Source of the DNA: Stutzerimonas stutzeri
Lineage (GTDB): Bacteria > Pseudomonadota > Gammaproteobacteria > Pseudomonadales > Pseudomonadaceae
Reading direction: 5' to 3'
Length of the DNA: 64,000 nt
NCBI RefSeq assembly: GCF_024448955.1
Contig: NZ_JAMOIH010000001.1
Coordinates: 248,001 to 312,000, forward strand
Within the stretch, counting starts at the first letter, position 1. Each line of letters starts with the position of its first letter. The notes beneath the pieces are model-generated. The model searched no databases. It was not told where the DNA came from and was given only the letters and a program-made list of their open reading frames with translations. Shown here piece after piece: positions 1-64,000 of this stretch. The translations under genes were made by a program, and so were the position numbers.

Positions 1-802
1 TGACGAGGCGCTCCACAAAGAACTCCAAATGGCCCCGCGGCGTTGCCGGCAATGGCCAGGTATCCACCTTCTGCGCAATGGCCTTGATCGCCAGCGAGCA
101 TTTGGCTCGCGGATAGGCCTCATATACGGCGCGCTGTTTCTGTACCGCCTTGCGTACCGCCTCGTCATACGGAACCGCGCCGACGTATTGCAACGCTACA
201 TCGAGGAACCGCTCGGTCACCTTGCTCAGCTTAGCGAACAGGTTTCGACCTTCCTGGGGCGCGTGTGCCATGTTCGCCAACACACGGAAACGGCTGATGC
301 CATAGTCACGATTGAGCAGCTTGATCAACGCGTAAGCATCGGTGATCGAAGTGGGCTCGTCGGTCACCACCAGCAAAATCTCCTGTGCGGCCCGAACGAA
401 ACTCACGACGCCGTCGCCAATGCCTGCCGCGGTGTCGATGATCAACACGTCGATATCGTTGCCGAGATCGCTGAACGCCTGGATCAACCCTGAATGCTGC
501 AGTGTAGACAGCTGCACCATGCTTTGCGTGCCGGACGCCGCGGGCACGATGCGGATGCCACCCGGCCCCTGAATCAATACGTCACGCAGGTCGCATTCGC
601 CCGCAATGACATCGGCCAGCGTTCGCTTGGCGGTCAAACCCAGCAGTACGTCGACGTTGGCCAAGCCAAGGTCGGCATCGAGCAGCACCACCCGACGACC
701 AAGATCGGCCAGGGCCAGCGCCAGATTGACCGACACGTTGGTCTTGCCGACGCCACCCTTGCCGCCGGTAACTGCAATAACCTGTACGGGATGCATACCC
801 AT
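1..802 (-). CDS. fleN: FleN (FlhG-like) flagellar number regulator, partial
   Basis: MinD/ParA-type ATPase that limits flagellar number by antagonising FleQ and works opposite FlhF. The N-terminus reads MGMHPVQVIAVTGG, followed by the deviant Walker A GGKGGVGKT at about residues 13-21 and the Walker A' segment LLDADLGLANVDVLLGL. The gene runs off the left edge after about 267 codons; the family is about 280 aa, so only the tail is missing. ATG at 802 was chosen; an in-frame GTG at 808 (giving MKMGM...) is a real alternative and resembles the P. aeruginosa N-terminus. It follows flhF by about 90 nt, the usual flhA-flhF-fleN order. Confidence 0.95.
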   Translation of the reverse strand, partial: MGMHPVQVIAVTGGKGGVGKTNVSVNLALALADLGRRVVLLDADLGLANVDVLLGLTAKRTLADVIAGECDLRDVLIQGPGGIRIVPAASGTQSMVQLSTLQHSGLIQAFSDLGNDIDVLIIDTAAGIGDGVVSFVRAAQEILLVVTDEPTSITDAYALIKLLNRDYGISRFRVLANMAHAPQEGRNLFAKLSKVTERFLDVALQYVGAVPYDEAVRKAVQKQRAVYEAYPRAKCSLAIKAIAQKVDTWPLPATPRGHLEFFVERLV

Positions 803-893
803 TTTCACACGCCTATATCTTGCTTGAGCCCTTGGGCCTTCGATGCGTTCAGCCCGAACGCGTCTTCTTTGTGTGTATCACGGAGCAAAGCGT

Positions 894-2174
894 TCATCCG
901 ACCTTCCGTGAAGAACCGTTGTACAGACCGGAGAACATGTCGGCCATGGTTTCCTCGCTGGGATTCTCCTCCGATTGCAGGCTCACCGCGCGACTGACCA
1001 GCTGATGGCTGCGCGGCAGCTGCAGATCGTCGGGGATGCGCGGCCCATCGGTGAGGTACGCGATCGGCAGATGCTGGCTAATGGTGAGGCCGAGCACGTC
1101 ACCCAGGCTACCGGCCTCATCAAGTTTAGTCAGAATGCAGCCGGCCAGCCCACAACGGCGATAGTGATGCCAGGTCGCCTTGAGCACCTGGCTCTGGCTG
1201 GTAGCCGGCAGCACCAGGTAGTTCTTCGATTTGATACCGCGGTCGGCCAAGGTATCGAGTTGCGCGCGCATCATCGGATCATTGGCCGGCAGCCCTGCGG
1301 TATCGATAAGGATCAGGCGCTTGCGGGCCAGCGGCTCCAGTGACTTACTCAGTGGCTGGCTGGGGTCGATCTGAATGACCGGCACGTCGAGGATGCGACC
1401 CAGTGTCTTCAGCTGCTCCTGCGCACCGATGCGGAAGTTATCCATGCTCGCCAAGGCGATGCTCTGGGCGCCGTGCTTGAGCACATAGCGCGCGGCGAGT
1501 TTCGCCAGCGTGGTGGTCTTGCCGGCACCGGCCGGACCGACCAGCGCAATGATGCCACCCTCTTCCAGCGGCTCGACCTTGGTGACCTTGACCGCCTGGG
1601 CCAGGTGCGCCAGCAACATGCGCCAGGCCTGACGCGGCTCGGACACATTGGCAACCTTTTCCAGCAAGGCGCGCGACAGGTCGGCGGGCAGACCGATACG
1701 CTGCAGTCGGCGCCAGAGATTGGCTTGTTGCGGACGGCGGTTCTGCTCGTGGCCCCAGGCAATCGAGCCGAGCTGCATTTCGATCAGCTCACGCAGGCCT
1801 TGAAGCTCGGACTGCATGGCTTCCATCGCACGCGAGTCAGCCGCTGCGGCAGCAACGACCGGCTTCGGCTGAGCGACCACTGCCGGCTTCTCGTCAAGCA
1901 GTTGACGATCCTGGCCGGCGGCACTGCGCGACGGCGCGCTCAGCTCGGCATGGGCGCTGGCGATACGGGCCTGGGTTTTGCGCAGCTCGGCTTCCAGGGC
2001 CGCGTTCGGCTTCTTGGGCGCAGCGGGCTCCATCGGGTAATCAAGCATGGCCGTCAGCTCGACGCCGCCCGCGACACGACGGTTGCCCGTGATCACGGCA
2101 TCGGCGCCCAGCTCGTCACGAATCATCTTCATGGCGATACGCATGTCGGCTGCGAAGAAACGTTTGACCTGCAT
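894..2174 (-). CDS. flhF: Flagellar biosynthesis GTPase FlhF
   Basis: SRP-family GTPase that sets the polar site of flagellar assembly. The 426-aa product has an N-terminal B domain (MQVKRFFAADMRIAMK), a low-complexity Ala/Pro linker at about residues 45-115, and an NG GTPase domain. Motifs are G1 GPAGAGKTTTLAKLAAR (starting at 213), DTAG (291-294) and TKLD (349-352). Length matches pseudomonad FlhF. The start lies 15 nt after the flhA stop, so the two are co-transcribed, with fleN next. FlhF positions the flagellum and FleN limits its number, which fits a polarly flagellated cell. Confidence 0.97.
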   Translation of the reverse strand: MQVKRFFAADMRIAMKMIRDELGADAVITGNRRVAGGVELTAMLDYPMEPAAPKKPNAALEAELRKTQARIASAHAELSAPSRSAAGQDRQLLDEKPAVVAQPKPVVAAAAADSRAMEAMQSELQGLRELIEMQLGSIAWGHEQNRRPQQANLWRRLQRIGLPADLSRALLEKVANVSEPRQAWRMLLAHLAQAVKVTKVEPLEEGGIIALVGPAGAGKTTTLAKLAARYVLKHGAQSIALASMDNFRIGAQEQLKTLGRILDVPVIQIDPSQPLSKSLEPLARKRLILIDTAGLPANDPMMRAQLDTLADRGIKSKNYLVLPATSQSQVLKATWHHYRRCGLAGCILTKLDEAGSLGDVLGLTISQHLPIAYLTDGPRIPDDLQLPRSHQLVSRAVSLQSEENPSEETMADMFSGLYNGSSRKVG

Positions 2175-2189
2175 GGCCTGTACCCTCGG

Positions 2190-4310
2190 TTAATTCTGAC
2201 CCACCGTCGAAACGATGGTGACCTGCTTGTTATCCGGTATTTCCTGATAGGCGAGGACATGGATGTTCGGTACCGCGAGCCGGGCGAAGCGCGACAGCAT
2301 CGCGCGGACCGGACCCGCCACCAGCAGAATCGCCGGCTTACCCAACATTTCCTGACGCTGTGCCGCCTCTACCAGGGAACGCTGCAATTTTTCGGCCATT
2401 CCCGGCTCCAGGAGAATGCCATCTTCGGAGCCCTGTCCGGCCTTCTGCAGACTGTTGAGCAATATCTGTTCCAACCTGGGCTCAAGCGTGATCACAGGCA
2501 GCTGCGGCTCAAGCCCCACAACGTTTTGCACGATTGCGCGAGAGAGCGCGACCCGTACCGCAGCCACCATGGCGGCGGGATCTTGACTCTTGACGGCGAC
2601 GTTGGCGATGGCCTCGGCAATGGTGCGGATATCGCGTACCGGCACCTGCTCCTGCAGCAGCGCCTGCAACACCTTGAGCAGGGTGGACAGGGAAATCATC
2701 CCGGGCACCAGCTCTTCGGCGAGCTTCGGCGAACTCTTGGCCAGCAATTGCATCAGCTGCTGGACCTCTTCATGCCCCAGCAACTCGTGGGCATGCTTGT
2801 GCAGGACCTGGTTCAGGTGAGTCGCAACCACGGTGCTGGCATCGACCACGGTGTAGCCGAGTGACTGCGCCTGGTCGCGCTGGCCGGGCTCGATCCACAC
2901 CGCCTCCAGGCCGAACGCCGGGTCTTTGGCGGCGATGCCGTTGAGCGGCCCGAAAACCTGCCCCGGATTGATCGCCAGCTCGCGATCCGGATAGACCTCG
3001 GCTTCGGCCAGGCTCACGCCCATCAGCGTCAAACGATAGGCGTTAGGCAGCAGATCCAAGTTGTCGCGAATATGCACCGATGGCATCAGGAACCCGAGAT
3101 CCTGCGATAGCTTCTTACGTACGCCCTTGATTCGCGCCAACAGCTGCCCACCCTGGTTGCGATCGACCAGCGGAATCAGCCGGTAACCCACCTCCAGGCC
3201 GACCATATCGACAGGCGTCACATCATCCCAACCCAGTTCCTTGGTTTCTGCCGCGCGCTGGGCAGGCAGCGTTTCCAACTGCTTCTGCTCTTCCTGCTCG
3301 GTTTGCTGCTTGACCTGCTTCTGGCGATGCCAGATCCAGTAAGCGCCGCCCGCGGCAACCGCGCCGAGGCCGAGGAATGACATGTGCGGCATGCCTGGTA
3401 CCAAACCCATGGCGATCATGATGCCGGCTGACACCGCCAGCGCCTTGGGCGAGGCGAACATCTGCCGGTTGACTTGCTGACCCATGTCCTCGGAACTGGT
3501 CACGCGAGTCACCATGATGGCGGCTGCGGTCGATAGCAGCAGCGAAGGGATCTGCGCGACGAGGCCGTCACCAATGGTCAGCAAGGCGTAAACCTGACCC
3601 GCCTCGCTGAAGCTCATACCGTGCTGCGCCATGCCGATACCGACGCCGCCGATGAGGTTGATGAACAGAATCAGCAGGCCGGCGATGGCGTCGCCACGCA
3701 CGAACTTGCTGGCACCGTCCATCGAGCCATAGAAATCCGCCTCGGAAGCCACTTCGACGCGGCGCTTTTTGGCTTCGCTCTGATCGATCAGTCCAGCGTT
3801 CAGATCAGCGTCGATCGCCATCTGCTTGCCGGGCATCGCGTCGAGGGTGAAGCGCGCGCTCACCTCGGAAATCCGCCCGGCACCCTTGGTGACCACCACG
3901 AAGTTGATGATCATCAGGATCGCGAAGACGACGATACCGACCACGTAGTTGCCGCCGATCACCACGTTGCCGAAGGCCTCGATCACGTGTCCAGCTGCGG
4001 AGCCACCCTCGTGGCCATTGATCAACACCACCCGAGTCGAGGCCACGTTCAGCGCCAATCGCATCAGGGTGGCGACCAGCAGGATCGTCGGGAACACCGC
4101 AAAATCAAGCGGCCTCAACGCATAGACACTGACCAGCAGCACGACGATGGACAGCGCGATATTGAAGGTGAACAGCAGATCCAGCAGGAACGGCGGCACC
4201 GACAGCATCATCATGCCCATCATCACGAGCAGCAGCAGCGGCACGCCCAGATTGCCGCGACCCGCGCCCGCCAGGCCATTGCGAATGTTGATGAGTTGCG
4301 TGCGATCCAA
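2190..4310 (-). CDS. flhA: Flagellar type III export gate protein FlhA
   Basis: Inner-membrane export-gate protein of the flagellar type III secretion apparatus. The N-terminal half has about eight membrane segments and the conserved FHIPEP-type loop (DAMPGKQMAIDADLNAGLI). The C-terminal half is the cytosolic platform for chaperone-substrate complexes. I chose a TTG start at 4310, giving MDRTQLINIRNGLAGAGRGN and 706 aa, the normal size and N-terminus for Pseudomonas FlhA. The frame stays open upstream to 4451, but that extension is unlike the family and would run through the RpoN-type site at 4371-4386. First gene of flhA-flhF-fleN. Confidence 0.95.
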   Translation of the reverse strand: MDRTQLINIRNGLAGAGRGNLGVPLLLLVMMGMMMLSVPPFLLDLLFTFNIALSIVVLLVSVYALRPLDFAVFPTILLVATLMRLALNVASTRVVLINGHEGGSAAGHVIEAFGNVVIGGNYVVGIVVFAILMIINFVVVTKGAGRISEVSARFTLDAMPGKQMAIDADLNAGLIDQSEAKKRRVEVASEADFYGSMDGASKFVRGDAIAGLLILFINLIGGVGIGMAQHGMSFSEAGQVYALLTIGDGLVAQIPSLLLSTAAAIMVTRVTSSEDMGQQVNRQMFASPKALAVSAGIMIAMGLVPGMPHMSFLGLGAVAAGGAYWIWHRQKQVKQQTEQEEQKQLETLPAQRAAETKELGWDDVTPVDMVGLEVGYRLIPLVDRNQGGQLLARIKGVRKKLSQDLGFLMPSVHIRDNLDLLPNAYRLTLMGVSLAEAEVYPDRELAINPGQVFGPLNGIAAKDPAFGLEAVWIEPGQRDQAQSLGYTVVDASTVVATHLNQVLHKHAHELLGHEEVQQLMQLLAKSSPKLAEELVPGMISLSTLLKVLQALLQEQVPVRDIRTIAEAIANVAVKSQDPAAMVAAVRVALSRAIVQNVVGLEPQLPVITLEPRLEQILLNSLQKAGQGSEDGILLEPGMAEKLQRSLVEAAQRQEMLGKPAILLVAGPVRAMLSRFARLAVPNIHVLAYQEIPDNKQVTIVSTVGQN

Positions 4311-4370
4311 TGTAGACCCCGGCAAAAGCAGACCAAAGAATTGACGCGAAGCGCGCCCTGCCGAGGCTAT

Positions 4371-4386
4371 AGCAAGAAGGAGTCCA
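4371..4386 (-). promoter_or_regulatory. Candidate sigma-54 (RpoN) promoter of flhA
   Basis: On the minus strand the site reads TGGACTCCTTCTTGCT: GG and GC separated by exactly 10 nt, as in the -24/-12 consensus TGGCAC-N5-TTGCW. The -24 half is imperfect (TGGACT). A start of transcription near 4360 would give a leader of about 50 nt to the TTG start at 4310. This fits the known RpoN/FleQ control of flhA in pseudomonads. Confidence 0.7.
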
Positions 4387-4576
4387 ACTTGCTCAAGACC
4401 ACTGAGTTCGGTTCGGGCGGCGCGCACCGTCAGGGCGATACCGACTGGCATGCGGTATTCGAACCGACCGGGAGCTGGGCAGTCTCACTCCTAGCATCGT
4501 CGCCAGCCCGAAGCATGGCTGACGGTGCTGCGACTGGCGGCACAGCCGCTTTATTCACCTCAACAGGAGTTTTGCC

Positions 4577-5098
4577 ATGAAACAGTGGATCATCGCGGCG
4601 CTTGCCGGCTGCACGGCCATGGGCCTGCATGCCGAAACCCTCAGCGTGCCGGTCAAGGCCGTGACAGCCCAAGGCGTCGGCGAGTCCGTCGGCACCGTCA
4701 AGATCGAAAGCAGCCAGTACGGGCTGGTGTTCCGCCCCGAACTGTCGGGGCTGGAGTCCGGCGCCCATGGTTTCCATATTCATGCAAAAGGCAATTGCGG
4801 GCCGGCCGACAAGGACGGCGAAGCCGTCGCGGCAGGCGCAGCGGGTGGTCATTGGGATCCGCAGAACACCGGCAAGCATGGCGAACCCTGGGGCGACGGC
4901 CATATGGGCGATCTCCCAGCGCTGATGGTCGACGGTGATGGCAAGGCCAGCCAGCCGGTTCTCGCGCCCCGCCTGAAAAGCCTTGGCGACATCAAAGGCC
5001 TGGCGCTGATGGTCCACAAGGGCGGCGACAACCACTCCGACCATCCACAGCCGCTTGGCGGCGGCGGCGCTCGGGTTGCCTGTGGGGTGATCGAATAA
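4577..5098 (+). CDS. sodC: Periplasmic Cu,Zn superoxide dismutase SodC
   Basis: Dismutates superoxide in the periplasm. The 173-aa precursor has a signal peptide ([19 protein letters not shown], cleavage before ETL). Metal ligands are visible: HIH in [27 protein letters not shown] with its zinc-site Asp, and the fourth copper His in [13 protein letters not shown]. Two Cys (GNC and ACGVI) can form the structural disulfide. An AGGAG ribosome site precedes the ATG. The gene is divergent from flhA and convergent with flhB, so it interrupts the flagellar run. Nothing in the sequence ties its regulation to flagella. Confidence 0.95.
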
Positions 5099-5147
5099 AA
5101 AGGCTGGAGGCTGAAGAGACGGGGCTGGGCTCCAAGCTCCAAAGCAA

Positions 5148-5237
5148 GGGTGGGTTTCGTTTAGCCCACCGCGTTCAGGTGCGCACTCTACTTACTAACC
5201 CAATGCGCCCAAGCCGTAGGGTGGGCTTCAGCCCACC
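5148..5237. repeat. Pair of REP-like palindromes between sodC and flhB
   Basis: Two palindromes of the form GGTGGGCTTCAGCCCACC lie in the 207-nt convergent gap: an imperfect one at 5148-5170 (GGGTGGGTTTCGTTTAGCCCACC) and a perfect one at 5217-5237. They resemble the short GTGGGC...GCCCAC elements repeated in stutzeri-group genomes. Here they lie between two converging stop codons, where they could also end transcription from both sides. I found no further copy in the window. Confidence 0.7.
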
Positions 5238-5305
5238 AGATTCAGGCGCAGTGGGGCTGAGGCATACTCTGCCAAGCTTCAAGCTGAGAGCGGCTTCCGA
5301 GCCGC

Positions 5306-6442
5306 TCACTCATCTCGGCGCAAATCCGGCGGGATCGGCAGATTGCCCAGCGGATCCGGTCGCTTGCCCTTGCCGGAACGGTACTGGCGTAGCTGATAGA
5401 CGTACGCCAATACCTGCGCCACAGCCAGATAGAGCCCCGCCGGGATTTCCTGGTCAAGCTCAGTGGAATAGAACACCGCCCGCGCCAGTGCCGGAGACTC
5501 GAGTACCGTCACCTGATGCTCGTTGGCGATCTCGCGAATCTTCAAGGCCACGAAATCGCCGCCCTTGGCGACCAACATCGGCGCCCCGCCCTTGTCGCCG
5601 TCATATTTCAGCGCCACGGCGAAGTGGGTCGGGTTGGTGATGACCACATCGGCTTCCGGCACCGCCTGCATCATTCGGCGCTGAGCGGCATCGCGCTGCA
5701 GCTGGCGTATCCGCGATTTGACTTCGGGTTTGCCTTCGCTGTCTTTGTACTCGTCGCGCACTTCCTGCTTGGTCATCATCAGCTTCTGCTTGTTGTCCCA
5801 GAGCTGAAACGGCACGTCCACCGCGGCGATCAGGATCAGACCGCAGGCCATCCACAGCGCGCACCAGCCCACCACCTCGGCGCTGTGCATGATGGCCAGA
5901 TCCAGCGGCTGCTTGGCGATGGAAAGCAGGTCGTCCTGATAGGCGTTGAGCACCGCCAGTGCCACCAGCAACACCACGAGAAACTTGCCCAGCGCCTTCA
6001 GCAGCTCGACCAGCGCCTTGGTCGAGAACATCCGCTTTAGACCGGGGCCGGGGTTCATGCGGCTGAACTTGGGCGCCATCGCCTTACCCGAGAACAACCA
6101 GCCGCCCAACGAGATCGGCCCGATGATGGAGACGATCAGCAGCACGATCAGCAGCGGCATGATGGCCTCCAGCGCAATCATCCCGCTGCTCATCAGCAGT
6201 TGCACCATGGCGCTCTCATCCAGCAGCGTTTCGCGGCTGAGCTCGAAATTGCTTTGCATCATGGCCATCAGGCTACCGGCCAGGCTGCCGCCAGAGGCCA
6301 GCAAACCGCCAATGCCACCCAGCGTCACCGCCACGGTGCTCAGTTCACGGGAACGGGCAAGCTGACCTTTTTCGCGGGATTCACGGAGGCGTTTCTCCGT
6401 GGGTTCCTCGCTTTTATCGGCACCGCTTTCGCTCTCAGCCAT
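5306..6442 (-). CDS. flhB: Flagellar export switch protein FlhB
   Basis: Membrane component of the flagellar type III export apparatus that switches substrate class from rod/hook to filament. The 378-aa product has a basic N-terminus (EEPTEKRLRESREKGQ), four membrane segments between about residues 35 and 210, and a cytosolic domain with the self-cleavage motif NPTH at 270-273. It partners with FliK, encoded upstream in this cluster, for hook-length control. Last gene of the fliL-to-flhB run, 36 nt after the fliR stop, and it converges on sodC across the REP-like palindromes. Confidence 0.97.
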   Translation of the reverse strand: MAESESGADKSEEPTEKRLRESREKGQLARSRELSTVAVTLGGIGGLLASGGSLAGSLMAMMQSNFELSRETLLDESAMVQLLMSSGMIALEAIMPLLIVLLIVSIIGPISLGGWLFSGKAMAPKFSRMNPGPGLKRMFSTKALVELLKALGKFLVVLLVALAVLNAYQDDLLSIAKQPLDLAIMHSAEVVGWCALWMACGLILIAAVDVPFQLWDNKQKLMMTKQEVRDEYKDSEGKPEVKSRIRQLQRDAAQRRMMQAVPEADVVITNPTHFAVALKYDGDKGGAPMLVAKGGDFVALKIREIANEHQVTVLESPALARAVFYSTELDQEIPAGLYLAVAQVLAYVYQLRQYRSGKGKRPDPLGNLPIPPDLRRDE

Positions 6443-6478
6443 GCGCGGCCTCCGGCAGCTGTGAACAAGACATTGGCA

Positions 6479-7258
6479 TCAGCGTAGCCCGATCAGTTCG
6501 CGAAGCATTCCCAACGCCTCGCTGACGAAGGTCTGGTACTGCGCGAGGATATCGGCCATGCCGATCCAGACCACGATCAGACCGAGCACCAGTGTCAGCG
6601 GGAAACCGATCGAAAAGATGTTCAACTGCGGTGCGGCGCGGGTCATCAGGCCGAACGCCAGATTCACCACCAGCAGCGCGGTGATCGCCGGCAGCACCAG
6701 CAGCAGTCCGGCCCCCAGCACCCAGCCCAGTTTGCCCGCCACTTCCCAGAAATGATTGGTGCCGACCAGCCAGCCGCCGATCGGCAGAGTGGTGAAGCTT
6801 TCGGTGAGGATTTCCAGCACGACCAGATGGCCGTTCATCGCCAGGAACAGCAGGATCACCAGCATGTTGAAGAATTGGCCGATCACCGGCACCGAAACAC
6901 CATTGGCCGGGTCAACCATCGACGCGAAACCCAGCCCCATCTGCATAGCGAGCAGCTGCCCCGATACGATGAACAGCTGAAAAAACAGCTGCAGCACGAA
7001 GCCCAGCATCACCCCGATCAAAATCTGTTCGGCAATCAGCACCAATGCCTGCGCGCTCAGCGCCTCCACCACCGGCACTGGCGGCAGCCCGGGAACCAAC
7101 ACGATCGAAATGGCGAGCGCCAGGTAAAGCCGCACCCGCATCGGCACCAGTTGGGTACCGATGATCGGCATGCTCATCAGCAGCGCCGCGATGCGAAACA
7201 GCGGCAGCAGGAACTGCCCGACCCAGGCGCCGATCTGCGCATCGCTGAGTTCAAGCAT
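6479..7258 (-). CDS. fliR: Flagellar export gate protein FliR
   Basis: Integral membrane protein of the FliPQR export-gate core. The 259-aa product is almost entirely hydrophobic with about six membrane segments and starts MLELSDAQIGAWVGQFLLP, a typical FliR N-terminus. It follows fliQ by 33 nt and precedes flhB, the standard order. Length agrees with the family. Confidence 0.96.
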   Translation of the reverse strand: MLELSDAQIGAWVGQFLLPLFRIAALLMSMPIIGTQLVPMRVRLYLALAISIVLVPGLPPVPVVEALSAQALVLIAEQILIGVMLGFVLQLFFQLFIVSGQLLAMQMGLGFASMVDPANGVSVPVIGQFFNMLVILLFLAMNGHLVVLEILTESFTTLPIGGWLVGTNHFWEVAGKLGWVLGAGLLLVLPAITALLVVNLAFGLMTRAAPQLNIFSIGFPLTLVLGLIVVWIGMADILAQYQTFVSEALGMLRELIGLR

Positions 7259-7291
7259 CGGGGCGCACCCTGCAGGCGGAAATCATCACGA

Positions 7292-7561
7292 CTAGCCGAT
7301 GATCAGCGGGATGTTCTGGATCAGGCCCTGGGTGTACTCCATCAGCTCCCTGACCAGCCACGGCCCGGCCCAAATCAACGTCAGCAACATCACCAGCAGG
7401 CGCGGCAGAAAGCTCAGGGTCTGTTCGTTGATCTGCGTGGCGGCTTGGAACATCGCCACTACCAGCCCCACCAGCAAGCTCGGGACCACCAGCACACCGA
7501 CGATCATGGCCGTCATCCACAAGCCTTCGCGAAACAGGTCCACCGCAACTTCGGGTGTCAT
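7292..7561 (-). CDS. fliQ: Flagellar export gate protein FliQ
   Basis: Small two-helix membrane subunit of the FliPQR core (89 aa, the family size). It starts MTPEVAVDLFREGLWMTAMI, with membrane segments at about residues 15-38 and 50-72 separated by the conserved QAATQINEQTLSF loop. It lies 16 nt after the fliP stop and 33 nt before fliR. Confidence 0.96.
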   Translation of the reverse strand: MTPEVAVDLFREGLWMTAMIVGVLVVPSLLVGLVVAMFQAATQINEQTLSFLPRLLVMLLTLIWAGPWLVRELMEYTQGLIQNIPLIIG

Positions 7562-7577
7562 GGGCGTTTTCCTCGCG

Positions 7578-8357
7578 CTAGAGCGTGCCGAAACTGCCGG
7601 CGAGCGTGCCGATGATCAAACCCCAGCCGTCGATCAGCACAAACAGCATGATCTTGAACGGCAACGAGATAATCAGTGGCGACAGCATCATCATGCCCAT
7701 CGCCATAAGCACACTGGCCACTACCATGTCGATGATCAAAAACGGAATGAAGATCATGAAGCCGATCTGGAACGCGGTTTTCAGCTCGGAAGTCACGAAT
7801 GCCGGTACCAGAATCGTCAGGGGAGCGGCATCCGGCGACTGGATGTCGGTGCGCCGCGAGAGCCGTACGAACAGTTCCAGATCGCTTTCGCGAGTCTGCG
7901 CCAGCATGAAGTTCTTCAACGGCACCTCAGCCCGTGCGATCGCATCCTGCGCGGATAATTGCTCGTTCAGATAAGGCTGTACCGCCTCGTTGTTTATCCG
8001 CTCGAATACCGGCGCCATGATGAACAGCGTCAAAAAGATCGTCAGACCGACGAGGATCTGGTTCGAGGGCGTCTGTTGCAGGCCCAGCGCCTGGCGCAGG
8101 ATGGAAAAGACGATGATGATCCGCGTGAAGCTGGTCATCAGCATGACGAACGCCGGAATGAAGCTCAGCGCCGTCATGATCAGCAGAATCTGCAGGCTGA
8201 CCGAATATTCCTGCTGCCCCTCGGCGTCGGTGCTCAGTGTGATGGCTGGGATCGACAGCGGGTTGTCGCCCTGGGTAATCAGGCCGCCGGCGTCCTGGCC
8301 CACGGCAAACGGCGCGGCCAGTACCAACAGGACCGCCAGCAACAATCGAAGCATCAA
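7578..8357 (-). CDS. fliP: Flagellar export gate protein FliP
   Basis: Membrane protein of the export-gate core, made with a cleavable signal ([21 protein letters not shown]). The 259-aa product carries the conserved stretches [17 protein letters not shown] and, near the C-terminus, [22 protein letters not shown]. Its start overlaps the fliO stop by 4 nt (ATGA), indicating translational coupling. Length and order fliO-fliP-fliQ are normal. Confidence 0.97.
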
Positions 8358-8773
8358 TGCTTGTCCTTCTGGTCTTTGCCAAGCAGCTCCATCAAGCGCT
8401 GGGCAAACTCCGGGTTAGCGGGTTCGGCGTCCGGCAGATGAACCGGTTCTTCCAGAACATGCAGCGGTGTGATGCGGCCGGCACTCAGGCCGAGCAGGAC
8501 CTGCTCGCTACCGACCTGTACCAGCACCAGGCGCTCACGCGGCCCAAGGGCGTGGCTGGAGATCAGCTTGATGGCTTGGTTGCTGCGCGGATTGATCTGC
8601 TGCATCCGTCGCAGCAGCCAGGCAAGCAGAAAAATCAGCCCAATCACCAGCAACAGGCCGAACAGCAGCTTGGTCATCTGCGTGCCCATTCCCGTGCTGC
8701 TCATGCTTGCCGCGGGTTCGGCGGCCATTGCCGGCAATGCCAGCGCGAGCGAAAGGAAAGCCAGGGCTTTCAT
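8354..8773 (-). CDS. fliO: Flagellar export assembly factor FliO
   Basis: Small membrane protein that stabilises FliP during assembly of the export gate. The 139-aa product has an N-terminal signal-like stretch ([17 protein letters not shown]), one further membrane segment at about residues 33-52 ([19 protein letters not shown]) and a cytosolic SpoA-like tail. FliO is poorly conserved; position between fliN and fliP and the topology support the call. Confidence 0.92.
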
Positions 8774-8774
8774 C

Positions 8775-9242
8775 TCAGCGCAACTTCTTGATGCGTTCGC
8801 TTGGACTGATGACGTCCGTAAGCCGAATGCCGAATTTCTCGTTCACCACCACTACTTCGCCGTGGGCGATCAGCGTGCCGTTGACCAACACGTCCAGCGG
8901 CTCACCGGCCAGGCGGTCGAGCTCCACCACCGAGCCCTGGTTGAGCTGCAGCAGATTGCGAATGCTGATCTCGGTGCTGCCGACTTCCATGGATATGGAG
9001 ACCGGAATATCAAGGATCACGTCCAGGTTCGGACCGTCGAGACCTGCCGTCGCGGCCGACTTCGGAGCGCTGCCAAACTCTTCGAGCGGTGCGCGCGGCG
9101 GTGCCGGAGCCTTGGCCGGCCCCTGATTCAGCAGCGCATCGATATCGTCCTGATTGGCATCGCCCGCCTCGGCCAGCGCCGAAGCCCATTCATCGGCAAG
9201 CGCCTGCTCTTCTGCGGAAGTGTTTTCGTGTTCGTCTGCCAT
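8775..9242 (-). CDS. fliN: Flagellar motor switch protein FliN
   Basis: C-ring component that forms the lower switch ring with FliM and receives export cargo. ATG at 9242 (MADEHENTSAEEQALADEW) is preceded by GAGGAC about 8 nt upstream and gives 155 aa; the frame is open to 9299 but that extension lacks a good ribosome site. The N-terminal half is acidic and variable; the C-terminal SpoA domain (about 75-155) begins around LDVILDIPVSISMEVGSTEI. It follows fliM and is separated from fliO by a single nucleotide. Confidence 0.96.
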   Translation of the reverse strand: MADEHENTSAEEQALADEWASALAEAGDANQDDIDALLNQGPAKAPAPPRAPLEEFGSAPKSAATAGLDGPNLDVILDIPVSISMEVGSTEISIRNLLQLNQGSVVELDRLAGEPLDVLVNGTLIAHGEVVVVNEKFGIRLTDVISPSERIKKLR

Positions 9243-9305
9243 CGTTAGTCCTCGACCGGCTGGTAAATGTTTAGCAGGGCTATTGAAAAATACCTGCAAG
9301 GCTAA

Positions 9306-10277
9306 TCAACGGGGCCGCATGACGGACTCGAGCACCTGCAGCGCCAGATTGCCCTTGTGCGCGCCGAGCTTGACCTTGAACGCGGGCATCCCGTTGGCGC
9401 GCATGATCATGTCTTCGGGCATTTCCACCGGAATCACATCGCCCGGCTGCATATTGAGAATGTCGCGCAGCTTCAGCTGACGCCGCACCACCGTCGCGCT
9501 GAGCGGCACGTTCACGTCGAGGACGTCTTCGCGCAAGGCGTTGACCCAGCGCTCGTCCTGATCGCTGACATCCGACTGAAAACCGGCATCGAGCATTTCG
9601 CGGATCGGTTCGATCATCGAGTACGGCATGGTCACATGGAAGTCGCCACCGCCGCTTTCGAGCTCGATGTGGAAGGTCGACACCACCACCACTTCGCTCG
9701 GGCTGACGATGTTGGCCAGCGCTGGATTCACCTCCGAATGCACGTATTCGAAGTTGACGTCGAGCACCGCATGCCAGGCTTCCTTCAGATCGACAAAGGC
9801 CTGATCCAGCACCATGCGCACGACGCGCAGCTCGGTCGGCGTGAATTCGCGACCCTCGATCTTGGCGTGGCGACCGTCGCCGCCGAAGAAGTTGTCCACC
9901 AGCTTGAACACCAGCTTGGCGTCGAGGATGAACAGCGAGGTGCCGCGCAACGGCTTGATCTTCACTAGATTGAGGCTGGTCGGTACGTACAGCGAATGCA
10001 CGTACTCACCGAATTTCATTACCTGCACGCCACCGACCGACACATCGGCCGAGCGGCGCAGCAGGTTGAACATGCTGATACGGGTGTAGCGGGCAAAACG
10101 CTCGTTGACCATCTCCAGCGTGGGCATACGCCCGCGGACGATGCGATCCTGGCTGGTCAGGTCGTAACTCTTGATGCTGCCCGGTTCGGAATCGCTTTCG
10201 GTATCGACCAGACCGTCGTCGACTCCATGCAGGAGCGCATCGATCTCGTCTTGCGAAAGCAGGTCTTGAACAGCCAT
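9306..10277 (-). CDS. fliM: Flagellar motor switch protein FliM
   Basis: C-ring protein that binds phospho-CheY to reverse rotation. The 323-aa product has the N-terminal CheY-binding peptide (LSQDEIDALLHG, residues 7-18), the central CheC-like middle domain and a C-terminal SpoA domain ending near ESVMRPR. It starts 13 nt after the fliL stop. Length and motifs are those of an ordinary FliM. Confidence 0.97.
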   Translation of the reverse strand: MAVQDLLSQDEIDALLHGVDDGLVDTESDSEPGSIKSYDLTSQDRIVRGRMPTLEMVNERFARYTRISMFNLLRRSADVSVGGVQVMKFGEYVHSLYVPTSLNLVKIKPLRGTSLFILDAKLVFKLVDNFFGGDGRHAKIEGREFTPTELRVVRMVLDQAFVDLKEAWHAVLDVNFEYVHSEVNPALANIVSPSEVVVVSTFHIELESGGGDFHVTMPYSMIEPIREMLDAGFQSDVSDQDERWVNALREDVLDVNVPLSATVVRRQLKLRDILNMQPGDVIPVEMPEDMIMRANGMPAFKVKLGAHKGNLALQVLESVMRPR

Positions 10278-10289
10278 CTACAACGACCC

Positions 10290-10820
10290 CTATTGCAATA
10301 CGAAGTTGGTGAACAGCACTTGCTCGATGGCAAGTTTGCCGATTTCCTTCTGTGCCAGCTCCTGGACGCTGGCCGTGGCCTGCTGCCGGAGCATCTCCTG
10401 CCCGACCGGTGTAGCTAGGCTGGCGAACTCCTGACTGGAAAACAGCATGACCAGTTGATTGCGCAACAGCGGCATGTGTTCCTTCAGCGCGTCGAGTGCC
10501 GCCTGATCACGCGACATCAGCGCCACGCTAACCTGCATGTAACGCTGCCGGCCACCGGTGTTGGAAAAATTGACGATGAATGCCGGCGCCAACACTTCGT
10601 AGATCGCTGGCTGACGCAGCGGTGCAGTCGGCGTATCCGAAGCGGCTTCCGGCTGTGCTTCAGTATCGCCCCGACTCATGAAGTAGAAGGTGCCGCCGAT
10701 CGACAATCCGACCGCCAGCAGCAGGCCGAGCACAATCAGGACAATCAGCTTGAGCTTGCCCTTGCCGCCGCTCGCAGCCGCCGGGCTCGGTACGTCTGGG
10801 GGTCCCTGTTTCTTAGCCAT
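10290..10820 (-). CDS. fliL: Flagellar basal-body protein FliL
   Basis: Single-pass inner-membrane protein that associates with the stator and supports torque. The 176-aa product has a short cytosolic Pro/Lys-rich N-terminus, one membrane segment at about residues 23-48 (LKLIVLIVLGLLLAVGLSIGG) and a periplasmic FliL domain (YEVLAPAFIVNFSNTGGRQRYMQ). It is the first gene of fliLMNOPQR-flhB and lies about 40 nt downstream of the predicted start of the sigma-54 promoter at 10871-10886. Confidence 0.96.
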   Translation of the reverse strand: MAKKQGPPDVPSPAAASGGKGKLKLIVLIVLGLLLAVGLSIGGTFYFMSRGDTEAQPEAASDTPTAPLRQPAIYEVLAPAFIVNFSNTGGRQRYMQVSVALMSRDQAALDALKEHMPLLRNQLVMLFSSQEFASLATPVGQEMLRQQATASVQELAQKEIGKLAIEQVLFTNFVLQ

Positions 10821-11122
10821 GCCAAATATCCGTCATCACAAGGTGATTTCACTCGCAACGAAGCGCTACGAGCAACTGCTGTGCCAGTATCGGCCAGGGA
10901 CGCGGAGCCGTAAACGACTGCGACAAGCCCGCGCTGATTTGTAGACGAATAGTTGGCGTGGAGTCCGCGTTCGCCGCGAGGGCGCGCCTCCTGTAAACAG
11001 CGTCGGCATAGGGCTAGGGCAGCGGGCTTTTTAGTGGGAGGCCAGACCTCGGGGCGAAGCGTTTGCGTTCAACGTCTTGGGCCGGACGTGAAGCCCGGCT
11101 CCCTAGGTCAATCACTGCGCAC
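10821..11122. other. Gap between fliK and fliL
   Basis: About 300 nt without a gene. The right-to-left fliL promoter occupies 10871-10886. The rest, 10887-11122, is GC-rich and shows no credible coding frame, tRNA or clear terminator. It may contain FleQ or FleR binding sites, but I cannot identify one by eye. Confidence 0.6.
10871..10886 (-). promoter_or_regulatory. Sigma-54 (RpoN) promoter of the fliL operon
   Basis: On the minus strand the site reads TGGCACAGCAGTTGCT, a full match to TGGCAC-N5-TTGCW with GG and GC 10 nt apart. The expected start near 10860 gives a leader of about 40 nt to fliL. Of the four such sites in the cluster, this one and the fliE site match the consensus best. Confidence 0.88.
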
Positions 11123-12361
11123 TCAGGCGTAGTAATCCACCAGACCGCGATCGCCACCGGAACGGCTCGTGCTGACTTCAAGCGTGCCGCCAACGATTTC
11201 CTCGTCCCCGGTAGCCGATACGCCAGCTACGCTCCGGCCGCGCGAATCGCCGCCGTCGCCCTGCCAGCCCTTGGACTGGTCGGAAACATTCACATCCATG
11301 GTCATGCCTTGCTGCGCGAACATATCCCGCAGGCGCTGCATCTGCCCTTCCAATGCGTCGCGCACGCCGGCGTGAGGGCTGAGGAACGTGACCTGTGTCT
11401 GAGTCTGATCCTTGTTCATGTCGATACGGATCTCCATACGGCCCAACTCGGCGGGATCGAGCTGAATCTCAGCGGACTTCAGATTCTGACTCGACAACCA
11501 CATCACCCTGTCGACCACCGCTTCGCTCCAGCCTGACTGCTGCATCTGCACCGGCTGGCCTGGCACCATCGTCAGCCGCTGCGCCTGCTGAGCCTGGGTC
11601 TGCTGTGCAATCGCCTGGGTCAGCGGGTTGAGCCGATTGGCCGCCATATCGGTAGCGCTCGTGCGGCTCTCCTTCGGCGCATCCAGCTTGTCTAGCAGAT
11701 CACTGAAGCTTTCCTCCAGCGAGAGCTCGTCGGACTCTTCCGTCAGTTCCTCGCCCACCAACAGACTCGCCGAGAGCGTTTCCTGGGTTTGCTCGGAGGC
11801 TTCATTCGGCATCAAGGCGTTGGCGAACGGACTCTTCTGAGCAGCGGACTGGATATCCAGGGCACGCGTGCCCACCATAGCCGGCTCGGCCTCTGCTTCA
11901 GCGGACTCTACGCCGGCCTGAGCCAGCCCCAGCCCAGCCAGAAACTCGCTGCCGGTCGGCGGCTGCGTGGCCAGCGATTCGTCACTGACTGGCACCTGCC
12001 CGCCCATGCCGAACAACAGCAACGGATCGAGCTCGGCCTCGCCGTCTTGCGGGGCGTCATCGGCCATCTCGGCGTCAGCAGGCAATTCGTTGCCGGCTTC
12101 GGCCACGGTCGGCTTTTCGCTGCCGCCAGCTTCGGCGGTTTCCTGACTCGGCTTGTCGCCAGCCGGCTTGTCCCGGACAGGTTTTGCTGAAGAGTCCTGA
12201 CGCTCGACCGGCTTGGGCTGGCGCTCCTTGGCGTAGACGTTGGCGAAGCTGGAAGGCTCGTCCCGACTGGGCTGGCGGGCGGCCTGAGGGGACGCGCCCG
12301 CTGCCTTTGCGACAGCCGTGGGAGCCTTGATGTTGAGCAATAGATCGGGGGAAACGGCCAT
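11123..12361 (-). CDS. fliK: Flagellar hook-length control protein FliK
   Basis: Secreted ruler protein that measures hook length and triggers the FlhB specificity switch. ATG at 12361 (MAVSPDLLLNIKAPTAV) has GGAAGA just upstream and gives 412 aa; the open frame to 12463 would pass through the RpoN-type site at 12400-12415. The N-terminal two thirds are low-complexity, rich in Ala, Glu, Pro and Gln. The conserved C-terminal domain (about residues 295-390) contains LKSAEIQLDPAELGRMEIRI. FliK varies strongly between species outside this domain. Confidence 0.94.
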   Translation of the reverse strand: MAVSPDLLLNIKAPTAVAKAAGASPQAARQPSRDEPSSFANVYAKERQPKPVERQDSSAKPVRDKPAGDKPSQETAEAGGSEKPTVAEAGNELPADAEMADDAPQDGEAELDPLLLFGMGGQVPVSDESLATQPPTGSEFLAGLGLAQAGVESAEAEAEPAMVGTRALDIQSAAQKSPFANALMPNEASEQTQETLSASLLVGEELTEESDELSLEESFSDLLDKLDAPKESRTSATDMAANRLNPLTQAIAQQTQAQQAQRLTMVPGQPVQMQQSGWSEAVVDRVMWLSSQNLKSAEIQLDPAELGRMEIRIDMNKDQTQTQVTFLSPHAGVRDALEGQMQRLRDMFAQQGMTMDVNVSDQSKGWQGDGGDSRGRSVAGVSATGDEEIVGGTLEVSTSRSGGDRGLVDYYA

Positions 12362-12399
12362 GGGTCTTCCGCTCAGGATGATGACATTGCGTTTATTCA

Positions 12400-12415
12400 A
12401 GCAAAGTCCAGGCCA
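12400..12415 (-). promoter_or_regulatory. Sigma-54 (RpoN) promoter of fliK
   Basis: On the minus strand the site reads TGGCCTGGACTTTGCT; GG and GC are 10 nt apart and both core dinucleotides are intact. Predicted start near 12389 and leader of about 28 nt to fliK. Fits the FleR/RpoN-dependent control of fliK known in P. aeruginosa. Confidence 0.78.
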
Positions 12416-12481
12416 TAAGCTTTGTAAGCGCCTACATCGGTAGCCCGGCCACCGAAGGTGCACGCCAATGCAACCCGCCAG

Positions 12482-12838
12482 TCAGCCGAGCCCGCCGTAG
12501 CGCTGGCGTTCGGCTCGGTAGAGAATCCGTACGATGGCGAATTCACGCTCGATGCGTTCGATCAAGTGCGGGCTTTCATCGATCTGTTCGAGCCGCGCCG
12601 CTTCTTCCAACTGGCGACAAAGATCCGCCAGTAACGCTGCGCCCATGTTGCTGCAACTGCCCTTGAAGCTGTGGGCAGCCTGACGCAGGTTTTCCGCCTG
12701 ACCGCTGCGGCAGGCCTGCTGAAGCAACCGCAGCCGCTCTTCCGAATCGACCAGAAAGGTATCCAGTAGCACCGGATATTCCGCCTCCATCACCTCCTGA
12801 AGGGTCGCCAGCACGCTAGTGTCGAGATGATCGACCAT
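12482..12838 (-). CDS. hptB: Histidine phosphotransfer protein HptB
   Basis: Stand-alone Hpt domain that passes phosphate from hybrid sensor kinases to the response regulator HsbR. ATG at 12838 (MVDHLDTSVLATLQEVM) has AGGAGC upstream and gives 118 aa. The phospho-accepting His lies in AAHSFKGSCSNMGA (about residue 55). It starts 29 nt after the hsbR stop, so hsbA-hsbR-hptB form one unit. In P. aeruginosa this module controls the swimming/biofilm choice through FlgM and diguanylate cyclase HsbD. The gene name rests on order and similarity from memory. Confidence 0.88.
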   Translation of the reverse strand: MVDHLDTSVLATLQEVMEAEYPVLLDTFLVDSEERLRLLQQACRSGQAENLRQAAHSFKGSCSNMGAALLADLCRQLEEAARLEQIDESPHLIERIEREFAIVRILYRAERQRYGGLG

Positions 12839-12867
12839 CGATAGGCTCCTGGCTGGAAAGCAGCGAA

Positions 12868-14574
12868 TTATGCATGAGCGGCCCAATGGAACTCGACATT
12901 CAGAACCTTGCCGTCCGGCTCCCAGTAGAAGCATTCACTCATCTGACGAATCATCCGCAGCCCTCGGCCGCCCAGACATCCGGCACAGTACTGCTGGTCC
13001 AGCGCTCGCTGCACATCGAATCCCGGTCCGCTGTCGCGCACTGCAATGCGCAGATAGCCTCGGGTCTCTTCGGACTTGACGCTCAGCTCGATGGACACCG
13101 AGCCTTCGGTCAGCTCACCCAGCCGCCGCTGGCGTTCCTGATAGTAGTTGGCAAAACCATCGGCGTCGCACTTCATGGACGAATCGAGCAGCAGCACGCC
13201 ATGCTCCAGCGCATTGGCATAAAGTTCGGTCAGCACTGTGTAAATCGTGCCGGCACGGTGACGCAGGGGTGATATCTGCAACAGCAGCTGCATGGTCATT
13301 GGCAGCGGGTTGTACTCGCGCAAGCTGCTGGGGCGCAGTTCGAAACTGGCGGACCAATCCCTCGCACGCAATTCTGGCGCGCCGAGTGGGAAAACAGCCG
13401 GCGATTGCGCCACAACGGCATCCTCCGCCTCGATCATGTTCACTTCGACGAGGCTCAGGTCGTCAAGTATTTGACCGTGGAAATCATGCAGCGCGGCCTG
13501 AATTTCATCCAACAAGGCCGAGGGCTCGGTGTTGGCATCCATGACCGCCAACAGCCGCTGCTCGCCGAACAATTCATCATCGGCGCTGGTGCTCTCCAGC
13601 ACACCATCGGACATCAGCAGCAGACGATCACCGATCGCCAGCGGCAAGGTCTCGAAACTGTCATCGAATTGGAGCGCATCGAGTACGCCAAGCGGCAAAT
13701 GCCTGGAGCGCAGCGGCAGCCGCTCGCCCTCCGCTGCCCTGAGCAGATAACCATCCGGCAGCCCGCCGTTCCAGACGCGCAACATGCCCTGCTTGAGGTT
13801 GATATCCAGCAAGGCGGCACAACAGAACATTTCCACCGGCAGGATCAGCTTCAACTTGGCGTTGAGCTCGCACAGAATTTCGCCACTGGAATAGCCCTTG
13901 GCGGTCATCCCGTAAAAGGTCTCGGCCAGCGGCATGGCACCGATGGCGGCCGGTAGACCATGTCCGGTGAAGTCGCCCAGCAACACGAACATCCTGCCGG
14001 CAGGCGCATGCGCCGCGAGCAGCAGGTCGCCATTGAAGAGCGCGCGCGGAGACTGTCGGTAACGGATATTGGGTGCGCTCAGGCAACCGGCATGCGCCAC
14101 CTTGTCGAAGATCGCCTTGGCGGCGCGTTGCTCGTCGAGCAATTGCTGATTGCGTCGCGCGATGAGATCGCGCTGCTCCAGCACCGTCGCCTGCAGCCTG
14201 CGCAGACGATGCATGGCCTGGATCTTCGCTTCGAGGATGACCGGGTTGTAGGGCTTGGCGAGAAAATCGTCGCCCCCCGCTTCGAGGCAGCGCACCAGCG
14301 CTTCGTGCTCGGTGAGCGAGGTGAGGAAGATGATCGGCACCAGCTCGTTGCCGGCCAGCTGTTTGATCTGCCGCGCAGCCTCGAAACCATCCATCACCGG
14401 CATCAGCGCGTCCATCAGCACCAGTTGTGGCCGTTCACTCTCGAACAGTCGGACCGCTTCGGCACCGTTAAACGCCGTAGTGACACGATGCCCCTGACGA
14501 CCGACGATGGCGGCCAGCAGCATGCGGTCGGCCGCGCCATCCTCGGCGATGAGTATGGAGAGCCGGCGAGGCAT
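12868..14574 (-). CDS. hsbR: HsbR-type response regulator (REC-PP2C-HATPase)
   Basis: Three-domain switch acting on the anti-sigma antagonist HsbA. The 568-aa product has an N-terminal receiver with phospho-acceptor Asp55 (LVLMDALMPVMDG), Thr85 and Lys107; a coiled linker (about 120-155); a PP2C/SpoIIE phosphatase domain (about 180-375) with GDFTGHG and MSDGVLE; and a C-terminal HATPase serine-kinase-like domain (about 430-565) with ELYANALEHG, DSGPGFD and GGRGL. Depending on phosphorylation by HptB, HsbR dephosphorylates or phosphorylates HsbA. Its start overlaps the hsbA stop by one nucleotide. Confidence 0.92.
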   Translation of the reverse strand: MPRRLSILIAEDGAADRMLLAAIVGRQGHRVTTAFNGAEAVRLFESERPQLVLMDALMPVMDGFEAARQIKQLAGNELVPIIFLTSLTEHEALVRCLEAGGDDFLAKPYNPVILEAKIQAMHRLRRLQATVLEQRDLIARRNQQLLDEQRAAKAIFDKVAHAGCLSAPNIRYRQSPRALFNGDLLLAAHAPAGRMFVLLGDFTGHGLPAAIGAMPLAETFYGMTAKGYSSGEILCELNAKLKLILPVEMFCCAALLDINLKQGMLRVWNGGLPDGYLLRAAEGERLPLRSRHLPLGVLDALQFDDSFETLPLAIGDRLLLMSDGVLESTSADDELFGEQRLLAVMDANTEPSALLDEIQAALHDFHGQILDDLSLVEVNMIEAEDAVVAQSPAVFPLGAPELRARDWSASFELRPSSLREYNPLPMTMQLLLQISPLRHRAGTIYTVLTELYANALEHGVLLLDSSMKCDADGFANYYQERQRRLGELTEGSVSIELSVKSEETRGYLRIAVRDSGPGFDVQRALDQQYCAGCLGGRGLRMIRQMSECFYWEPDGKVLNVEFHWAAHA

Positions 14575-14879
14575 CAGGCTATCGCGAACAGTTGTTCGAA
14601 ATTGGATACCGAAAGGACCTTTCGCACATCTGGGTTGCAGTTGATCAGGCGGATATCGGCCTTATCGCTGCCGGCGTGATCGCGCAGCAGCAGCAACATC
14701 CCGAGGGCCGAACTGTCGAGGTAGGTCGCACCAGCGAGGTCGATCACGTAGCGTTTGGGCGTGCAATCAGCACGCTGATAGGCATCGCGGAATGCTTGAT
14801 GAGCGTTGAAATCGAAGCGCCCCTGGATGGTAATCGTCAGCTCCTGTCCATCTGCCGATAGCTGTGAACTGATGGTCAT
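14574..14879 (-). CDS. hsbA: Anti-sigma factor antagonist HsbA (STAS domain)
   Basis: Small STAS protein. In P. aeruginosa HsbA binds the anti-sigma factor FlgM or diguanylate cyclase HsbD according to its phosphorylation state. ATG at 14879 (MTISSQLSADGQELTITIQ) has AGGAG upstream and gives 101 aa. The phospho-site is the DSSALGMLLLL segment, with Ser at about 57-58. It precedes hsbR and hptB and follows fliJ by 143 nt. I see no clear promoter in that gap, so read-through from fliE-J is possible. Confidence 0.9.
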   Translation of the reverse strand: MTISSQLSADGQELTITIQGRFDFNAHQAFRDAYQRADCTPKRYVIDLAGATYLDSSALGMLLLLRDHAGSDKADIRLINCNPDVRKVLSVSNFEQLFAIA

Positions 14880-15022
14880 GTAGCACTCCTGATCCAAGCG
14901 GAAACGTGGCAGCCATGTTTTGCCGGACGAACGAGGCGCATCCGCCGGCGCCTTTGAGGGCTGGCCGTACTGCAATAAACAACTGATGAAGATTTAGCAC
15001 CCAAACCCTGGCACAGCAAGCT

Positions 15023-15475
15023 TCAATCCTGTCTGGGCCGGCTTGCCAGCCGCTGCGAGAACTCGTCGAGCAGCTTTTGCTCACGCTTGTCGGCTGCCGT
15101 TCTCGCTTCCTGAATATAGCGATCGACCAGTTTGCGCAGTCCATCGAGCCGTGCGCGTCGTTGCTGCCATTGCTCGCGGAGCTTGTCGAGGTTGTTGCGA
15201 TGCCAGTCGACACTGCGCTGCTGCTGAGCGATGGCCGATTCGAGCTGTGAGAGGAACCGCTGATAATTGACCAGCCATTGCCCGGATACGCCCTGGCTGC
15301 CCTGGTTCATCCACTGCTGCTGATAGTCGCCGAAATACTGGCGCAATTCGCCCAATTTGGCTTCGGCCTGGGACAGCTGGGTCTGTCCCTGCCCGAATTG
15401 CCCCGCGGCGTCGCGCTCGGCCCGTTCGGCCATGTCGATCACGGGCGCCAGGCGCGCGGCACGACTCGTAGCCAA
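15023..15475 (-). CDS. fliJ: Flagellar export chaperone FliJ
   Basis: Cytosolic coiled-coil protein that forms the stalk of the FliH-FliI-FliJ export ATPase and escorts export chaperones. The 150-aa product is nearly all helical with many Gln, Arg and Leu heptads (MATSRAARLAPVIDMAERAE at the start). It begins 3 nt after the fliI stop. FliJ is weakly conserved in sequence; length, coiled-coil character and position make the call firm. Confidence 0.93.
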   Translation of the reverse strand: MATSRAARLAPVIDMAERAERDAAGQFGQGQTQLSQAEAKLGELRQYFGDYQQQWMNQGSQGVSGQWLVNYQRFLSQLESAIAQQQRSVDWHRNNLDKLREQWQQRRARLDGLRKLVDRYIQEARTAADKREQKLLDEFSQRLASRPRQD

Positions 15476-15478
15476 GGT

Positions 15479-16837
15479 TTAGCCTGCGGCCTTGGGATTG
15501 AAGACGTTGAGCAGTGCTGCCTCGCTCTGCGCCAGAGGTTCGGCCTCGTCCAGACCCTGTCGGAGATAGCGGACCATCTCCGCCTGCCGCGCGATGGCCA
15601 GGTCGGTTTCCGGATCGCCGCCCGGCACGTATGCGCCCACGCTGATCAGGTCGCGACTCTGCTGATAGCGCGACCACAGCTGTTTGAATCGCTGCGAACT
15701 GCGCACATGTTCGGGACTGACCACTTGCGGCATGACCCGGCTGATGGAGGCTTCGATGTCGATCGCCGGGTAATGGCCCTCTTCGGCCAGCCGCCGCGAC
15801 AACACGATGTGGCCATCGAGCACGCCCCGCGCGGAGTCGGCGATGGGGTCCTGCTGGTCATCGCCTTCGGAGAGCACGGTGTAAAAGGCCGTGATCGAAC
15901 CACCGCCTGCCTCGGCGTTCCCGGCGCGCTCCACCAGACTCGGCAGCTTGGCGAACACCGAGGGCGGGTAACCCTTGGTCGCTGGAGGCTCGCCGATAGC
16001 CAGCGCGATTTCCCGTTGGGCCTGGGCGAAGCGGGTCAGCGAATCCATCAGCAGCAGGACGTTCTTGCCCTTGTCCCGAAAATATTCGGCGATGCGCGTG
16101 CAATACATGGCTGCGCGCAGGCGCATCAACGGCGCGTCATCCGCTGGCGACGCGACGACCACGGAGCGCTTGATGCTTTCCTCGGTGAGGATGTTCTCGA
16201 TGAATTCCTTAACCTCACGGCCCCGTTCGCCGATCAGGCCGACGACGATGATGTCGGCCTCGGTGAAGCGGGTCATCATGCCCAGCAACACCGACTTACC
16301 CACACCGGTACCGGCGAACAATCCGAGACGCTGACCTCGACCGACCGTCAACAGGCCGTTGATACAGCGGATGCCGACATCCAGCGGCTCGCTGATCGGG
16401 TGGCGCTTGAGCGGGTTGATCACCGGGCCGTCCATCGGCACCCAGTCCTCGGCCTTCATCCCGCCCTTGCCATCCAATGCGCGGCCGGCGCCATCGAGCA
16501 CGCGCCCCAGCATCGAAGTGCCCATCGGCAGGCGTCCGGTATTGGCCAGCGGCACGACACGCGCGCCAGGCGCGATGCCGGCCAGGCTGCCAACCGGCAT
16601 CAGATAGAGTTTGCCGGCGGAAAAGCCCATGACCTCGGCTTCGACCTGGGTCGGATGGTAGCTGTCATCGTTGATCACCAGACAGCGGCTGCCAACAGCG
16701 GCACGCAGGCCTTCGGCCTCCAGCGTCAGGCCGACCATACGCAACAGCCGACCCTCGAGGATCGGCTGGCTGGGTAGCTTGATCGCTTCGCTGTAGGTCT
16801 CGAAGCGTTTGGCGAAACTGGTTCGTTCAAGGCGCAT
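15479..16837 (-). CDS. fliI: Flagellum-specific export ATPase FliI
   Basis: F1-beta-like ATPase that energises flagellar protein export. The 452-aa product has Walker A GTGVGKS near residues 176-182, Walker B in [14 protein letters not shown] and the family stretch [18 protein letters not shown]. Its start overlaps the end of fliH by 11 nt, and fliJ follows 3 nt after its stop, showing tight coupling of the ATPase, its regulator and its stalk protein. Confidence 0.98.
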
Positions 16838-17603
16838 CTGAACTGTCCAGATCCAGGTGCAGATCCGCTTCGGGCGGGCTGGTGGCGTTTTCCCGCTGCT
16901 GCTCGAACAGCTGCTTGATCGCCTGGCTCAGCCGCGTTTCGACGCTGGCATCGATGCGGCTCTGCTCGGTTTCGATCCGGCAACCACCGGGCAACAGATC
17001 GCTGTCTTCGACGATCCGCCAGGTTTCCTCGTGGCGCTCGCGCAGCGCCTTGACCAGCTCGAAGTCCTGCGGATTGATGTGGATACGCACGTTGCTGGCG
17101 CCCATCGGCAGCAGCTTCAGCGCATCGCGAAGCACTTGGCGAATCTGGCTGGAATCGATCAGCAGGTCGCGCTGAATCACCTCACGCGTCAGCTGACAAA
17201 TCAGCGTGACCATGGCGTGTTCGAGGTTGCGATCCTGATCGGCGATGGGCTCGAGCAATTGCGCCATTACCTGCTCTAGGCTGGCGAGTTTGGGCGCCAA
17301 CGCCGCGTCGGCTTCCTGCCGGGCCTTGAGTTGTCCGGCATGAAAGCCGTCCTTCTCGCCCGTGCTGAAGCCCTCGTTGTAGGCCTCCTGGCGAATCGCT
17401 TCAAGTTCGTCGAGCGTCAGCGGTTTGACTTCCTCGACCGGGACGTCCTCACTGTGCGACAGGTCCTCGTCCGCACCCGATTCCTCGAGCGCCTCCGGCT
17501 CCGCCGGTTCACTGCCTAGCGGATCGAAGCTCGGCAAGGCCCAGCGATCGAAGAGGTTGACGTCCTTCGCGCGGATCACATCGCTGGGATTTTCCTTGGA
17601 CAT
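16827..17603 (-). CDS. fliH: Flagellar export ATPase regulator FliH
   Basis: Cytosolic protein that dimerises, binds and restrains FliI, and links it to the C-ring. The 258-aa product has an acidic variable N-terminus, a central helical stalk (about 70-130, with [19 protein letters not shown] and its GxxxG-like repeats) and a C-terminal V-ATPase-E-like domain. It starts 15 nt after the fliG stop and overlaps fliI by 11 nt. Confidence 0.94.
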
Positions 17604-17618
17604 ACGGCTCGCTTAGAC

Positions 17619-18635
17619 CTAGATCATTTCTTCGCCGCCCTTGCCGCCGAGAACGATTTCCCCGGCTTCGGCCATGCGGCGGGCAATGGTGAGAATTTCC
17701 TTCTGGGCGCCCTCGACTTCGCTGATGCGCACCGGCCCCTTGGCCTCCAGGTCGTCGCGCAGCAGTTCGCCCGCGCGCTTGGACATGTTCTTGAAGATCT
17801 TCTCCTTGATCGCTTCGTCTGCGCCCTTGAGCGCCATGACCAGCACATCGGAGGATACTTCACGCATGAGCGCCTGGATGCCCCGGTCATCGACATCCGC
17901 CAGGTTGTCGAAGACGAACATCAGGTCTTCGATCTGCGACGACAGATCTTCGTCGACATCGCGGATGGCGTCCATCAGCTGGCCTTCGACCGAGCTGTCG
18001 AGGTAGTTCATGATGTCCGCCGCGCGCTTGACGCCGCCCAGCGTCGCACGGGTGGTGTTGGAGTTGCCGGAGAACTGTTTCTCCAGAATCAGATTGAGCT
18101 CCTTCAGCGCCGCCGGCTGGACAGTGTTGAGCGACGACACGCGCAGGACGATATCGAGCCGCACCTTGTGATCGAAATGCGACAGCACCTCGCCCGCCTG
18201 ATCGGGGTCGAGATAAGCCACCACGATCGCCTGGATCTGCGGGTGCTCGTAGCGGATCACGTCGGCGACCGCGCGCGGTTCCATCCACTTCAGGCTGTCC
18301 AGGCCACTGGTGTTGCCGCCCAGCAGAATGCGATCGATCAGGCCGCCCGCCTTGTCCTCGCCCAACGCCTGGGTGAGCATCTTGCGGATGTAACCGTCGG
18401 AGCCGACGCCCAGGCTGGTCTGGTCGCCAACGATCTCGACGAACTCACCCATCACCTGTTCTATCTGGTTTTTCTGGACGTTGCGCAACTGCGCCATGGC
18501 GGTGCCGACCTTCTGTACCTCTTTAGGACCGAGATGGCGCAGAACCTGCGCGGCATCGGCTTCACCCAGAGAGAGCAACAGAATCGCGGCTTTATCGACC
18601 TTGTTCAGCTTGGCTGGAACTCGAGCATCACTCAT
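17619..18635 (-). CDS. fliG: Flagellar motor switch protein FliG
   Basis: C-ring rotor protein that contacts MotA/stators and the FliF ring. The 338-aa product contains N, middle and C domains; the EHPQ motif of the middle domain (IRYEHPQIQAIVVAYLD) is present, and the charged torque helix lies near residues 280-300. It overlaps the 3' end of fliF by 8 nt. Nothing unusual. Confidence 0.97.
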   Translation of the reverse strand: MSDARVPAKLNKVDKAAILLLSLGEADAAQVLRHLGPKEVQKVGTAMAQLRNVQKNQIEQVMGEFVEIVGDQTSLGVGSDGYIRKMLTQALGEDKAGGLIDRILLGGNTSGLDSLKWMEPRAVADVIRYEHPQIQAIVVAYLDPDQAGEVLSHFDHKVRLDIVLRVSSLNTVQPAALKELNLILEKQFSGNSNTTRATLGGVKRAADIMNYLDSSVEGQLMDAIRDVDEDLSSQIEDLMFVFDNLADVDDRGIQALMREVSSDVLVMALKGADEAIKEKIFKNMSKRAGELLRDDLEAKGPVRISEVEGAQKEILTIARRMAEAGEIVLGGKGGEEMI

Positions 18636-20412
18636 CTTCGTTGATCCACTCTTTGACGACCTGAGCCACCCGGCCCGGATCCTCTGCTACCAGATTCTTG
18701 ATGGCATTCAGTTGCGCATCGTACCCCTCGGTCGGGCTCGGCAGCATGATGCTCTGCGGCCCGCTCAGGCTGACCCGATCATTGCTCAGCGCACCATCCA
18801 GACCGTCCATGTCAGCCAGTTCGCCGTCACTACCGACAGGCTGAAGCTCCTTGCCCTTTCCAGCATTGGTCAGGTTGTTCAGTACGGGCCGCAGCACACC
18901 GAACACCAGCACCAGGATGAACAGTACTCCAAGCACTTGCTTGACGATGTCCCAGAACCACGGCTGCGAGTAGAACGGGACGTCGATGAATGTCTCTTCG
19001 AGCGAGTCGGCGGCGAAGGGTGCGTTGATCACACTGACGCTGTCGCCACGGCTGGCATCGAAACCAACGGCGTCCTGCACCAAGCGGGTGAAGCGCGCCA
19101 ATTCTTCGGCGGTCCGCGGTACACGAGTGGTCTGCCCATCAGCAGAGACAGTCACCTGATCGTCGAGTACCACCGCAACCGACAGGCGGCGCAGGCGACC
19201 TTGTTGCTGCTTGGTGTAACTAATAGAACGGTCCAACTCGTAATTGCGGGTCGCTTGCTCGCGCTTGTCCGCCGGATACGGCGCCAGCATCGGCTGGCCG
19301 GTCGCCGGGTCCATGATCTGCTGACCATTGGCGTCCAGCAAAGGTTGCCCCGGAGCGACCGCACCCGCGGCGGCCTGCCCAGCCAGCGCATTTTCCGGCG
19401 CGGTGGCAGGGCCTGGAGGCTGGTTGCTCAGCGCGCCCGGAACGCCTTGCGGTCCGACGCTGCTCTGGCGCTGTTCGCTAACGCTCTGCTCGCTGCGCAG
19501 CGCCGGTTGATCCGGGTTGAAGGTTTCGGACGTCGATTCGACGGCGCTGAAATCCACATCGGCAGAGACTTCGGCCTTGTAGCGACCGCTGCCCAGCACC
19601 GGTTGCAGGATGTTGTGCACGCGCTGGGTGTAGAGGCTTTCCATCCGACGGCTGTAGTCGAACTGCTTGCCGGCCATGCTCAGCTCGGTCAGCCCCTGCT
19701 GGTCGGACAGCAGGTTGCCCTTCTGATCCACCACGGTGATCTGCGACTTGGTCAGCTCCGGCACACTGGTAGCGACGAGGTTGATGATGGCCATCACCTG
19801 ACTCGGCTCGAGGTTGCGGCCCGGATAGAGTTCGACCAGCACGGAAGCGCTCGGCTTGCGCTCGTCGCGCACGAATACCGAACTCTTCGGAATCGCCAGG
19901 TGCACGCGCGCCGCTTTAACGTTGTTCAGGCTGGAGACGGTGCGAGCCAGCTCGCCTTCCAGACCACGACGGTAGCGGGTGGCTTCCATGAACTGGCTGG
20001 TACCGAGGCCCTGCTCTTTGTCGAGAATCTCGAAGCCGATGTTGCTATCGGTCGGTGCAACGCCAGCGCTGGCGAGCTTCAGCCGCGCACGGGCGAGATC
20101 GTCGGCCTTGACCAGCAAGGCGCCGGAATTGGGCTCGACGGTGTAGGCGATGTCGGCAGCGGCGAGGGTTTCCATCACCTGGTTGGCGTCCATCCCGGCG
20201 AGGCTGCCGAGCAGCGGACGGTAGTCCGGCTGTTGCGACCAGAGGACCACGGCAAAGCCGATGGCGACGCTCGCAGCCAGGCCGACCAACAGGCCGACCT
20301 GCCGCAACATCGTCATTTCCGAAAGGTTTTCCAGGAACGACAGGCCAAACAGCGGCTTCTTCGGAGCGTCCGAATCGACCGTTACAGGAACTTTGCTAAG
20401 CGCTTCAGCCAT
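18628..20412 (-). CDS. fliF: Flagellar MS-ring protein FliF
   Basis: Forms the MS ring, the base on which rod and C-ring assemble. The 594-aa product has two membrane segments (about 36-55 and 480-500) flanking the periplasmic ring-building motifs, a Gly/Pro/Ala-rich insert (about 325-385) and an acidic C-terminal FliG-binding tail ending EWINEDE. It begins 15 nt after the fliE stop and overlaps fliG. Length is normal. Confidence 0.97.
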   Translation of the reverse strand: MAEALSKVPVTVDSDAPKKPLFGLSFLENLSEMTMLRQVGLLVGLAASVAIGFAVVLWSQQPDYRPLLGSLAGMDANQVMETLAAADIAYTVEPNSGALLVKADDLARARLKLASAGVAPTDSNIGFEILDKEQGLGTSQFMEATRYRRGLEGELARTVSSLNNVKAARVHLAIPKSSVFVRDERKPSASVLVELYPGRNLEPSQVMAIINLVATSVPELTKSQITVVDQKGNLLSDQQGLTELSMAGKQFDYSRRMESLYTQRVHNILQPVLGSGRYKAEVSADVDFSAVESTSETFNPDQPALRSEQSVSEQRQSSVGPQGVPGALSNQPPGPATAPENALAGQAAAGAVAPGQPLLDANGQQIMDPATGQPMLAPYPADKREQATRNYELDRSISYTKQQQGRLRRLSVAVVLDDQVTVSADGQTTRVPRTAEELARFTRLVQDAVGFDASRGDSVSVINAPFAADSLEETFIDVPFYSQPWFWDIVKQVLGVLFILVLVFGVLRPVLNNLTNAGKGKELQPVGSDGELADMDGLDGALSNDRVSLSGPQSIMLPSPTEGYDAQLNAIKNLVAEDPGRVAQVVKEWINEDE

Positions 20413-20427
20413 TATTCAAACCCTGCC

Positions 20428-20757
20428 TTAAACGGGCATCTGCATGATGTCTTGATACGCCTGGACCAGCTTGTTACGCACCTGGGTCATGGCCTGAAAG
20501 GAAACACTGGCTTTCTGCGACGCGATCATGACTTCAGTCAGGTCGATCCCGCCCTGCCCCATCTCGAAGGCAGTGGCCAGCTGACTGGAGGCTTGCTGGG
20601 TTTCGCTCACCTTGTTGACGGCCTGGCCGAGCATGTCGGAAAAGCTCGGAGCGCCAACCTCGGGGGTAGCGGTCACGGGCTTGGCGCGCGCCATCGCATC
20701 GGTCTGCATGGCCCGCATTTCCAGCATCAAGCGATTGAATTCGATACCCTGGCTCAT
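20428..20757 (-). CDS. fliE: Flagellar rod/MS-ring junction protein FliE
   Basis: Links the MS ring to the proximal rod and is an early export substrate. The start at 20757 ([18 protein letters not shown]) gives 109 aa, the Pseudomonas FliE length; GGAGG lies 4-5 nt upstream of this ATG, and a second ATG directly before it is less well placed. The C-terminus ([20 protein letters not shown]) is the conserved family signature. First gene of fliEFGHIJ. In P. aeruginosa fleR would be its upstream neighbour; here it is a divergent transporter gene. Confidence 0.95.
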
Positions 20758-20811
20758 CATTCCTCCAACAGCCGCGGTTTTTTGACGCTTCGCAGCAAGC
20801 ACAGGGGTAAT

Positions 20812-20827
20812 TGCAACATCGGTGCCA
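20812..20827 (-). promoter_or_regulatory. Sigma-54 (RpoN) promoter of the fliE operon
   Basis: On the minus strand the site reads TGGCACCGATGTTGCA, a full match to TGGCAC-N5-TTGCW with GG and GC 10 nt apart. The predicted start near 20801 leaves a leader of about 43 nt before fliE. Confidence 0.88.
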
Positions 20828-20977
20828 GATAAGTTCATGGCTAGCCGCTTGCGACTGCTTGGTAGTCCAGCTTCCAGCACTTATCGATTCTGTAACGTAG
20901 ATCGTCCCGTCGACTGTATGGTGACGCATGCGACCGGTGCCCCTAGGCTAGGCCGAAAAAACCCAACAGAGACAACC

Positions 20978-22165
20978 ATGCCGGACGCCGCCCACTCGCT
21001 ATCCCGCCCCTTCGCCGACAGTTCGGCTTCGACCGTCGTGGCGGGTTTCATCGCCATGCTTACCGGCTATACCAGTTCGCTGGTCCTGATGTTCCAGGCC
21101 GGGCAGGCAGCAGGGCTCAGCGGGGCGGAGATTTCCTCGTGGATATGGGCGCTGTCGATCGGCATGGCGGTGTGCAGCATCGGCCTGTCGCTGCGCTATC
21201 GCACGCCAGTGGTGGTCGCCTGGTCGACTCCCGGCGCGGCGCTGCTGATCAGCAGCCTGCCCGGCGTTCCCTATAGCGAGGCGATTGGTGCCTTCATCTT
21301 CGCGTCGGTGCTGATTGCGGTATGTGGACTTACCGGCAGCTTCGAACGCCTGATGCGCAAAGTGCCCGCCTCGCTGGCGGCGGCGCTGCTGGCCGGCGTG
21401 CTGTTCAACATTGGCAGCGAGATCTTCCGCGCCGTGGACGTTCAGCCTGTGCTGGTGCTGGGCATGTTCTTCAGTTACCTGCTGGCCAAGCGCCTGGTGC
21501 CACGCTACGCCGTGCTCTCGGCGCTGATCGTCGGCTGTGTGTTGGCCGGCGTGCTCGGGCTGCTGGACTTCAGCGATCTGAGCCTGGAAATCGCGGTACC
21601 GGTGTGGACCACGCCGAGCCTGTCCTTCGCGGCTATTTTCAGCATCGGCATACCGTTGTTCGTGATCGCCATGGCGTCGCAGAACATGCCGGGGCTGGCC
21701 GTGCTGCGCGCCGAGGGTTATCAGGTGCCCGCCTCGCCGCTGATTTCGGTAACGGGTATCGCGTCGGTTCTGCTTGCCCCGTTCGGCTCGCATGGCGTCC
21801 ATCTGGCAGCGATCACCATGGCGATCTGCAGCGGACCGGAAGCGCATCCAGAGCCGTCACGGCGCTACACAGCGGCTGTCTGGTGCGGTGTGTTTTACGG
21901 GATTGCCGGAACGTTCGGCGCAGCGCTGGCGGCGTTGTTCGCGGCGTTTCCGGCAGCCCTTGTGCTGTCGATCGCGGCGCTGGCATTGCTCGGTTCGATC
22001 GGCAGTGGTCTGGCTCAGGCCATGCAGACGCCCCACGAGCGCGAAGCGGCGTTGATTACCTTCATGGTCACCGCGTCGGGGCTGACGCTGTTCGGCATTG
22101 GCTCGGCGCTGTGGGGGTTGATTGCGGGAGTGGTGACGTTGGTGATTCTTAACAAGCGCGCCTGA
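20978..22165 (+). CDS. BenE-family (benzoate/H+ symporter-like) transporter
   Basis: Polytopic inner-membrane carrier with about twelve hydrophobic segments. ATG at 20978 (MPDAAHSLSRPFADSSASTVV) is preceded by a weak AGAGA; the open frame upstream would cross the fliE promoter. The 395-aa length and motifs such as AGFIAMLTGYTSSLVLMFQA and VAWSTPGAALL are those of the BenE family. Family members are annotated as benzoate transporters, but no benzoate-degradation gene is nearby, so the substrate is open. It is divergent from fliE and ends before a strong hairpin at 22228-22299. Confidence 0.88.
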   Translation: MPDAAHSLSRPFADSSASTVVAGFIAMLTGYTSSLVLMFQAGQAAGLSGAEISSWIWALSIGMAVCSIGLSLRYRTPVVVAWSTPGAALLISSLPGVPYSEAIGAFIFASVLIAVCGLTGSFERLMRKVPASLAAALLAGVLFNIGSEIFRAVDVQPVLVLGMFFSYLLAKRLVPRYAVLSALIVGCVLAGVLGLLDFSDLSLEIAVPVWTTPSLSFAAIFSIGIPLFVIAMASQNMPGLAVLRAEGYQVPASPLISVTGIASVLLAPFGSHGVHLAAITMAICSGPEAHPEPSRRYTAAVWCGVFYGIAGTFGAALAALFAAFPAALVLSIAALALLGSIGSGLAQAMQTPHEREAALITFMVTASGLTLFGIGSALWGLIAGVVTLVILNKRA

Positions 22166-22227
22166 GGTGTTGAGGTTGGATTCGATGTTCGGGTTGTGTT
22201 TTGGATGAAGGCTTTGAGGTCATAAAC

Positions 22228-22299
22228 GTTTATCGAGTTGCTTGATGGCTTGGTTTCGCCCTGCTGGGCGAAACCAAGCCATCGGACAACTCAATAAAC
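22228..22299. repeat. Long inverted repeat / probable bidirectional terminator
   Basis: A 72-nt imperfect palindrome lies between the converging ends of the BenE-type gene and the SDR gene. The inner stem is an 18-nt perfect match (GATGGCTTGGTTTCGCCC at 22244-22261 against 22266-22283) around a TGCT loop. Outer arms GTTTAT...GAGTTG and CAACTC...ATAAAC extend it with small bulges. It lacks a long T-run directly after the stem, so it could be a terminator or a stand-alone repeat element. Confidence 0.75.
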
Positions 22300-22348
22300 A
22301 CTTATAAACCCAAACCTTCCAAACACAGGGATTGCCAGAGCCAAAACC

Positions 22349-23110
<762 letters not shown>

Positions 23111-23292
23111 GCTAGATACCTTGCTCGATTGAAATGAAGTGCCGAGTCCAAAAAGTGACTGCAAGCTAAACGCGGGTCATGGTTATACCGCCATCTCAAA
23201 CGCGGATTAAGGGCTCGGGAGGGATATCACTCAGGCGGATGCCGCTGCATTCCAAGATTCCCGCCTTGCTTGCGCGGCCGGCCTCGGCGGGC

Positions 23293-23323
23293 TAAACCAA
23301 GGTTTTGCATAAACCGAGGTTTA
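23293..23323. promoter_or_regulatory. Tandem palindromes over the ribosome site of the MDR gene
   Basis: Two near-identical 14-nt palindromes, TAAACCAAGGTTTT (23293-23306) and TAAACCGAGGTTTA (23310-23323), are separated by 3 nt (centres 17 bp apart) and end one nucleotide before the ATG at 23325. The second contains the GAGG ribosome site. This looks like an operator for a dimeric repressor such as a TetR-type protein, or less likely an RNA hairpin hiding the ribosome site. No obvious dedicated regulator gene is adjacent. Confidence 0.6.
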
Positions 23324-23324
23324 C

Positions 23325-24329
23325 ATGGACACGACCAATCGCCAGTTCCTCTTGGCCAAGCGCCCGATCGGCGCCCCAACCCGCGACACCTTCGAATTCG
23401 TTGAAACGCCAGTGAGCGAGCCCGGCGCGAACCAGATTTTAGTCAAGGTGGAATACCTGTCGCTGGACCCGGCCATGCGCGGCTGGATGAACGATGCCAG
23501 ATCCTATATTCCGCCGGTCGGCATCGGTGAAGTGATGCGCGCGCTTGGCGTGGGCAAGGTGATCGCCTCACAGCACCCGAATTTCGCTGAAGGCGATTAC
23601 GTCAATGGCGCGCTGGGTGTGCAGGACTACTTCCTGGGCGAGCCGAAAGGTTTCTACAAGGTCGATCCGAATCAGGCGCCGTTGCCACGCTATCTGTCGG
23701 CGCTGGGCATGACAGGTATGACCGCCTACTTCGGCCTGCTGGCGGTGGGTGAGCCGAAAGCCGGCGAGACCGTGGTGCTGTCCGGCGCCGCCGGTGCGGT
23801 GGGCAGCGTGGCCGGGCAGATCGCGAAGATAAAAGGTTGTCACGTGGTTGGCATCGCTGGCGGCGCCGACAAGTGCCGCTTCCTTACCGAGGAGCTCGGT
23901 TTCGATGCTGCCATCGACTACAAGAGTGAAGACGTCGCCGCCGGCCTGAAACGCACCTGCCCGAAGGGCGTCGACGTATTCTTCGACAACGTCGGCGGCG
24001 ATATTCTCGACGCGGTGCTGACGCGCATTACCGTCGGAGCCCGCATCGTCATCTGCGGCGCCATCAGCCAGTACAACAACAAGGAAGCGGTCAAGGGACC
24101 AGCCAACTACCTGTCCTTGCTGGTCAACCGTGCGCGCATGCAGGGCATGGTGGTGATGGACTACGTGCCGCGTTACTCCGAGGCCATGAAGGATATGGCC
24201 GGCTGGATGCAGAGCGGTGAGCTGAAGAGCAAGGAAGACATCGTCGAGGGTCTGGACACCTTCCCCGACACGTTGATGAAGCTCTTCACCGGCGGCAACT
24301 TCGGCAAGCTGGTATTGAAGGTCAGCTAA
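23325..24329 (+). CDS. NADP-dependent MDR oxidoreductase (CurA/YncB-like)
   Basis: Zinc-independent medium-chain reductase of the leukotriene B4 12-hydroxydehydrogenase / curcumin reductase group, reducing activated double bonds with NADPH. The 334-aa product begins MDTTNRQFLLAKRPIGAPTR, has SLDPAMRGWMND in the catalytic domain, the nucleotide-binding motif SGAAGAVGSVAGQIAK (starting about 147), and ends near GKLVLKVS. No zinc-binding Cys cluster is seen. Start is fixed by GAGG 6 nt upstream, which lies inside a palindrome. Physiological substrate unknown. Confidence 0.9.
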   Translation: MDTTNRQFLLAKRPIGAPTRDTFEFVETPVSEPGANQILVKVEYLSLDPAMRGWMNDARSYIPPVGIGEVMRALGVGKVIASQHPNFAEGDYVNGALGVQDYFLGEPKGFYKVDPNQAPLPRYLSALGMTGMTAYFGLLAVGEPKAGETVVLSGAAGAVGSVAGQIAKIKGCHVVGIAGGADKCRFLTEELGFDAAIDYKSEDVAAGLKRTCPKGVDVFFDNVGGDILDAVLTRITVGARIVICGAISQYNNKEAVKGPANYLSLLVNRARMQGMVVMDYVPRYSEAMKDMAGWMQSGELKSKEDIVEGLDTFPDTLMKLFTGGNFGKLVLKVS

Positions 24330-24372
24330 GCACGACGGGCAAAGCCGGTCGCCATGTCGATCGGCCTCTCAA

Positions 24373-25068
24373 TCACGCCAGTTCTGCAACCACCGCAGCC
24401 AATGCCTGCGCCGGATCGGCTGCTTGGGCAATTGGACGGCCGATCACCAAGTAGTCGGAGCCGGCTGCCATCGCCTCGGCAGGGGTCAGAATGCGTCGCT
24501 GATCATCGGCCGCGCTGCCTGCCGGGCGAATCCCCGGCGTTACCAGCTGCAAGCCGGGAAACTGCGCCTTGAGCGGTTGCGCTTCCTGCGCTGAACATAC
24601 CAGCCCATCCAACCCAGCCTGCGCTGCCAAACCCGCCAGACGCAACACCTGCTGCTGCGGAGCGAGGTCAAGGCCGATGTCGGCGAGGTCCGTCTGCTCC
24701 ATGCTGGTCAGTACCGTGACGCCTATCAGTAACGGTGCGTGCCCGCCCGTCTTGTCCAAGGTTTCGCGGCAAGCCGCCATCATCCGCAGGCCACCCGAAC
24801 AGTGCACGTTGACCATCCACACGCCCAGTTCCGCCGCCGCCTTGACCGCCATCGCCGTGGTGTTGGGGATGTCATGGAATTTCAGATCGAGAAACACCTC
24901 GAATCCTTGTGTCTGCAGCGCTTCGACTATTTGCGGACCACAACGGGTGAACAGCTCCTTGCCGACCTTGACTCGACAAAGCGCCGGATCGAGTTGGCCG
25001 GCCAGCGCCAACGCAGCATCACGGGACGGGAAATCGAGTGCAACGATGATGGGAGTCTGGCAAGTCAT
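24373..25068 (-). CDS. pyrF: Orotidine 5'-phosphate decarboxylase
   Basis: Last step of de novo UMP synthesis. ATG at 25068 ([20 protein letters not shown]) has GAGGAA upstream and gives 231 aa. Catalytic residues are in [11 protein letters not shown] (the DxKxxD motif) with Lys in [14 protein letters not shown] and YLVIGRPI near the C-terminus bind phosphate. It is divergent from the DUF2897 gene and converges on the MDR gene. Confidence 0.97.
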
Positions 25069-25230
25069 GGCGATTCCTCGGCAAATTTTCGGCGCGCATT
25101 GTCGCAGAAAAAACATCGTCCAGGCGGCACGCGAGGGCGTCGCCCGCCAGGCAGTCCAATTACACAATGGCGCAGCTACGGTTCGTGACGTAAGGTGAAA
25201 TGAACCGCGTCGTCATCAGGAGTAAAGAAC

Positions 25231-25398
25231 ATGCCTTGGTATATCTGGTTATTGCTGGCCCTGGTGCTCGGTACGATCGTTGGCGGGCTTTTGATGCTGC
25301 GCGCCGGCGCCCGCAAGATCCCGCTCACCGAAGAGCAGAAACAACGAATTGCCCAACGCAACGCCGAAGCGGATGCCGAAGACGCGCGAAACAGGTAG
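25231..25398 (+). CDS. DUF2897 single-pass membrane protein
   Basis: A 55-aa protein, MPWYIWLLLALVLGTIVGG at the start, with one membrane helix (about residues 3-23) and a charged cytosolic tail (IPLTEEQKQRIAQRNAEAD). AGGAG lies 10 nt upstream of the ATG. The pattern matches the DUF2897 family, which I remember as a pyrF neighbour in pseudomonads. Function unknown. Confidence 0.82.
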   Translation: MPWYIWLLLALVLGTIVGGLLMLRAGARKIPLTEEQKQRIAQRNAEADAEDARNR

Positions 25399-25524
25399 CG
25401 CCTGCTCGACAGCCAACCGCCGGTCATGTCCCACCCGACCCATCACGCCGACTGGCCCGGCAGTCAAAGGGGGCTTTAGGCCTCCATCCAAGTAATCCGT
25501 CTGCCTCCTTTGAAGGAAGCATCA

Positions 25525-28110
25525 ATGGCATCAGTTTTCTCTTCGTTCGGAGCCGGCGGCCCGAAGGCGCAGGTCGCTTTCTCCCGACGGATTCTGCCCG
25601 GCATCGCCTGCCTGCTGGCCGCAGCCCTGCTCGCCGCGGCGATCGCGGTGATACACATCGCCCGCACCATCGATCACGACGCCCTGTCTCTGGAACATTT
25701 TCTCGCTGGCAAAGCATTCGAGGCGCAGATGAATGGCATGTCCCGCCATGTCGCCGACAATGGATTCTGGGGCGACGCCTACGCCAACCTGAGCAAAGAG
25801 GTCAATCTGAACTGGGCCTACGAGCAGGCGAACCTCGGCCCTTCGCTGTACGACGATTTCGGCTATGAGGCGGTGTTGGTGATCGACGCCAGCGGTGAAA
25901 CGACCTATTCGGTCATTCGCGGAGAGCTGGTGCGGATCGATGCGCGCGCCTGGCTAGGAAACGGACTCAACGCGTTGCTCGCCCAGGCCCGCGAAGCGCT
26001 GGAACAGGAAGAGACCGCCGTTGGCATGCTATCGGCGGAAGGCCACCCAGCCATGGTGGCTGCCGCCGTGATGACATCCGGCGACAGCGACGTCGAGGAG
26101 ATGGACGATCCCGCCTCGATCCTGGTTTTCGCCGATGTGTTGGAGCCAAACAGATTGCTCGACTTGGGTCAGGCTTATGCGATCAACGGCCTGCGCCTGA
26201 ACGGCAAAACCGCCCGGAGCAAGGATGAAGTGCTTGCCCTGCGGACGCTTGATGGATCGCCCCTGTCATTTACGTGGACGCTATCCCGGCCTGGCCGGTA
26301 TCTGCTGTGGATGACCCTGCCGGTGATCGCGGCGGTCACCCTTGGCCTTGGTCTGCTTGCCTGGTTGCTGCTGCGTCAGGCGATGAAAACCGTACGGATG
26401 ATGGACGCCAACTACGAGCGCCTTGCAAGAAGCCGTAGCGCACTGGCCGCCAGCGAAGAGCGCTTCCGCGACGTAGCGGAAGCTGCATCGGACTGGATCT
26501 GGGAAACCGACCAGAATGCCCGTCTGACGTATCTTTCCCGGCGTTTCGAGGAGATTACCGGCCACGATCCGGCCGCCTGGATTGGCCGACCCTTGATCGA
26601 CCTTCTGATCACTGATCACGCGGCGCTGCAGGATTGGCTGGCCGCTCCGCACAAGACACCATTGCGCTGCAGTTACCAGGCGGCGAATGCCTGCGAGCGC
26701 CACTGCCGGCTATCCGCCCGTGGGATCTACCGAAACGACGAGCTGTTGGGCTACCGAGGCACCGCCAGTGATGTCACCGAGGAAACCCGGGCTCAGGCAC
26801 GCGTTCAGTACCTTTCGCAGCACGACGCACTGACCGGCCTGCCCAATCGAAACCACTTGCGCGACTATCTGGATACTAAACTCGCTTCGCTCACCAGCGC
26901 ATCCCGACTGACCGTCCTGTACATCGATCTGGACCGCTTCAAACCGGTGAACGACACATTGGGCCATAGCGCTGGTGACGAAGTACTGACCGGCGTATCC
27001 AGCCGCCTGACGCAGTGCATCAGGGCAGACGACCTGGTCGCGCGCCTGGGCGGCGACGAGTTCGTCATGGTGATGAGTCGCCTGCAGCACAACGAAGACA
27101 TCGAGCAGCTTTGCGCGCGCGTCGTCGATGCGATCAGCGAACCCTTTTTCTATGAACGTACACAAATCCATATCGGTGCCAGCATCGGTATCGCGATAGC
27201 ACCTACCGATGCGACGCAAGCCAATGAGCTGCTGCGCTGTGCGGATATCGCGTTGTATCAGGCCAAGGCGGGTGGCCGAGGAGCCTGGCGGTTCTACGGA
27301 AGCGAGATGGATAAACGATTGCTGGAGCGACGCCGACAGGAAGACGAACTTCGCCAGGCGATTTCCGAAGATCAGTTCGAGGTTCATTACCAACCTAGGT
27401 ATTTCGGCGACGGCATGCGCATCATCGGCGCCGAGGCCCTGCTGCGCTGGAGGCATCCCGCTCACGGCCTGCTGCTGCCCGAGCATTTCATTCCGCTGGC
27501 TGAAGAAACCGGGCTGATAGATCCGCTCGGCGAATGGGTGCTACGTCAGGCCTGCATCGAGGCGGCAAGCTGGACAGGCGACATCATGGTTTCGGTCAAC
27601 CTGTCACCCTTACAGTTACGCAACGATGAGCTGGTTGAAGTAGTTCAAGCGGCGCTGGAGCAGAGCGGGCTTGCGGCCAATCGCCTCGAACTCGAAGTAA
27701 CCGAAACAGCGCTGCTCCAGGAAAGCCAGCGCACACTGGCGGTGCTCAGCGAGCTGAAAGCACTTGGCGTAAGGCTTGCCATGGATGACTTCGGTACTGG
27801 CTATTCCTCGCTCAGCAACCTGCGCAACTACCCGTTCGACACCATCAAGATCGATGGCAGCTTCGTTTCCGGCATGGAGCACTCCGTCGAGGATCACTCC
27901 ATCGTCAAGGCGCTCATCGAACTCGGGCATGGTTTGCGCATGCGCGTCACGGCCGAGGGCGTTGAAACCTCGGAACAATTGAAACGACTTCTCGCCAATG
28001 GGTGCAGCGAAATGCAGGGTTTCTACATGAGCCATCCGCTCATGACCACGGACTTCCGTGCCCTGCTGAGCGGCGTCGAGACCGAGCCCCTGGGTCGCAA
28101 TCCTGCATGA
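25525..28110 (+). CDS. CHASE4-PAS-GGDEF-EAL cyclic-di-GMP signalling protein
   Basis: Membrane protein that should make and/or degrade cyclic-di-GMP. ATG at 25525 (MASVFSSFGAGG) has GGAAG upstream; 861 aa. Layout: membrane segment about 20-45; periplasmic CHASE4-like sensor about 50-260 with the HVADNGFWGDAYANL motif; second membrane segment about 275-298; PAS about 315-425; GGDEF about 435-595 with intact ARLGGDEFV; EAL about 610-850 with intact EALLRWRHP, NLSPLQ, DDFGTGYSS and KIDGSFV. RCIRADDL upstream of GGDEF resembles an RxxD-type inhibitory site. Both domains look catalytically competent, so the net activity cannot be told from sequence. Confidence 0.92.
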   Translation: MASVFSSFGAGGPKAQVAFSRRILPGIACLLAAALLAAAIAVIHIARTIDHDALSLEHFLAGKAFEAQMNGMSRHVADNGFWGDAYANLSKEVNLNWAYEQANLGPSLYDDFGYEAVLVIDASGETTYSVIRGELVRIDARAWLGNGLNALLAQAREALEQEETAVGMLSAEGHPAMVAAAVMTSGDSDVEEMDDPASILVFADVLEPNRLLDLGQAYAINGLRLNGKTARSKDEVLALRTLDGSPLSFTWTLSRPGRYLLWMTLPVIAAVTLGLGLLAWLLLRQAMKTVRMMDANYERLARSRSALAASEERFRDVAEAASDWIWETDQNARLTYLSRRFEEITGHDPAAWIGRPLIDLLITDHAALQDWLAAPHKTPLRCSYQAANACERHCRLSARGIYRNDELLGYRGTASDVTEETRAQARVQYLSQHDALTGLPNRNHLRDYLDTKLASLTSASRLTVLYIDLDRFKPVNDTLGHSAGDEVLTGVSSRLTQCIRADDLVARLGGDEFVMVMSRLQHNEDIEQLCARVVDAISEPFFYERTQIHIGASIGIAIAPTDATQANELLRCADIALYQAKAGGRGAWRFYGSEMDKRLLERRRQEDELRQAISEDQFEVHYQPRYFGDGMRIIGAEALLRWRHPAHGLLLPEHFIPLAEETGLIDPLGEWVLRQACIEAASWTGDIMVSVNLSPLQLRNDELVEVVQAALEQSGLAANRLELEVTETALLQESQRTLAVLSELKALGVRLAMDDFGTGYSSLSNLRNYPFDTIKIDGSFVSGMEHSVEDHSIVKALIELGHGLRMRVTAEGVETSEQLKRLLANGCSEMQGFYMSHPLMTTDFRALLSGVETEPLGRNPA

Positions 28111-28118
28111 GCGCCAGA

Positions 28119-28631
28119 TCAGCGCTTGAGCTCGAAATTGATCTGGGCCCCGTCGATCAGCGCATCGTCGCGTTCCAGCCCCGGCAACAGACTGCCGCTC
28201 ATTTGCACCGAGCGAGAGTCCTCGCCTGATTCGAACAACGGCGGCAGTAGCTTCAAGGCCGCTGCGTCCTGGGCAGGTTCGAGCTCCTCGGCCCAATCCT
28301 CGGGAAGACTCAAATCCAGCTCCGGCTCGGGCAACTCGACCTGCTCGACCGCGACCTTTTTCTTCGGCGCGGCCGAAGCGGGCTTCGATTCGGCTGCCGG
28401 CACGACTCGCTCGGATGGCAACTCTTCGGGATCTCCCGCAGTAACAGGCTCGAGTTCGATCTCGATTTTCGGTGGGGTATCAGTTTCTCGTTGCACGGGC
28501 GCGGTTGCGGCGCTCCGATCGACCGAAGGCTGGACCTCAGGCGCAGCCGGCGGACCAGGCTGGGACGGTAGATCGTCTCCATCGCAGGCGCCCAGAAAAA
28601 GCAGCGCAAGCAGCAAACTCGACCATTTCAT
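28119..28631 (-). CDS. Proline/glutamate-rich lipoprotein, unknown function
   Basis: ATG at 28631 (MKWSSLLLALLFLGACDGDD) has AGGAGG about 9 nt upstream and gives 170 aa. The lipobox FLGAC places the modified Cys near residue 16; Asp after the Cys would favour inner-membrane retention by the E. coli rule. The rest is low-complexity, rich in Pro, Glu and Ala, with a more ordered end (GLERDDALIDGAQINFELKR). No recognised domain. It converges on the GGDEF-EAL gene with only 8 nt between stops. Confidence 0.75.
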   Translation of the reverse strand: MKWSSLLLALLFLGACDGDDLPSQPGPPAAPEVQPSVDRSAATAPVQRETDTPPKIEIELEPVTAGDPEELPSERVVPAAESKPASAAPKKKVAVEQVELPEPELDLSLPEDWAEELEPAQDAAALKLLPPLFESGEDSRSVQMSGSLLPGLERDDALIDGAQINFELKR

Positions 28632-28753
28632 CTGCCAACGTCCTCCTTCCAGACGATGTGAAAACCACGGCACTCGACCAACCGATTTATCGCAGTTAAA
28701 CACGCGTGCACGACAGCTCACCGGTTTGCCGTGCCTTGCTCTAGGTTCCCGCC

Positions 28754-30196
28754 CTACCCGTTCGGTTCATTGACCTGCCGACATAGCTCCCCTGCCAGCT
28801 CGCCAAGGGTCTTCAATGCCCGCTCCGCTTCGGCCGTCAGTGGCAATGCACAATTGAGCCTCACACAGTGGTTGAACTGCTCGGTGTTACTGAAAATAAG
28901 GCCGGGCGCGATGCTGATTCCGCGCTTCAGGGCCTGCTGATGCAATTCCTTGGCATTGACCCGAGCCGGCAGGCTGACCCAAAGGATGAACCCCCCGGTT
29001 GGCCGCGTCATTTGCGTGCCCTCTGGAAAGTAACGCTGCACCGCCAACTGAACGGCACTCAGGTTCTTACGATACTCATGGCGGATGTATCGCAGATGGC
29101 GATCGTACCCACCGTTTTCCAGATACGCCGAAACCGCCATCTGTGTGACGCTGCAGGCCGAATGCGTGCTGAACGTCTGCAGGCGCTGTATTTCTTCTCG
29201 ATAACGACCGGGAACGATCCAGCCGATGCGCACACCTGGCGAGATCGTCTTGGAGAAGCTTGAGCAGTAGATCACTCGCCCCTCTCGATCATTGGATTTG
29301 AGCGCCTTGATCGATCCCGCATCAAACAGCAGCTCGCCGTAGATATCGTCCTCAACGATTTGGATGTCGAAACTCGCTGCCAGTTTCAGCAACTGCTTCT
29401 GCCGCGCGTCGGGTACGCTGCCTCCCAGCGGATTGCTCAAGCGCGCCGTCAACACCAGGGCTTTGATTGGCCATTGGCTGGCGGCCAGCTGCAGCGCTTC
29501 CAGGCTGAGTCCGGTATCCGGATCGCAGGGAATTTCGATGACCTTGAGCCCGAGCAGGTCGGCCAGCTGCAGCAAACCGTAGTAGCTGGGCGACTCGGCG
29601 GCGATCAGGTCGCCCGGTTTGGTCAGCACCCGCAACGACATCTGCAGCGCGTCGACACAACCGTGGGTGATCACCACTTCGTCCGGCCCGACGACCACGC
29701 CGGCGTCGCGCATGCGAATCGCCACTTGCCGGCGCAACGGCTCGTAACCGGGGCTGAACATATAGCTGAACGCCCGCTGGCTCTGAAAGCGAGTGACTTT
29801 GGCGAGCTGTTGATGCAGGGCGCGAGCCGGCAAGTAGTCCACGTGAGGCACGGCGGCGCCCAGCGGAATAAGCCCGTCGCGGCGTGATTCGCTGAGAACC
29901 TGATTGATGATGCTGCTGCGCGTGACCAGGGTTGGCCGCTCGACTTGCGCGATGTCCGGAGTAGGCGCGGTCAGCGCCGGCGTGTGGTGAACGTAGAAGC
30001 CTGATTGCGGACGCGCCCGGATCATTCCCTGATCTTCGAGATTGGCATAGGCCTGCAGGACCGTCGCATGGCTGACGTTCAGCTGCATGCTCATCTTGCG
30101 CACCGAGGGCACGCGCTCGCCCGGACGATAGACGCCGCGGCGGATGTCTTCGGCAAGCTGATGTGCGATGCGCTGATAAAGCAACAGATTGGTCAT
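28754..30196 (-). CDS. MocR-type (GntR/aminotransferase) transcriptional regulator
   Basis: GntR winged helix fused to a fold-type I aminotransferase domain. The N-terminal domain reads YQRIAHQLAEDIRRGVYRPG and LNVSHATVLQAYANLEDQG. The aminotransferase part (about 105-470) has the PLP Lys in SFSKTISPGVRIGW and the NPLGG segment. ATG at 30196 (MTNLLLYQRIAHQ) gives 480 aa and matches remembered pseudomonad homologues; the ATG at 30223 lacks a ribosome site and falls inside a candidate operator. It probably senses PLP or an amino compound; targets beyond self-control are unknown. Confidence 0.9.
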   Translation of the reverse strand: MTNLLLYQRIAHQLAEDIRRGVYRPGERVPSVRKMSMQLNVSHATVLQAYANLEDQGMIRARPQSGFYVHHTPALTAPTPDIAQVERPTLVTRSSIINQVLSESRRDGLIPLGAAVPHVDYLPARALHQQLAKVTRFQSQRAFSYMFSPGYEPLRRQVAIRMRDAGVVVGPDEVVITHGCVDALQMSLRVLTKPGDLIAAESPSYYGLLQLADLLGLKVIEIPCDPDTGLSLEALQLAASQWPIKALVLTARLSNPLGGSVPDARQKQLLKLAASFDIQIVEDDIYGELLFDAGSIKALKSNDREGRVIYCSSFSKTISPGVRIGWIVPGRYREEIQRLQTFSTHSACSVTQMAVSAYLENGGYDRHLRYIRHEYRKNLSAVQLAVQRYFPEGTQMTRPTGGFILWVSLPARVNAKELHQQALKRGISIAPGLIFSNTEQFNHCVRLNCALPLTAEAERALKTLGELAGELCRQVNEPNG

Positions 30197-30217
30197 TTCG
30201 TCCGGCTCCGGCAACTG

Positions 30218-30261
30218 AACCATAACAGTAGTACAACACCGTTATGCGAAACCAATACAGT
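30218..30261. promoter_or_regulatory. Direct repeats upstream of the MocR gene, candidate operator
   Basis: AACCATAACAGT (30218-30229) and AACCAATACAGT (30250-30261) match at 10 of 12 positions and are 32 bp apart, about three helical turns. They lie 22-65 nt upstream of the chosen start at 30196. MocR-type regulators such as GabR bind paired direct repeats, so this is a plausible autoregulatory site. Confidence 0.5.
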
Positions 30262-30308
30262 TACCGGCGAACTCGCCGACACAGTCAGTTACGTTTGCAG
30301 TCGATTGA

Positions 30309-31115
30309 TCAACGAGCGCTGCCCAGCTGCCCTTGTTCGTCCGAAAATAGGATCTCGACCCGCCGGTTCTGCGCACGTCCGCGCGCCGACGCGTTCTCAG
30401 CGACGCGATACTGCTCGCCGTAGCCGAACATTTCCATGCGCGCTGCGTCGATCCCCAGGCTCTGTAGAAAATTACCCACTGATTGGGCGCGTGCCTGCGA
30501 CAAGGCGAGGTTCTCGGCCGCACCGCCCCGGTTATCGGTGTACCCCTCGATGCGGATCTTGCGCTTGGGATTGAGCTGTAGAAAATGCACGACCTTGAGC
30601 AAGGTGCGATGGGCTGATGAACTCAGTTCGGCGCTGTTGGCCCTGAACAATACATCGCCCAGGGTCATCACCAAGCCGCGTTCGGTTTCGGCGGCCGCCA
30701 GGCCGATCATCTGATCTTCAAGCCAGCGGCCCTGTTGTTGCAGATCGAGCAGCTTGGCTTCCTGGAGAGCCTGGCGCAGGCGCTCCCACTCCATTGCCTG
30801 CTGGGTAGCGAGCCGCTGATGCTGCAACTGCTCGCTGTGCTGTCGAGCAATCTCGCTGTAGCGCTCGGCGAGATAAGCGTAGTGGCCAACATCCTCCGCA
30901 CTACCCCAGTAGTCGGCAAAACGCTTGGCTCTGTCCAGCGACTCGGCCGCGCGCATCACGTCTTTGGGAGCATCGTGAAGCACTTGTTGATCCTCACTGA
31001 CGCTTTGGAACGCGGCAGCTGCTTGTTCCAGCTGCTGTTGCGATTCTTGCGTGGCACAGCCCTGGAGCCCAACGAGGGACGCCAGCAATACAGGCGCGAG
31101 GAAAATAGGCTTCAC
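30309..31115 (-). CDS. OmpA-family peptidoglycan-binding lipoprotein
   Basis: Outer-membrane or periplasmic lipoprotein with signal MKPIFLAPVLLASLVGLQGC (modified Cys20). The 268-aa product has a helical, Gln/Glu/Ala-rich middle (about 25-140) and a C-terminal OmpA domain (about 150-260) with GDVLFRANSAEL and the peptidoglycan-binding stretches IEGYTDNRGG and NRRVEILF. Its start overlaps the DUF4398 gene stop by 4 nt, so the two are coupled. Likely anchors something to the wall; the exact role is unknown. Confidence 0.9.
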   Translation of the reverse strand: MKPIFLAPVLLASLVGLQGCATQESQQQLEQAAAAFQSVSEDQQVLHDAPKDVMRAAESLDRAKRFADYWGSAEDVGHYAYLAERYSEIARQHSEQLQHQRLATQQAMEWERLRQALQEAKLLDLQQQGRWLEDQMIGLAAAETERGLVMTLGDVLFRANSAELSSSAHRTLLKVVHFLQLNPKRKIRIEGYTDNRGGAAENLALSQARAQSVGNFLQSLGIDAARMEMFGYGEQYRVAENASARGRAQNRRVEILFSDEQGQLGSAR

Positions 31116-31462
31116 TGCGATGCCCTCAGCTGCTCACGTAGCCGTTCGATACGACGGCTTACCTCTACCAGCTCTTGCTTGCTTTTATCGTTAAGCACCT
31201 TTGCCTCAGCCAGCCGAGCATCGAGTTCAGCTTTTTCGGCGTGCAAGCGTGCTAACCGATAATCTTCGTCTTTCATCGCAGCGACGGCAGCCGCCAGTGA
31301 CTGTTCGGCCAATACGAATTCCGGAGTCGTCTGCGAGGCGCCAACTGAACGGGCCTGAGTCAACGCTTGCTCGGTCAGGCGCAGCTGTTCGGTGGGTGCT
31401 GGATCGCTGGCACAGCCGATCATCATCGACAGCACCAAAGTGCATGGAAGAAATCTTGTCAA
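31112..31462 (-). CDS. DUF4398 lipoprotein
   Basis: A 116-aa lipoprotein precursor (lipobox MMIGC, modified Cys17) with a helical body carrying repeated Leu/Ala/Glu heptads, including LAEQSLAAAVAAMKDEDYRLARLHAEKAEL, typical of DUF4398. It overlaps the downstream OmpA lipoprotein gene by 4 nt; DUF4398 and OmpA domains are often paired or fused. Function unknown. Confidence 0.85.
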   Translation of the reverse strand: MTRFLPCTLVLSMMIGCASDPAPTEQLRLTEQALTQARSVGASQTTPEFVLAEQSLAAAVAAMKDEDYRLARLHAEKAELDARLAEAKVLNDKSKQELVEVSRRIERLREQLRASQ

Positions 31463-31472
31463 AGTAGCGTTC

Positions 31473-32294
31473 CTAGCGTTGCGAATCGCCTGACGGCGCC
31501 GGTTGCCGTTGCTTCCACCGCTCGAGATTCTCTACCAGCAGCTGCTGCGGCACTCCGGCGGCGCGCAATTCTGTCATTTTTATCGCCAGCTGTCCGCGCA
31601 GCCAAGGGCTGTTGCAGGCCGAATCGTGCGCCACAGCGAAGTGCATGCCGCGGCTACCGACAGATGGCTCAAGCCGCTGCATGTCGTCCAGCACCCCCTG
31701 CGATCCGGCTTGCGCGACGGCACTGTAGCGCTCATGCAGTATGTAATCGACCTGAGCAGCCATCAGCCTTTTCACGGCTTCCGCCAGGGAGGGAGCCGAA
31801 CTCAAGCGAAGATTGCTCTTTGCATACGACTCGAATTCGCCACCGAAGCGAGTCGTCGCGGCGTAAGCACCTGGCCGGCCCTTCAGCTCTTCACGACTGG
31901 AATAGAAAAAACCCGGCTCGTTGCGCACCCAAGCGGCCATTTCCAAGGCGGTGATGGAAGGATGAATGAAGTCCAGGTGCGCCAGCTCCTTCGTGCTGAG
32001 CACCGCATCGGCCAGCAGGTCTACGCGGCCGCTGCGAACCTCCTCGAGCGCCTTGCCGCTATCGCCGGTGTAAAGAACCTCGAGTTTAAGATCGAGCGAG
32101 TCGGTGATCTTCTTCAGCAGCTCGGCGTTCGCACCCACTAGACGCTTGGGGTTCTGTGGGTCGCGCCACAGGAATGGCGGGTTATCCGCGCCACCGGTCG
32201 CGATTAGCCGGTCGCACTTCGAAGCCGCCGCGCCCGCTGCAAAGGGCGCTGCCAGCAGCAAGGCGATCAAAGCGGACTGAACGGCACAGCGCAT
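31473..32294 (-). CDS. Periplasmic solute-binding protein, family 3 type
   Basis: ATG at 32294 (MRCAVQSALIALLLAAPFAAG) has CGAGG upstream and begins with a clean signal peptide; 273 aa. An ATG at 32309 is in frame but has no ribosome site. The body has the bilobed SBP_bac_3 pattern: GGADNPPFLWRDPQNPKRLVGANAELLKKI near the start, SGRVDLLADAVLSTKELAHLDF and AAQVDYILHERYSAV later. No permease or ATPase gene is adjacent, so it may be an orphan or a sensor-type binding protein. It lies 10 nt upstream of the DUF4398 gene in the same direction. Confidence 0.82.
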   Translation of the reverse strand: MRCAVQSALIALLLAAPFAAGAAASKCDRLIATGGADNPPFLWRDPQNPKRLVGANAELLKKITDSLDLKLEVLYTGDSGKALEEVRSGRVDLLADAVLSTKELAHLDFIHPSITALEMAAWVRNEPGFFYSSREELKGRPGAYAATTRFGGEFESYAKSNLRLSSAPSLAEAVKRLMAAQVDYILHERYSAVAQAGSQGVLDDMQRLEPSVGSRGMHFAVAHDSACNSPWLRGQLAIKMTELRAAGVPQQLLVENLERWKQRQPAPSGDSQR

Positions 32295-32377
32295 GGAGAA
32301 CCTCGTCATTCGAATTCGGACAGGCGCCACCGGCGCCAAGCCGGATGTTACCACTGGCCGCCGCAGCCGAGCGCCCA

Positions 32378-32408
32378 CAAAAAACCCGCTGCGAGAGCGG
32401 GTTTTTTT
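32378..32408. terminator. Bidirectional intrinsic terminator after etfA
   Basis: ACCCGCT-GCGAG-AGCGGGT stem-loop flanked by A6 on one side and T7 on the other. It lies 13 nt past the etfA stop on the minus strand and upstream of the solute-binding protein gene. Confidence 0.9.
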
Positions 32409-32420
32409 GAGGCGGCTCGA

Positions 32421-33350
32421 TTAAACGAGCTGCTCGAGCTCCGGCACGATCTCGAACAAGTCACCCACCAGGCCGTAATCGGCGACCTGGAAGATTGGCG
32501 CTTCTTCGTCTTTGTTGATCGCGACGATCACCTTGGAGTCCTTCATACCGGCCAGGTGCTGAATGGCACCGGAGATACCCACGGCGATGTACAGCTGCGG
32601 CGCGACGATCTTGCCGGTCTGGCCGACCTGCATGTCGTTCGGCACGAAACCCGCATCGACCGCTGCGCGCGAAGCGCCAACGGCAGCGCCGAGCTTGTCG
32701 GCCAGCGAGTACAGGTGCTTGAAGTTGTCGCCGTTGCCCATGCCGCGACCGCCGGAAACGACGATCTTGGCGGCGGTCAGCTCGGGACGGTCGGACTTGG
32801 CCAGCTCTTCACCCACGAATGCGGAGATGCCCTTGTCGCCAGTACCCGAAACCTGCTCGACCGCAGCCGAACCACCTTCTGCCTTGACCGGATCGAAACC
32901 GGTGGCACGCACGGTGATCACCTTGATCGGTGCGCTGGACTGAACGGTGGCGATGGCGTTACCGGCATAGATCGGGCGCTTGAAGGTATCGTCGCTCTCG
33001 ACGGCGATGATCTCGGAGATCTGATCGACATCCAGCTGGGCGGCCACACGCGGCAGGAAGTTCTTGCCGTTGGTGGTGGCGGCAGCCAGTACATGGCTGT
33101 AATCCTTGGCCAGGCCAGCAATCAGCGGCGCGACGTTTTCCGGCAGCTGGTTGGCGTAGGCTGCATCGTCGGCGACCAGTACCTTGGATACGCCTTCGAT
33201 CTTGGCAGCCGCTTCGCCGATGGCGCCACAGCCTGAGCCGGCCACCAGTACGTGGATGTCGCCACCGATGGCTTTTGCGGCAGCAACGGTGTTGAGGGTC
33301 GCAGCAGCCAGAACGGCGTTGTTGTGTTCAGCGATAACCAGGATAGTCAT
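32421..33350 (-). CDS. etfA: Electron-transfer flavoprotein alpha subunit
   Basis: Alpha subunit of the FAD/AMP heterodimer that takes electrons from acyl-CoA and other dehydrogenases and passes them to ETF-quinone oxidoreductase. The 309-aa product starts [14 protein letters not shown] and has the C-terminal FAD-binding signature from about 245: [20 protein letters not shown] and [15 protein letters not shown]. It starts immediately after the etfB stop, and an intrinsic terminator follows. Confidence 0.98.
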
Positions 33351-34100
33351 TTAGATTACCTTCGCCTCGTTCTTCAGTTTCTCGACCAGTTCAGCCACGG
33401 ACTTGACCTTGATACCGGCGCTGCGAGCAGCTGGCGCTTCGACTTTCAGTGTCTTCACGGTGGAGGTGGTGGTGACACCCAGCGCATCTGGAGTCAGCAC
33501 TTCCAGCGGCTTCTTCTTGGCCTTCATGATGTTCGGCAGCGACGCGTAGCGCGGCTCGTTCAGGCGAAGGTCGGTGGTGACGATCGCCGGCAGGTTCAGC
33601 GCAACGGTCTGTGCGCCGCCATCGATTTCGCGCTCGACCTTGACCTTGTCGCCTTCCACTTCGACCTTAGAGGCGAAGGTGCCCTGGGCGTAGCCCGTCA
33701 GCGCGCCGAGCATCTGGCCGGTCTGGTTGTTGTCGCTGTCGATAGCCTGCTTGCCAAGGATGACCAGCTGCGGCTGTTCCTTATCGACTACAGCCTTCAG
33801 CAGCTTGGCCACGGCCAGGGAGTTGAGTTCTTCGGTCGACTCGACCAGCACAGCGCGATCGGCACCCAGTGCCAGTGCGGTGCGCAGCTGCTCCTGGGCA
33901 GCGGTCGGACCAATGGAAACCACGACGATTTCGCTCGCCACGCCCTTTTCTTTCAGGCGTACGGCTTCTTCCACGGCGATTTCGCAGAAGGGGTTCATCG
34001 ACATCTTGACGTTGGCGAGGTCGACGCCGGAGTTGTCCGCCTTGACGCGAACCTTGACGTTGTAATCGACCACTCGTTTGACAGCTACAAGAATCTTCAT
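33351..34100 (-). CDS. etfB: Electron-transfer flavoprotein beta subunit
   Basis: Beta subunit of ETF. ATG at 34100 ([20 protein letters not shown]) has GAGGAA upstream and gives 249 aa; an open extension to 34172 has no family support. The AMP-binding stretch and the recognition loop (about 190-200, [20 protein letters not shown]) are present. It is adjacent to etfA without a gap and is divergent from the ETF-quinone oxidoreductase gene. Confidence 0.98.
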
Positions 34101-34262
34101 GGATTCCTCGTTACTCTCCGGTGAATAGAATTTCGCCGAGGCGAACCGAGCCGTGCTCGAGATCCGGGCCATTGATCGGCCATCAGACTGTTCGGCGAGC
34201 GCAAACTGCCCGTATCTTGACTGCAGGCAATAGCCGGGGTCAATAACGCATATACCCAGCTA

Positions 34263-34275
34263 TAAACGCAGTTTC
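34263..34275. promoter_or_regulatory. Second PsrA-like half-match near the etfB start of transcription
   Basis: TAAAC-GCA-GTTTC, one mismatch from the PsrA box (G/C)AAAC-N2-4-GTTT(G/C). It would sit at the start of transcription of the candidate etfB promoter (TTGAAT-N16-TAGTAT, plus-strand 34279-34306). Confidence 0.4.
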
Positions 34276-34278
34276 GCC

Positions 34279-34306
34279 ATACTAAACAGGCTCGAGAAAA
34301 ATTCAA
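34279..34306 (-). promoter_or_regulatory. Candidate sigma-70 promoter of etfBA
   Basis: On the minus strand TTGAAT, 16 nt, TAGTAT; each hexamer matches four of six consensus positions. The predicted start near 34272 leaves a leader of about 170 nt to etfB. Moderate match only. Confidence 0.4.
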
Positions 34307-34317
34307 ACAAACGTTTG
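34304..34317. promoter_or_regulatory. PsrA-like box in the etfBA / ETF-QO control region
   Basis: CAAAC-AAAC-GTTTG fits the PsrA box (G/C)AAAC-N2-4-GTTT(G/C) exactly and contains the perfect palindrome ACAAACGTTTGT (34307-34318). It abuts the -35 of the ETF-QO promoter and overlaps that of the etfB candidate. I recall PsrA, a TetR-type fatty-acid sensor, repressing etfBA and the ETF dehydrogenase gene in P. aeruginosa. Confidence 0.65.
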
Positions 34318-34319
34318 TA

Positions 34320-34348
34320 TTGGACCCTTTACGGCGGCTATATATAAT
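34320..34348 (+). promoter_or_regulatory. Sigma-70 promoter of the ETF-quinone oxidoreductase gene
   Basis: TTGGAC (34320-34325), 17 nt, then a perfect TATAAT (34343-34348). The predicted start near 34355 gives a leader of about 72 nt to the ATG at 34427. The PsrA-like box ends 2 nt before the -35. Confidence 0.78.
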
Positions 34349-34426
34349 GCGCCAGCTCGGCTTGATCAGGGACACGATCCAGCCCTCCATCTATAGAACA
34401 ATCAAGCCTTGAGTAGGAGATAGCCA

Positions 34427-36082
34427 ATGGAACGCGAATACATGGAATTCGACGTAGTCATCGTCGGTGCCGGCCCCGCGGGCCTGTCCGCTGCCTGCCG
34501 ACTGAAACAACGAGCCGCTGATGCCGGAAAGGAAATCAGCGTTTGCGTCGTCGAGAAGGGTTCCGAAGTAGGCGCCCACATTCTGTCTGGCGCCGTGTTC
34601 GAACCGCGCGCACTGAATGAACTGTTCCCCAACTGGAAAGAACTCGAAGCGCCGCTCAACACCCCGGTCAAGCGCGACGATATCTATCTGCTCAAGAACG
34701 CCGAAGCGGCTCGCAAGCTGCCCAATGCATTGGTCCCCAAGACCATGCATAACGAGGGCAACTACATCATTTCGCTCGGCAACCTTTGCCGCTGGCTGGC
34801 CCAGCAGGCGGAGAACCTGGGCGTCGAAATCTACCCGGGTTTTGCTGCCCAGGAAGCGCTCATCGATGAACAGGGCGTGGTACGCGGCATTCTCACCGGT
34901 GATCTCGGTGTGGACCGCGAAGGCAACCCGAAAGAAGGCATGTACACGCCCGGCATGGAACTGCGTGCGAAGTACACGCTGTTCGCCGAAGGCTGCCGCG
35001 GTCATATCGGCAAGCAGCTGATCAATCGTTTCCAGCTCAATGCCAATGTCGATCCGCAACATTACGGCATCGGCATCAAGGAGCTGTGGGACATCGACCC
35101 GGCCAAGCACGAGCAGGGCCTGGTCGTGCATACCGCAGGGTGGCCGCTGGATGACGAAAACACTGGCGGCTCGTTCCTCTATCACTTGGAAAACAACCAG
35201 GTGGTGGTCGGCCTGATCGTCGACCTGTCGTACAGCAACCCGTTCCTTTCGCCGTTCGACGAGTTCCAGCGCTACAAGCATCACCCAGTGATCAAGCAGT
35301 ACCTGGAAGGCGGCAAGCGTGTTTCCTATGGTGCACGCGCTATTGCCAAGGGCGGCATCAACAGCTTGCCGAAGATGGTCTTCAACGGCGGCGCGCTGAT
35401 CGGCTGCGATGCCGGCACACTGAACTTCGCCAAGATCAAGGGCAGCCACACCGCCATGAAATCCGGCATGCTGGCCGCCGAAGCGGTAGCTGACGCCTTG
35501 TTCGCGGGTCGCGAGGGTGGTGACGAGCTGACCGGCTACGAAGAAGGCTTCAAGGCCAGCTGGCTCTACCAGGAGCTGTACGCCAGCCGCAACTTCGGCG
35601 CCGCGATTCACAAGTGGGGCGCAGTCAAGGGCGGCGCGTTCAACTTCATCGATCAGAACATCTTCGGCGGCAAGATTCCGTTCACGCTGCATGACACTAA
35701 GCCGGATTACGCATGCCTGAAGACCGCAGCAGAATCGAAGAAGATCGACTATCCCAAGCCTGACGGCAAGCTCAGCTTCGACAAGCTCAGCTCGGTGTTC
35801 CTCTCCAACACCAACCATGAAGAGGAGCAGCCGGTTCACCTCAAGCTGACCGATCCAAGCATTCCGATCGAGAAGAACCTGCCGCTGTACGACGAACCAG
35901 CGCAGCGCTACTGCCCGGCAGGCGTATATGAAGTGGTGGCCAACGACGATGGTGGCAAGCGCTTCCAGATCAACGCGCAGAACTGCGTGCACTGCAAGAC
36001 CTGCGACATCAAGGATCCTGCTCAGAATATTACCTGGGTAGCGCCGGAAGGGACCGGGGGGCCCAACTACCCCAACATGTAA
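34427..36082 (+). CDS. Electron-transfer flavoprotein-ubiquinone oxidoreductase
   Basis: Membrane-associated FAD and 4Fe-4S enzyme that moves electrons from ETF to ubiquinone. The 551-aa product starts MEREYMEFDVVIVGAGPAGLSAA (FAD motif about 8-23) and ends with the cluster domain: RYCPAGVY, then CVHCKTCDIKDP (about 522-533). The quinone-domain stretch HYGIGIKELWDI is present. TAGGAG lies upstream of the ATG. Divergent from etfBA with a shared control region, so the ETF pathway can be controlled together. An intrinsic terminator follows. Confidence 0.97.
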   Translation: MEREYMEFDVVIVGAGPAGLSAACRLKQRAADAGKEISVCVVEKGSEVGAHILSGAVFEPRALNELFPNWKELEAPLNTPVKRDDIYLLKNAEAARKLPNALVPKTMHNEGNYIISLGNLCRWLAQQAENLGVEIYPGFAAQEALIDEQGVVRGILTGDLGVDREGNPKEGMYTPGMELRAKYTLFAEGCRGHIGKQLINRFQLNANVDPQHYGIGIKELWDIDPAKHEQGLVVHTAGWPLDDENTGGSFLYHLENNQVVVGLIVDLSYSNPFLSPFDEFQRYKHHPVIKQYLEGGKRVSYGARAIAKGGINSLPKMVFNGGALIGCDAGTLNFAKIKGSHTAMKSGMLAAEAVADALFAGREGGDELTGYEEGFKASWLYQELYASRNFGAAIHKWGAVKGGAFNFIDQNIFGGKIPFTLHDTKPDYACLKTAAESKKIDYPKPDGKLSFDKLSSVFLSNTNHEEEQPVHLKLTDPSIPIEKNLPLYDEPAQRYCPAGVYEVVANDDGGKRFQINAQNCVHCKTCDIKDPAQNITWVAPEGTGGPNYPNM

Positions 36083-36087
36083 AACAA

Positions 36088-36112
36088 GAAAGGCTCCCGC
36101 GGGAGCCTTTTT
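36088..36112 (+). terminator. Intrinsic terminator after ETF-quinone oxidoreductase gene
   Basis: AGGCTCCC-GC-GGGAGCCT stem directly followed by T-rich sequence, starting 6 nt after the stop codon. Confidence 0.9.
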
Positions 36113-36164
36113 CGTATCTGCTGCTTCGCCTGATCGAAGCGTGAATCCCGAAGGATGGTGTTGG

Positions 36165-36731
36165 TTATTCTACGCGACCAATCGGAAAAAATTGACCTCG
36201 ACTCCAGACACCTAGCCAACCGGCACCATCTATATCTCGCGGCACGGCCAGTTCCACCAACTGATAGAAGACGTTGCGATGAATCAGCGCTTCGAGGTTG
36301 GCCCGCACATGCACGTAGGGCGCCGGCTCTTGACTCGCTGGGTCAAGTTCGACGCGCATGGGATGCTCCGGCCCAGCCTCGACCTCATCGCCAACATTGG
36401 TGACGAAGCGAAGCACCTGCGCCTCGCCACTCCCTTCCACTTCCAGCCCAACCGCCACGAAAGGCGCATCGTCCACCTTGATGCCAACCTTTTCCACCGG
36501 CGTCACCAGGAAGTAATCATCGCCGTCGCGCCGGATGACCGTGGAAAACAGCCGTACCATCGCGGGCCTGCCGATCGGCGTGCCCATATAAAACCAACTG
36601 CCGTCCCGGTCGATGCGCATGTCCAGATCGCCACAGAACGGCGGGTCCCATAGGTGCACCGGTGGCAGCCCCTTCTTTTCGGCCTTCGGAATCTGGCTCA
36701 GCAGATCCGCGGCTTTCCCAGAATTGCTCAT
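36165..36731 (-). CDS. DUF1285 protein
   Basis: Soluble 188-aa protein of the DUF1285 family, seen in [28 protein letters not shown] near the N-terminus and [23 protein letters not shown] later. No signal peptide or membrane segment. It starts 10 nt after the stop of the upstream DUF4823 lipoprotein gene, so they are probably co-transcribed. Function unknown. The neighbour of the ETF-QO gene in P. aeruginosa is, as I recall, the same. Confidence 0.85.
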
Positions 36732-36741
36732 AAGCCACTCC

Positions 36742-37347
36742 TCAGCGACTAAGGCCTGTCAGGCGCCGGGCATAGTCGCGTAAAGGCGGACCCAACAGTA
36801 CCTGTGGCGTCGCATCATAAATGTTCAACAGTCCGCCACGGCTTCGAATACGCGCCGTATCGACCAGGTATCGGCTGCCGGTCTCGATGAGCATCAGCTG
36901 AATCACGCTGGTGTCCACACCCAGACGATCCAGAGCGCGCTGATCGTTGAACTCATCGAAGCTGCCGATGCGGTCGTCTGCAGCGGCAAATCGCGTGTAT
37001 AGCAAGTAATGGGCACCTGCGGAGGCCGCCTGGTTCAACGCTTCTTCCAACCCGGCAGGTTCAGGGGCACGACGGACGAGCGGAAAATACTCGACGAAGC
37101 CCTTGAACGCCTCCTCGGCAACCACATTTGGCCGTGGATAAGCATCGCCCGGCGGGACGAAGTGTCCCTGCGCGATATAGATGAACGAATCGGGCTGTAG
37201 ACGCCAGGATGCCGATCTCACTGTCTCACTGTGATCGAGAATGCCCACGTCTCGCAATTGATGGCGAGTACCCTCAGCCATATCGCTGACCTTCATACAC
37301 CCGCTCAATAGGAACACGGCTGCGATAAGGCTCCACATTTTCATCAT
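36742..37347 (-). CDS. DUF4823 lipoprotein
   Basis: A 201-aa lipoprotein. The start at 37347 ([17 protein letters not shown]) has GAGG upstream; the lipobox puts the modified Cys at residue 17. The body ([54 protein letters not shown]) fits the DUF4823 family of pseudomonads. The open frame to 37557 adds a non-conserved extension that I reject. Function unknown. Confidence 0.85.
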
Positions 37348-37829
37348 CGTTGCTGCCTCTGACGGGAAACCGGCGGATAGCAAAGCGATGCAGCAAACGA
37401 GCCAGTTCCACCAAGAGCTAGGGCAACCCCGCCACGCATAGCGCAGCGGATTTGCCATGGTGCTGTGGTCTGAGCCGACAGTATCGCCTTGCCCGGTCGA
37501 AAATGCTCCCTTGGCGCTCGATAGCGGACGATATCCGCAGCGAAACAACGAATGCATTGCAACGACTAAAAACCCGAGTTCAACGAAGAGTGCTTGCTAT
37601 ACGTCGTTCTTTCTGACGACAGCCGCGCCCCACCGGGAAACTGCAACAAGCGTAGTCAAGTACGCCGGCTGCGGTCGAGTCAAAGTCGTAGCGGTCGTCC
37701 CGGTACTCGTCCCAGTCCTTGAGCATTGCAATGGAGAGAGGCCGGCTCGATCAACCGTGCGTGTCGTTTCCATCGCACGGCTGGTGGCTGATCGAGTCAT
37801 AAGCCTGACGAAACGGATCTGGAGGCTTA
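37348..37829. other. Intergenic region upstream of the M42 peptidase gene
   Basis: About 480 nt with no gene I can support. Frames on both strands (37457-37861 plus, 37597-37971 minus) overlap the peptidase start and have no family resemblance. It should contain the promoters of the divergent DUF4823 and peptidase genes. A small inverted repeat, GTCGT...ACGAC, lies near 37603-37620. Nothing else stands out. Confidence 0.5.
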
Positions 37830-38897
37830 ATGACCAATCAAGAACAACTGGCCCTGCTTGAGGAGCTCTTGCTTGCGCGTGGTCCCGCAGGCCAGGAGGA
37901 AGAAGTAAGGGAAATCTGCCGACGCGAATTGGAACAGTGCTGCGACGAGGTCTGGCAGGATCCAGCAGCAAACCTCATCGGCTGCATCAAGGCTGTCGGC
38001 GTTCCGCGCGATGAAGCAGAGCGCCTTTCAACGCGCGTGATGGCCCATCAGGATGAGATTGCGATGGTCGTCAAACGCATAGACGCTGATGGTCGCTTGA
38101 GGGTTGTGGCGCTGGGCGGGGCGTTTCCAGTCAACTTCGGTATGTGCCCGGTGGATATTCTTGCAGACACACAAACGGTTGCCGGCGCACTGTCCTTCGG
38201 CACCATGCACGGGACGAGCGAATCGAGCCAGTCGATGCACGTGCTCAAGGGTGACGTGCAATGGTCCGACGTGCATGTGATTACCCGTTACAGCAAGGCG
38301 GAACTCGGCGAGCTGGGCGTGCGCGCCGGCACGCGGGTGGTACTGAGCCAGCATTGGCGCAAGCCATTCCTAATACGAGATTGCGTTGCAGCTCACTTCC
38401 TCGATGATCGAGCACCTGTCGTTGCGGCGCTCGTAGCCGCCAGACGCCTGGCAGAGCGACGAGATGAGTTGCGCGGCGACGTGCTAATTGTCCTGACGAC
38501 CAATGAAGAAGAAACCAACTCCGGGGCGCAGTATGCGGCCCGGACCTTGCCTGGCTCGGTGTGCATCGCGCTTGAGGTTGGGCCGATAGCCGCCGAGTAC
38601 GATACGCGCCTGGCGCTCGACCCCATCGTGCTGACCGGTGATGAGAAGGGCTACTACTCCAAGCAGGTATCGGATGGCCTGCTTAAAGCGGCTGAACGCT
38701 GCGGTTACTGTCCACAGCCTGCCTTAATGCCCGGGTTCGCGTCGGATGCCAGTGCCGTGCTCGGTTCGGGATCCTCACCCCGCGCCGCTTGCCTGGCGAT
38801 TCCAACCGAGAACACGCACGGCTACGAGGTCATCTTGCAAGAGAGCATGGAAGCGTGCGCTAGAACGCTGGTCGAATATCTGGTTTCACTCGAATAG
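37830..38897 (+). CDS. M42-family metallopeptidase
   Basis: Dinuclear-metal aminopeptidase of the FrvX/glutamyl-aminopeptidase group. The 355-aa product carries the metal and catalytic residues in order: MAHQDEIAMV (His and Asp/Glu, about 72-77), the bridging Asp in HFLDDRAP, the base Glu pair in TTNEEETNSGA, Glu/Asp in ALEVGPI, and the last His in PTENTHGYEV. GGAGGC lies 6 nt upstream of the ATG. It stands alone between DUF4823 and a TetR gene, apparently extra relative to P. aeruginosa. Confidence 0.9.
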   Translation: MTNQEQLALLEELLLARGPAGQEEEVREICRRELEQCCDEVWQDPAANLIGCIKAVGVPRDEAERLSTRVMAHQDEIAMVVKRIDADGRLRVVALGGAFPVNFGMCPVDILADTQTVAGALSFGTMHGTSESSQSMHVLKGDVQWSDVHVITRYSKAELGELGVRAGTRVVLSQHWRKPFLIRDCVAAHFLDDRAPVVAALVAARRLAERRDELRGDVLIVLTTNEEETNSGAQYAARTLPGSVCIALEVGPIAAEYDTRLALDPIVLTGDEKGYYSKQVSDGLLKAAERCGYCPQPALMPGFASDASAVLGSGSSPRAACLAIPTENTHGYEVILQESMEACARTLVEYLVSLE

Positions 38898-39061
38898 CGC
38901 GCCGCGTTTAGATTGCGGTCGTTGGGATAGAGGCTTGTTGCAAGCCTGCCATTCGGAGAGCGCACCTCAACCGGAACGACCGACTTGATATCGCGGATGG
39001 GGATGCGCTCAACGGGTTACAGCTCTGTTTGCCCGGCCGCCTTTTCACCTGACGCGGTGGG

Positions 39062-39682
39062 CTAATCGCGCTTGCGCTTATTACCCATACGCACACCAAT
39101 ATCCATCAGGAACTGGAAGAAACCTTCCTGATCTTCCAGCACATTGCTCCAGAACGGAGAGTGATAAAGCGCTACCGCACCATGCACCAGTGCCCAGGCG
39201 GCGCAATAGTGAAAATAAGGAGGCACATCTTCCAGCTTGCCTTCGGAGATGCGCCCTTTGATCAGCTGGGTCAGATGCTCGAAGTTGGAGGCGCGAATGC
39301 GATGGAGCTCCTCGACCAAATCCGGAACCTGATTACCCTTGACGACTTTCTCCTCGAGGCGGTCGAACAAGCGATAACGCTGCGGATCACCCATACGGAA
39401 CTCGAAATAGGCACGCGATAGTGCTTCTTTGTCCTGGTCCAGATTGGGCGCATGTAGAAGCTCATTCAGATCCCGCTCGTAATCGAGCATAAGCCGCAGG
39501 TAAATCTCGGCCTTGGATTTGAAATGCTTGTAGATGGTGCCTTTGCCGATGCCAACCATGTCGGCGATCATCTCGACGGTAACGCTGTCCTCTCCCTGCT
39601 CCAAGAACAGCTGGAGCGCAGTATCGAGAATCTCTTGCTCGCGACGGCGGAATTCGCGGACCTTCCGGGGTTCAGTTTGCAT
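39062..39682 (-). CDS. TetR/AcrR-family transcriptional regulator
   Basis: ATG at 39682 (MQTEPRKVREFRRREQEIL) gives 206 aa; the open extension to 39760 crosses the divergent neighbour's start. The N-terminal helix-turn-helix reads VTVEMIADMVGIGKGTIYKHFKSKAEIY (about 34-61). The C-terminal ligand domain ends VRMGNKRKRD. It resembles a conserved pseudomonad regulator next to tatD/pilZ that I recall as PA2957. Ligand and targets are not evident. Divergent from the aminotransferase gene across only 70 nt, so it may regulate that gene. Confidence 0.9.
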   Translation of the reverse strand: MQTEPRKVREFRRREQEILDTALQLFLEQGEDSVTVEMIADMVGIGKGTIYKHFKSKAEIYLRLMLDYERDLNELLHAPNLDQDKEALSRAYFEFRMGDPQRYRLFDRLEEKVVKGNQVPDLVEELHRIRASNFEHLTQLIKGRISEGKLEDVPPYFHYCAAWALVHGAVALYHSPFWSNVLEDQEGFFQFLMDIGVRMGNKRKRD

Positions 39683-39752
39683 AAGAAGCTGCCGCTCAGA
39701 GTAGAAGCAGACGATTATGCCTATCCAGTCAGAAAATGCACGGAACATTCCC

Positions 39753-40886
39753 ATGAGCACATTGAATGACGAATTTCCTCAGATCGAAGGCTTGCGGTAC
39801 CTGAACCACGCAGCGGTCGCACCCTGGCCACGCCGAGCCGCCGATGCGGTAACCGCCTTCGCCCAACAAAACATAACGCTGGGCGCGCGCGACTATCCGC
39901 AATGGCTTGCGGTCGAAACCAGCCTGCGCGGTCGTCTGGCCAGGTTGCTCAACGCTCCGTCATCGACTGATATCGCGTTGGTCAAGAACACTTCCGAGGC
40001 GCTTTCGTTCGTCGCATTCGGTCTGGACTGGAAAGCAGGTGACCAGATCGTTATCAGTGACGAAGAGTTCCCGTCTAACCGCGTGGTCTGGGAGGCATTG
40101 AGACCTCTGGGCGTCGAGGTGCTACAGGTCAACCTGAAGGGCGACGATCCTGAGGCTGACCTGTTGGCCGCCTGCGGTCCGAAGGTACGCCTGATGGCGA
40201 TCAGCGCCGTGCAGTACGCCAGCGGATTGCGGCTTGACTTGCCGCGCCTTGGCGAAGGCTGCGAACAACGCGGGGTCCTGTTCTGTATCGATGCGATCCA
40301 ACAGCTGGGAGCCCTACCGTTCGACGTTCAGCGATACCGCTGCGCCTTCGCTATGGCCGATGGACACAAATGGCTTCTGGGCCCCGAAGGGCTCGGCGTC
40401 TTTTACTGCCGCAGCGATCTGCGCGCCAATCTGAAACTTCATGAATACGGCTGGCACATGCTCGAACACGCTGGCGACTACGAGCGCAGCGATTGGCAGC
40501 CAGCCCGCAGCGCACGTCGCTTCGAATGCGGCAGTCCGAACCTGCTGGGGGCCATGGCGCTGGACGCCAGTCTGTCTCTGCTCGAAGAAGTCGGTATGAA
40601 TGAAGTGGGCTTGGCGTTAGCAGAACGCATCGACCATTTGCAGCACGAGCTCTCAGCCATGCTTGGCGTCGAGCTGCTGAGTCCTGCCGATCCGGCAAGG
40701 CGCGCCGGCATCATGACGTTCAGAATCGATGGTTGGGGCAATCAAGCGTTGTTCGAACGCCTAAAGACGGAGCAGATCGTCTGTGCGCTTCGTGGCGGAG
40801 GGATACGGCTTTCGCCACACTTCTACACGCGCCCGGAGGTCATCGAGCAGTCGCTGGCAGTGATTCGTGGCCTGCTCGCAAAGTGA
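39753..40886 (+). CDS. Class V aminotransferase-fold protein
   Basis: PLP enzyme of the class V (NifS/isopenicillin-epimerase-like) group. ATG at 39753 (MSTLNDEFPQIEGLRYLNHAAV) gives 377 aa; GGAA lies about 9 nt upstream. Key features are YLNHAAVAPWP at the N-terminus, KNTSEALSFVAFGLDW, the cofactor Asp in FCIDAIQQLGA, and the PLP Lys in MADGHKWLLGPEG. Not a clear IscS/SufS (no active-site Cys loop recognised). Substrate unknown. Followed by a strong terminator, so single-gene unit. Confidence 0.88.
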   Translation: MSTLNDEFPQIEGLRYLNHAAVAPWPRRAADAVTAFAQQNITLGARDYPQWLAVETSLRGRLARLLNAPSSTDIALVKNTSEALSFVAFGLDWKAGDQIVISDEEFPSNRVVWEALRPLGVEVLQVNLKGDDPEADLLAACGPKVRLMAISAVQYASGLRLDLPRLGEGCEQRGVLFCIDAIQQLGALPFDVQRYRCAFAMADGHKWLLGPEGLGVFYCRSDLRANLKLHEYGWHMLEHAGDYERSDWQPARSARRFECGSPNLLGAMALDASLSLLEEVGMNEVGLALAERIDHLQHELSAMLGVELLSPADPARRAGIMTFRIDGWGNQALFERLKTEQIVCALRGGGIRLSPHFYTRPEVIEQSLAVIRGLLAK

Positions 40887-41054
40887 GCGCAATCAAGGTA
40901 CAGGCAGCTATTCCAAATCCGTTTAAGAACGGTATCAATCGCGCCTGCAAAGTTGCCGATCAGGGCCAATACTTCAAGCACTGGCCGCGCAATCCCCCAA
41001 TGCTCGGCCAGCTGAGGGAGCGAGGAACGTGACCTCATACTCCTAATGGTCTTG

Positions 41055-41085
41055 ACCCGGCTCCTTTTGAGGCCGGGTTTTTTTT
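41055..41085. terminator. Intrinsic terminator between aminotransferase and permease genes
   Basis: ACCCGGC-(loop)-GCCGGGT stem followed by T8 on the plus strand. It serves the aminotransferase gene, though 170 nt downstream of its stop, and may stop permease transcripts too. Confidence 0.85.
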
Positions 41086-41109
41086 GACTAGTCAGTTGAA
41101 CGGCTTTCT

Positions 41110-42507
41110 TCAGCCATGCCTGGCGCGGCGACTGGCAAGCCGAAGCTGAAAGCAGACCCAGATGAACAGCGCCCAGAATGGAATGGCGATAATCGACGTA
41201 CGGAGCCCCGGCATCGAGAGCATGATGGCTGCGATCAGAGCCACGAACGCCAGACAAAGGTAATTGCTGAACGGGTACCAGAACGCCCTGAACGAAGGTT
41301 GGACGCCCTGCTCCGTCATCGCCTTGCGGAATTTTAGATGGGCAAGACTGATCATCGCCCAGTTGATCAGCAGCGCCGCAACCACAAGCGACATCAACAG
41401 TTCGAGCGCATTCTGAGGGAGCAAGTAGTTCACCAATACGCAGAGCATGGTCACTGCCGCCGAGAAGGCGATCGCCAGCACCGGCACCCCACGACGATTC
41501 ACAGTCATTAATACTTTTGGCGCATCCCCCTGCTCGGCCAGACCATAGAGCATCCGGCTGTTGCAGTAGACACCGCTGTTGTAGACCGACAGCGCCGCTG
41601 TCAACACGACGAAATTGAGGATATGCGCAGCGGTATCGCTACCTATCAGCGAGAAAATCTGCACGAAGGGGCTACTGCTGTAAGGATCGCCAGCTGCCCC
41701 CAACGTTTCCAGCAGACTGTCCCAGGGATACAGCGCCAGTAGCACACTTAGCGCTCCGATGTAGAAAATCAAGATTCGGTAGACAACCTGGTTGATGGCC
41801 CTGGGAATGACGGTCTTCGGGTCCGATGCTTCTGCAGCGGTGATCCCGACCAGCTCGAGCCCGCCGAAGGAAAACATGATGATCGCCAGCGCCATGACCA
41901 TCCCGCTGATGCCATTGGGAAAGAACCCTCCATGGCTCCACAGGTTGCTGAAGCTGGCCTGCTCACCACCCGTACCGCTCAGCAATAGGTAGAGTCCCAG
42001 CGCAATCATGCCGATGATGGCGCCGACCTTGATGATCGCGAACCAGAACTCGGTTTCACCGAAGGCCTTTACGTTTACCAAGTTGATGAGGTTGATCAGC
42101 ACAAAGAATGCCGCCGCGGTGGCCCAGGTCGGCACTTCCGGCCACCAAAACTGCACGTATTTGCCGACCGCGGTTAGCTCAGCCATCCCCACCAAGACAT
42201 AGAGCACCCAGTAATTCCAGCCCGAGAGAAAGCCAGCGTAGGGTGCCCAGTACTTATGCGCAAAGTGGCTGAAGGACCCGGCAACCGGCTCCTCGACGAT
42301 CATCTCGCCCAGCTGCCGCATGATCAGAAAGGCGATCAATCCAGCGATGGCGTAGCCGAGAATCATCGACGGACCGGCACTGCGAAGCACGCCTGCCGAA
42401 CCCAGAAAAAGCCCCGTGCCGATAGCGCCGCCAAGCGCGATGAGCTGGATGTGCCGGTTTTTTAGGCCGCGCTGAAGCGGCCCGGTATGCAGCGAATCGC
42501 TGGACAT
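41110..42507 (-). CDS. Amino-acid permease (APC superfamily, AAT family)
   Basis: Proton-coupled amino-acid importer with twelve membrane segments, 465 aa. The N-terminus LKNRHIQLIALGGAIGTGLFLGSAGVL and the segment FSFGGLELVGITAAEASDP are AAT-family signatures shared with AroP, ProY, GabP and LysP. I cannot assign the substrate. AAGGTG serves as ribosome site and lies next to an inverted repeat CGTCAC-N11-GTGACG at 42510-42532. It sits between the aminotransferase gene and tatD and is probably extra relative to P. aeruginosa. Confidence 0.92.
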   Translation of the reverse strand: MSSDSLHTGPLQRGLKNRHIQLIALGGAIGTGLFLGSAGVLRSAGPSMILGYAIAGLIAFLIMRQLGEMIVEEPVAGSFSHFAHKYWAPYAGFLSGWNYWVLYVLVGMAELTAVGKYVQFWWPEVPTWATAAAFFVLINLINLVNVKAFGETEFWFAIIKVGAIIGMIALGLYLLLSGTGGEQASFSNLWSHGGFFPNGISGMVMALAIIMFSFGGLELVGITAAEASDPKTVIPRAINQVVYRILIFYIGALSVLLALYPWDSLLETLGAAGDPYSSSPFVQIFSLIGSDTAAHILNFVVLTAALSVYNSGVYCNSRMLYGLAEQGDAPKVLMTVNRRGVPVLAIAFSAAVTMLCVLVNYLLPQNALELLMSLVVAALLINWAMISLAHLKFRKAMTEQGVQPSFRAFWYPFSNYLCLAFVALIAAIMLSMPGLRTSIIAIPFWALFIWVCFQLRLASRRARHG

Positions 42508-42693
42508 GGCGTCACCTTGTTGGTCTGTGACGAGAAACGGCGCGGCCCGTGATGAGTGGAGCTACGGAGCCAAGCGGAACCATCGTGCCCGCATGCCGAC
42601 TATGGGCATGCGCACCGAAGCGGCGCGAATTGTACACGGCATCAGAGATAGAGAGATTCAAACAAGCGCATCGCTTCGACTGATAGGCGTCAG

Positions 42694-43479
42694 TCAGCCC
42701 CGAACTCGAGCCAAGGGAAACAACCGCTTGAAGTTGCTCGTGGTCTGCTCGGCCAGGACATCGAAATCGACGCCACGCAACTGCGCGAGAAACTCTGCAA
42801 CCTCGCGAACGTACTGCGGAAGGTTCGGTTTACCACGGTAGGGAATCGGAGCCAGATAAGGCGAGTCCGTCTCAACCAGCAAGCGATCCGCGGGAACGCG
42901 GCGAGCGACGTCGCGAAGTGCATCGGCATTTCGGAAGGTGACGATCCCGGACAGCGAGATATAGAACCCAAGGTCCAGCGCGGCCTTCGCCATCTCCCAG
43001 TCCTCCGTGAAGCAGTGCAGTACACCAGCCTGCGGCAACGCCGCTTCGCCAAGCAGATCCAGTGTGTCGGCGCGGGCAGCACGGGTGTGAACGATCACCG
43101 GCTTACCGCTCGCCTTCGCCGCGTCCAGGTGAAGACGAAAGGATTGTCGCTGGAGAGCAGCGGCTTCCGGCTCGTAGTGATAATCCAGTCCGGTCTCGCC
43201 GATGGCCACGACATGAGGGTGCTCCAGTTCGTGCAGCAGCCATTCAAGCGCGGGCTCCGCACCCGGCTCGAGGTCCAGCGGATGTACACCGACCGAGCAG
43301 TCGACATCGTCGTAATGCTCTGCCAAAGCCTTTACAGTCGCCGTATTGTCGGCACTGACGCCAATGCAGAGGAAGTGGCCAACGCCACGCTCACGCGCAG
43401 CGACTAGGGCCGCATCAAGAGAGCCTTGATGCGCAGTGAGATCGAGACGATCGAGATGACAGTGGGAATCTACCAGCAT
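42694..43479 (-). CDS. tatD: TatD-family metal-dependent hydrolase
   Basis: TIM-barrel metal-dependent nuclease/hydrolase of the TatD/YcfH family. The 261-aa product starts MLVDSHCHLDRLD (metal motif HxH) and has IGETGLDYHYE, PVIVHTRAA, GVLHCFTE and VETDSPYLAPIPYRG, all family motifs. It may be YcfH rather than TatD in the strict sense; it is the copy next to pilZ and holB, as in E. coli ycfH-holB-tmk. The exact substrate in the cell is not certain. Confidence 0.93.
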   Translation of the reverse strand: MLVDSHCHLDRLDLTAHQGSLDAALVAARERGVGHFLCIGVSADNTATVKALAEHYDDVDCSVGVHPLDLEPGAEPALEWLLHELEHPHVVAIGETGLDYHYEPEAAALQRQSFRLHLDAAKASGKPVIVHTRAARADTLDLLGEAALPQAGVLHCFTEDWEMAKAALDLGFYISLSGIVTFRNADALRDVARRVPADRLLVETDSPYLAPIPYRGKPNLPQYVREVAEFLAQLRGVDFDVLAEQTTSNFKRLFPLARVRG

Positions 43480-43568
43480 TGAACACGCTACTCATCGAGC
43501 CATGACCGGCGTGCATTGTAGAAGAAAAGAAGCTGCAAGCGATCAGAGAGGGCTGCGCTGGAGCTCGC

Positions 43569-43925
43569 TTACATCGTATGTGTCGGTCGGTCGGACTTCA
43601 TCGCGCCGGCCAGATAGGTTTCGATCTTGTTACGGGCGGTTGAATCACCCTCGTTGAATTGCACGCCGATACCGGCTGCCCGGTTGCCCTGCGCACCCTT
43701 GGGTGTAATCCACACGACCTTACCGGCGACGGGAATCTTTTCCGGCTCGTCCATCAAACTCAGCAGCATGAATACTTCGTCGCCGAGCTTGTAAGATTTG
43801 TTGGTGGGGATGAACAGCCCGCCATGCTTGATGAATGGCATGAACGCGGCATAGAGCACCGACTTGTCCTTGATCGTCAGAGACAGAATGCCGTTACGCG
43901 GACCAAGGTTTGCAGGCAGACTCAT
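43569..43925 (-). CDS. pilZ: Type IV pilus protein PilZ
   Basis: Founding PilZ-domain protein, needed for type IV pilus assembly. 118 aa, MSLPANLGPRNGILSLTIKDK to PTHTM, nearly identical to what I remember of P. aeruginosa PilZ. The canonical cyclic-di-GMP residues (RxxxR and D/NxSxxG) are absent, as in the founding member, which acts by contacting PilB/FimX rather than by binding the nucleotide. It sits between holB and tatD, the usual location. Confidence 0.96.
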   Translation of the reverse strand: MSLPANLGPRNGILSLTIKDKSVLYAAFMPFIKHGGLFIPTNKSYKLGDEVFMLLSLMDEPEKIPVAGKVVWITPKGAQGNRAAGIGVQFNEGDSTARNKIETYLAGAMKSDRPTHTM

Positions 43926-43956
43926 GCGGTATTCCCTAACGACTATTCCAAGGATT

Positions 43957-46631
<2,675 letters not shown>

Positions 46632-46635
<4 letters not shown>

Positions 46636-47453
46636 GTATTACTCGACAGATCATCAACCAGGCGTTGAAGTTTACGTGTGAGCGGACCTACCGGCCAGAC
46701 GCTCGCTTCCAACTGCCGCACCGGCCAGATGCTATACAGGCTGTTGCACACGAAGACTTCGTCGGCACCGAGCAGTCGCTCGAGCGAGAGATCGCAGATT
46801 TGGTAGGGCATTCCGGCCTGTCGCGCTCGATCGAGAATCTCTTCACGCATCACGCCAGCCACGCCACACCGCTCGAGCGATGGCGTCAGCAGTACGCCGG
46901 TTTCAACGATGAACAGGTTACTGAAGACAGCCTCGACGATACGTCCAGAGGTATCGCGCATCAATCCTTCGGCGAAAGCTGGGTCATGCCATTCGGCGCG
47001 CGCCAGTACCTGCTCCAGGCGATTCAGATGTTTCAGCCCAGCGAGAGCAGGCTGCTCGGCAAGACGCGTTTTACAAGGATACAGGCGCACGCCCACCGTA
47101 GAGTGTTCAGGCGCGTAGGCTGGCAGCGGCGCGCCCGTCAGCACTGTCCGGGGCCGACAGGCTAACGGCGGACCATAGCCCCGCTGACCATCGCCGCGCG
47201 TCAGAATCAGCTTGACTACACCCGTCTCCAGCACGGCGCTGAACGCCATGATCTGCGAACGCAGAGCATCTACATCAAAAGGGATAGCGAAACGCTGGCA
47301 ACCGAGACCGAGGCGATTCAGATGACGATCGAGCATCTCCGGTCGCCCGTTCACTACCTTTATGGTTTCGAACAGGCCGTCACCGTATGCGAATCCGCGA
47401 TCATGAACGGGCAGCCCATTGGCAGGCTGTCCGTCTACCCAGCTCAATGTCAC
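46632..47453 (-). CDS. pabC: 4-amino-4-deoxychorismate lyase
   Basis: Fold-type IV PLP enzyme that makes p-aminobenzoate for folate. The 273-aa product starts [20 protein letters not shown] and has [12 protein letters not shown], the PLP Lys in [11 protein letters not shown] and the family segment [10 protein letters not shown]. It overlaps the fabF stop by 4 nt, which is the usual fabF-pabC-mltG arrangement. Confidence 0.96.
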
Positions 47454-48694
47454 TCGGCGAACCGGCGGAAAACCAGAGAACCGTTGGTGCCACCGAACCC
47501 AAAGGAGTTGGAAACAGCGATATCGATCGCTCTCTGCTTCGCTTCGTGAGGTACGAAATCCAGGTCGCAGCCGTCATCGGGCTCGTCGAGGTTGATGGTT
47601 GGCGGCGCAACCTGGTCGCGAAGGGCGAGCACGCTGAAAATCGCCTCGACAGCACCCGCGGCACCCAGCAAATGACCGACCATCGATTTCGTCGAGCTGA
47701 CCGAAAGTCCATAAGCATGGCCGCCGAACACGGTTTTGATCGCAGCGGCTTCGGCCTTGTCGCCGGCCGGCGTGGAAGTGCCGTGAGCGTTGATGTAATC
47801 CACCTGAGCCGCATCGATCCGGGCATCCTGAATAGCGTTGCGGATGCAGCGAGCAGCACCAGCGCCATCATCCGGCGGCGAGGTCATGTGGAAGGCATCG
47901 GCGCTCATACCGAAACCGATCAGCTCGGCGTAGATCTTCGCGCCGCGTGCCTTGGCATGTTCGAGTTCTTCCAGCACCAGTGCGCCGGCGCCGTCGGACA
48001 ATACGAAGCCATCACGGTCCTTGTCCCATGGTCGACTGGCTGCGGCCGGATCATCGTTGCGAGTGGACAGCGCGCGCGCTGCGGCGAATCCGCCGATGCC
48101 GAGACCGCTGGTGGCCATTTCCGAGCCGCCGGCAACCATGACATCGGCTTCGCCGTAAGCGATATTGCGTGCAGCCATGCCAATGCAATGCGAACCGGTA
48201 GTGCAAGCCGTGGCGATCGCATAATTGGGCCCCTGCAGACCCAAATGGATCGACAGGAAACCCGAAACCATATTGATGATCGAGCCAGGCACGAAAAACG
48301 GGGAAATTCGTCGCGGACCTTGTTCGAACAAGGCCTTGCAGCTGTTTTCGATATTGGTCAGGCCGCCGATTCCCGAGCCCATGGCAACGCCGATGCGCTC
48401 ACGGTTGGCATCGGTAACTTCCAGTCCGGAATCACGTACAGCTTGAAAGCTGGCTGCCAAACCGTACTGGATGAACAGGTCGAGCTTGCGCGCTTCTTTT
48501 GCAGGCAGATACTGTTCGACATCGAAGTTCTTGACCGATCCACCAAAACGCGTGGAATAGGCAGAAAGGTCCATATGTTCTATTGGGCCGATGCCACTGC
48601 GGCCGGCGAGAATCCCCTGCCAGCTGCTTGGCACATCGTTACCCAGCGGTGATAGCATCCCCATCCCGGTGATTACGACGCGTCTACGCGACAC
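47450..48694 (-). CDS. fabF: Beta-ketoacyl-ACP synthase II
   Basis: Condensing enzyme of fatty-acid elongation. GTG at 48694 (reading [18 protein letters not shown]) has AAGGAG upstream and gives 414 aa; the longer frame to 48778 lacks support. Catalytic residues: Cys in ATACTTGSH, His in [11 protein letters not shown], Lys and His in [12 protein letters not shown]. It follows acpP across a hairpin that probably attenuates transcription, and is coupled to pabC. Confidence 0.97.
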
Positions 48695-48812
48695 AGCAAT
48701 TCTCCTTACGTCTATATTTGGCTCGCTCCGCTCTTCAACGTTCGCAACGGACGGAAAACGAACCATCAGGCATCGCACAGGTGCACGACCAGCCGATTTT
48801 AACTATCTCAAA

Positions 48813-48850
48813 CAAAAGCCGCACTGCCCCGTTCAGAGGCAGTGCGGCTT
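48813..48850 (-). terminator. Hairpin/terminator between acpP and fabF
   Basis: On the minus strand AAGCCGCACTGCC pairs with GGCAGTGCGGCTT (13-bp perfect stem, 9-nt loop), followed by TTTTGTTT. It lies 24 nt past the acpP stop and 120 nt before fabF, and probably makes acpP mRNA more abundant than fabF mRNA. Confidence 0.85.
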
Positions 48851-48874
48851 ACTGGTTCGAAGCAGGATTACAAC

Positions 48875-49111
48875 TTACTGCGCGTGGGCGTTGATGTAGT
48901 CGATAGCTTCTTGAACAGTGGTGATCTTCTCGGCTTGCTCGTCCGGGATTTCGGTCTCGAATTCCTCTTCCAGAGCCATGACCAGCTCAACGGTATCAAG
49001 GGAGTCGGCACCCAGGTCTTCGACGAAGGAAGCGCTGTTGGTGACTTCCTCTTCCTTGACGCCAAGCTGCTCGGCAACGATTTTCTTGACGCGTTCTTCG
49101 ATGGTGCTCAT
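48875..49111 (-). CDS. acpP: Acyl carrier protein
   Basis: 78-aa acidic carrier of growing acyl chains. The 4'-phosphopantetheine Ser is in [12 protein letters not shown] (Ser37). Identical in layout to gammaproteobacterial AcpP. It has its own candidate promoter at 49162-49189 and a terminator after it, matching its need for high expression. Confidence 0.99.
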
Positions 49112-49161
49112 ACCTTGTTTTCACTCCTATGGAAAAATCAGGCAGCTGATCTGCGCGGTAG

Positions 49162-49189
49162 TGTATAGAAAGCGTTTTCCGCATTTCAA
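49162..49189 (-). promoter_or_regulatory. Candidate sigma-70 promoter of acpP
   Basis: On the minus strand TTGAAA, 16 nt, TATACA. Predicted start near 49155 and a leader of about 44 nt. It lies in the 190-nt gap between fabG and acpP. Confidence 0.6.
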
Positions 49190-49302
49190 GCTGAAAGCGG
49201 GCAAGCATGAACCTGCTTTCAACCTTCTGTCTATAAGCCAACCGCAGTTTTATAACGAAACGAATCAGCCGTTATGACTGCATGCATGCGTTGGACGTCA
49301 CA

Positions 49303-50046
49303 TTAGCTCATGTACATGCCGCCATTCACCGGAACCGTGGCCCCGGTAACGTAGGCAGCACCGTCAGAAGCAAGGAAGGCGACGACCTTGGCAATCTCTT
49401 CCGCCTGCCCAAGGCGACCCAACGGGATCTGCCCCAGCAAAGCGTCACGCTGAGCCTCTGGCAGCTCACGCGTCATGTCTGTATCGATGAAACCTGGCGC
49501 CACGGCATTGACCGTGATACCACGCGAGCCAACCTCACGAGCCAGCGCGCGACTGAAACCCTCGAGCCCGGCCTTGGCCGCGGCGTAGTTTACCTGTCCG
49601 GCGTTACCCATCGCACCTACTACGGAACCAATACTGATGATCCGTCCCCAGCGCGCCTTGGTCATACCGCGCAAAACCCCCTTGGTCAGGCGATAGAGAC
49701 TGCTGAGATTCGTATCGATGACATCGTGCCATTCATCGTCTTTCATTCGCAGCATCAGATTGTCACGAGTAATGCCGGCGTTGTTAACCAGGATGGCCGG
49801 CTGACCAAGATGCTGCTGGATGTGCTCCAGCGTGGCCGCTACCGACTCGTCACGGGAAACATCCAGCACCAGACCGGCACCTTCGATACCGTTCTCCTTG
49901 AGCGTCTCGGCGATGCGCTCAGCTCCGGCAGAAGAAGTCGCCGTGCCGATCACGATGGCGCCCTGACGACCAAGCTCCAACGCGATGGCCTGACCAATAC
50001 CACGACTGGCGCCCGTTACCAGAGCAACCTTGCCTTGCAGATTCAT
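49303..50046 (-). CDS. fabG: 3-oxoacyl-ACP reductase
   Basis: NADPH-dependent SDR of fatty-acid elongation. The 247-aa product has TGASRGIG (about 12-19), NNAGITRDN, active-site Ser in SIGSVVG and YAAAKAG, and ends TVPVNGGMYMS as FabG does. It lies 14 nt after the fabD stop and 190 nt before acpP. Confidence 0.98.
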   Translation of the reverse strand: MNLQGKVALVTGASRGIGQAIALELGRQGAIVIGTATSSAGAERIAETLKENGIEGAGLVLDVSRDESVAATLEHIQQHLGQPAILVNNAGITRDNLMLRMKDDEWHDVIDTNLSSLYRLTKGVLRGMTKARWGRIISIGSVVGAMGNAGQVNYAAAKAGLEGFSRALAREVGSRGITVNAVAPGFIDTDMTRELPEAQRDALLGQIPLGRLGQAEEIAKVVAFLASDGAAYVTGATVPVNGGMYMS

Positions 50047-50060
50047 AGATGTCTCCTTGT

Positions 50061-50999
50061 TCAGACCAGAGCGCCACGAGCGGCGGCAAAGGCCTCCGGG
50101 GTGTCCAGATTATAAGTGTTGATGCCTTTTACGCACCGCTTGTTGAGACCGGAGAGCACCTTGCCCGGGCCGCATTCGACCAACTCGGTCACGCCCTGCG
50201 CATTCAACGCAACAACGGTCTCGACCCAGCGAACGGGACTGTAGAGCTGGGCCAGTAGATCACGCTTGAGCGTATCGAGATCCGAAACGACCGCCGCGCT
50301 GACATTCTGGACCAATGGAATCTCCGGAGCCCGCCAGGCCGCCCCAGTGACGGAATCGGCAAAACGCTCTGCTGCCGGACGCATCAAGTCGCAATGCGAC
50401 GGCACGCTGACCGGCAATGGCATCGCTCGCTTGGCGCCTTTGGTCTTGCAGGCGTCAATCGCACGCTCGACAGCCGCGGCGCTGCCGGCGATCACGACCT
50501 GGCCCGGCGCATTGAAATTGACCGCACTAACGACCTCGCCCTGCGCAGCTTCGCTGCAAGCCGCCAGGACATCCGCGTCTTCCAGTCCAAGTATCGCCGC
50601 CATACCACCGGTGCCGGCCGGAACAGCTTGCTGCATGAGCTGACCACGCAGCTCGACGAGTTTCACCGCATCAGAGAAGGGTAAACTACCTGCCGCGACC
50701 AACGCTGAATATTCGCCAAGGCTGTGCCCGGCGACGAATGCCGGCTTCGCGCCGCCTTCAGCCAACCACAAGCGCCACAGGGCAATCGAGGCAGTGAGAA
50801 TGGCTGGCTGAGTCTTGTCGGTCTGATTCAGATGCTCTTCCGGGCCCTGCTGAGAAAGCGCCCAGAGGTCGTAACCAAGCACCGAAGAGGCCTCGGCAAA
50901 GGTATCGATGATCAGGGACTGCTGTGCGCCGTGCTCGGCGAGCATGCCGAGGGCCTGGGATCCCTGGCCTGGAAAGACGAATGCAAGTGATGCGGACAT
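50061..50999 (-). CDS. fabD: Malonyl-CoA-ACP transacylase
   Basis: Loads malonyl groups onto AcpP. ATG at 50999 (MSASLAFVFPGQGSQALGM) gives 312 aa; GAGAG lies upstream. Active-site Ser is in GHSLGEYSAL, with the catalytic His in VPSHCDLM. It follows plsX by 61 nt. Extension upstream to 51053 rejected as not family-like. Confidence 0.97.
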   Translation of the reverse strand: MSASLAFVFPGQGSQALGMLAEHGAQQSLIIDTFAEASSVLGYDLWALSQQGPEEHLNQTDKTQPAILTASIALWRLWLAEGGAKPAFVAGHSLGEYSALVAAGSLPFSDAVKLVELRGQLMQQAVPAGTGGMAAILGLEDADVLAACSEAAQGEVVSAVNFNAPGQVVIAGSAAAVERAIDACKTKGAKRAMPLPVSVPSHCDLMRPAAERFADSVTGAAWRAPEIPLVQNVSAAVVSDLDTLKRDLLAQLYSPVRWVETVVALNAQGVTELVECGPGKVLSGLNKRCVKGINTYNLDTPEAFAAARGALV

Positions 51000-51060
51000 G
51001 AAAACGGCTCTCTTGTGGGTGTTCGTCAGAATGAATACGCCGCGGGGACGCACCGAATTT

Positions 51061-52131
51061 TCAGTTGGATGGCGAGCTGCCGGCAGCGGTCACATCACCA
51101 GTGCCGCTTATTGACCGATTGGTCACGAGCAGGTGCTCGAGCCGACTATGCAATTGCTCCGGCAGATTATGCTGAACGTCCCGAGCCGCGCGCAGGATCG
51201 CCGACCGGAATCCCTCCGCACCCGCACTACCGTGGCTCTTGACCACGATACCCTGAAGCCCGAGAAAGCTTGCACCGTTGTACTGCGCCGGCCGTAGATC
51301 GGCGCGCAACTGCCGCAACAATGGCAACACCAACGCACCCACCGCACGTGAAACCAACGAGCGGCGGAAAAGCGCTTCGACACGCAAGGCAACCATATGG
51401 GCCAATCCTTCGCTGGACTTGAGCAGGATATTTCCAACAAAGCCATCGCACACCGCCACGTCGGTTTCTCCACGAAACAGCCCGTCGCCCTCGATGAAGC
51501 CTCGATAGTTGATATCGCCAGCTTGCTGCAAAAGCCCAGCGGCCGCTTTGACCTGCTGGTTGCCCTTGATGTCTTCGGTGCCGACATTGAGTAACGAAAC
51601 CCGCGGACGCTCAATACCGAGACTCTCTGCCGCAACCGACCCCATCACCGCGAACTGGTAAAGCTGCTCGGCAGAGCAATCCACATTCGCGCCAAGATCA
51701 AGCAACAAGCAGACACCCTCGATCGTAGGTATTGCGGCCATCATGGCCGGACGATCGACACCAGGCAGCGTTTTCAATACGTGACGAGCAAGCGCCATCA
51801 GGGCACCCGTATTGCCGGCGCTGACACAGGCCTGAGCATGACCGTCACGCACCAACTCCAGCGCAACACGCATGGAAGAGCGCGGCTTGGCACGCAACGC
51901 CTGTGTCGGGCGTTCATCCATGCCAACCACCTCTTCAGCGCTGACAATCGTCAGACGAGCGCGATCCACAGCCGGATGCCTAGCGATGATTTCTTCAAGA
52001 ACGGGAGATTGGCCAACCAGGGCCAGGTGCAGCGAGGGGATTTCAGCCAAGCACTGGAGGCTAGCCGGAACAATGCAGTGGGGACCGAAGTCCCCACCCA
52101 TTGCATCGATCGCTATGATCGGAGCAGACAA
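51061..52131 (-). CDS. plsX: Phosphate acyltransferase PlsX
   Basis: Makes acyl-phosphate from acyl-ACP for phospholipid synthesis. TTG start at 52131 (reading [17 protein letters not shown]), 356 aa, only 3 nt after the rpmF stop. Family motifs [34 protein letters not shown] and [10 protein letters not shown] are present. The non-ATG start downstream of rpmF may lower its translation. Confidence 0.96.
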
Positions 52132-52134
52132 GAT

Positions 52135-52317
52135 TTACTCGTCAGCGCCCTTGTCGATCACTTTACGACCACGGTAGAAACCTTCCGGGGAAACGTGGTG
52201 ACGCAGGTGAACTTCACCGGTGCTCTTTTCCACGGACAGGGCGTTCGGCACGAGCGCGTCGTGCGAGCGACGCATGTCACGGGCGGAACGAGATTTTTTG
52301 TTCTGCTGAACAGCCAT
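52135..52317 (-). CDS. rpmF: 50S ribosomal protein L32
   Basis: 60-aa basic protein, [20 protein letters not shown] at the start and [21 protein letters not shown] at the end. No zinc-knuckle Cys, as usual for pseudomonad L32. It lies between the DUF177 gene and plsX. Confidence 0.98.
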
Positions 52318-52328
52318 TGGATCAACTC

Positions 52329-52856
52329 CTAAACGTTTGGGTCACGCTTTAACTGAGCCAGTACGCTGAACGGGTTGGACCGCGATACCTCGTCCTCATT
52401 CGGCTCGGGCTCATCAGGCCCAACCGGCGGCTGGCAAACTTCTTGGTCATGGAGTGGAACAATCGGAAGAGCAAGCAGAAGCTCCTCTTCAACCAGCGCC
52501 AGCAGATCCAACGGATCTTCTCCCACTTCCAGCACGTCATAGCCCTTAGGCAGGTGCTGACTGCTCGCGCCTTCATTCACCACGGCGTAGACGCATTCGC
52601 TGTGAATAGGCAGAACAACCGGCTCCAGACAACGCTGGCAAATCATCGTGACCTCAACATCCAGCGCACTGCGAATCACCACTGTGTGCTGCTCGTCGCG
52701 CCCGAAATCTAAACTGGCGCGCACCACACCCTTGTCATCCTCGAGAGGATCGACGAGACGCTTCAGCTCCGACAATTGCAGCTCACCCTTTAAAGTGGCC
52801 GCTCGGTCAGCGAGCTTGCGCGGTTCAACGTGCGGTGGTATTGGTCCTTTCAACAT
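52329..52856 (-). CDS. yceD: DUF177 / YceD rRNA accumulation protein
   Basis: Family protein required for 23S rRNA accumulation in E. coli and plants. The 175-aa product has the ICQRCLEPV Cys pair (about 72-80) and the acidic ALPIVPLHD region. Start [18 protein letters not shown] agrees with remembered pseudomonad homologues. A consensus promoter lies so close that the leader would be 0-4 nt; no ribosome site precedes the ATG. First gene of rpmF-plsX-fab. Confidence 0.9.
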
Positions 52857-52865
52857 AAGCGCGGC

Positions 52866-52894
52866 ATTCTAGGGATGCACCCCTCGACTGTCAA
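52866..52894 (-). promoter_or_regulatory. Strong sigma-70 promoter of the yceD-rpmF-plsX-fab operon
   Basis: On the minus strand a perfect TTGACA (52894-52889), 17 nt, then TAGAAT (52871-52866). The predicted start is at 52860-52856, at or just before the A of the DUF177 ATG, which implies a nearly leaderless mRNA. Confidence 0.82.
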
Positions 52895-52958
52895 AGGAAT
52901 TCAATCCCACAATCGAGCGTAGCCGACCGGCAACCAGACACCATATAAAGGAAGAAAA

Positions 52959-53537
52959 ATGCGCCGCTTGCTTCTCGCCTCCAGCTCGCCCTATCGACGC
53001 GAACTGCTTTCACGATTGCGGCTGACTTTCGACTGCAGCGCCCCGCAAGTAGATGAAACCGCACACCCAGGCGAGCTACCCGAACATCTGGTATGCCGAT
53101 TGGCCAGTGAAAAGGCTCGAGCCTTGGCAGCCACCCACCCGGATCATTTGATCATCGGCTCCGACCAAGTCGCCGTCTTGGGACAACGAATCCTAGGCAA
53201 ACCTCACACATTCGAACGAGCAAAGCAGCAACTGCGAGCCTGCAGCGGCAAAAGCGTAAGCTTTTTGACAGGACTGGCACTACTGGACAGCCGAAGCGGA
53301 GCCATCCAGGTCGACTGCACGCCGTTTACGGTGCACTTTAGAGAGCTCAACGATCAGCAGATCGAGCGCTACCTGCAAGCCGAACAGCCCTTTGACTGCG
53401 CGGGCAGCTTCAAGGCTGAAGGACTGGGGGTTAGCCTGTTCCAAGCCATGGAAGGCCTCGATGCCACGAGCCTGATCGGGCTCCCGCTGATTCGATTGGT
53501 CGACATGCTCAATAACGCTGGAATAGAGGTGCCCTAA
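52959..53537 (+). CDS. Maf/YceF-family nucleotide pyrophosphatase
   Basis: House-cleaning pyrophosphatase; the YceF subgroup prefers m7GTP. The 192-aa product starts MRRLLLASSSPYRRELLSRL (Maf motif) and has Asp/Glu pocket residues PQVDETAHPGE and LIIGSDQVAVL. AAGGAAGA precedes the ATG. Divergent from the DUF177 gene and convergent with sppA. Confidence 0.93.
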   Translation: MRRLLLASSSPYRRELLSRLRLTFDCSAPQVDETAHPGELPEHLVCRLASEKARALAATHPDHLIIGSDQVAVLGQRILGKPHTFERAKQQLRACSGKSVSFLTGLALLDSRSGAIQVDCTPFTVHFRELNDQQIERYLQAEQPFDCAGSFKAEGLGVSLFQAMEGLDATSLIGLPLIRLVDMLNNAGIEVP

Positions 53538-53540
53538 CAG

Positions 53541-54536
53541 CTAGCGCAGCTGCGGCCCCTGAAACCCCATCCACATGGCCAGCTGTGAACCGACGCTAGC
53601 ACCCAGCTTCTTCGTGAAACGGTCCAGAGCGGAATCTTTGACGGTGAAGTCCATCAGCTCTTCCTCTCCGATCACCTCGCGCGCAACGTAGCTGGTGCTT
53701 CCAAGCCCGTCGATCAGGCCAAGCTCCAGCGCCTGCTCACCAGACCAGATAAGTCCGGAAAACAGCTCGGGATGCTCAGCAACCTGTAAACGATCTCCGC
53801 GACCCCGCTTGACGCTTTCGATGAACTGGCGATGAGTAGTTCCCAGCACACCCCGCCAGAATTCGGTTTCCTCCGGCTTTTCAGGCTGGAACGGATCAAG
53901 AAACGCCTTGTGCTCACCCGAGGTGTAGACCCGGCGCTCCACCCCAAGCTTATCCATCGTTTCGACGAATCCGAAGGTAGCCGCCGTGACTCCTATGGAG
54001 CCGACCAGGCTCGACTTGTCCGCATAGATTTCATCCGCGGCGCTAGCGATGTAGTAGGCGCCCGATGCACCCAGATCGGTAATCACCGCATAGACCTTGA
54101 CGGCAGGATATTCGCCACGCAACCGGCGAATCTCGTCGTAAATGTAGCCAGACTGCACTGGGCTACCGCCCGGGCTATTGATCCGCAACACCACGCCCCT
54201 AGTGCTGGAATCTTCGAAGGCCGCTCTCAGCGCCCCAACAATATTGTCCGCACTCGCCGACTCCTCATCGGCAATCATTCCACGGACATTGATCACCGCA
54301 GTATGGCTACCGCTCGCACCTTTGCCGTCACCGACCTGCAACAACGGGGAGAACAGCAAAAGCGCGCCAAAGAGATAGATGAAAGTCAACAGCTTGAAGA
54401 ATATTCCCCAGCGCCGTGCTCGCCGCTGCTCCTGCACACCAGCAAGCAAGGTCTTTTCCAGTACCTTCCAGCTGTTGCGCTCTTCCTTGTCCTTAGCCTC
54501 GGCCACGGGCGCGCCCCATTCATCCGACATATTCAA
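53541..54536 (-). CDS. sppA: S49-family signal peptide peptidase SppA
   Basis: Membrane serine protease that clears cleaved signal peptides. The 331-aa product has an N-terminal cytosolic segment, one membrane helix (about 46-66) and the protease domain with LRINSPGGSPVQSG, catalytic Ser in LGASGAYYIAS and Lys in YADKSSLVGSIG. This is the short SohB/SppA36-like form, about half the size of E. coli SppA. Its start overlaps the HAD gene stop by 17 nt. Confidence 0.93.
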   Translation of the reverse strand: MNMSDEWGAPVAEAKDKEERNSWKVLEKTLLAGVQEQRRARRWGIFFKLLTFIYLFGALLLFSPLLQVGDGKGASGSHTAVINVRGMIADEESASADNIVGALRAAFEDSSTRGVVLRINSPGGSPVQSGYIYDEIRRLRGEYPAVKVYAVITDLGASGAYYIASAADEIYADKSSLVGSIGVTAATFGFVETMDKLGVERRVYTSGEHKAFLDPFQPEKPEETEFWRGVLGTTHRQFIESVKRGRGDRLQVAEHPELFSGLIWSGEQALELGLIDGLGSTSYVAREVIGEEELMDFTVKDSALDRFTKKLGASVGSQLAMWMGFQGPQLR

Positions 54537-55209
54537 CTACCTCGAGAGCCGTATCAGCGGAGCACAGCCAGTCACCGAGCTCCGAAAAGTGATTGATGGA
54601 CATGCACGGCGCACAGGCCTGCAAGACCTCAAGGGTCTGCGCACCATAGGAGACAGCGACACTGTCGACCCCTGCCCGCCTGGCCATCTCAAGATCGAAC
54701 AACGAGTCCCCGATCATCAAGGCCCGTTCAGGACGGACGCCGCAGTGCGCCAGAATCTCGTGAATCATCAACGGATCAGGCTTGCTCGCGGTCTCATCCG
54801 CGCAGCGGGTCACATCGAAAAAATCGCTCCAACCCTGACCTGCGAGCACCCTATCCAGCCCGCGCCGCCCTTTTCCAGTCGCAACGGCGAGCAGGTGCCC
54901 CTGCTCGCGCAACTGCTGCAATGCCAGCGCGACTCCCGGATAGAGTACCGATGGCTCAGCTTCCAGTAGAAGATAATGATCGGCATAGGCACGACGAAAC
55001 GCCTCGACCGTTTTCGCATCCGTCACATGCGGATACAGCGCGGCGATCGCCTCGGGCAAACCGAGCCCGATGATGCCCTTGATGATGACTTCGTCGAGGG
55101 CGGGCAGGCTACAGTTCGCCGCCGCGACGGAAATCGACTGGACGATACGCCCGATCGAGTCCACCAGGGTTCCATCCCAGTCGAAGATCAACAGATCGTA
55201 TCTATTCAC
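54520..55209 (-). CDS. HAD-family phosphatase (phosphoglycolate-phosphatase-like)
   Basis: GTG start at 55209 (reading [19 protein letters not shown]) has GAGAGG upstream; 229 aa. HAD motifs: [20 protein letters not shown] and [14 protein letters not shown]. It overlaps the rluC stop by 8 nt and sppA by 17 nt, so rluC-HAD-sppA form a tight unit. The substrate may be phosphoglycolate, but other sugar phosphates are possible. Confidence 0.92.
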
Positions 55210-56155
55210 CAAGCCTCTCCAGCGTTCGCGCCCAGGTATCATCGACCGGCGCTTCCAGGCTCAGTTCGCCGCCGTCCGGCAGTGGCACCGTCAAGGCATA
55301 GGCATGGAGAAACAAACGCTTGCCGCCCAGCTCACGGATGACTCTGGAGAATTCTTCATCGCCATATTTGCTGTCTCCGGCGATGCCATGACCGGCATGA
55401 CGCGCGTGCACACGGATTTGATGAGTACGCCCCGTCACCGGCTTAGCCTCGACCAGCGTGGCAAAGTCACCGAAACGACGTAGCACACGGAAAAGCGTCA
55501 GCGCCTCCTTGCCCTCCTCGGTGACCTCGACCATCCGCTCACCTGAGCGCAGGGTATTTTTCAGCAGCGGTGCATTCACCTGCTTCTTGCCGGTATCCCA
55601 GCGGCCACGCACCAGTGCCATGTAGCGCTTGTCGACACCATCTCCGCGCAGCGCCTGATGCAGATGGCGCAACATGCTGCGTTTTTTGGCAATCATCAGC
55701 AGCCCAGACGTATCCCGATCCAGGCGATGCACCAATTCCAGCTCCTTTGCGTCCGGGCGCAGCTGGCGCAACGCTTCGATGACACCAAAGCTGAGACCGC
55801 TGCCACCATGCACCGCGATCCCCGCAGGCTTGTTCAGCACGATCAGCGCCTTGTCTTCGTAGACGATCGCTGCTTCCAGCCGCTCGAGCAGCCCCTGCGC
55901 CAGCGGAACCGGCTCGTCCCGCTCTGACAGCCGAAGCGGCGGCACACGAACGACGTCACCCGCCTGGAGTTTGTATTCGGGCTTGATCCGCCCCTTGTTC
56001 ACACGCACCTCGCCTTTACGCAGGATGCGGTAAATCAGCGTCTTGGGCACGCCCTTGAGCTGAGTACGGAGAAAATTGTCGATGCGCTGGCCGGCAAGCT
56101 CCGGCGAGACCTCGAGCAGTTGCACGCCGGAGATCTGAGAGGGGGTATTGGTCAT
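55202..56155 (-). CDS. rluC: 23S rRNA pseudouridine synthase RluC
   Basis: Makes pseudouridine at 955, 2504 and 2580 of 23S rRNA (E. coli numbering). ATG at 56155 ([16 protein letters not shown]) gives 317 aa. An S4 domain (about 25-85) precedes the catalytic domain with Asp in [13 protein letters not shown]. It is divergent from rne across a 549-nt gap, the usual rluC-rne arrangement. Confidence 0.96.
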
Positions 56156-56182
56156 CCGCGGATGATAGCAATTTTCCCTTAT

Positions 56183-56211
56183 TTGAAGCACCGAAACATT
56201 ACTGTTATAGT
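56183..56211 (+). promoter_or_regulatory. Sigma-70 promoter of rne
   Basis: TTGAAG (56183-56188), 17 nt, TATAGT (56206-56211). Predicted start near 56218, giving an rne leader of about 487 nt. A similar long leader mediates autoregulation of rne in E. coli. Confidence 0.7.
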
Positions 56212-56217
56212 CCAGAC

Positions 56218-56704
56218 GCCGCCAAAAGCGGCCAAGTCGAGGGATGCCAGCGAAACCGCCATTCCCGACTCAGCACTGTTCGAGGACGTGAGGCCGTCCG
56301 ACGGAGCTTCTCTCAGTAGCAGAGGCACCGAAACAAGCCTTGAAGACATGATGCGTGCCCCCGCTGGGGAATCGCGATAATCGATAACCCGCTCCCGGAC
56401 TCTGTGAGCGGCACCCGATTTTCAAAGTATGAGTGTTGGGTGGAGATGCACAGCCATCGGATTGCGTAGCAAAGGCTTTCACAGACGCTTCATTTCGTCC
56501 GCTACCGATTGCTGATTCCTCCTCCCCGAACAATTGCCTCTGTTCCGACAGAAGCAGGAGACGTCGTCGCGACGCCGGCCCAACTGGCCTCACATCGCTG
56601 GACACTGGAGTGCCTTACAACCATTCCTGACTCACCTGACACCGACCGCGAGAGTCGTGTGTGCCGAACGCCGTTTCCGCTGCCCTGGAAACCGACGGTA
56701 CTAC
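56218..56704 (+). promoter_or_regulatory. Long 5' leader of rne
   Basis: About 490 nt between the predicted start of transcription and the rne ATG without a supported gene. In E. coli the rne leader folds into hairpins (hp2) through which RNase E represses its own mRNA. I can see GC-rich self-complementary patches (for example near 56283-56305 and 56640-56680) but did not fold the RNA. Open frames here are continuations of the rne frame or unsupported. Confidence 0.55.
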
Positions 56705-59700
56705 ATGAAAAGAATGCTGATTAACGCAACTCAACCCGAAGAGTTGCGTGTTGCACTGGTCGACGGCCAGCGCCTGTTCGATCTCGATATCGAATCTGGC
56801 GCCCGCGAGCAGAAGAAGGCCAACATCTATAAGGGTAAGATCACTCGCGTCGAGCCCAGCCTTGAAGCCGCTTTCGTTGATTTCGGCGCCGACCGCCACG
56901 GCTTCCTCCCCCTCAAGGAAATTTCCCGCGAGTACTTCAAAAAGGCTCCGGAAGGCCGCGTTAATATCAAGGACGTTCTGAGCGAAGGCCAGGAAGTCAT
57001 CGTCCAGGTCGAGAAGGAAGAGCGCGGCAACAAGGGCGCTGCTCTGACCACTTTCATCAGCCTGGCTGGCCGCTATCTGGTACTGATGCCGAACAACCCG
57101 CGAGCAGGCGGCATCTCCCGCCGCATCGAGGGCGAAGAGCGTAACGAGCTTCGCGAAGCGTTGAACGGCCTCAACGTACCCGCTGACATGGGGCTGATCG
57201 TCCGCACCGCCGGCCTCGGCCGCTCCAGTGAAGAAATGCAATGGGACCTGGATTACCTTCTGCAGCTATGGAGCGCAGTCAAGGAAGCCTCCCAGGATCG
57301 CCCCGCTCCTTTCCTGATCTACCAGGAATCCAACGTCATCATCCGCGCCATCCGCGACTATCTGCGCCAGGACATTGGCGAGGTGTTGATCGACAGCGTC
57401 GAAGCGCAGAACGAAGCCCTTTCGTTCATCCAGCAAGTGATGCCGCAGTACGCCAGCAAGATCAAGCTGTACGAAGACAGCGTGCCGCTGTTCAACCGCT
57501 TCCAGATCGAAAGCCAGATCGAGACCGCCTTCCAGCGCGAAGTGAAGTTGCCGTCCGGCGGATCCATCGTCATCGACCCCACCGAAGCTCTGGTGTCCAT
57601 CGACATCAACTCGGCACGCGCCACCAAGGGCGGCGATATCGAGGAAACCGCTCTACAGACCAACCTGGAAGCAGCCGAGGAGATCGCTCGTCAGCTGCGT
57701 CTGCGCGACATCGGCGGTCTTATCGTCATCGACTTCATCGACATGACCCCGGCGAAGAATCAGCGCGCCGTGGAAGAAAAGGTTCGTGAGGCCCTCGAAG
57801 CCGACCGCGCGCGCATTCAGGTCGGTCGCATCTCGCGCTTCGGCCTGCTGGAAATGTCGCGCCAGCGCCTGCGCCCATCGCTCGGCGAAACCAGCGGCAT
57901 CGTCTGCCCTCGTTGCAACGGACAAGGCATCATCCGTGACGTCGAGTCACTGTCCCTGGCCATCCTGCGCCTGATAGAAGAGGAAGCACTCAAGGACCGC
58001 ACCGCCGAAGTTCGCGCCCGCGTGCCCTTCCAGGTTGCCGCCTTCCTGCTTAACGAAAAGCGCAACGCCATTACCAAGATCGAACTGCGCACCCGCGCGC
58101 GGATCTTCATTCTGCCGGACGATCACTTGGAAACGCCGCACTTCGAAGTGCAGCGTTTGCGTGACGACAGCCCGGAAATCGTCGCCGGCCAGGCCAGCTA
58201 CGAGATGAGCCCGACCGAGGTCGAGGAAGCTCAGCCAGTTAGTTCTACGCGTACGCTGGTTCGCCAGGAAGCCGCAGTGAAAACTGCACCACAGCGCACC
58301 GCTCCTGCACCGACGCCCGCCCCCGCGCCAGTAGCAGCTGCGCCTGCCGCGCCAGAGCCGAGCCTGTTCAAGGGGCTGGTCAAGTCCCTGGTTGGCCTCT
58401 TCGCCGGCAAGCAGGAAGCACCGACGGTCGAAGCTGAGAAGAAACCTGCCGCGAGCAGCCGCCCGCAACGCAACGATGAGCGCCGTAGCGGTCGTCAACA
58501 AAACCGCCGTCGCGACGCACGCGGTAATCGTGACGAAGAGCGCAAGCCACGCGAGGAACGTGCTCCACGCGAAGAGCGCGCCCCTCGTGAAGAACGCCCG
58601 GCCCGCGAAGAGCGTCAGCCGCGCCCGCCACGCGAAGAGCGCAAGCCACGCGAAGCCCGTGAGCCGATCGAGGCCAACGATAGTCCTTCGCAGCAGCAGC
58701 CACGCCGCGAACGCACCCCTCGTGAAGATCGTCAGCCCCGCGAAGAGCGCAAGCGCGAACTGCGCGCACCGCTCGACGAGCCAACGCAGACCGCTCCAAA
58801 CGCCGGCACCAGTGAGGAAACCACCGAGCGTAAGCCGCGCCCGCCTCGCGAAGAGCGCAAGCCGCGCGCGGAGCAAAGCGTGAGCGCGGAGGAGTTGCAA
58901 CAAAACGAAACGGCTGAAAACTCCCAGGACGAGCAGGATTCAACCGAGAGCGGTGATCGCCCACGGCGCCGTTCCCGTGGCCAGCGTCGTCGCAGCAACC
59001 GCCGTGATCGTCAGCGCGACGCCAATGGAAACGAGATCGACGGCGAAAGCGAGACCACCACGGCCGAAGTCAACGAAAGCAATGCTCCGGTGAAATCCGA
59101 GCAGGTTGCCATTGCCGCGACCGCAGCGGCTCTCGCTGCGAACACGGCCGACACCGATACGGCGCCAGCTGTAGCCCAGGCAGACGTCGAGGCTGCTCCG
59201 CAAGCACCGATACAAGCTGAAACGGCCAACGAGACCGTTGCCGAAACTGAAGTAGTCGAGCCAGCCGAAAGCGTCGCACCGATTGTTCAAGCTGACGCCG
59301 CTGAGGTGGTCGCTGCGCAAGCCGAGCCAGCGCCTGCCCCACAGATAGCCAGACAGCCCGAGCCGACCATCAGTGAGCCTAAGGTTATCGAAGCAGCCGC
59401 ACCTGTCGCCGAGCAGCCCGCTCCGGCGCCGATCGAGCCGGTACCCGCCCCGACTATGACCGGTCGCGCGCCTAATGATCCGCGCGAGGTACGCCGTCGC
59501 CGCCTCGAGCAGGAGCGTCTGGCAAAGGAAGCCGCTGAATCCGAAGCAAAAGCTGCCGAAACTCGAGCTCCGGCTGCGACTGAAACTCAAGCCGAAGCAG
59601 ACCTGGCCAGCCCGGAGATCGTGAGCGCACCAGTTGGCGATGCACCAGCCGAACAAACGGCTAACGCAGCCAGCGGCGATGAGGAAAAGACTGCTGAAGC

Positions 59701-59863
59701 CACTCAACAACCTGAGCAGTTCACGGCAGAGCCTGAAGTCGAACAAGTCTCCGCCGAGACCACGCAGCCCGAGGCAGAGCCGTTCAAGCCCGCCACGCAA
59801 GCGGAGCCTGAGGTGGCTGACGAAGCCGACGAGCAGGACGACGACAAAAAGCGTCAGAGCTGA
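56705..59863 (+). CDS. rne: Ribonuclease E
   Basis: Endonuclease that starts mRNA decay and processes rRNA/tRNA, and scaffolds the degradosome. ATG at 56705 ([21 protein letters not shown]) gives 1052 aa. S1 domain about 35-120; catalytic Asp in [14 protein letters not shown] and [12 protein letters not shown]; zinc-link CPRCNGQG (about 400-410). The C-terminal half (from about 510) is disordered: Pro/Ala stretch, then an arginine-rich block of REERxPREER-type repeats (58541-58870) that should bind RNA, then acidic Ala/Glu/Pro sequence. Partner-binding microdomains could not be assigned. Confidence 0.97.
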
Positions 59864-59905
59864 TAGCCACAGCTGTTGAAGCCCTGCATGCAGGGCGTCC
59901 AACTG

Positions 59906-59935
59906 AAAAGCCCCGGTTTCTAGCCGGGGCTTTTT
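59906..59935 (+). terminator. Intrinsic terminator after rne
   Basis: AAAAGCCCCGG-TTTCTAG-CCGGGGCTTTTT, 43 nt past the rne stop, symmetric enough to work both ways. A perfect palindrome GCCCTGCATGCAGGGC (59881-59896) precedes it. Confidence 0.92.
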
Positions 59936-59990
59936 ATTTGAGCGGCTTCGCTGCGAGCAGGCTAGCCGCTAAGCATTCAGGCTCGCCAAA

Positions 59991-60024
59991 ATGACGAACC
60001 CCACGCTCAGTGGGGTTTCGTCAT
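59991..60024 (-). terminator. Hairpin downstream of the csbD-like gene
   Basis: ATGACGAACCCCAC (59991-60004) pairs with GTGGGGTTTCGTCAT (60010-60024) with one bulge and a 5-nt loop. Transcribed leftward the stem is followed by TTTTGG, so it can end the csbD-like transcript. A smaller CCGC-GCGG hairpin lies at about 60033-60046. Confidence 0.75.
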
Positions 60025-60062
60025 TCAGCTATCCCGCAAGGAGCGGGGTTCTCATGGCGTCA

Positions 60063-60254
60063 TCAGGCGCGATCAATGCCTTTCTTCAGGGTGTCTTTGG
60101 CTTCACCTTTCACCTGCTGCGCCTCTCCCCTGATTTCCTGTCCTTGACCTTCGTTCTTCATGCGCTGATTGTCAGTGGCCTCACCGATACCTTGTTTAAC
60201 CTTTCCGGCTGCTTCATTGAGGTTGCCTTTCATTTTGTCTTCAGAGCTGCTCAT
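60063..60254 (-). CDS. CsbD-family stress protein
   Basis: 63-aa hydrophilic protein, MSSSEDKMKGNLNEAAGKVK to GIDRA, with the CsbD pattern of repeated G-x-x-K/Q motifs (GNLNEAAGKVKQGIGEATDN; GEAQQVKGEAKDTLKKG). CsbD proteins are general-stress proteins of unknown action, often sigma-S or sigma-B dependent. GAGAGGAA precedes the ATG. Single gene with its own terminator. Confidence 0.92.
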   Translation of the reverse strand: MSSSEDKMKGNLNEAAGKVKQGIGEATDNQRMKNEGQGQEIRGEAQQVKGEAKDTLKKGIDRA

Positions 60255-60360
60255 GGCATGTTCCTCTCGCTTCGTGGGTTATGAACAATGGACCGGGCTA
60301 ATCGCACGATAGTTTCGCTTTTCCGAAGAGCGGTATCGACGCGCTTCCAAGCCAAATAGG

Positions 60361-61356
60361 TCAACCGCTACGTGCTTTTTTTATCAACCGGTTGAACAGC
60401 GGCCGTCCGGCCAGATGAATGAATAGCGGCGCGCCAACGATCAGATAGAAGTAATAGGTCACGAAGCGCCAAACAACGATCGCGGCCGCAGCGGTTGATT
60501 TGCCTACCAAAGGCGCCAGCAAGGCAGCCGATGCTAAATCGGCACTCCCTGCACCACCCGGCAGCAAGCTCAACTGCCCGGCAGTAAGGGCCAGTAGCTG
60601 GATGATGAAGGTCCACGCCCAGGCGAGTTGGCTACCCAACCCCTGCAGGGTGAGGTAAAGCACGCTGTAGCGCAGCAGCCAGTGCAGTGTCGTCAGTACG
60701 AACACGCCAAGCAGGATCGCCCGCGGCAACCGGAAACAATCCAACAGAGCATTGCGGAAGCTCAACACCTTGCGCGCCCAGAAGCGCTTCCGTCGGGCCT
60801 TCATGCCCAGACGACCAGCCAGCCAACCATTGATCAAAAATACCTGCCGATGGAAACGCCCGAGCAACGCCAGCAGCACCATCAGGCCGAGCAGTAACGC
60901 AGCGCTGAAACCCAGCAGGCTGGCAATATAGGTATTGATCGAATGAGTTACCGCGTAAATCAACACACCCACCAGCGCGCAGCTAAAGAACAGTAGATCG
61001 GCCAATTGTTCGACGGCAAAGGTTGCGGTGCCCTTGGCAGGCGTCACGCCCTGACGAAGCAACAATGCCATCATCGTCAGCGGCCCGCCGGCCCCGCCCG
61101 GCGTGGCGCATATCGCAAATTCGGTGGCGATGACGATGCCCAGCGCACGAGGCTGCCGCAGGCGGCGTCGCCCGATCAGCAGTCGCAACCGAAACGCGTT
61201 GAGATACCAGCCGAGCACGATCATGCCAAGCATCGCCAACAACAGCCCCGGCGGGAAGCGCAACAGCCGCTCGAACAGCCCGGTGCCGCCCAACAGAAGC
61301 GGAACCAGTGCCGCGATCAGCAAGGCACCGGCCAACAGCCACCAGCGGCGGTTCAT
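60361..61356 (-). CDS. YbhN/UPF0104-family membrane protein
   Basis: Polytopic inner-membrane protein of the lysylphosphatidylglycerol-synthase transmembrane (flippase-like) family. ATG at 61356 (MNRRWWLLAGALLIAALVP) gives 331 aa and overlaps the DUF2334 stop as ATGA; the upstream extension is not needed. About eight membrane segments; motifs EFAICATPGGAGGPLTMMAL and LSLLPGGAGSADLASAALL. No soluble aminoacyltransferase domain, so not a full MprF. Probably flips or modifies a lipid made by the neighbouring genes. Confidence 0.88.
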   Translation of the reverse strand: MNRRWWLLAGALLIAALVPLLLGGTGLFERLLRFPPGLLLAMLGMIVLGWYLNAFRLRLLIGRRRLRQPRALGIVIATEFAICATPGGAGGPLTMMALLLRQGVTPAKGTATFAVEQLADLLFFSCALVGVLIYAVTHSINTYIASLLGFSAALLLGLMVLLALLGRFHRQVFLINGWLAGRLGMKARRKRFWARKVLSFRNALLDCFRLPRAILLGVFVLTTLHWLLRYSVLYLTLQGLGSQLAWAWTFIIQLLALTAGQLSLLPGGAGSADLASAALLAPLVGKSTAAAAIVVWRFVTYYFYLIVGAPLFIHLAGRPLFNRLIKKARSG

Positions 61357-62117
61357 GCCAGGGCGCTCGCGACGGGCGCGTGCCGGCGCAACCACCCGAT
61401 TTTGGTCATTGGCGTTCTTCCTTCCGCCAGCAGCCGAGCCAGCAAATCAAGCCAGTAACGACGCGAGAACTCATGGCGCATATCGACCGGATGCAGCCCG
61501 AGGCGCAACACCGCTGCCTGACGGTGCCGGCTGAGCATCTTTTCACTGACTAGATGCGACATGCCGCGGCGCCAGGCGCTGCGCGCGCTCCAGACCAGGC
61601 CGGGAGCGTCTATTGCGGTGTAATCGGGCAATAGATAGAAATGCCCCGGGTCGCTGGTGTAGCTCAGACCAGTTGCCGCCAAGGCCTGCCGCGCCCCGGT
61701 ACCCAACAACCACGCCGGCGCGACGAAACCGTGCAAAGGCCACTGGTTTCGCTCGAACAGCTCGATGCCCCGCTGCAGGCGCCTGGCTGCCTCGTGCCGA
61801 TCCAGCGAATAGAACTCACCTTCGTGCGTAAACACCCGGCGCATGAACCAATCGCGAGGCGTGCGAGGCGCCGGCGCCTCGTCCGCGTGATGGTAGCCGT
61901 GCAGTATCAGCTCATCACCGCGGGCGAGACGCCCGTCGAGCATATGCCTGAATTGATGATGGTCTTCGAGTCGGTTGCGGTGATGGAAATCCGGCACCAC
62001 CAACCAGCAGATCGGAATTCCGCCCAGCGCATCGACGGCTTCGACAAAGGATTTGTAGTCAGGCCAGGTTTCCGGCGCCACGTCATGCAGCACCAGTATC
62101 AGGCTGCGCTCAGCCAT
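61353..62117 (-). CDS. DUF2334 polysaccharide-deacetylase-like protein
   Basis: 254-aa cytosolic-looking protein of the NodB-type carbohydrate-esterase superfamily (DUF2334). Metal-site motifs: LVLHDVAPETW at the start, the HGYHHAD pair (about 73-79), and APAWLLG. No signal peptide. It overlaps the glycosyltransferase stop by 8 nt and the YbhN gene by 4 nt, so the three are one translation-coupled unit. It may deacetylate the sugar added by the glycosyltransferase; inferred only. Confidence 0.85.
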   Translation of the reverse strand: MAERSLILVLHDVAPETWPDYKSFVEAVDALGGIPICWLVVPDFHHRNRLEDHHQFRHMLDGRLARGDELILHGYHHADEAPAPRTPRDWFMRRVFTHEGEFYSLDRHEAARRLQRGIELFERNQWPLHGFVAPAWLLGTGARQALAATGLSYTSDPGHFYLLPDYTAIDAPGLVWSARSAWRRGMSHLVSEKMLSRHRQAAVLRLGLHPVDMRHEFSRRYWLDLLARLLAEGRTPMTKIGWLRRHAPVASALA

Positions 62118-63225
62118 GCACGGCGACCGGCAGATCGACCGTGCCCATTACCGCGTGATAGTGCGCCAACAGGCCGGCCACTACAGCGTCCCAGGCATGA
62201 TGAGCTTCGACGTGCTGGCGGGCTTGGGTACCCAGCAAGCGTGGGTCATCCTCGAAGATCTCGCGCACCGCCTGCGCCATCGCCAACGCATCCAGCGGAC
62301 GGCACAGGCGACCGGTATGAAACGGCACCAGCTCAGGCAATGCACCGGCTCGCGCAGCAATCACCGGAATGCCACAGGCCATGGCTTCCAGTGCGACCAG
62401 CCCGAACGTTTCCTGGTTACCGGCATGTAGCAACACATCGCAGCTGGCCATGTAACGCGCCACGTCGGCTGCCGGGCAGAAACGATCGATCACCGTAACG
62501 TTCTCCGGCACCCGGTGAGGCATGCGCGACCCAACCAGTAACAGATGATAGGGCTTGCCGAGCGACCGAGCGGTGTCCAGCAGGACATCGATGTTCTTCT
62601 CTCTGGAACCGCGTCCGGCAAAGATCAGCAGCCGCGCCTCGTCTGGCAATCCCAGCTTCTGGCGCAGTTCAGGATCGCGCCGGTCCGGGCGGAAGGTTTC
62701 CAGATCCACGCCCAAGGGCTGCACATAGACATCGCCGACGCCAAGGTCCTGCAGCTTTTCGGCCATTATCCGACTCGGCGCAAGCACACGGTCGAAGCCG
62801 CTGTACAGCCGCGAGACGTAGCCGTTCATGTTGGTGCCCAGCCACCCGCCGATGCGGTTGCTTACTAGCAGCGGCAGGTCGGAGTGATAGAACCCGATCA
62901 CCGGAACGTCGAGACGTCGCCCCGCGTCCAGCGCCGCCCAGGCGGTCATGTACGGATCACCGACTTCGATCACATCGGGGCGCAGGATGCGCAACTGATT
63001 GCGCCACGGAGCGCGCCGTACCGGGAAGCGGTAGCCCTTGCCGAAAGGCAGTGCCGGTGCGGGTATCTGGTAAATGCCGCCGCTATGGCTGTGACTGTCG
63101 CCCGGCACCAAGATGCTGTGGCGGACCCCCGAATACAGTTGCAGCCGGCGGTGTTTGGCTTCGAGATAGGTACGCACCCCACCACTGGCGGGTGCGTAGA
63201 ACATGGTCATGTCGGCGATATGCAA
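62110..63225 (-). CDS. Group 1 (GT4) glycosyltransferase
   Basis: GT-B fold retaining glycosyltransferase, 371 aa, starting MHIADMTMFYAPASGGVRTYLEAK. The donor-binding half shows IFAGRGSREKNIDVLL and the E(x)7E signature in NQETFGLVALEAMACGIPV. No membrane segment; probably acts at the inner face of the membrane on a lipid acceptor. First gene of the cassette with DUF2334 and YbhN. The 171-nt gap upstream to the YihY gene should contain its promoter. Confidence 0.92.
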   Translation of the reverse strand: MHIADMTMFYAPASGGVRTYLEAKHRRLQLYSGVRHSILVPGDSHSHSGGIYQIPAPALPFGKGYRFPVRRAPWRNQLRILRPDVIEVGDPYMTAWAALDAGRRLDVPVIGFYHSDLPLLVSNRIGGWLGTNMNGYVSRLYSGFDRVLAPSRIMAEKLQDLGVGDVYVQPLGVDLETFRPDRRDPELRQKLGLPDEARLLIFAGRGSREKNIDVLLDTARSLGKPYHLLLVGSRMPHRVPENVTVIDRFCPAADVARYMASCDVLLHAGNQETFGLVALEAMACGIPVIAARAGALPELVPFHTGRLCRPLDALAMAQAVREIFEDDPRLLGTQARQHVEAHHAWDAVVAGLLAHYHAVMGTVDLPVAVHG

Positions 63226-63396
63226 GATGGAGCGTCTCCGTAAGGTCTCGATGCAGCACCTTCGGAAGACGAGCGACAGCTAACTCGCTCAGCCGGAACC
63301 CACCGCGGCTAGCGCCGGCTGCGCCCGAAAGATTCTGCAATGAAATCAATGGACCACCAGCCTTGACAGTTGTTCGCGCGCGCTGGGTCGGCGACC

Positions 63397-64000
63397 TTAG
63401 CCATCGACGCGCTTGTCCCCCTCATCCTTGCCCTCGGACGACGCATGCTCAATGACAGCATTCATCTCCGCTCCAAACAGCAGCACCGCTGCGGAAATAT
63501 AGAAGTAGAGCAACAGCACGATCACCGCCCCGATACTGCCGTAGGTGGCGTCGTAGTTGCCGAAGTTCTGCACGTAGATCCCGAAGCCCACCGATGCGGC
63601 AATCCAGACGATGACCGCCAGTACCGAACCCGGCGTGATGAAGCGAAACTCCTGCTCGACATCTGGCGTGACGTAATACAGCAACGCCACGACCAGCATC
63701 ATCAGAAACACGATTACCGGCCATCGCAGCCACATCCACAGTGTCACCACAATGTCCTTCAGGCCCACCTGCTCGGCGAGCCACTCGATCACTTGTGGTC
63801 CGGTCACCATCAAACCTGCCATCGAGAGCAGAATCAGCGCCAGGCCGACGGTATAGACGACCGCCAACAGCATCAGCTTCCAGGTCGGCCGGCCCTCTTT
63901 GACGTCGTAGGCCTTGTTCATGGCATTCATCAGTGAGCGAACGCCGATCGACGCGGACCACAACGCAACGAGAATACCTATCGATAGCAGCCCACTTTTC
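63397..64000 (-). CDS. YihY/UPF0761-family membrane protein, partial
   Basis: Cut by the right edge; the frame stays open to the last base, so the N-terminus is missing. The 200 visible residues (KSGLLSIGILVALWSASIGV onward) show five membrane segments and the family stretch FRFITPGSVLAVIVWI, ending in a charged tail. The family was long called ribonuclease BN by mistake; its function is unknown. Same direction as the glycosyltransferase gene, 171 nt apart. Confidence 0.9.
   Translation of the reverse strand, partial: KSGLLSIGILVALWSASIGVRSLMNAMNKAYDVKEGRPTWKLMLLAVVYTVGLALILLSMAGLMVTGPQVIEWLAEQVGLKDIVVTLWMWLRWPVIVFLMMLVVALLYYVTPDVEQEFRFITPGSVLAVIVWIAASVGFGIYVQNFGNYDATYGSIGAVIVLLLYFYISAAVLLFGAEMNAVIEHASSEGKDEGDKRVDG

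Follow-up and report, generated by a model that had tools for sequence, protein, structure and literature searches.

The window (the whole analysed stretch of 64,000 nucleotides of Stutzerimonas stutzeri DNA) carries three minus-strand genes with overlapping ends, in the order gpgS, gpgD, gpgF. The first, gpgS (62110..63225), starts with a TTG codon preceded by GGAG and encodes a GT4 glycosyltransferase of 371 residues, assigned as N-acetylglucosaminyl-phosphatidylglycerol (GlcNAc-PG) synthase; its length of 1116 nt equals that of PA14 gpgS. The second, gpgD (61353..62117), encodes a DUF2334 protein of 254 residues with a CE4 fold, assigned as the GlcNAc-PG deacetylase. The third, gpgF (60361..61356, ATG start), encodes an MprF/YbhN-type membrane protein of 331 residues, a predicted lipid flippase or scramblase, for which the list of open reading frames gives a longer reading of 344 residues from a GTG start. 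The genes gpgS and gpgD share 8 nt (62110-62117), and gpgD and gpgF share 4 nt (ATGA, 61353-61356), exactly the overlaps recorded by the first-pass annotation.

Each of the three proteins lies far above the curated cut-off of an NCBIfam equivalog: (i) GpgS scores 617.2 bits with NF053787 (N-acetylglucosaminyl phosphatidylglycerol synthase; cut-off 480), and the next-best NCBIfam model gives only 78.9 bits; (ii) GpgD scores 409.3 bits with NF053788 (GlcNAc-PG deacetylase; cut-off 280); (iii) GpgF, computed on the 344-residue reading, scores 494.7 bits with NF053789 (glucosaminyl phosphatidylglycerol flippase; cut-off 320). The Pfam domains found, GT4/GT1 (PF00534/PF13439) in GpgS, DUF2334 (PF10096, E 4.7e-30) in GpgD and LPG_synthase_TM (PF03706, E 4.2e-43, on the 331-residue reading) in GpgF, bear out the families proposed at first pass, namely GT4, a NodB-type/DUF2334 deacetylase and a YbhN flippase-like protein. 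The GpgS translation contains the E-x7-E motif, as ETFGLVALE. Compared to a locus taken as that of P. aeruginosa PA7 (L082), the identity is 70% for GpgS, 67% for GpgD and 57% for GpgF.

Residues H11-D12, H73, H77, L206, L208 and H209 of GpgD are invariant among 20 homologous sequences, that of the window included. They make up the HD, HxxxH and LxLH patterns, presumably the deacetylase motifs, and are likely to be catalytic. The AlphaFold models of GpgD (pLDDT 71, with residues 154-193 below 50) and GpgF (pLDDT 75) are of middling confidence, and their best fold matches have modest TM-scores of about 0.5-0.6. Within these bounds, all five Foldseek matches of the GpgD model at E <= 0.001 are deacetylases, the best being chitin and other polysaccharide deacetylases, and ArnD (8t0j) follows at rank 6 (E 1.1e-3, TM 0.55). 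All five Foldseek matches of the GpgF model at E <= 0.001 are MprF structures, three of them P. aeruginosa MprF entries. A sequence search of solved structures returned seven GT4-type matches to GpgS at E <= 1e-10 and no match to GpgD or GpgF at E <= 1.

Published pathway and predicted chemistry

The gpgSDF operon of P. aeruginosa (PA4311-PA4313) has been described by Khan, Palmer and Guan (J Bacteriol, November 2025) and makes glucosaminyl-phosphatidylglycerol, GlcN-PG (PMC12713373). They report that a gpgS insertion mutant contains neither GlcNAc-PG nor GlcN-PG, that complementation of gpgS was unsuccessful, that GlcNAc-PG builds up in a gpgD mutant and supplying gpgD reverses the defect, and that the three genes expressed in E. 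coli yield both lipids (PMC12713373). In a gpgF mutant GlcN-PG is still present but reduced, and the paper gives flipping by GpgF as a prediction, made without a flippase assay (PMC12713373).

In the host of the window, GpgS would glycosylate the phosphatidylglycerol (PG) head group at the cytoplasmic face with GlcNAc, for which UDP-GlcNAc is the probable donor; we infer both acceptor and donor from orthology. GpgD would then remove the acetyl group of GlcNAc-PG to give zwitterionic GlcN-PG, and GpgF, through its MprF-type membrane domain, is predicted to bring this lipid to the other leaflet, a step that is predicted in P. aeruginosa as well. With the P. aeruginosa genes, others have demonstrated the conversions of PG to GlcNAc-PG and of GlcNAc-PG to GlcN-PG, and the window copy would carry out the same two steps. 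Taken together, orthology, operon structure and conserved residues make it very probable that the cassette is gpgSDF and that it performs the chemistry of its P. aeruginosa orthologues.

The gpgSDF of the window is a relative's copy of the published Pseudomonas operon, a real cassette that is already known. The first-pass annotation had ranked it as the best candidate for an undescribed system; the operon has a name, a paper (PMC12713373) and three NCBIfam equivalogs, and with its pathway already tested in mutants no claim of discovery is warranted. The logic proposed at first pass, by which a membrane lipid is glycosylated, deacetylated and translocated, agrees with that publication (PMC12713373). 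The cationic glycolipid expected at the same time has to be replaced by a zwitterionic phosphoglycolipid, made from PG as the substrate.

An operon of this construction could instead make a different aminosugar lipid in the host genus, such as an aminohexosyl-diacylglycerol, if the acceptor of GpgS had changed. The hexSDF genes of C. difficile are described as sharing this three-part logic but using another acceptor lipid (PMC10128005), and acceptor specificity of GpgS is unreadable from sequence. Against a changed acceptor stand the 617.2 bits that GpgS scores as a GlcNAc-PG synthase, where the equivalog asks for 480, compared with 78.9 bits for the best other NCBIfam model, and the 70% identity to the GpgS of the presumed PA7 locus, so that such a product is regarded as highly improbable.

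Distribution and surroundings of the operon

In a profile search of 148 genomes of the family, GpgD and GpgS exceed their cut-offs in 39 genomes each, which are identical genomes, and GpgF in 54, while not one of 14 control genomes reaches any of these cut-offs. The operon occurs in 17 of the 18 genomes sampled from the host genus; the remaining one (G015) carries none of the three genes over cut-off. A search of 321 genomes of the class revealed GpgD over its cut-off in 12, the window genome included; a GpgF match at E <= 1e-30 adjoins it in all 12, and the GpgF cut-off is passed in five. Many family genomes also encode a second GT4 protein (e.g., G008:C1:622650-623522), probably a different glycosyltransferase, since its 120-160 bits or so against the GpgS model fall far short of the 480 required.

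The operon loci compared were all found through GpgD and come from the 39 family genomes and 11 other class genomes, 50 in total, the window genome being present in both searches. In 50 of 50 the three genes stand side by side in a single order and on one strand. The 8-nt overlap of gpgS and gpgD recurs in 42 of these operons and the 4-nt overlap of gpgD and gpgF in 22, a count that depends on the automatic choice of start codons; because of this recurrence the overlaps are not regarded as chance. Linkage in relatives, the lack of which was named at first pass as one of two findings that would refute the cassette, thus holds for every genome with GpgD over cut-off; gpgF, however, also occurs alone. 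Judged by sequence, the range of the operon now takes in 17 of the 18 genomes sampled in the host genus, with another 11 from elsewhere in the class.

Directly downstream of gpgF lies a gene for a CsbD-like protein of 63 residues (60063..60254, minus strand), identified by PF05532 and synteny. Upstream of gpgS, the C-terminal part of a gene for a YihY/BrkB-family membrane protein (63397..63999, minus strand; PF03631, TIGR00765 and synteny) runs off the window. The usual order in the host genus is mutS-fdxA-csbD-gpgFDS-yihY: the segment fdxA-csbD-gpgFDS is found in 14 of 17 loci, csbD adjoins the operon in 16, and yihY stands on the opposite side in 16 (the exception being L058). One locus (L054) has no match to csbD or fdxA. 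The genes csbD and yihY are the usual neighbours of the operon in the host genus, downstream of gpgF and upstream of gpgS respectively, and any part of theirs in the pathway would be hypothetical. In other members of the family the setting differs, and a small gene together with purU faces the operon in 13 of 39 family loci.

The first-pass annotation had read the cassette as a probable insertion at the place where murB follows rne in P. aeruginosa. Among the 17 genus loci, rne takes the place of fdxA in the window genome and in G138 only, and the csbD-gpgFDS-yihY block is the usual arrangement of the genus; an insertion between rne and murB is therefore not supported. Since rne adjoins the operon in so few loci, it was probably brought there by a rearrangement, and the operon was probably not inserted beside it. 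Of the two MurB_C matches in the window genome, one is on another contig and the other shares the contig of the operon, at a distance of about 113 kb.

Past yihY and beyond the window, on the other strand, two further genes have been identified (L085:12637-15176), one for a Polysacc_synt/MatE-type membrane protein and one for a polysaccharide pyruvyl transferase. They occur in 9 of 17 and 8 of 17 genus operon loci, respectively, and their proximity could be taken to mean that the cassette serves a polysaccharide pathway, with GpgF as a polysaccharide-related transporter. However, the pair is lacking in the remaining 8 (or 9) loci of the genus and in all 22 operon loci from the family's other genera; present in about half of the genus loci, it does not travel with the operon. 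The equivalog assignments and the MprF fold of GpgF likewise speak against a polysaccharide role, and the orthologous operon is reported to yield GlcN-PG in E. coli (PMC12713373). A polysaccharide function is therefore scarcely credible, and both genes are taken as neighbours, not as parts of the gpgSDF operon.

gpgF without gpgS and gpgD

In 15 of the 54 GpgF-positive family genomes, GpgF passes its cut-off in the absence of GpgS and GpgD. All 15 orphan genes (L032-L046) are located beside purU, and the upstream place that gpgS and gpgD would take is occupied by hpt, upp and uraA. In the P. nitroreducens/citronellolis group, the orphan lies between uraA and the small gene/purU (L032-L046; L126-L137, L140, L164). 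In a tree of 74 GpgF proteins the 15 orphans form one clade (100/99), which is nested in operon-borne GpgF and has the operon-encoded GpgF of the presumed PA7 genome as its sister.

A scan of named genomes was seeded with GpgF, so that gpgS or gpgD without gpgF could not be found by it. Among the best 80 of 364 relatives, which were kept, 61 carry all three genes and 19 carry gpgF alone; these 19 named orphans overlap in part with the 15 of the family. In a tree of 90 GpgF proteins they fall into three groups: 14 of P. nitroreducens/citronellolis, four of P. viridiflava/maioricensis/folii, and P. koreensis B1M1-15. The number of changes on this tree is three, with three forced by the starred branches and three throughout the 5-95% bootstrap range. 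Judging from the GpgF trees, at least three separate losses removed gpgS and gpgD but left gpgF in place.

Relocation of the missing genes was also considered. The 15 family orphan genomes contain no match to GpgD at E <= 0.001 and no GpgS over cut-off. Genome-wide searches covering seven of the 19 named orphans gave 0/7 for GpgD and 0/7 for GpgS over cut-off (weaker GT4 matches in 7/7). A move of gpgS or gpgD elsewhere is thereby ruled out for the 15 family genomes and for these seven named loci. The search for remnants near orphan gpgF, covering 11 of the 19 named loci, gave a single match at E <= 1 (0.087, L134), taken as chance; this search overlooked a short gpgS start in the P. koreensis B1M1-15 locus (L193), which is visible only by DNA comparison.

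In that locus an upstream chemoreceptor-like gene is followed by the start of gpgS and then by gpgF, and gpgS and gpgD are otherwise gone. The scar (L193:5954-6004) consists of approximately the first seven gpgS codons fused in frame to a short tail, giving a frame of 16 codons, the stop of which shares 4 nt with the gpgF ATG, just as the gpgD stop does in a complete operon. It is known from one draft assembly, and an in-frame join would arise by chance in one case out of three.

Nine GpgF-like proteins of distant class genomes (L116-L124) also have no neighbouring gpgS or gpgD. They were left out as evidence of loss because seven of the nine score below the NF053789 cut-off, several have long branches, and weak GpgD-like matches are present elsewhere in three of the nine genomes (G298, G309 and G348); one of the loci (L124) lies on a 3.4-kb contig.

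The orphan genes might represent neutral leftovers of operon decay with no function of their own. The function of orphan GpgF is so far only putative, and the scar, with its one assembly and its chance of joining in frame, can be read that way. On the other hand, the reading frames are unbroken (328-333 residues) in all 15 family loci and all 19 named loci, and three separate losses each kept gpgF, one of them leaving an in-frame scar with the 4-nt overlap. The median pairwise dN/dS (Nei-Gojobori, own script) of the 15 orphans is 0.189, within the range of two sets of operon copies (0.145 and 0.242); as dS is unequal, 0.36 in the orphan set and about 1 in the operon sets, only the absence of decay is claimed from this comparison. 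Orphan gpgF shows no sign of decay in the clade tested, and the leftover explanation, which concerns the orphan genes only, is considered unlikely.

GpgF thus appears to be kept by selection in pseudomonads without the known genes for its presumed substrate, and the parallel losses suggest a role beyond GlcN-PG. Counting against such a role, orphan-gpgF species may make GlcN-PG by another route. The MprF of P. aeruginosa is reported to be a promiscuous scramblase of many lipids for which selectivity by proximity has been proposed (PMC11980842). Because gpgF persists in lineages that lost gpgS and gpgD, our own reading makes GpgF a broad lipid scramblase, which acquired its role in GlcN-PG translocation through proximity to GpgS and GpgD. 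In its full form, belief and doubt being evenly balanced, this reading holds that GpgF is a general pseudomonad phospholipid scramblase and not a dedicated GlcN-PG flippase, that an ancient operon brought it together with gpgSD, and that gpgSD were deleted and intact gpgF kept in at least three lineages. If it is true, species with orphan gpgF are natural tests of what GpgF moves.

On the same reading, the retention of gpgF after deletion of gpgSD would make the NCBIfam name "glucosaminyl phosphatidylglycerol flippase" misleading for orphan proteins. A pass of NF053789 alone proves little, since the cut-off is also passed in 15 family genomes without gpgS and gpgD and in only 5 of 12 class genomes with GpgD; in annotation it should not be taken as evidence of GlcN-PG unless both other genes are present. 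The orphans also expose a gap in the published pathway at GpgF, the step that its authors could not assay. Among the titles and abstract openings searched, nothing on orphan gpgF and nothing linking DUF2334 with a glycosyltransferase was found; most subscription journals lie outside this coverage, so this is no proof of absence.

Comparison with known systems

The window operon agrees with gpgSDF of P. aeruginosa in the three protein families, the gene order, the passing of all three equivalog cut-offs and the GpgS length of 371 residues. The difference relates to the surroundings: purU faces the operon in P. aeruginosa PA7 and in several other genera, whereas csbD and yihY usually flank it in the host genus.

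GpgD resembles ArnD, a CE4-type deacylase of lipid-linked aminosugars, at the level of the fold only. The substrates of the two enzymes differ, that of ArnD being linked to undecaprenyl.

The hexSDF system of C. difficile likewise combines a synthase, a deacetylase and an MprF-like flippase for the production of an aminosugar lipid (PMC10128005). In contrast to gpgSDF, its acceptor is reported to be a hexosyl-diradylglycerol, and the annotation of HexS is that of a monogalactosyldiacylglycerol (MGDG) synthase; the two systems were compared by description (PMC10128005). The GpgS of the window is of the GT4 type.

The closest parallel for the last step is MprF, the lysyl/alanyl-PG synthase and flippase, whose transport domain is matched by GpgF both in sequence (E 1.8e-6) and in fold. 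In both systems a positive charge is added to PG and the lipid is then flipped, in the case of GpgF as a predicted step. However, GpgF, with 331 residues and PF03706 as its only domain, has no C-terminal aminoacyl-PG synthase domain for aminoacyl transfer, and it reaches 26.6 bits with the MprF equivalog NF033480, the cut-off of which is 600. In gpgSDF the charge would come instead from a deacetylated sugar, provided by two separate enzymes.
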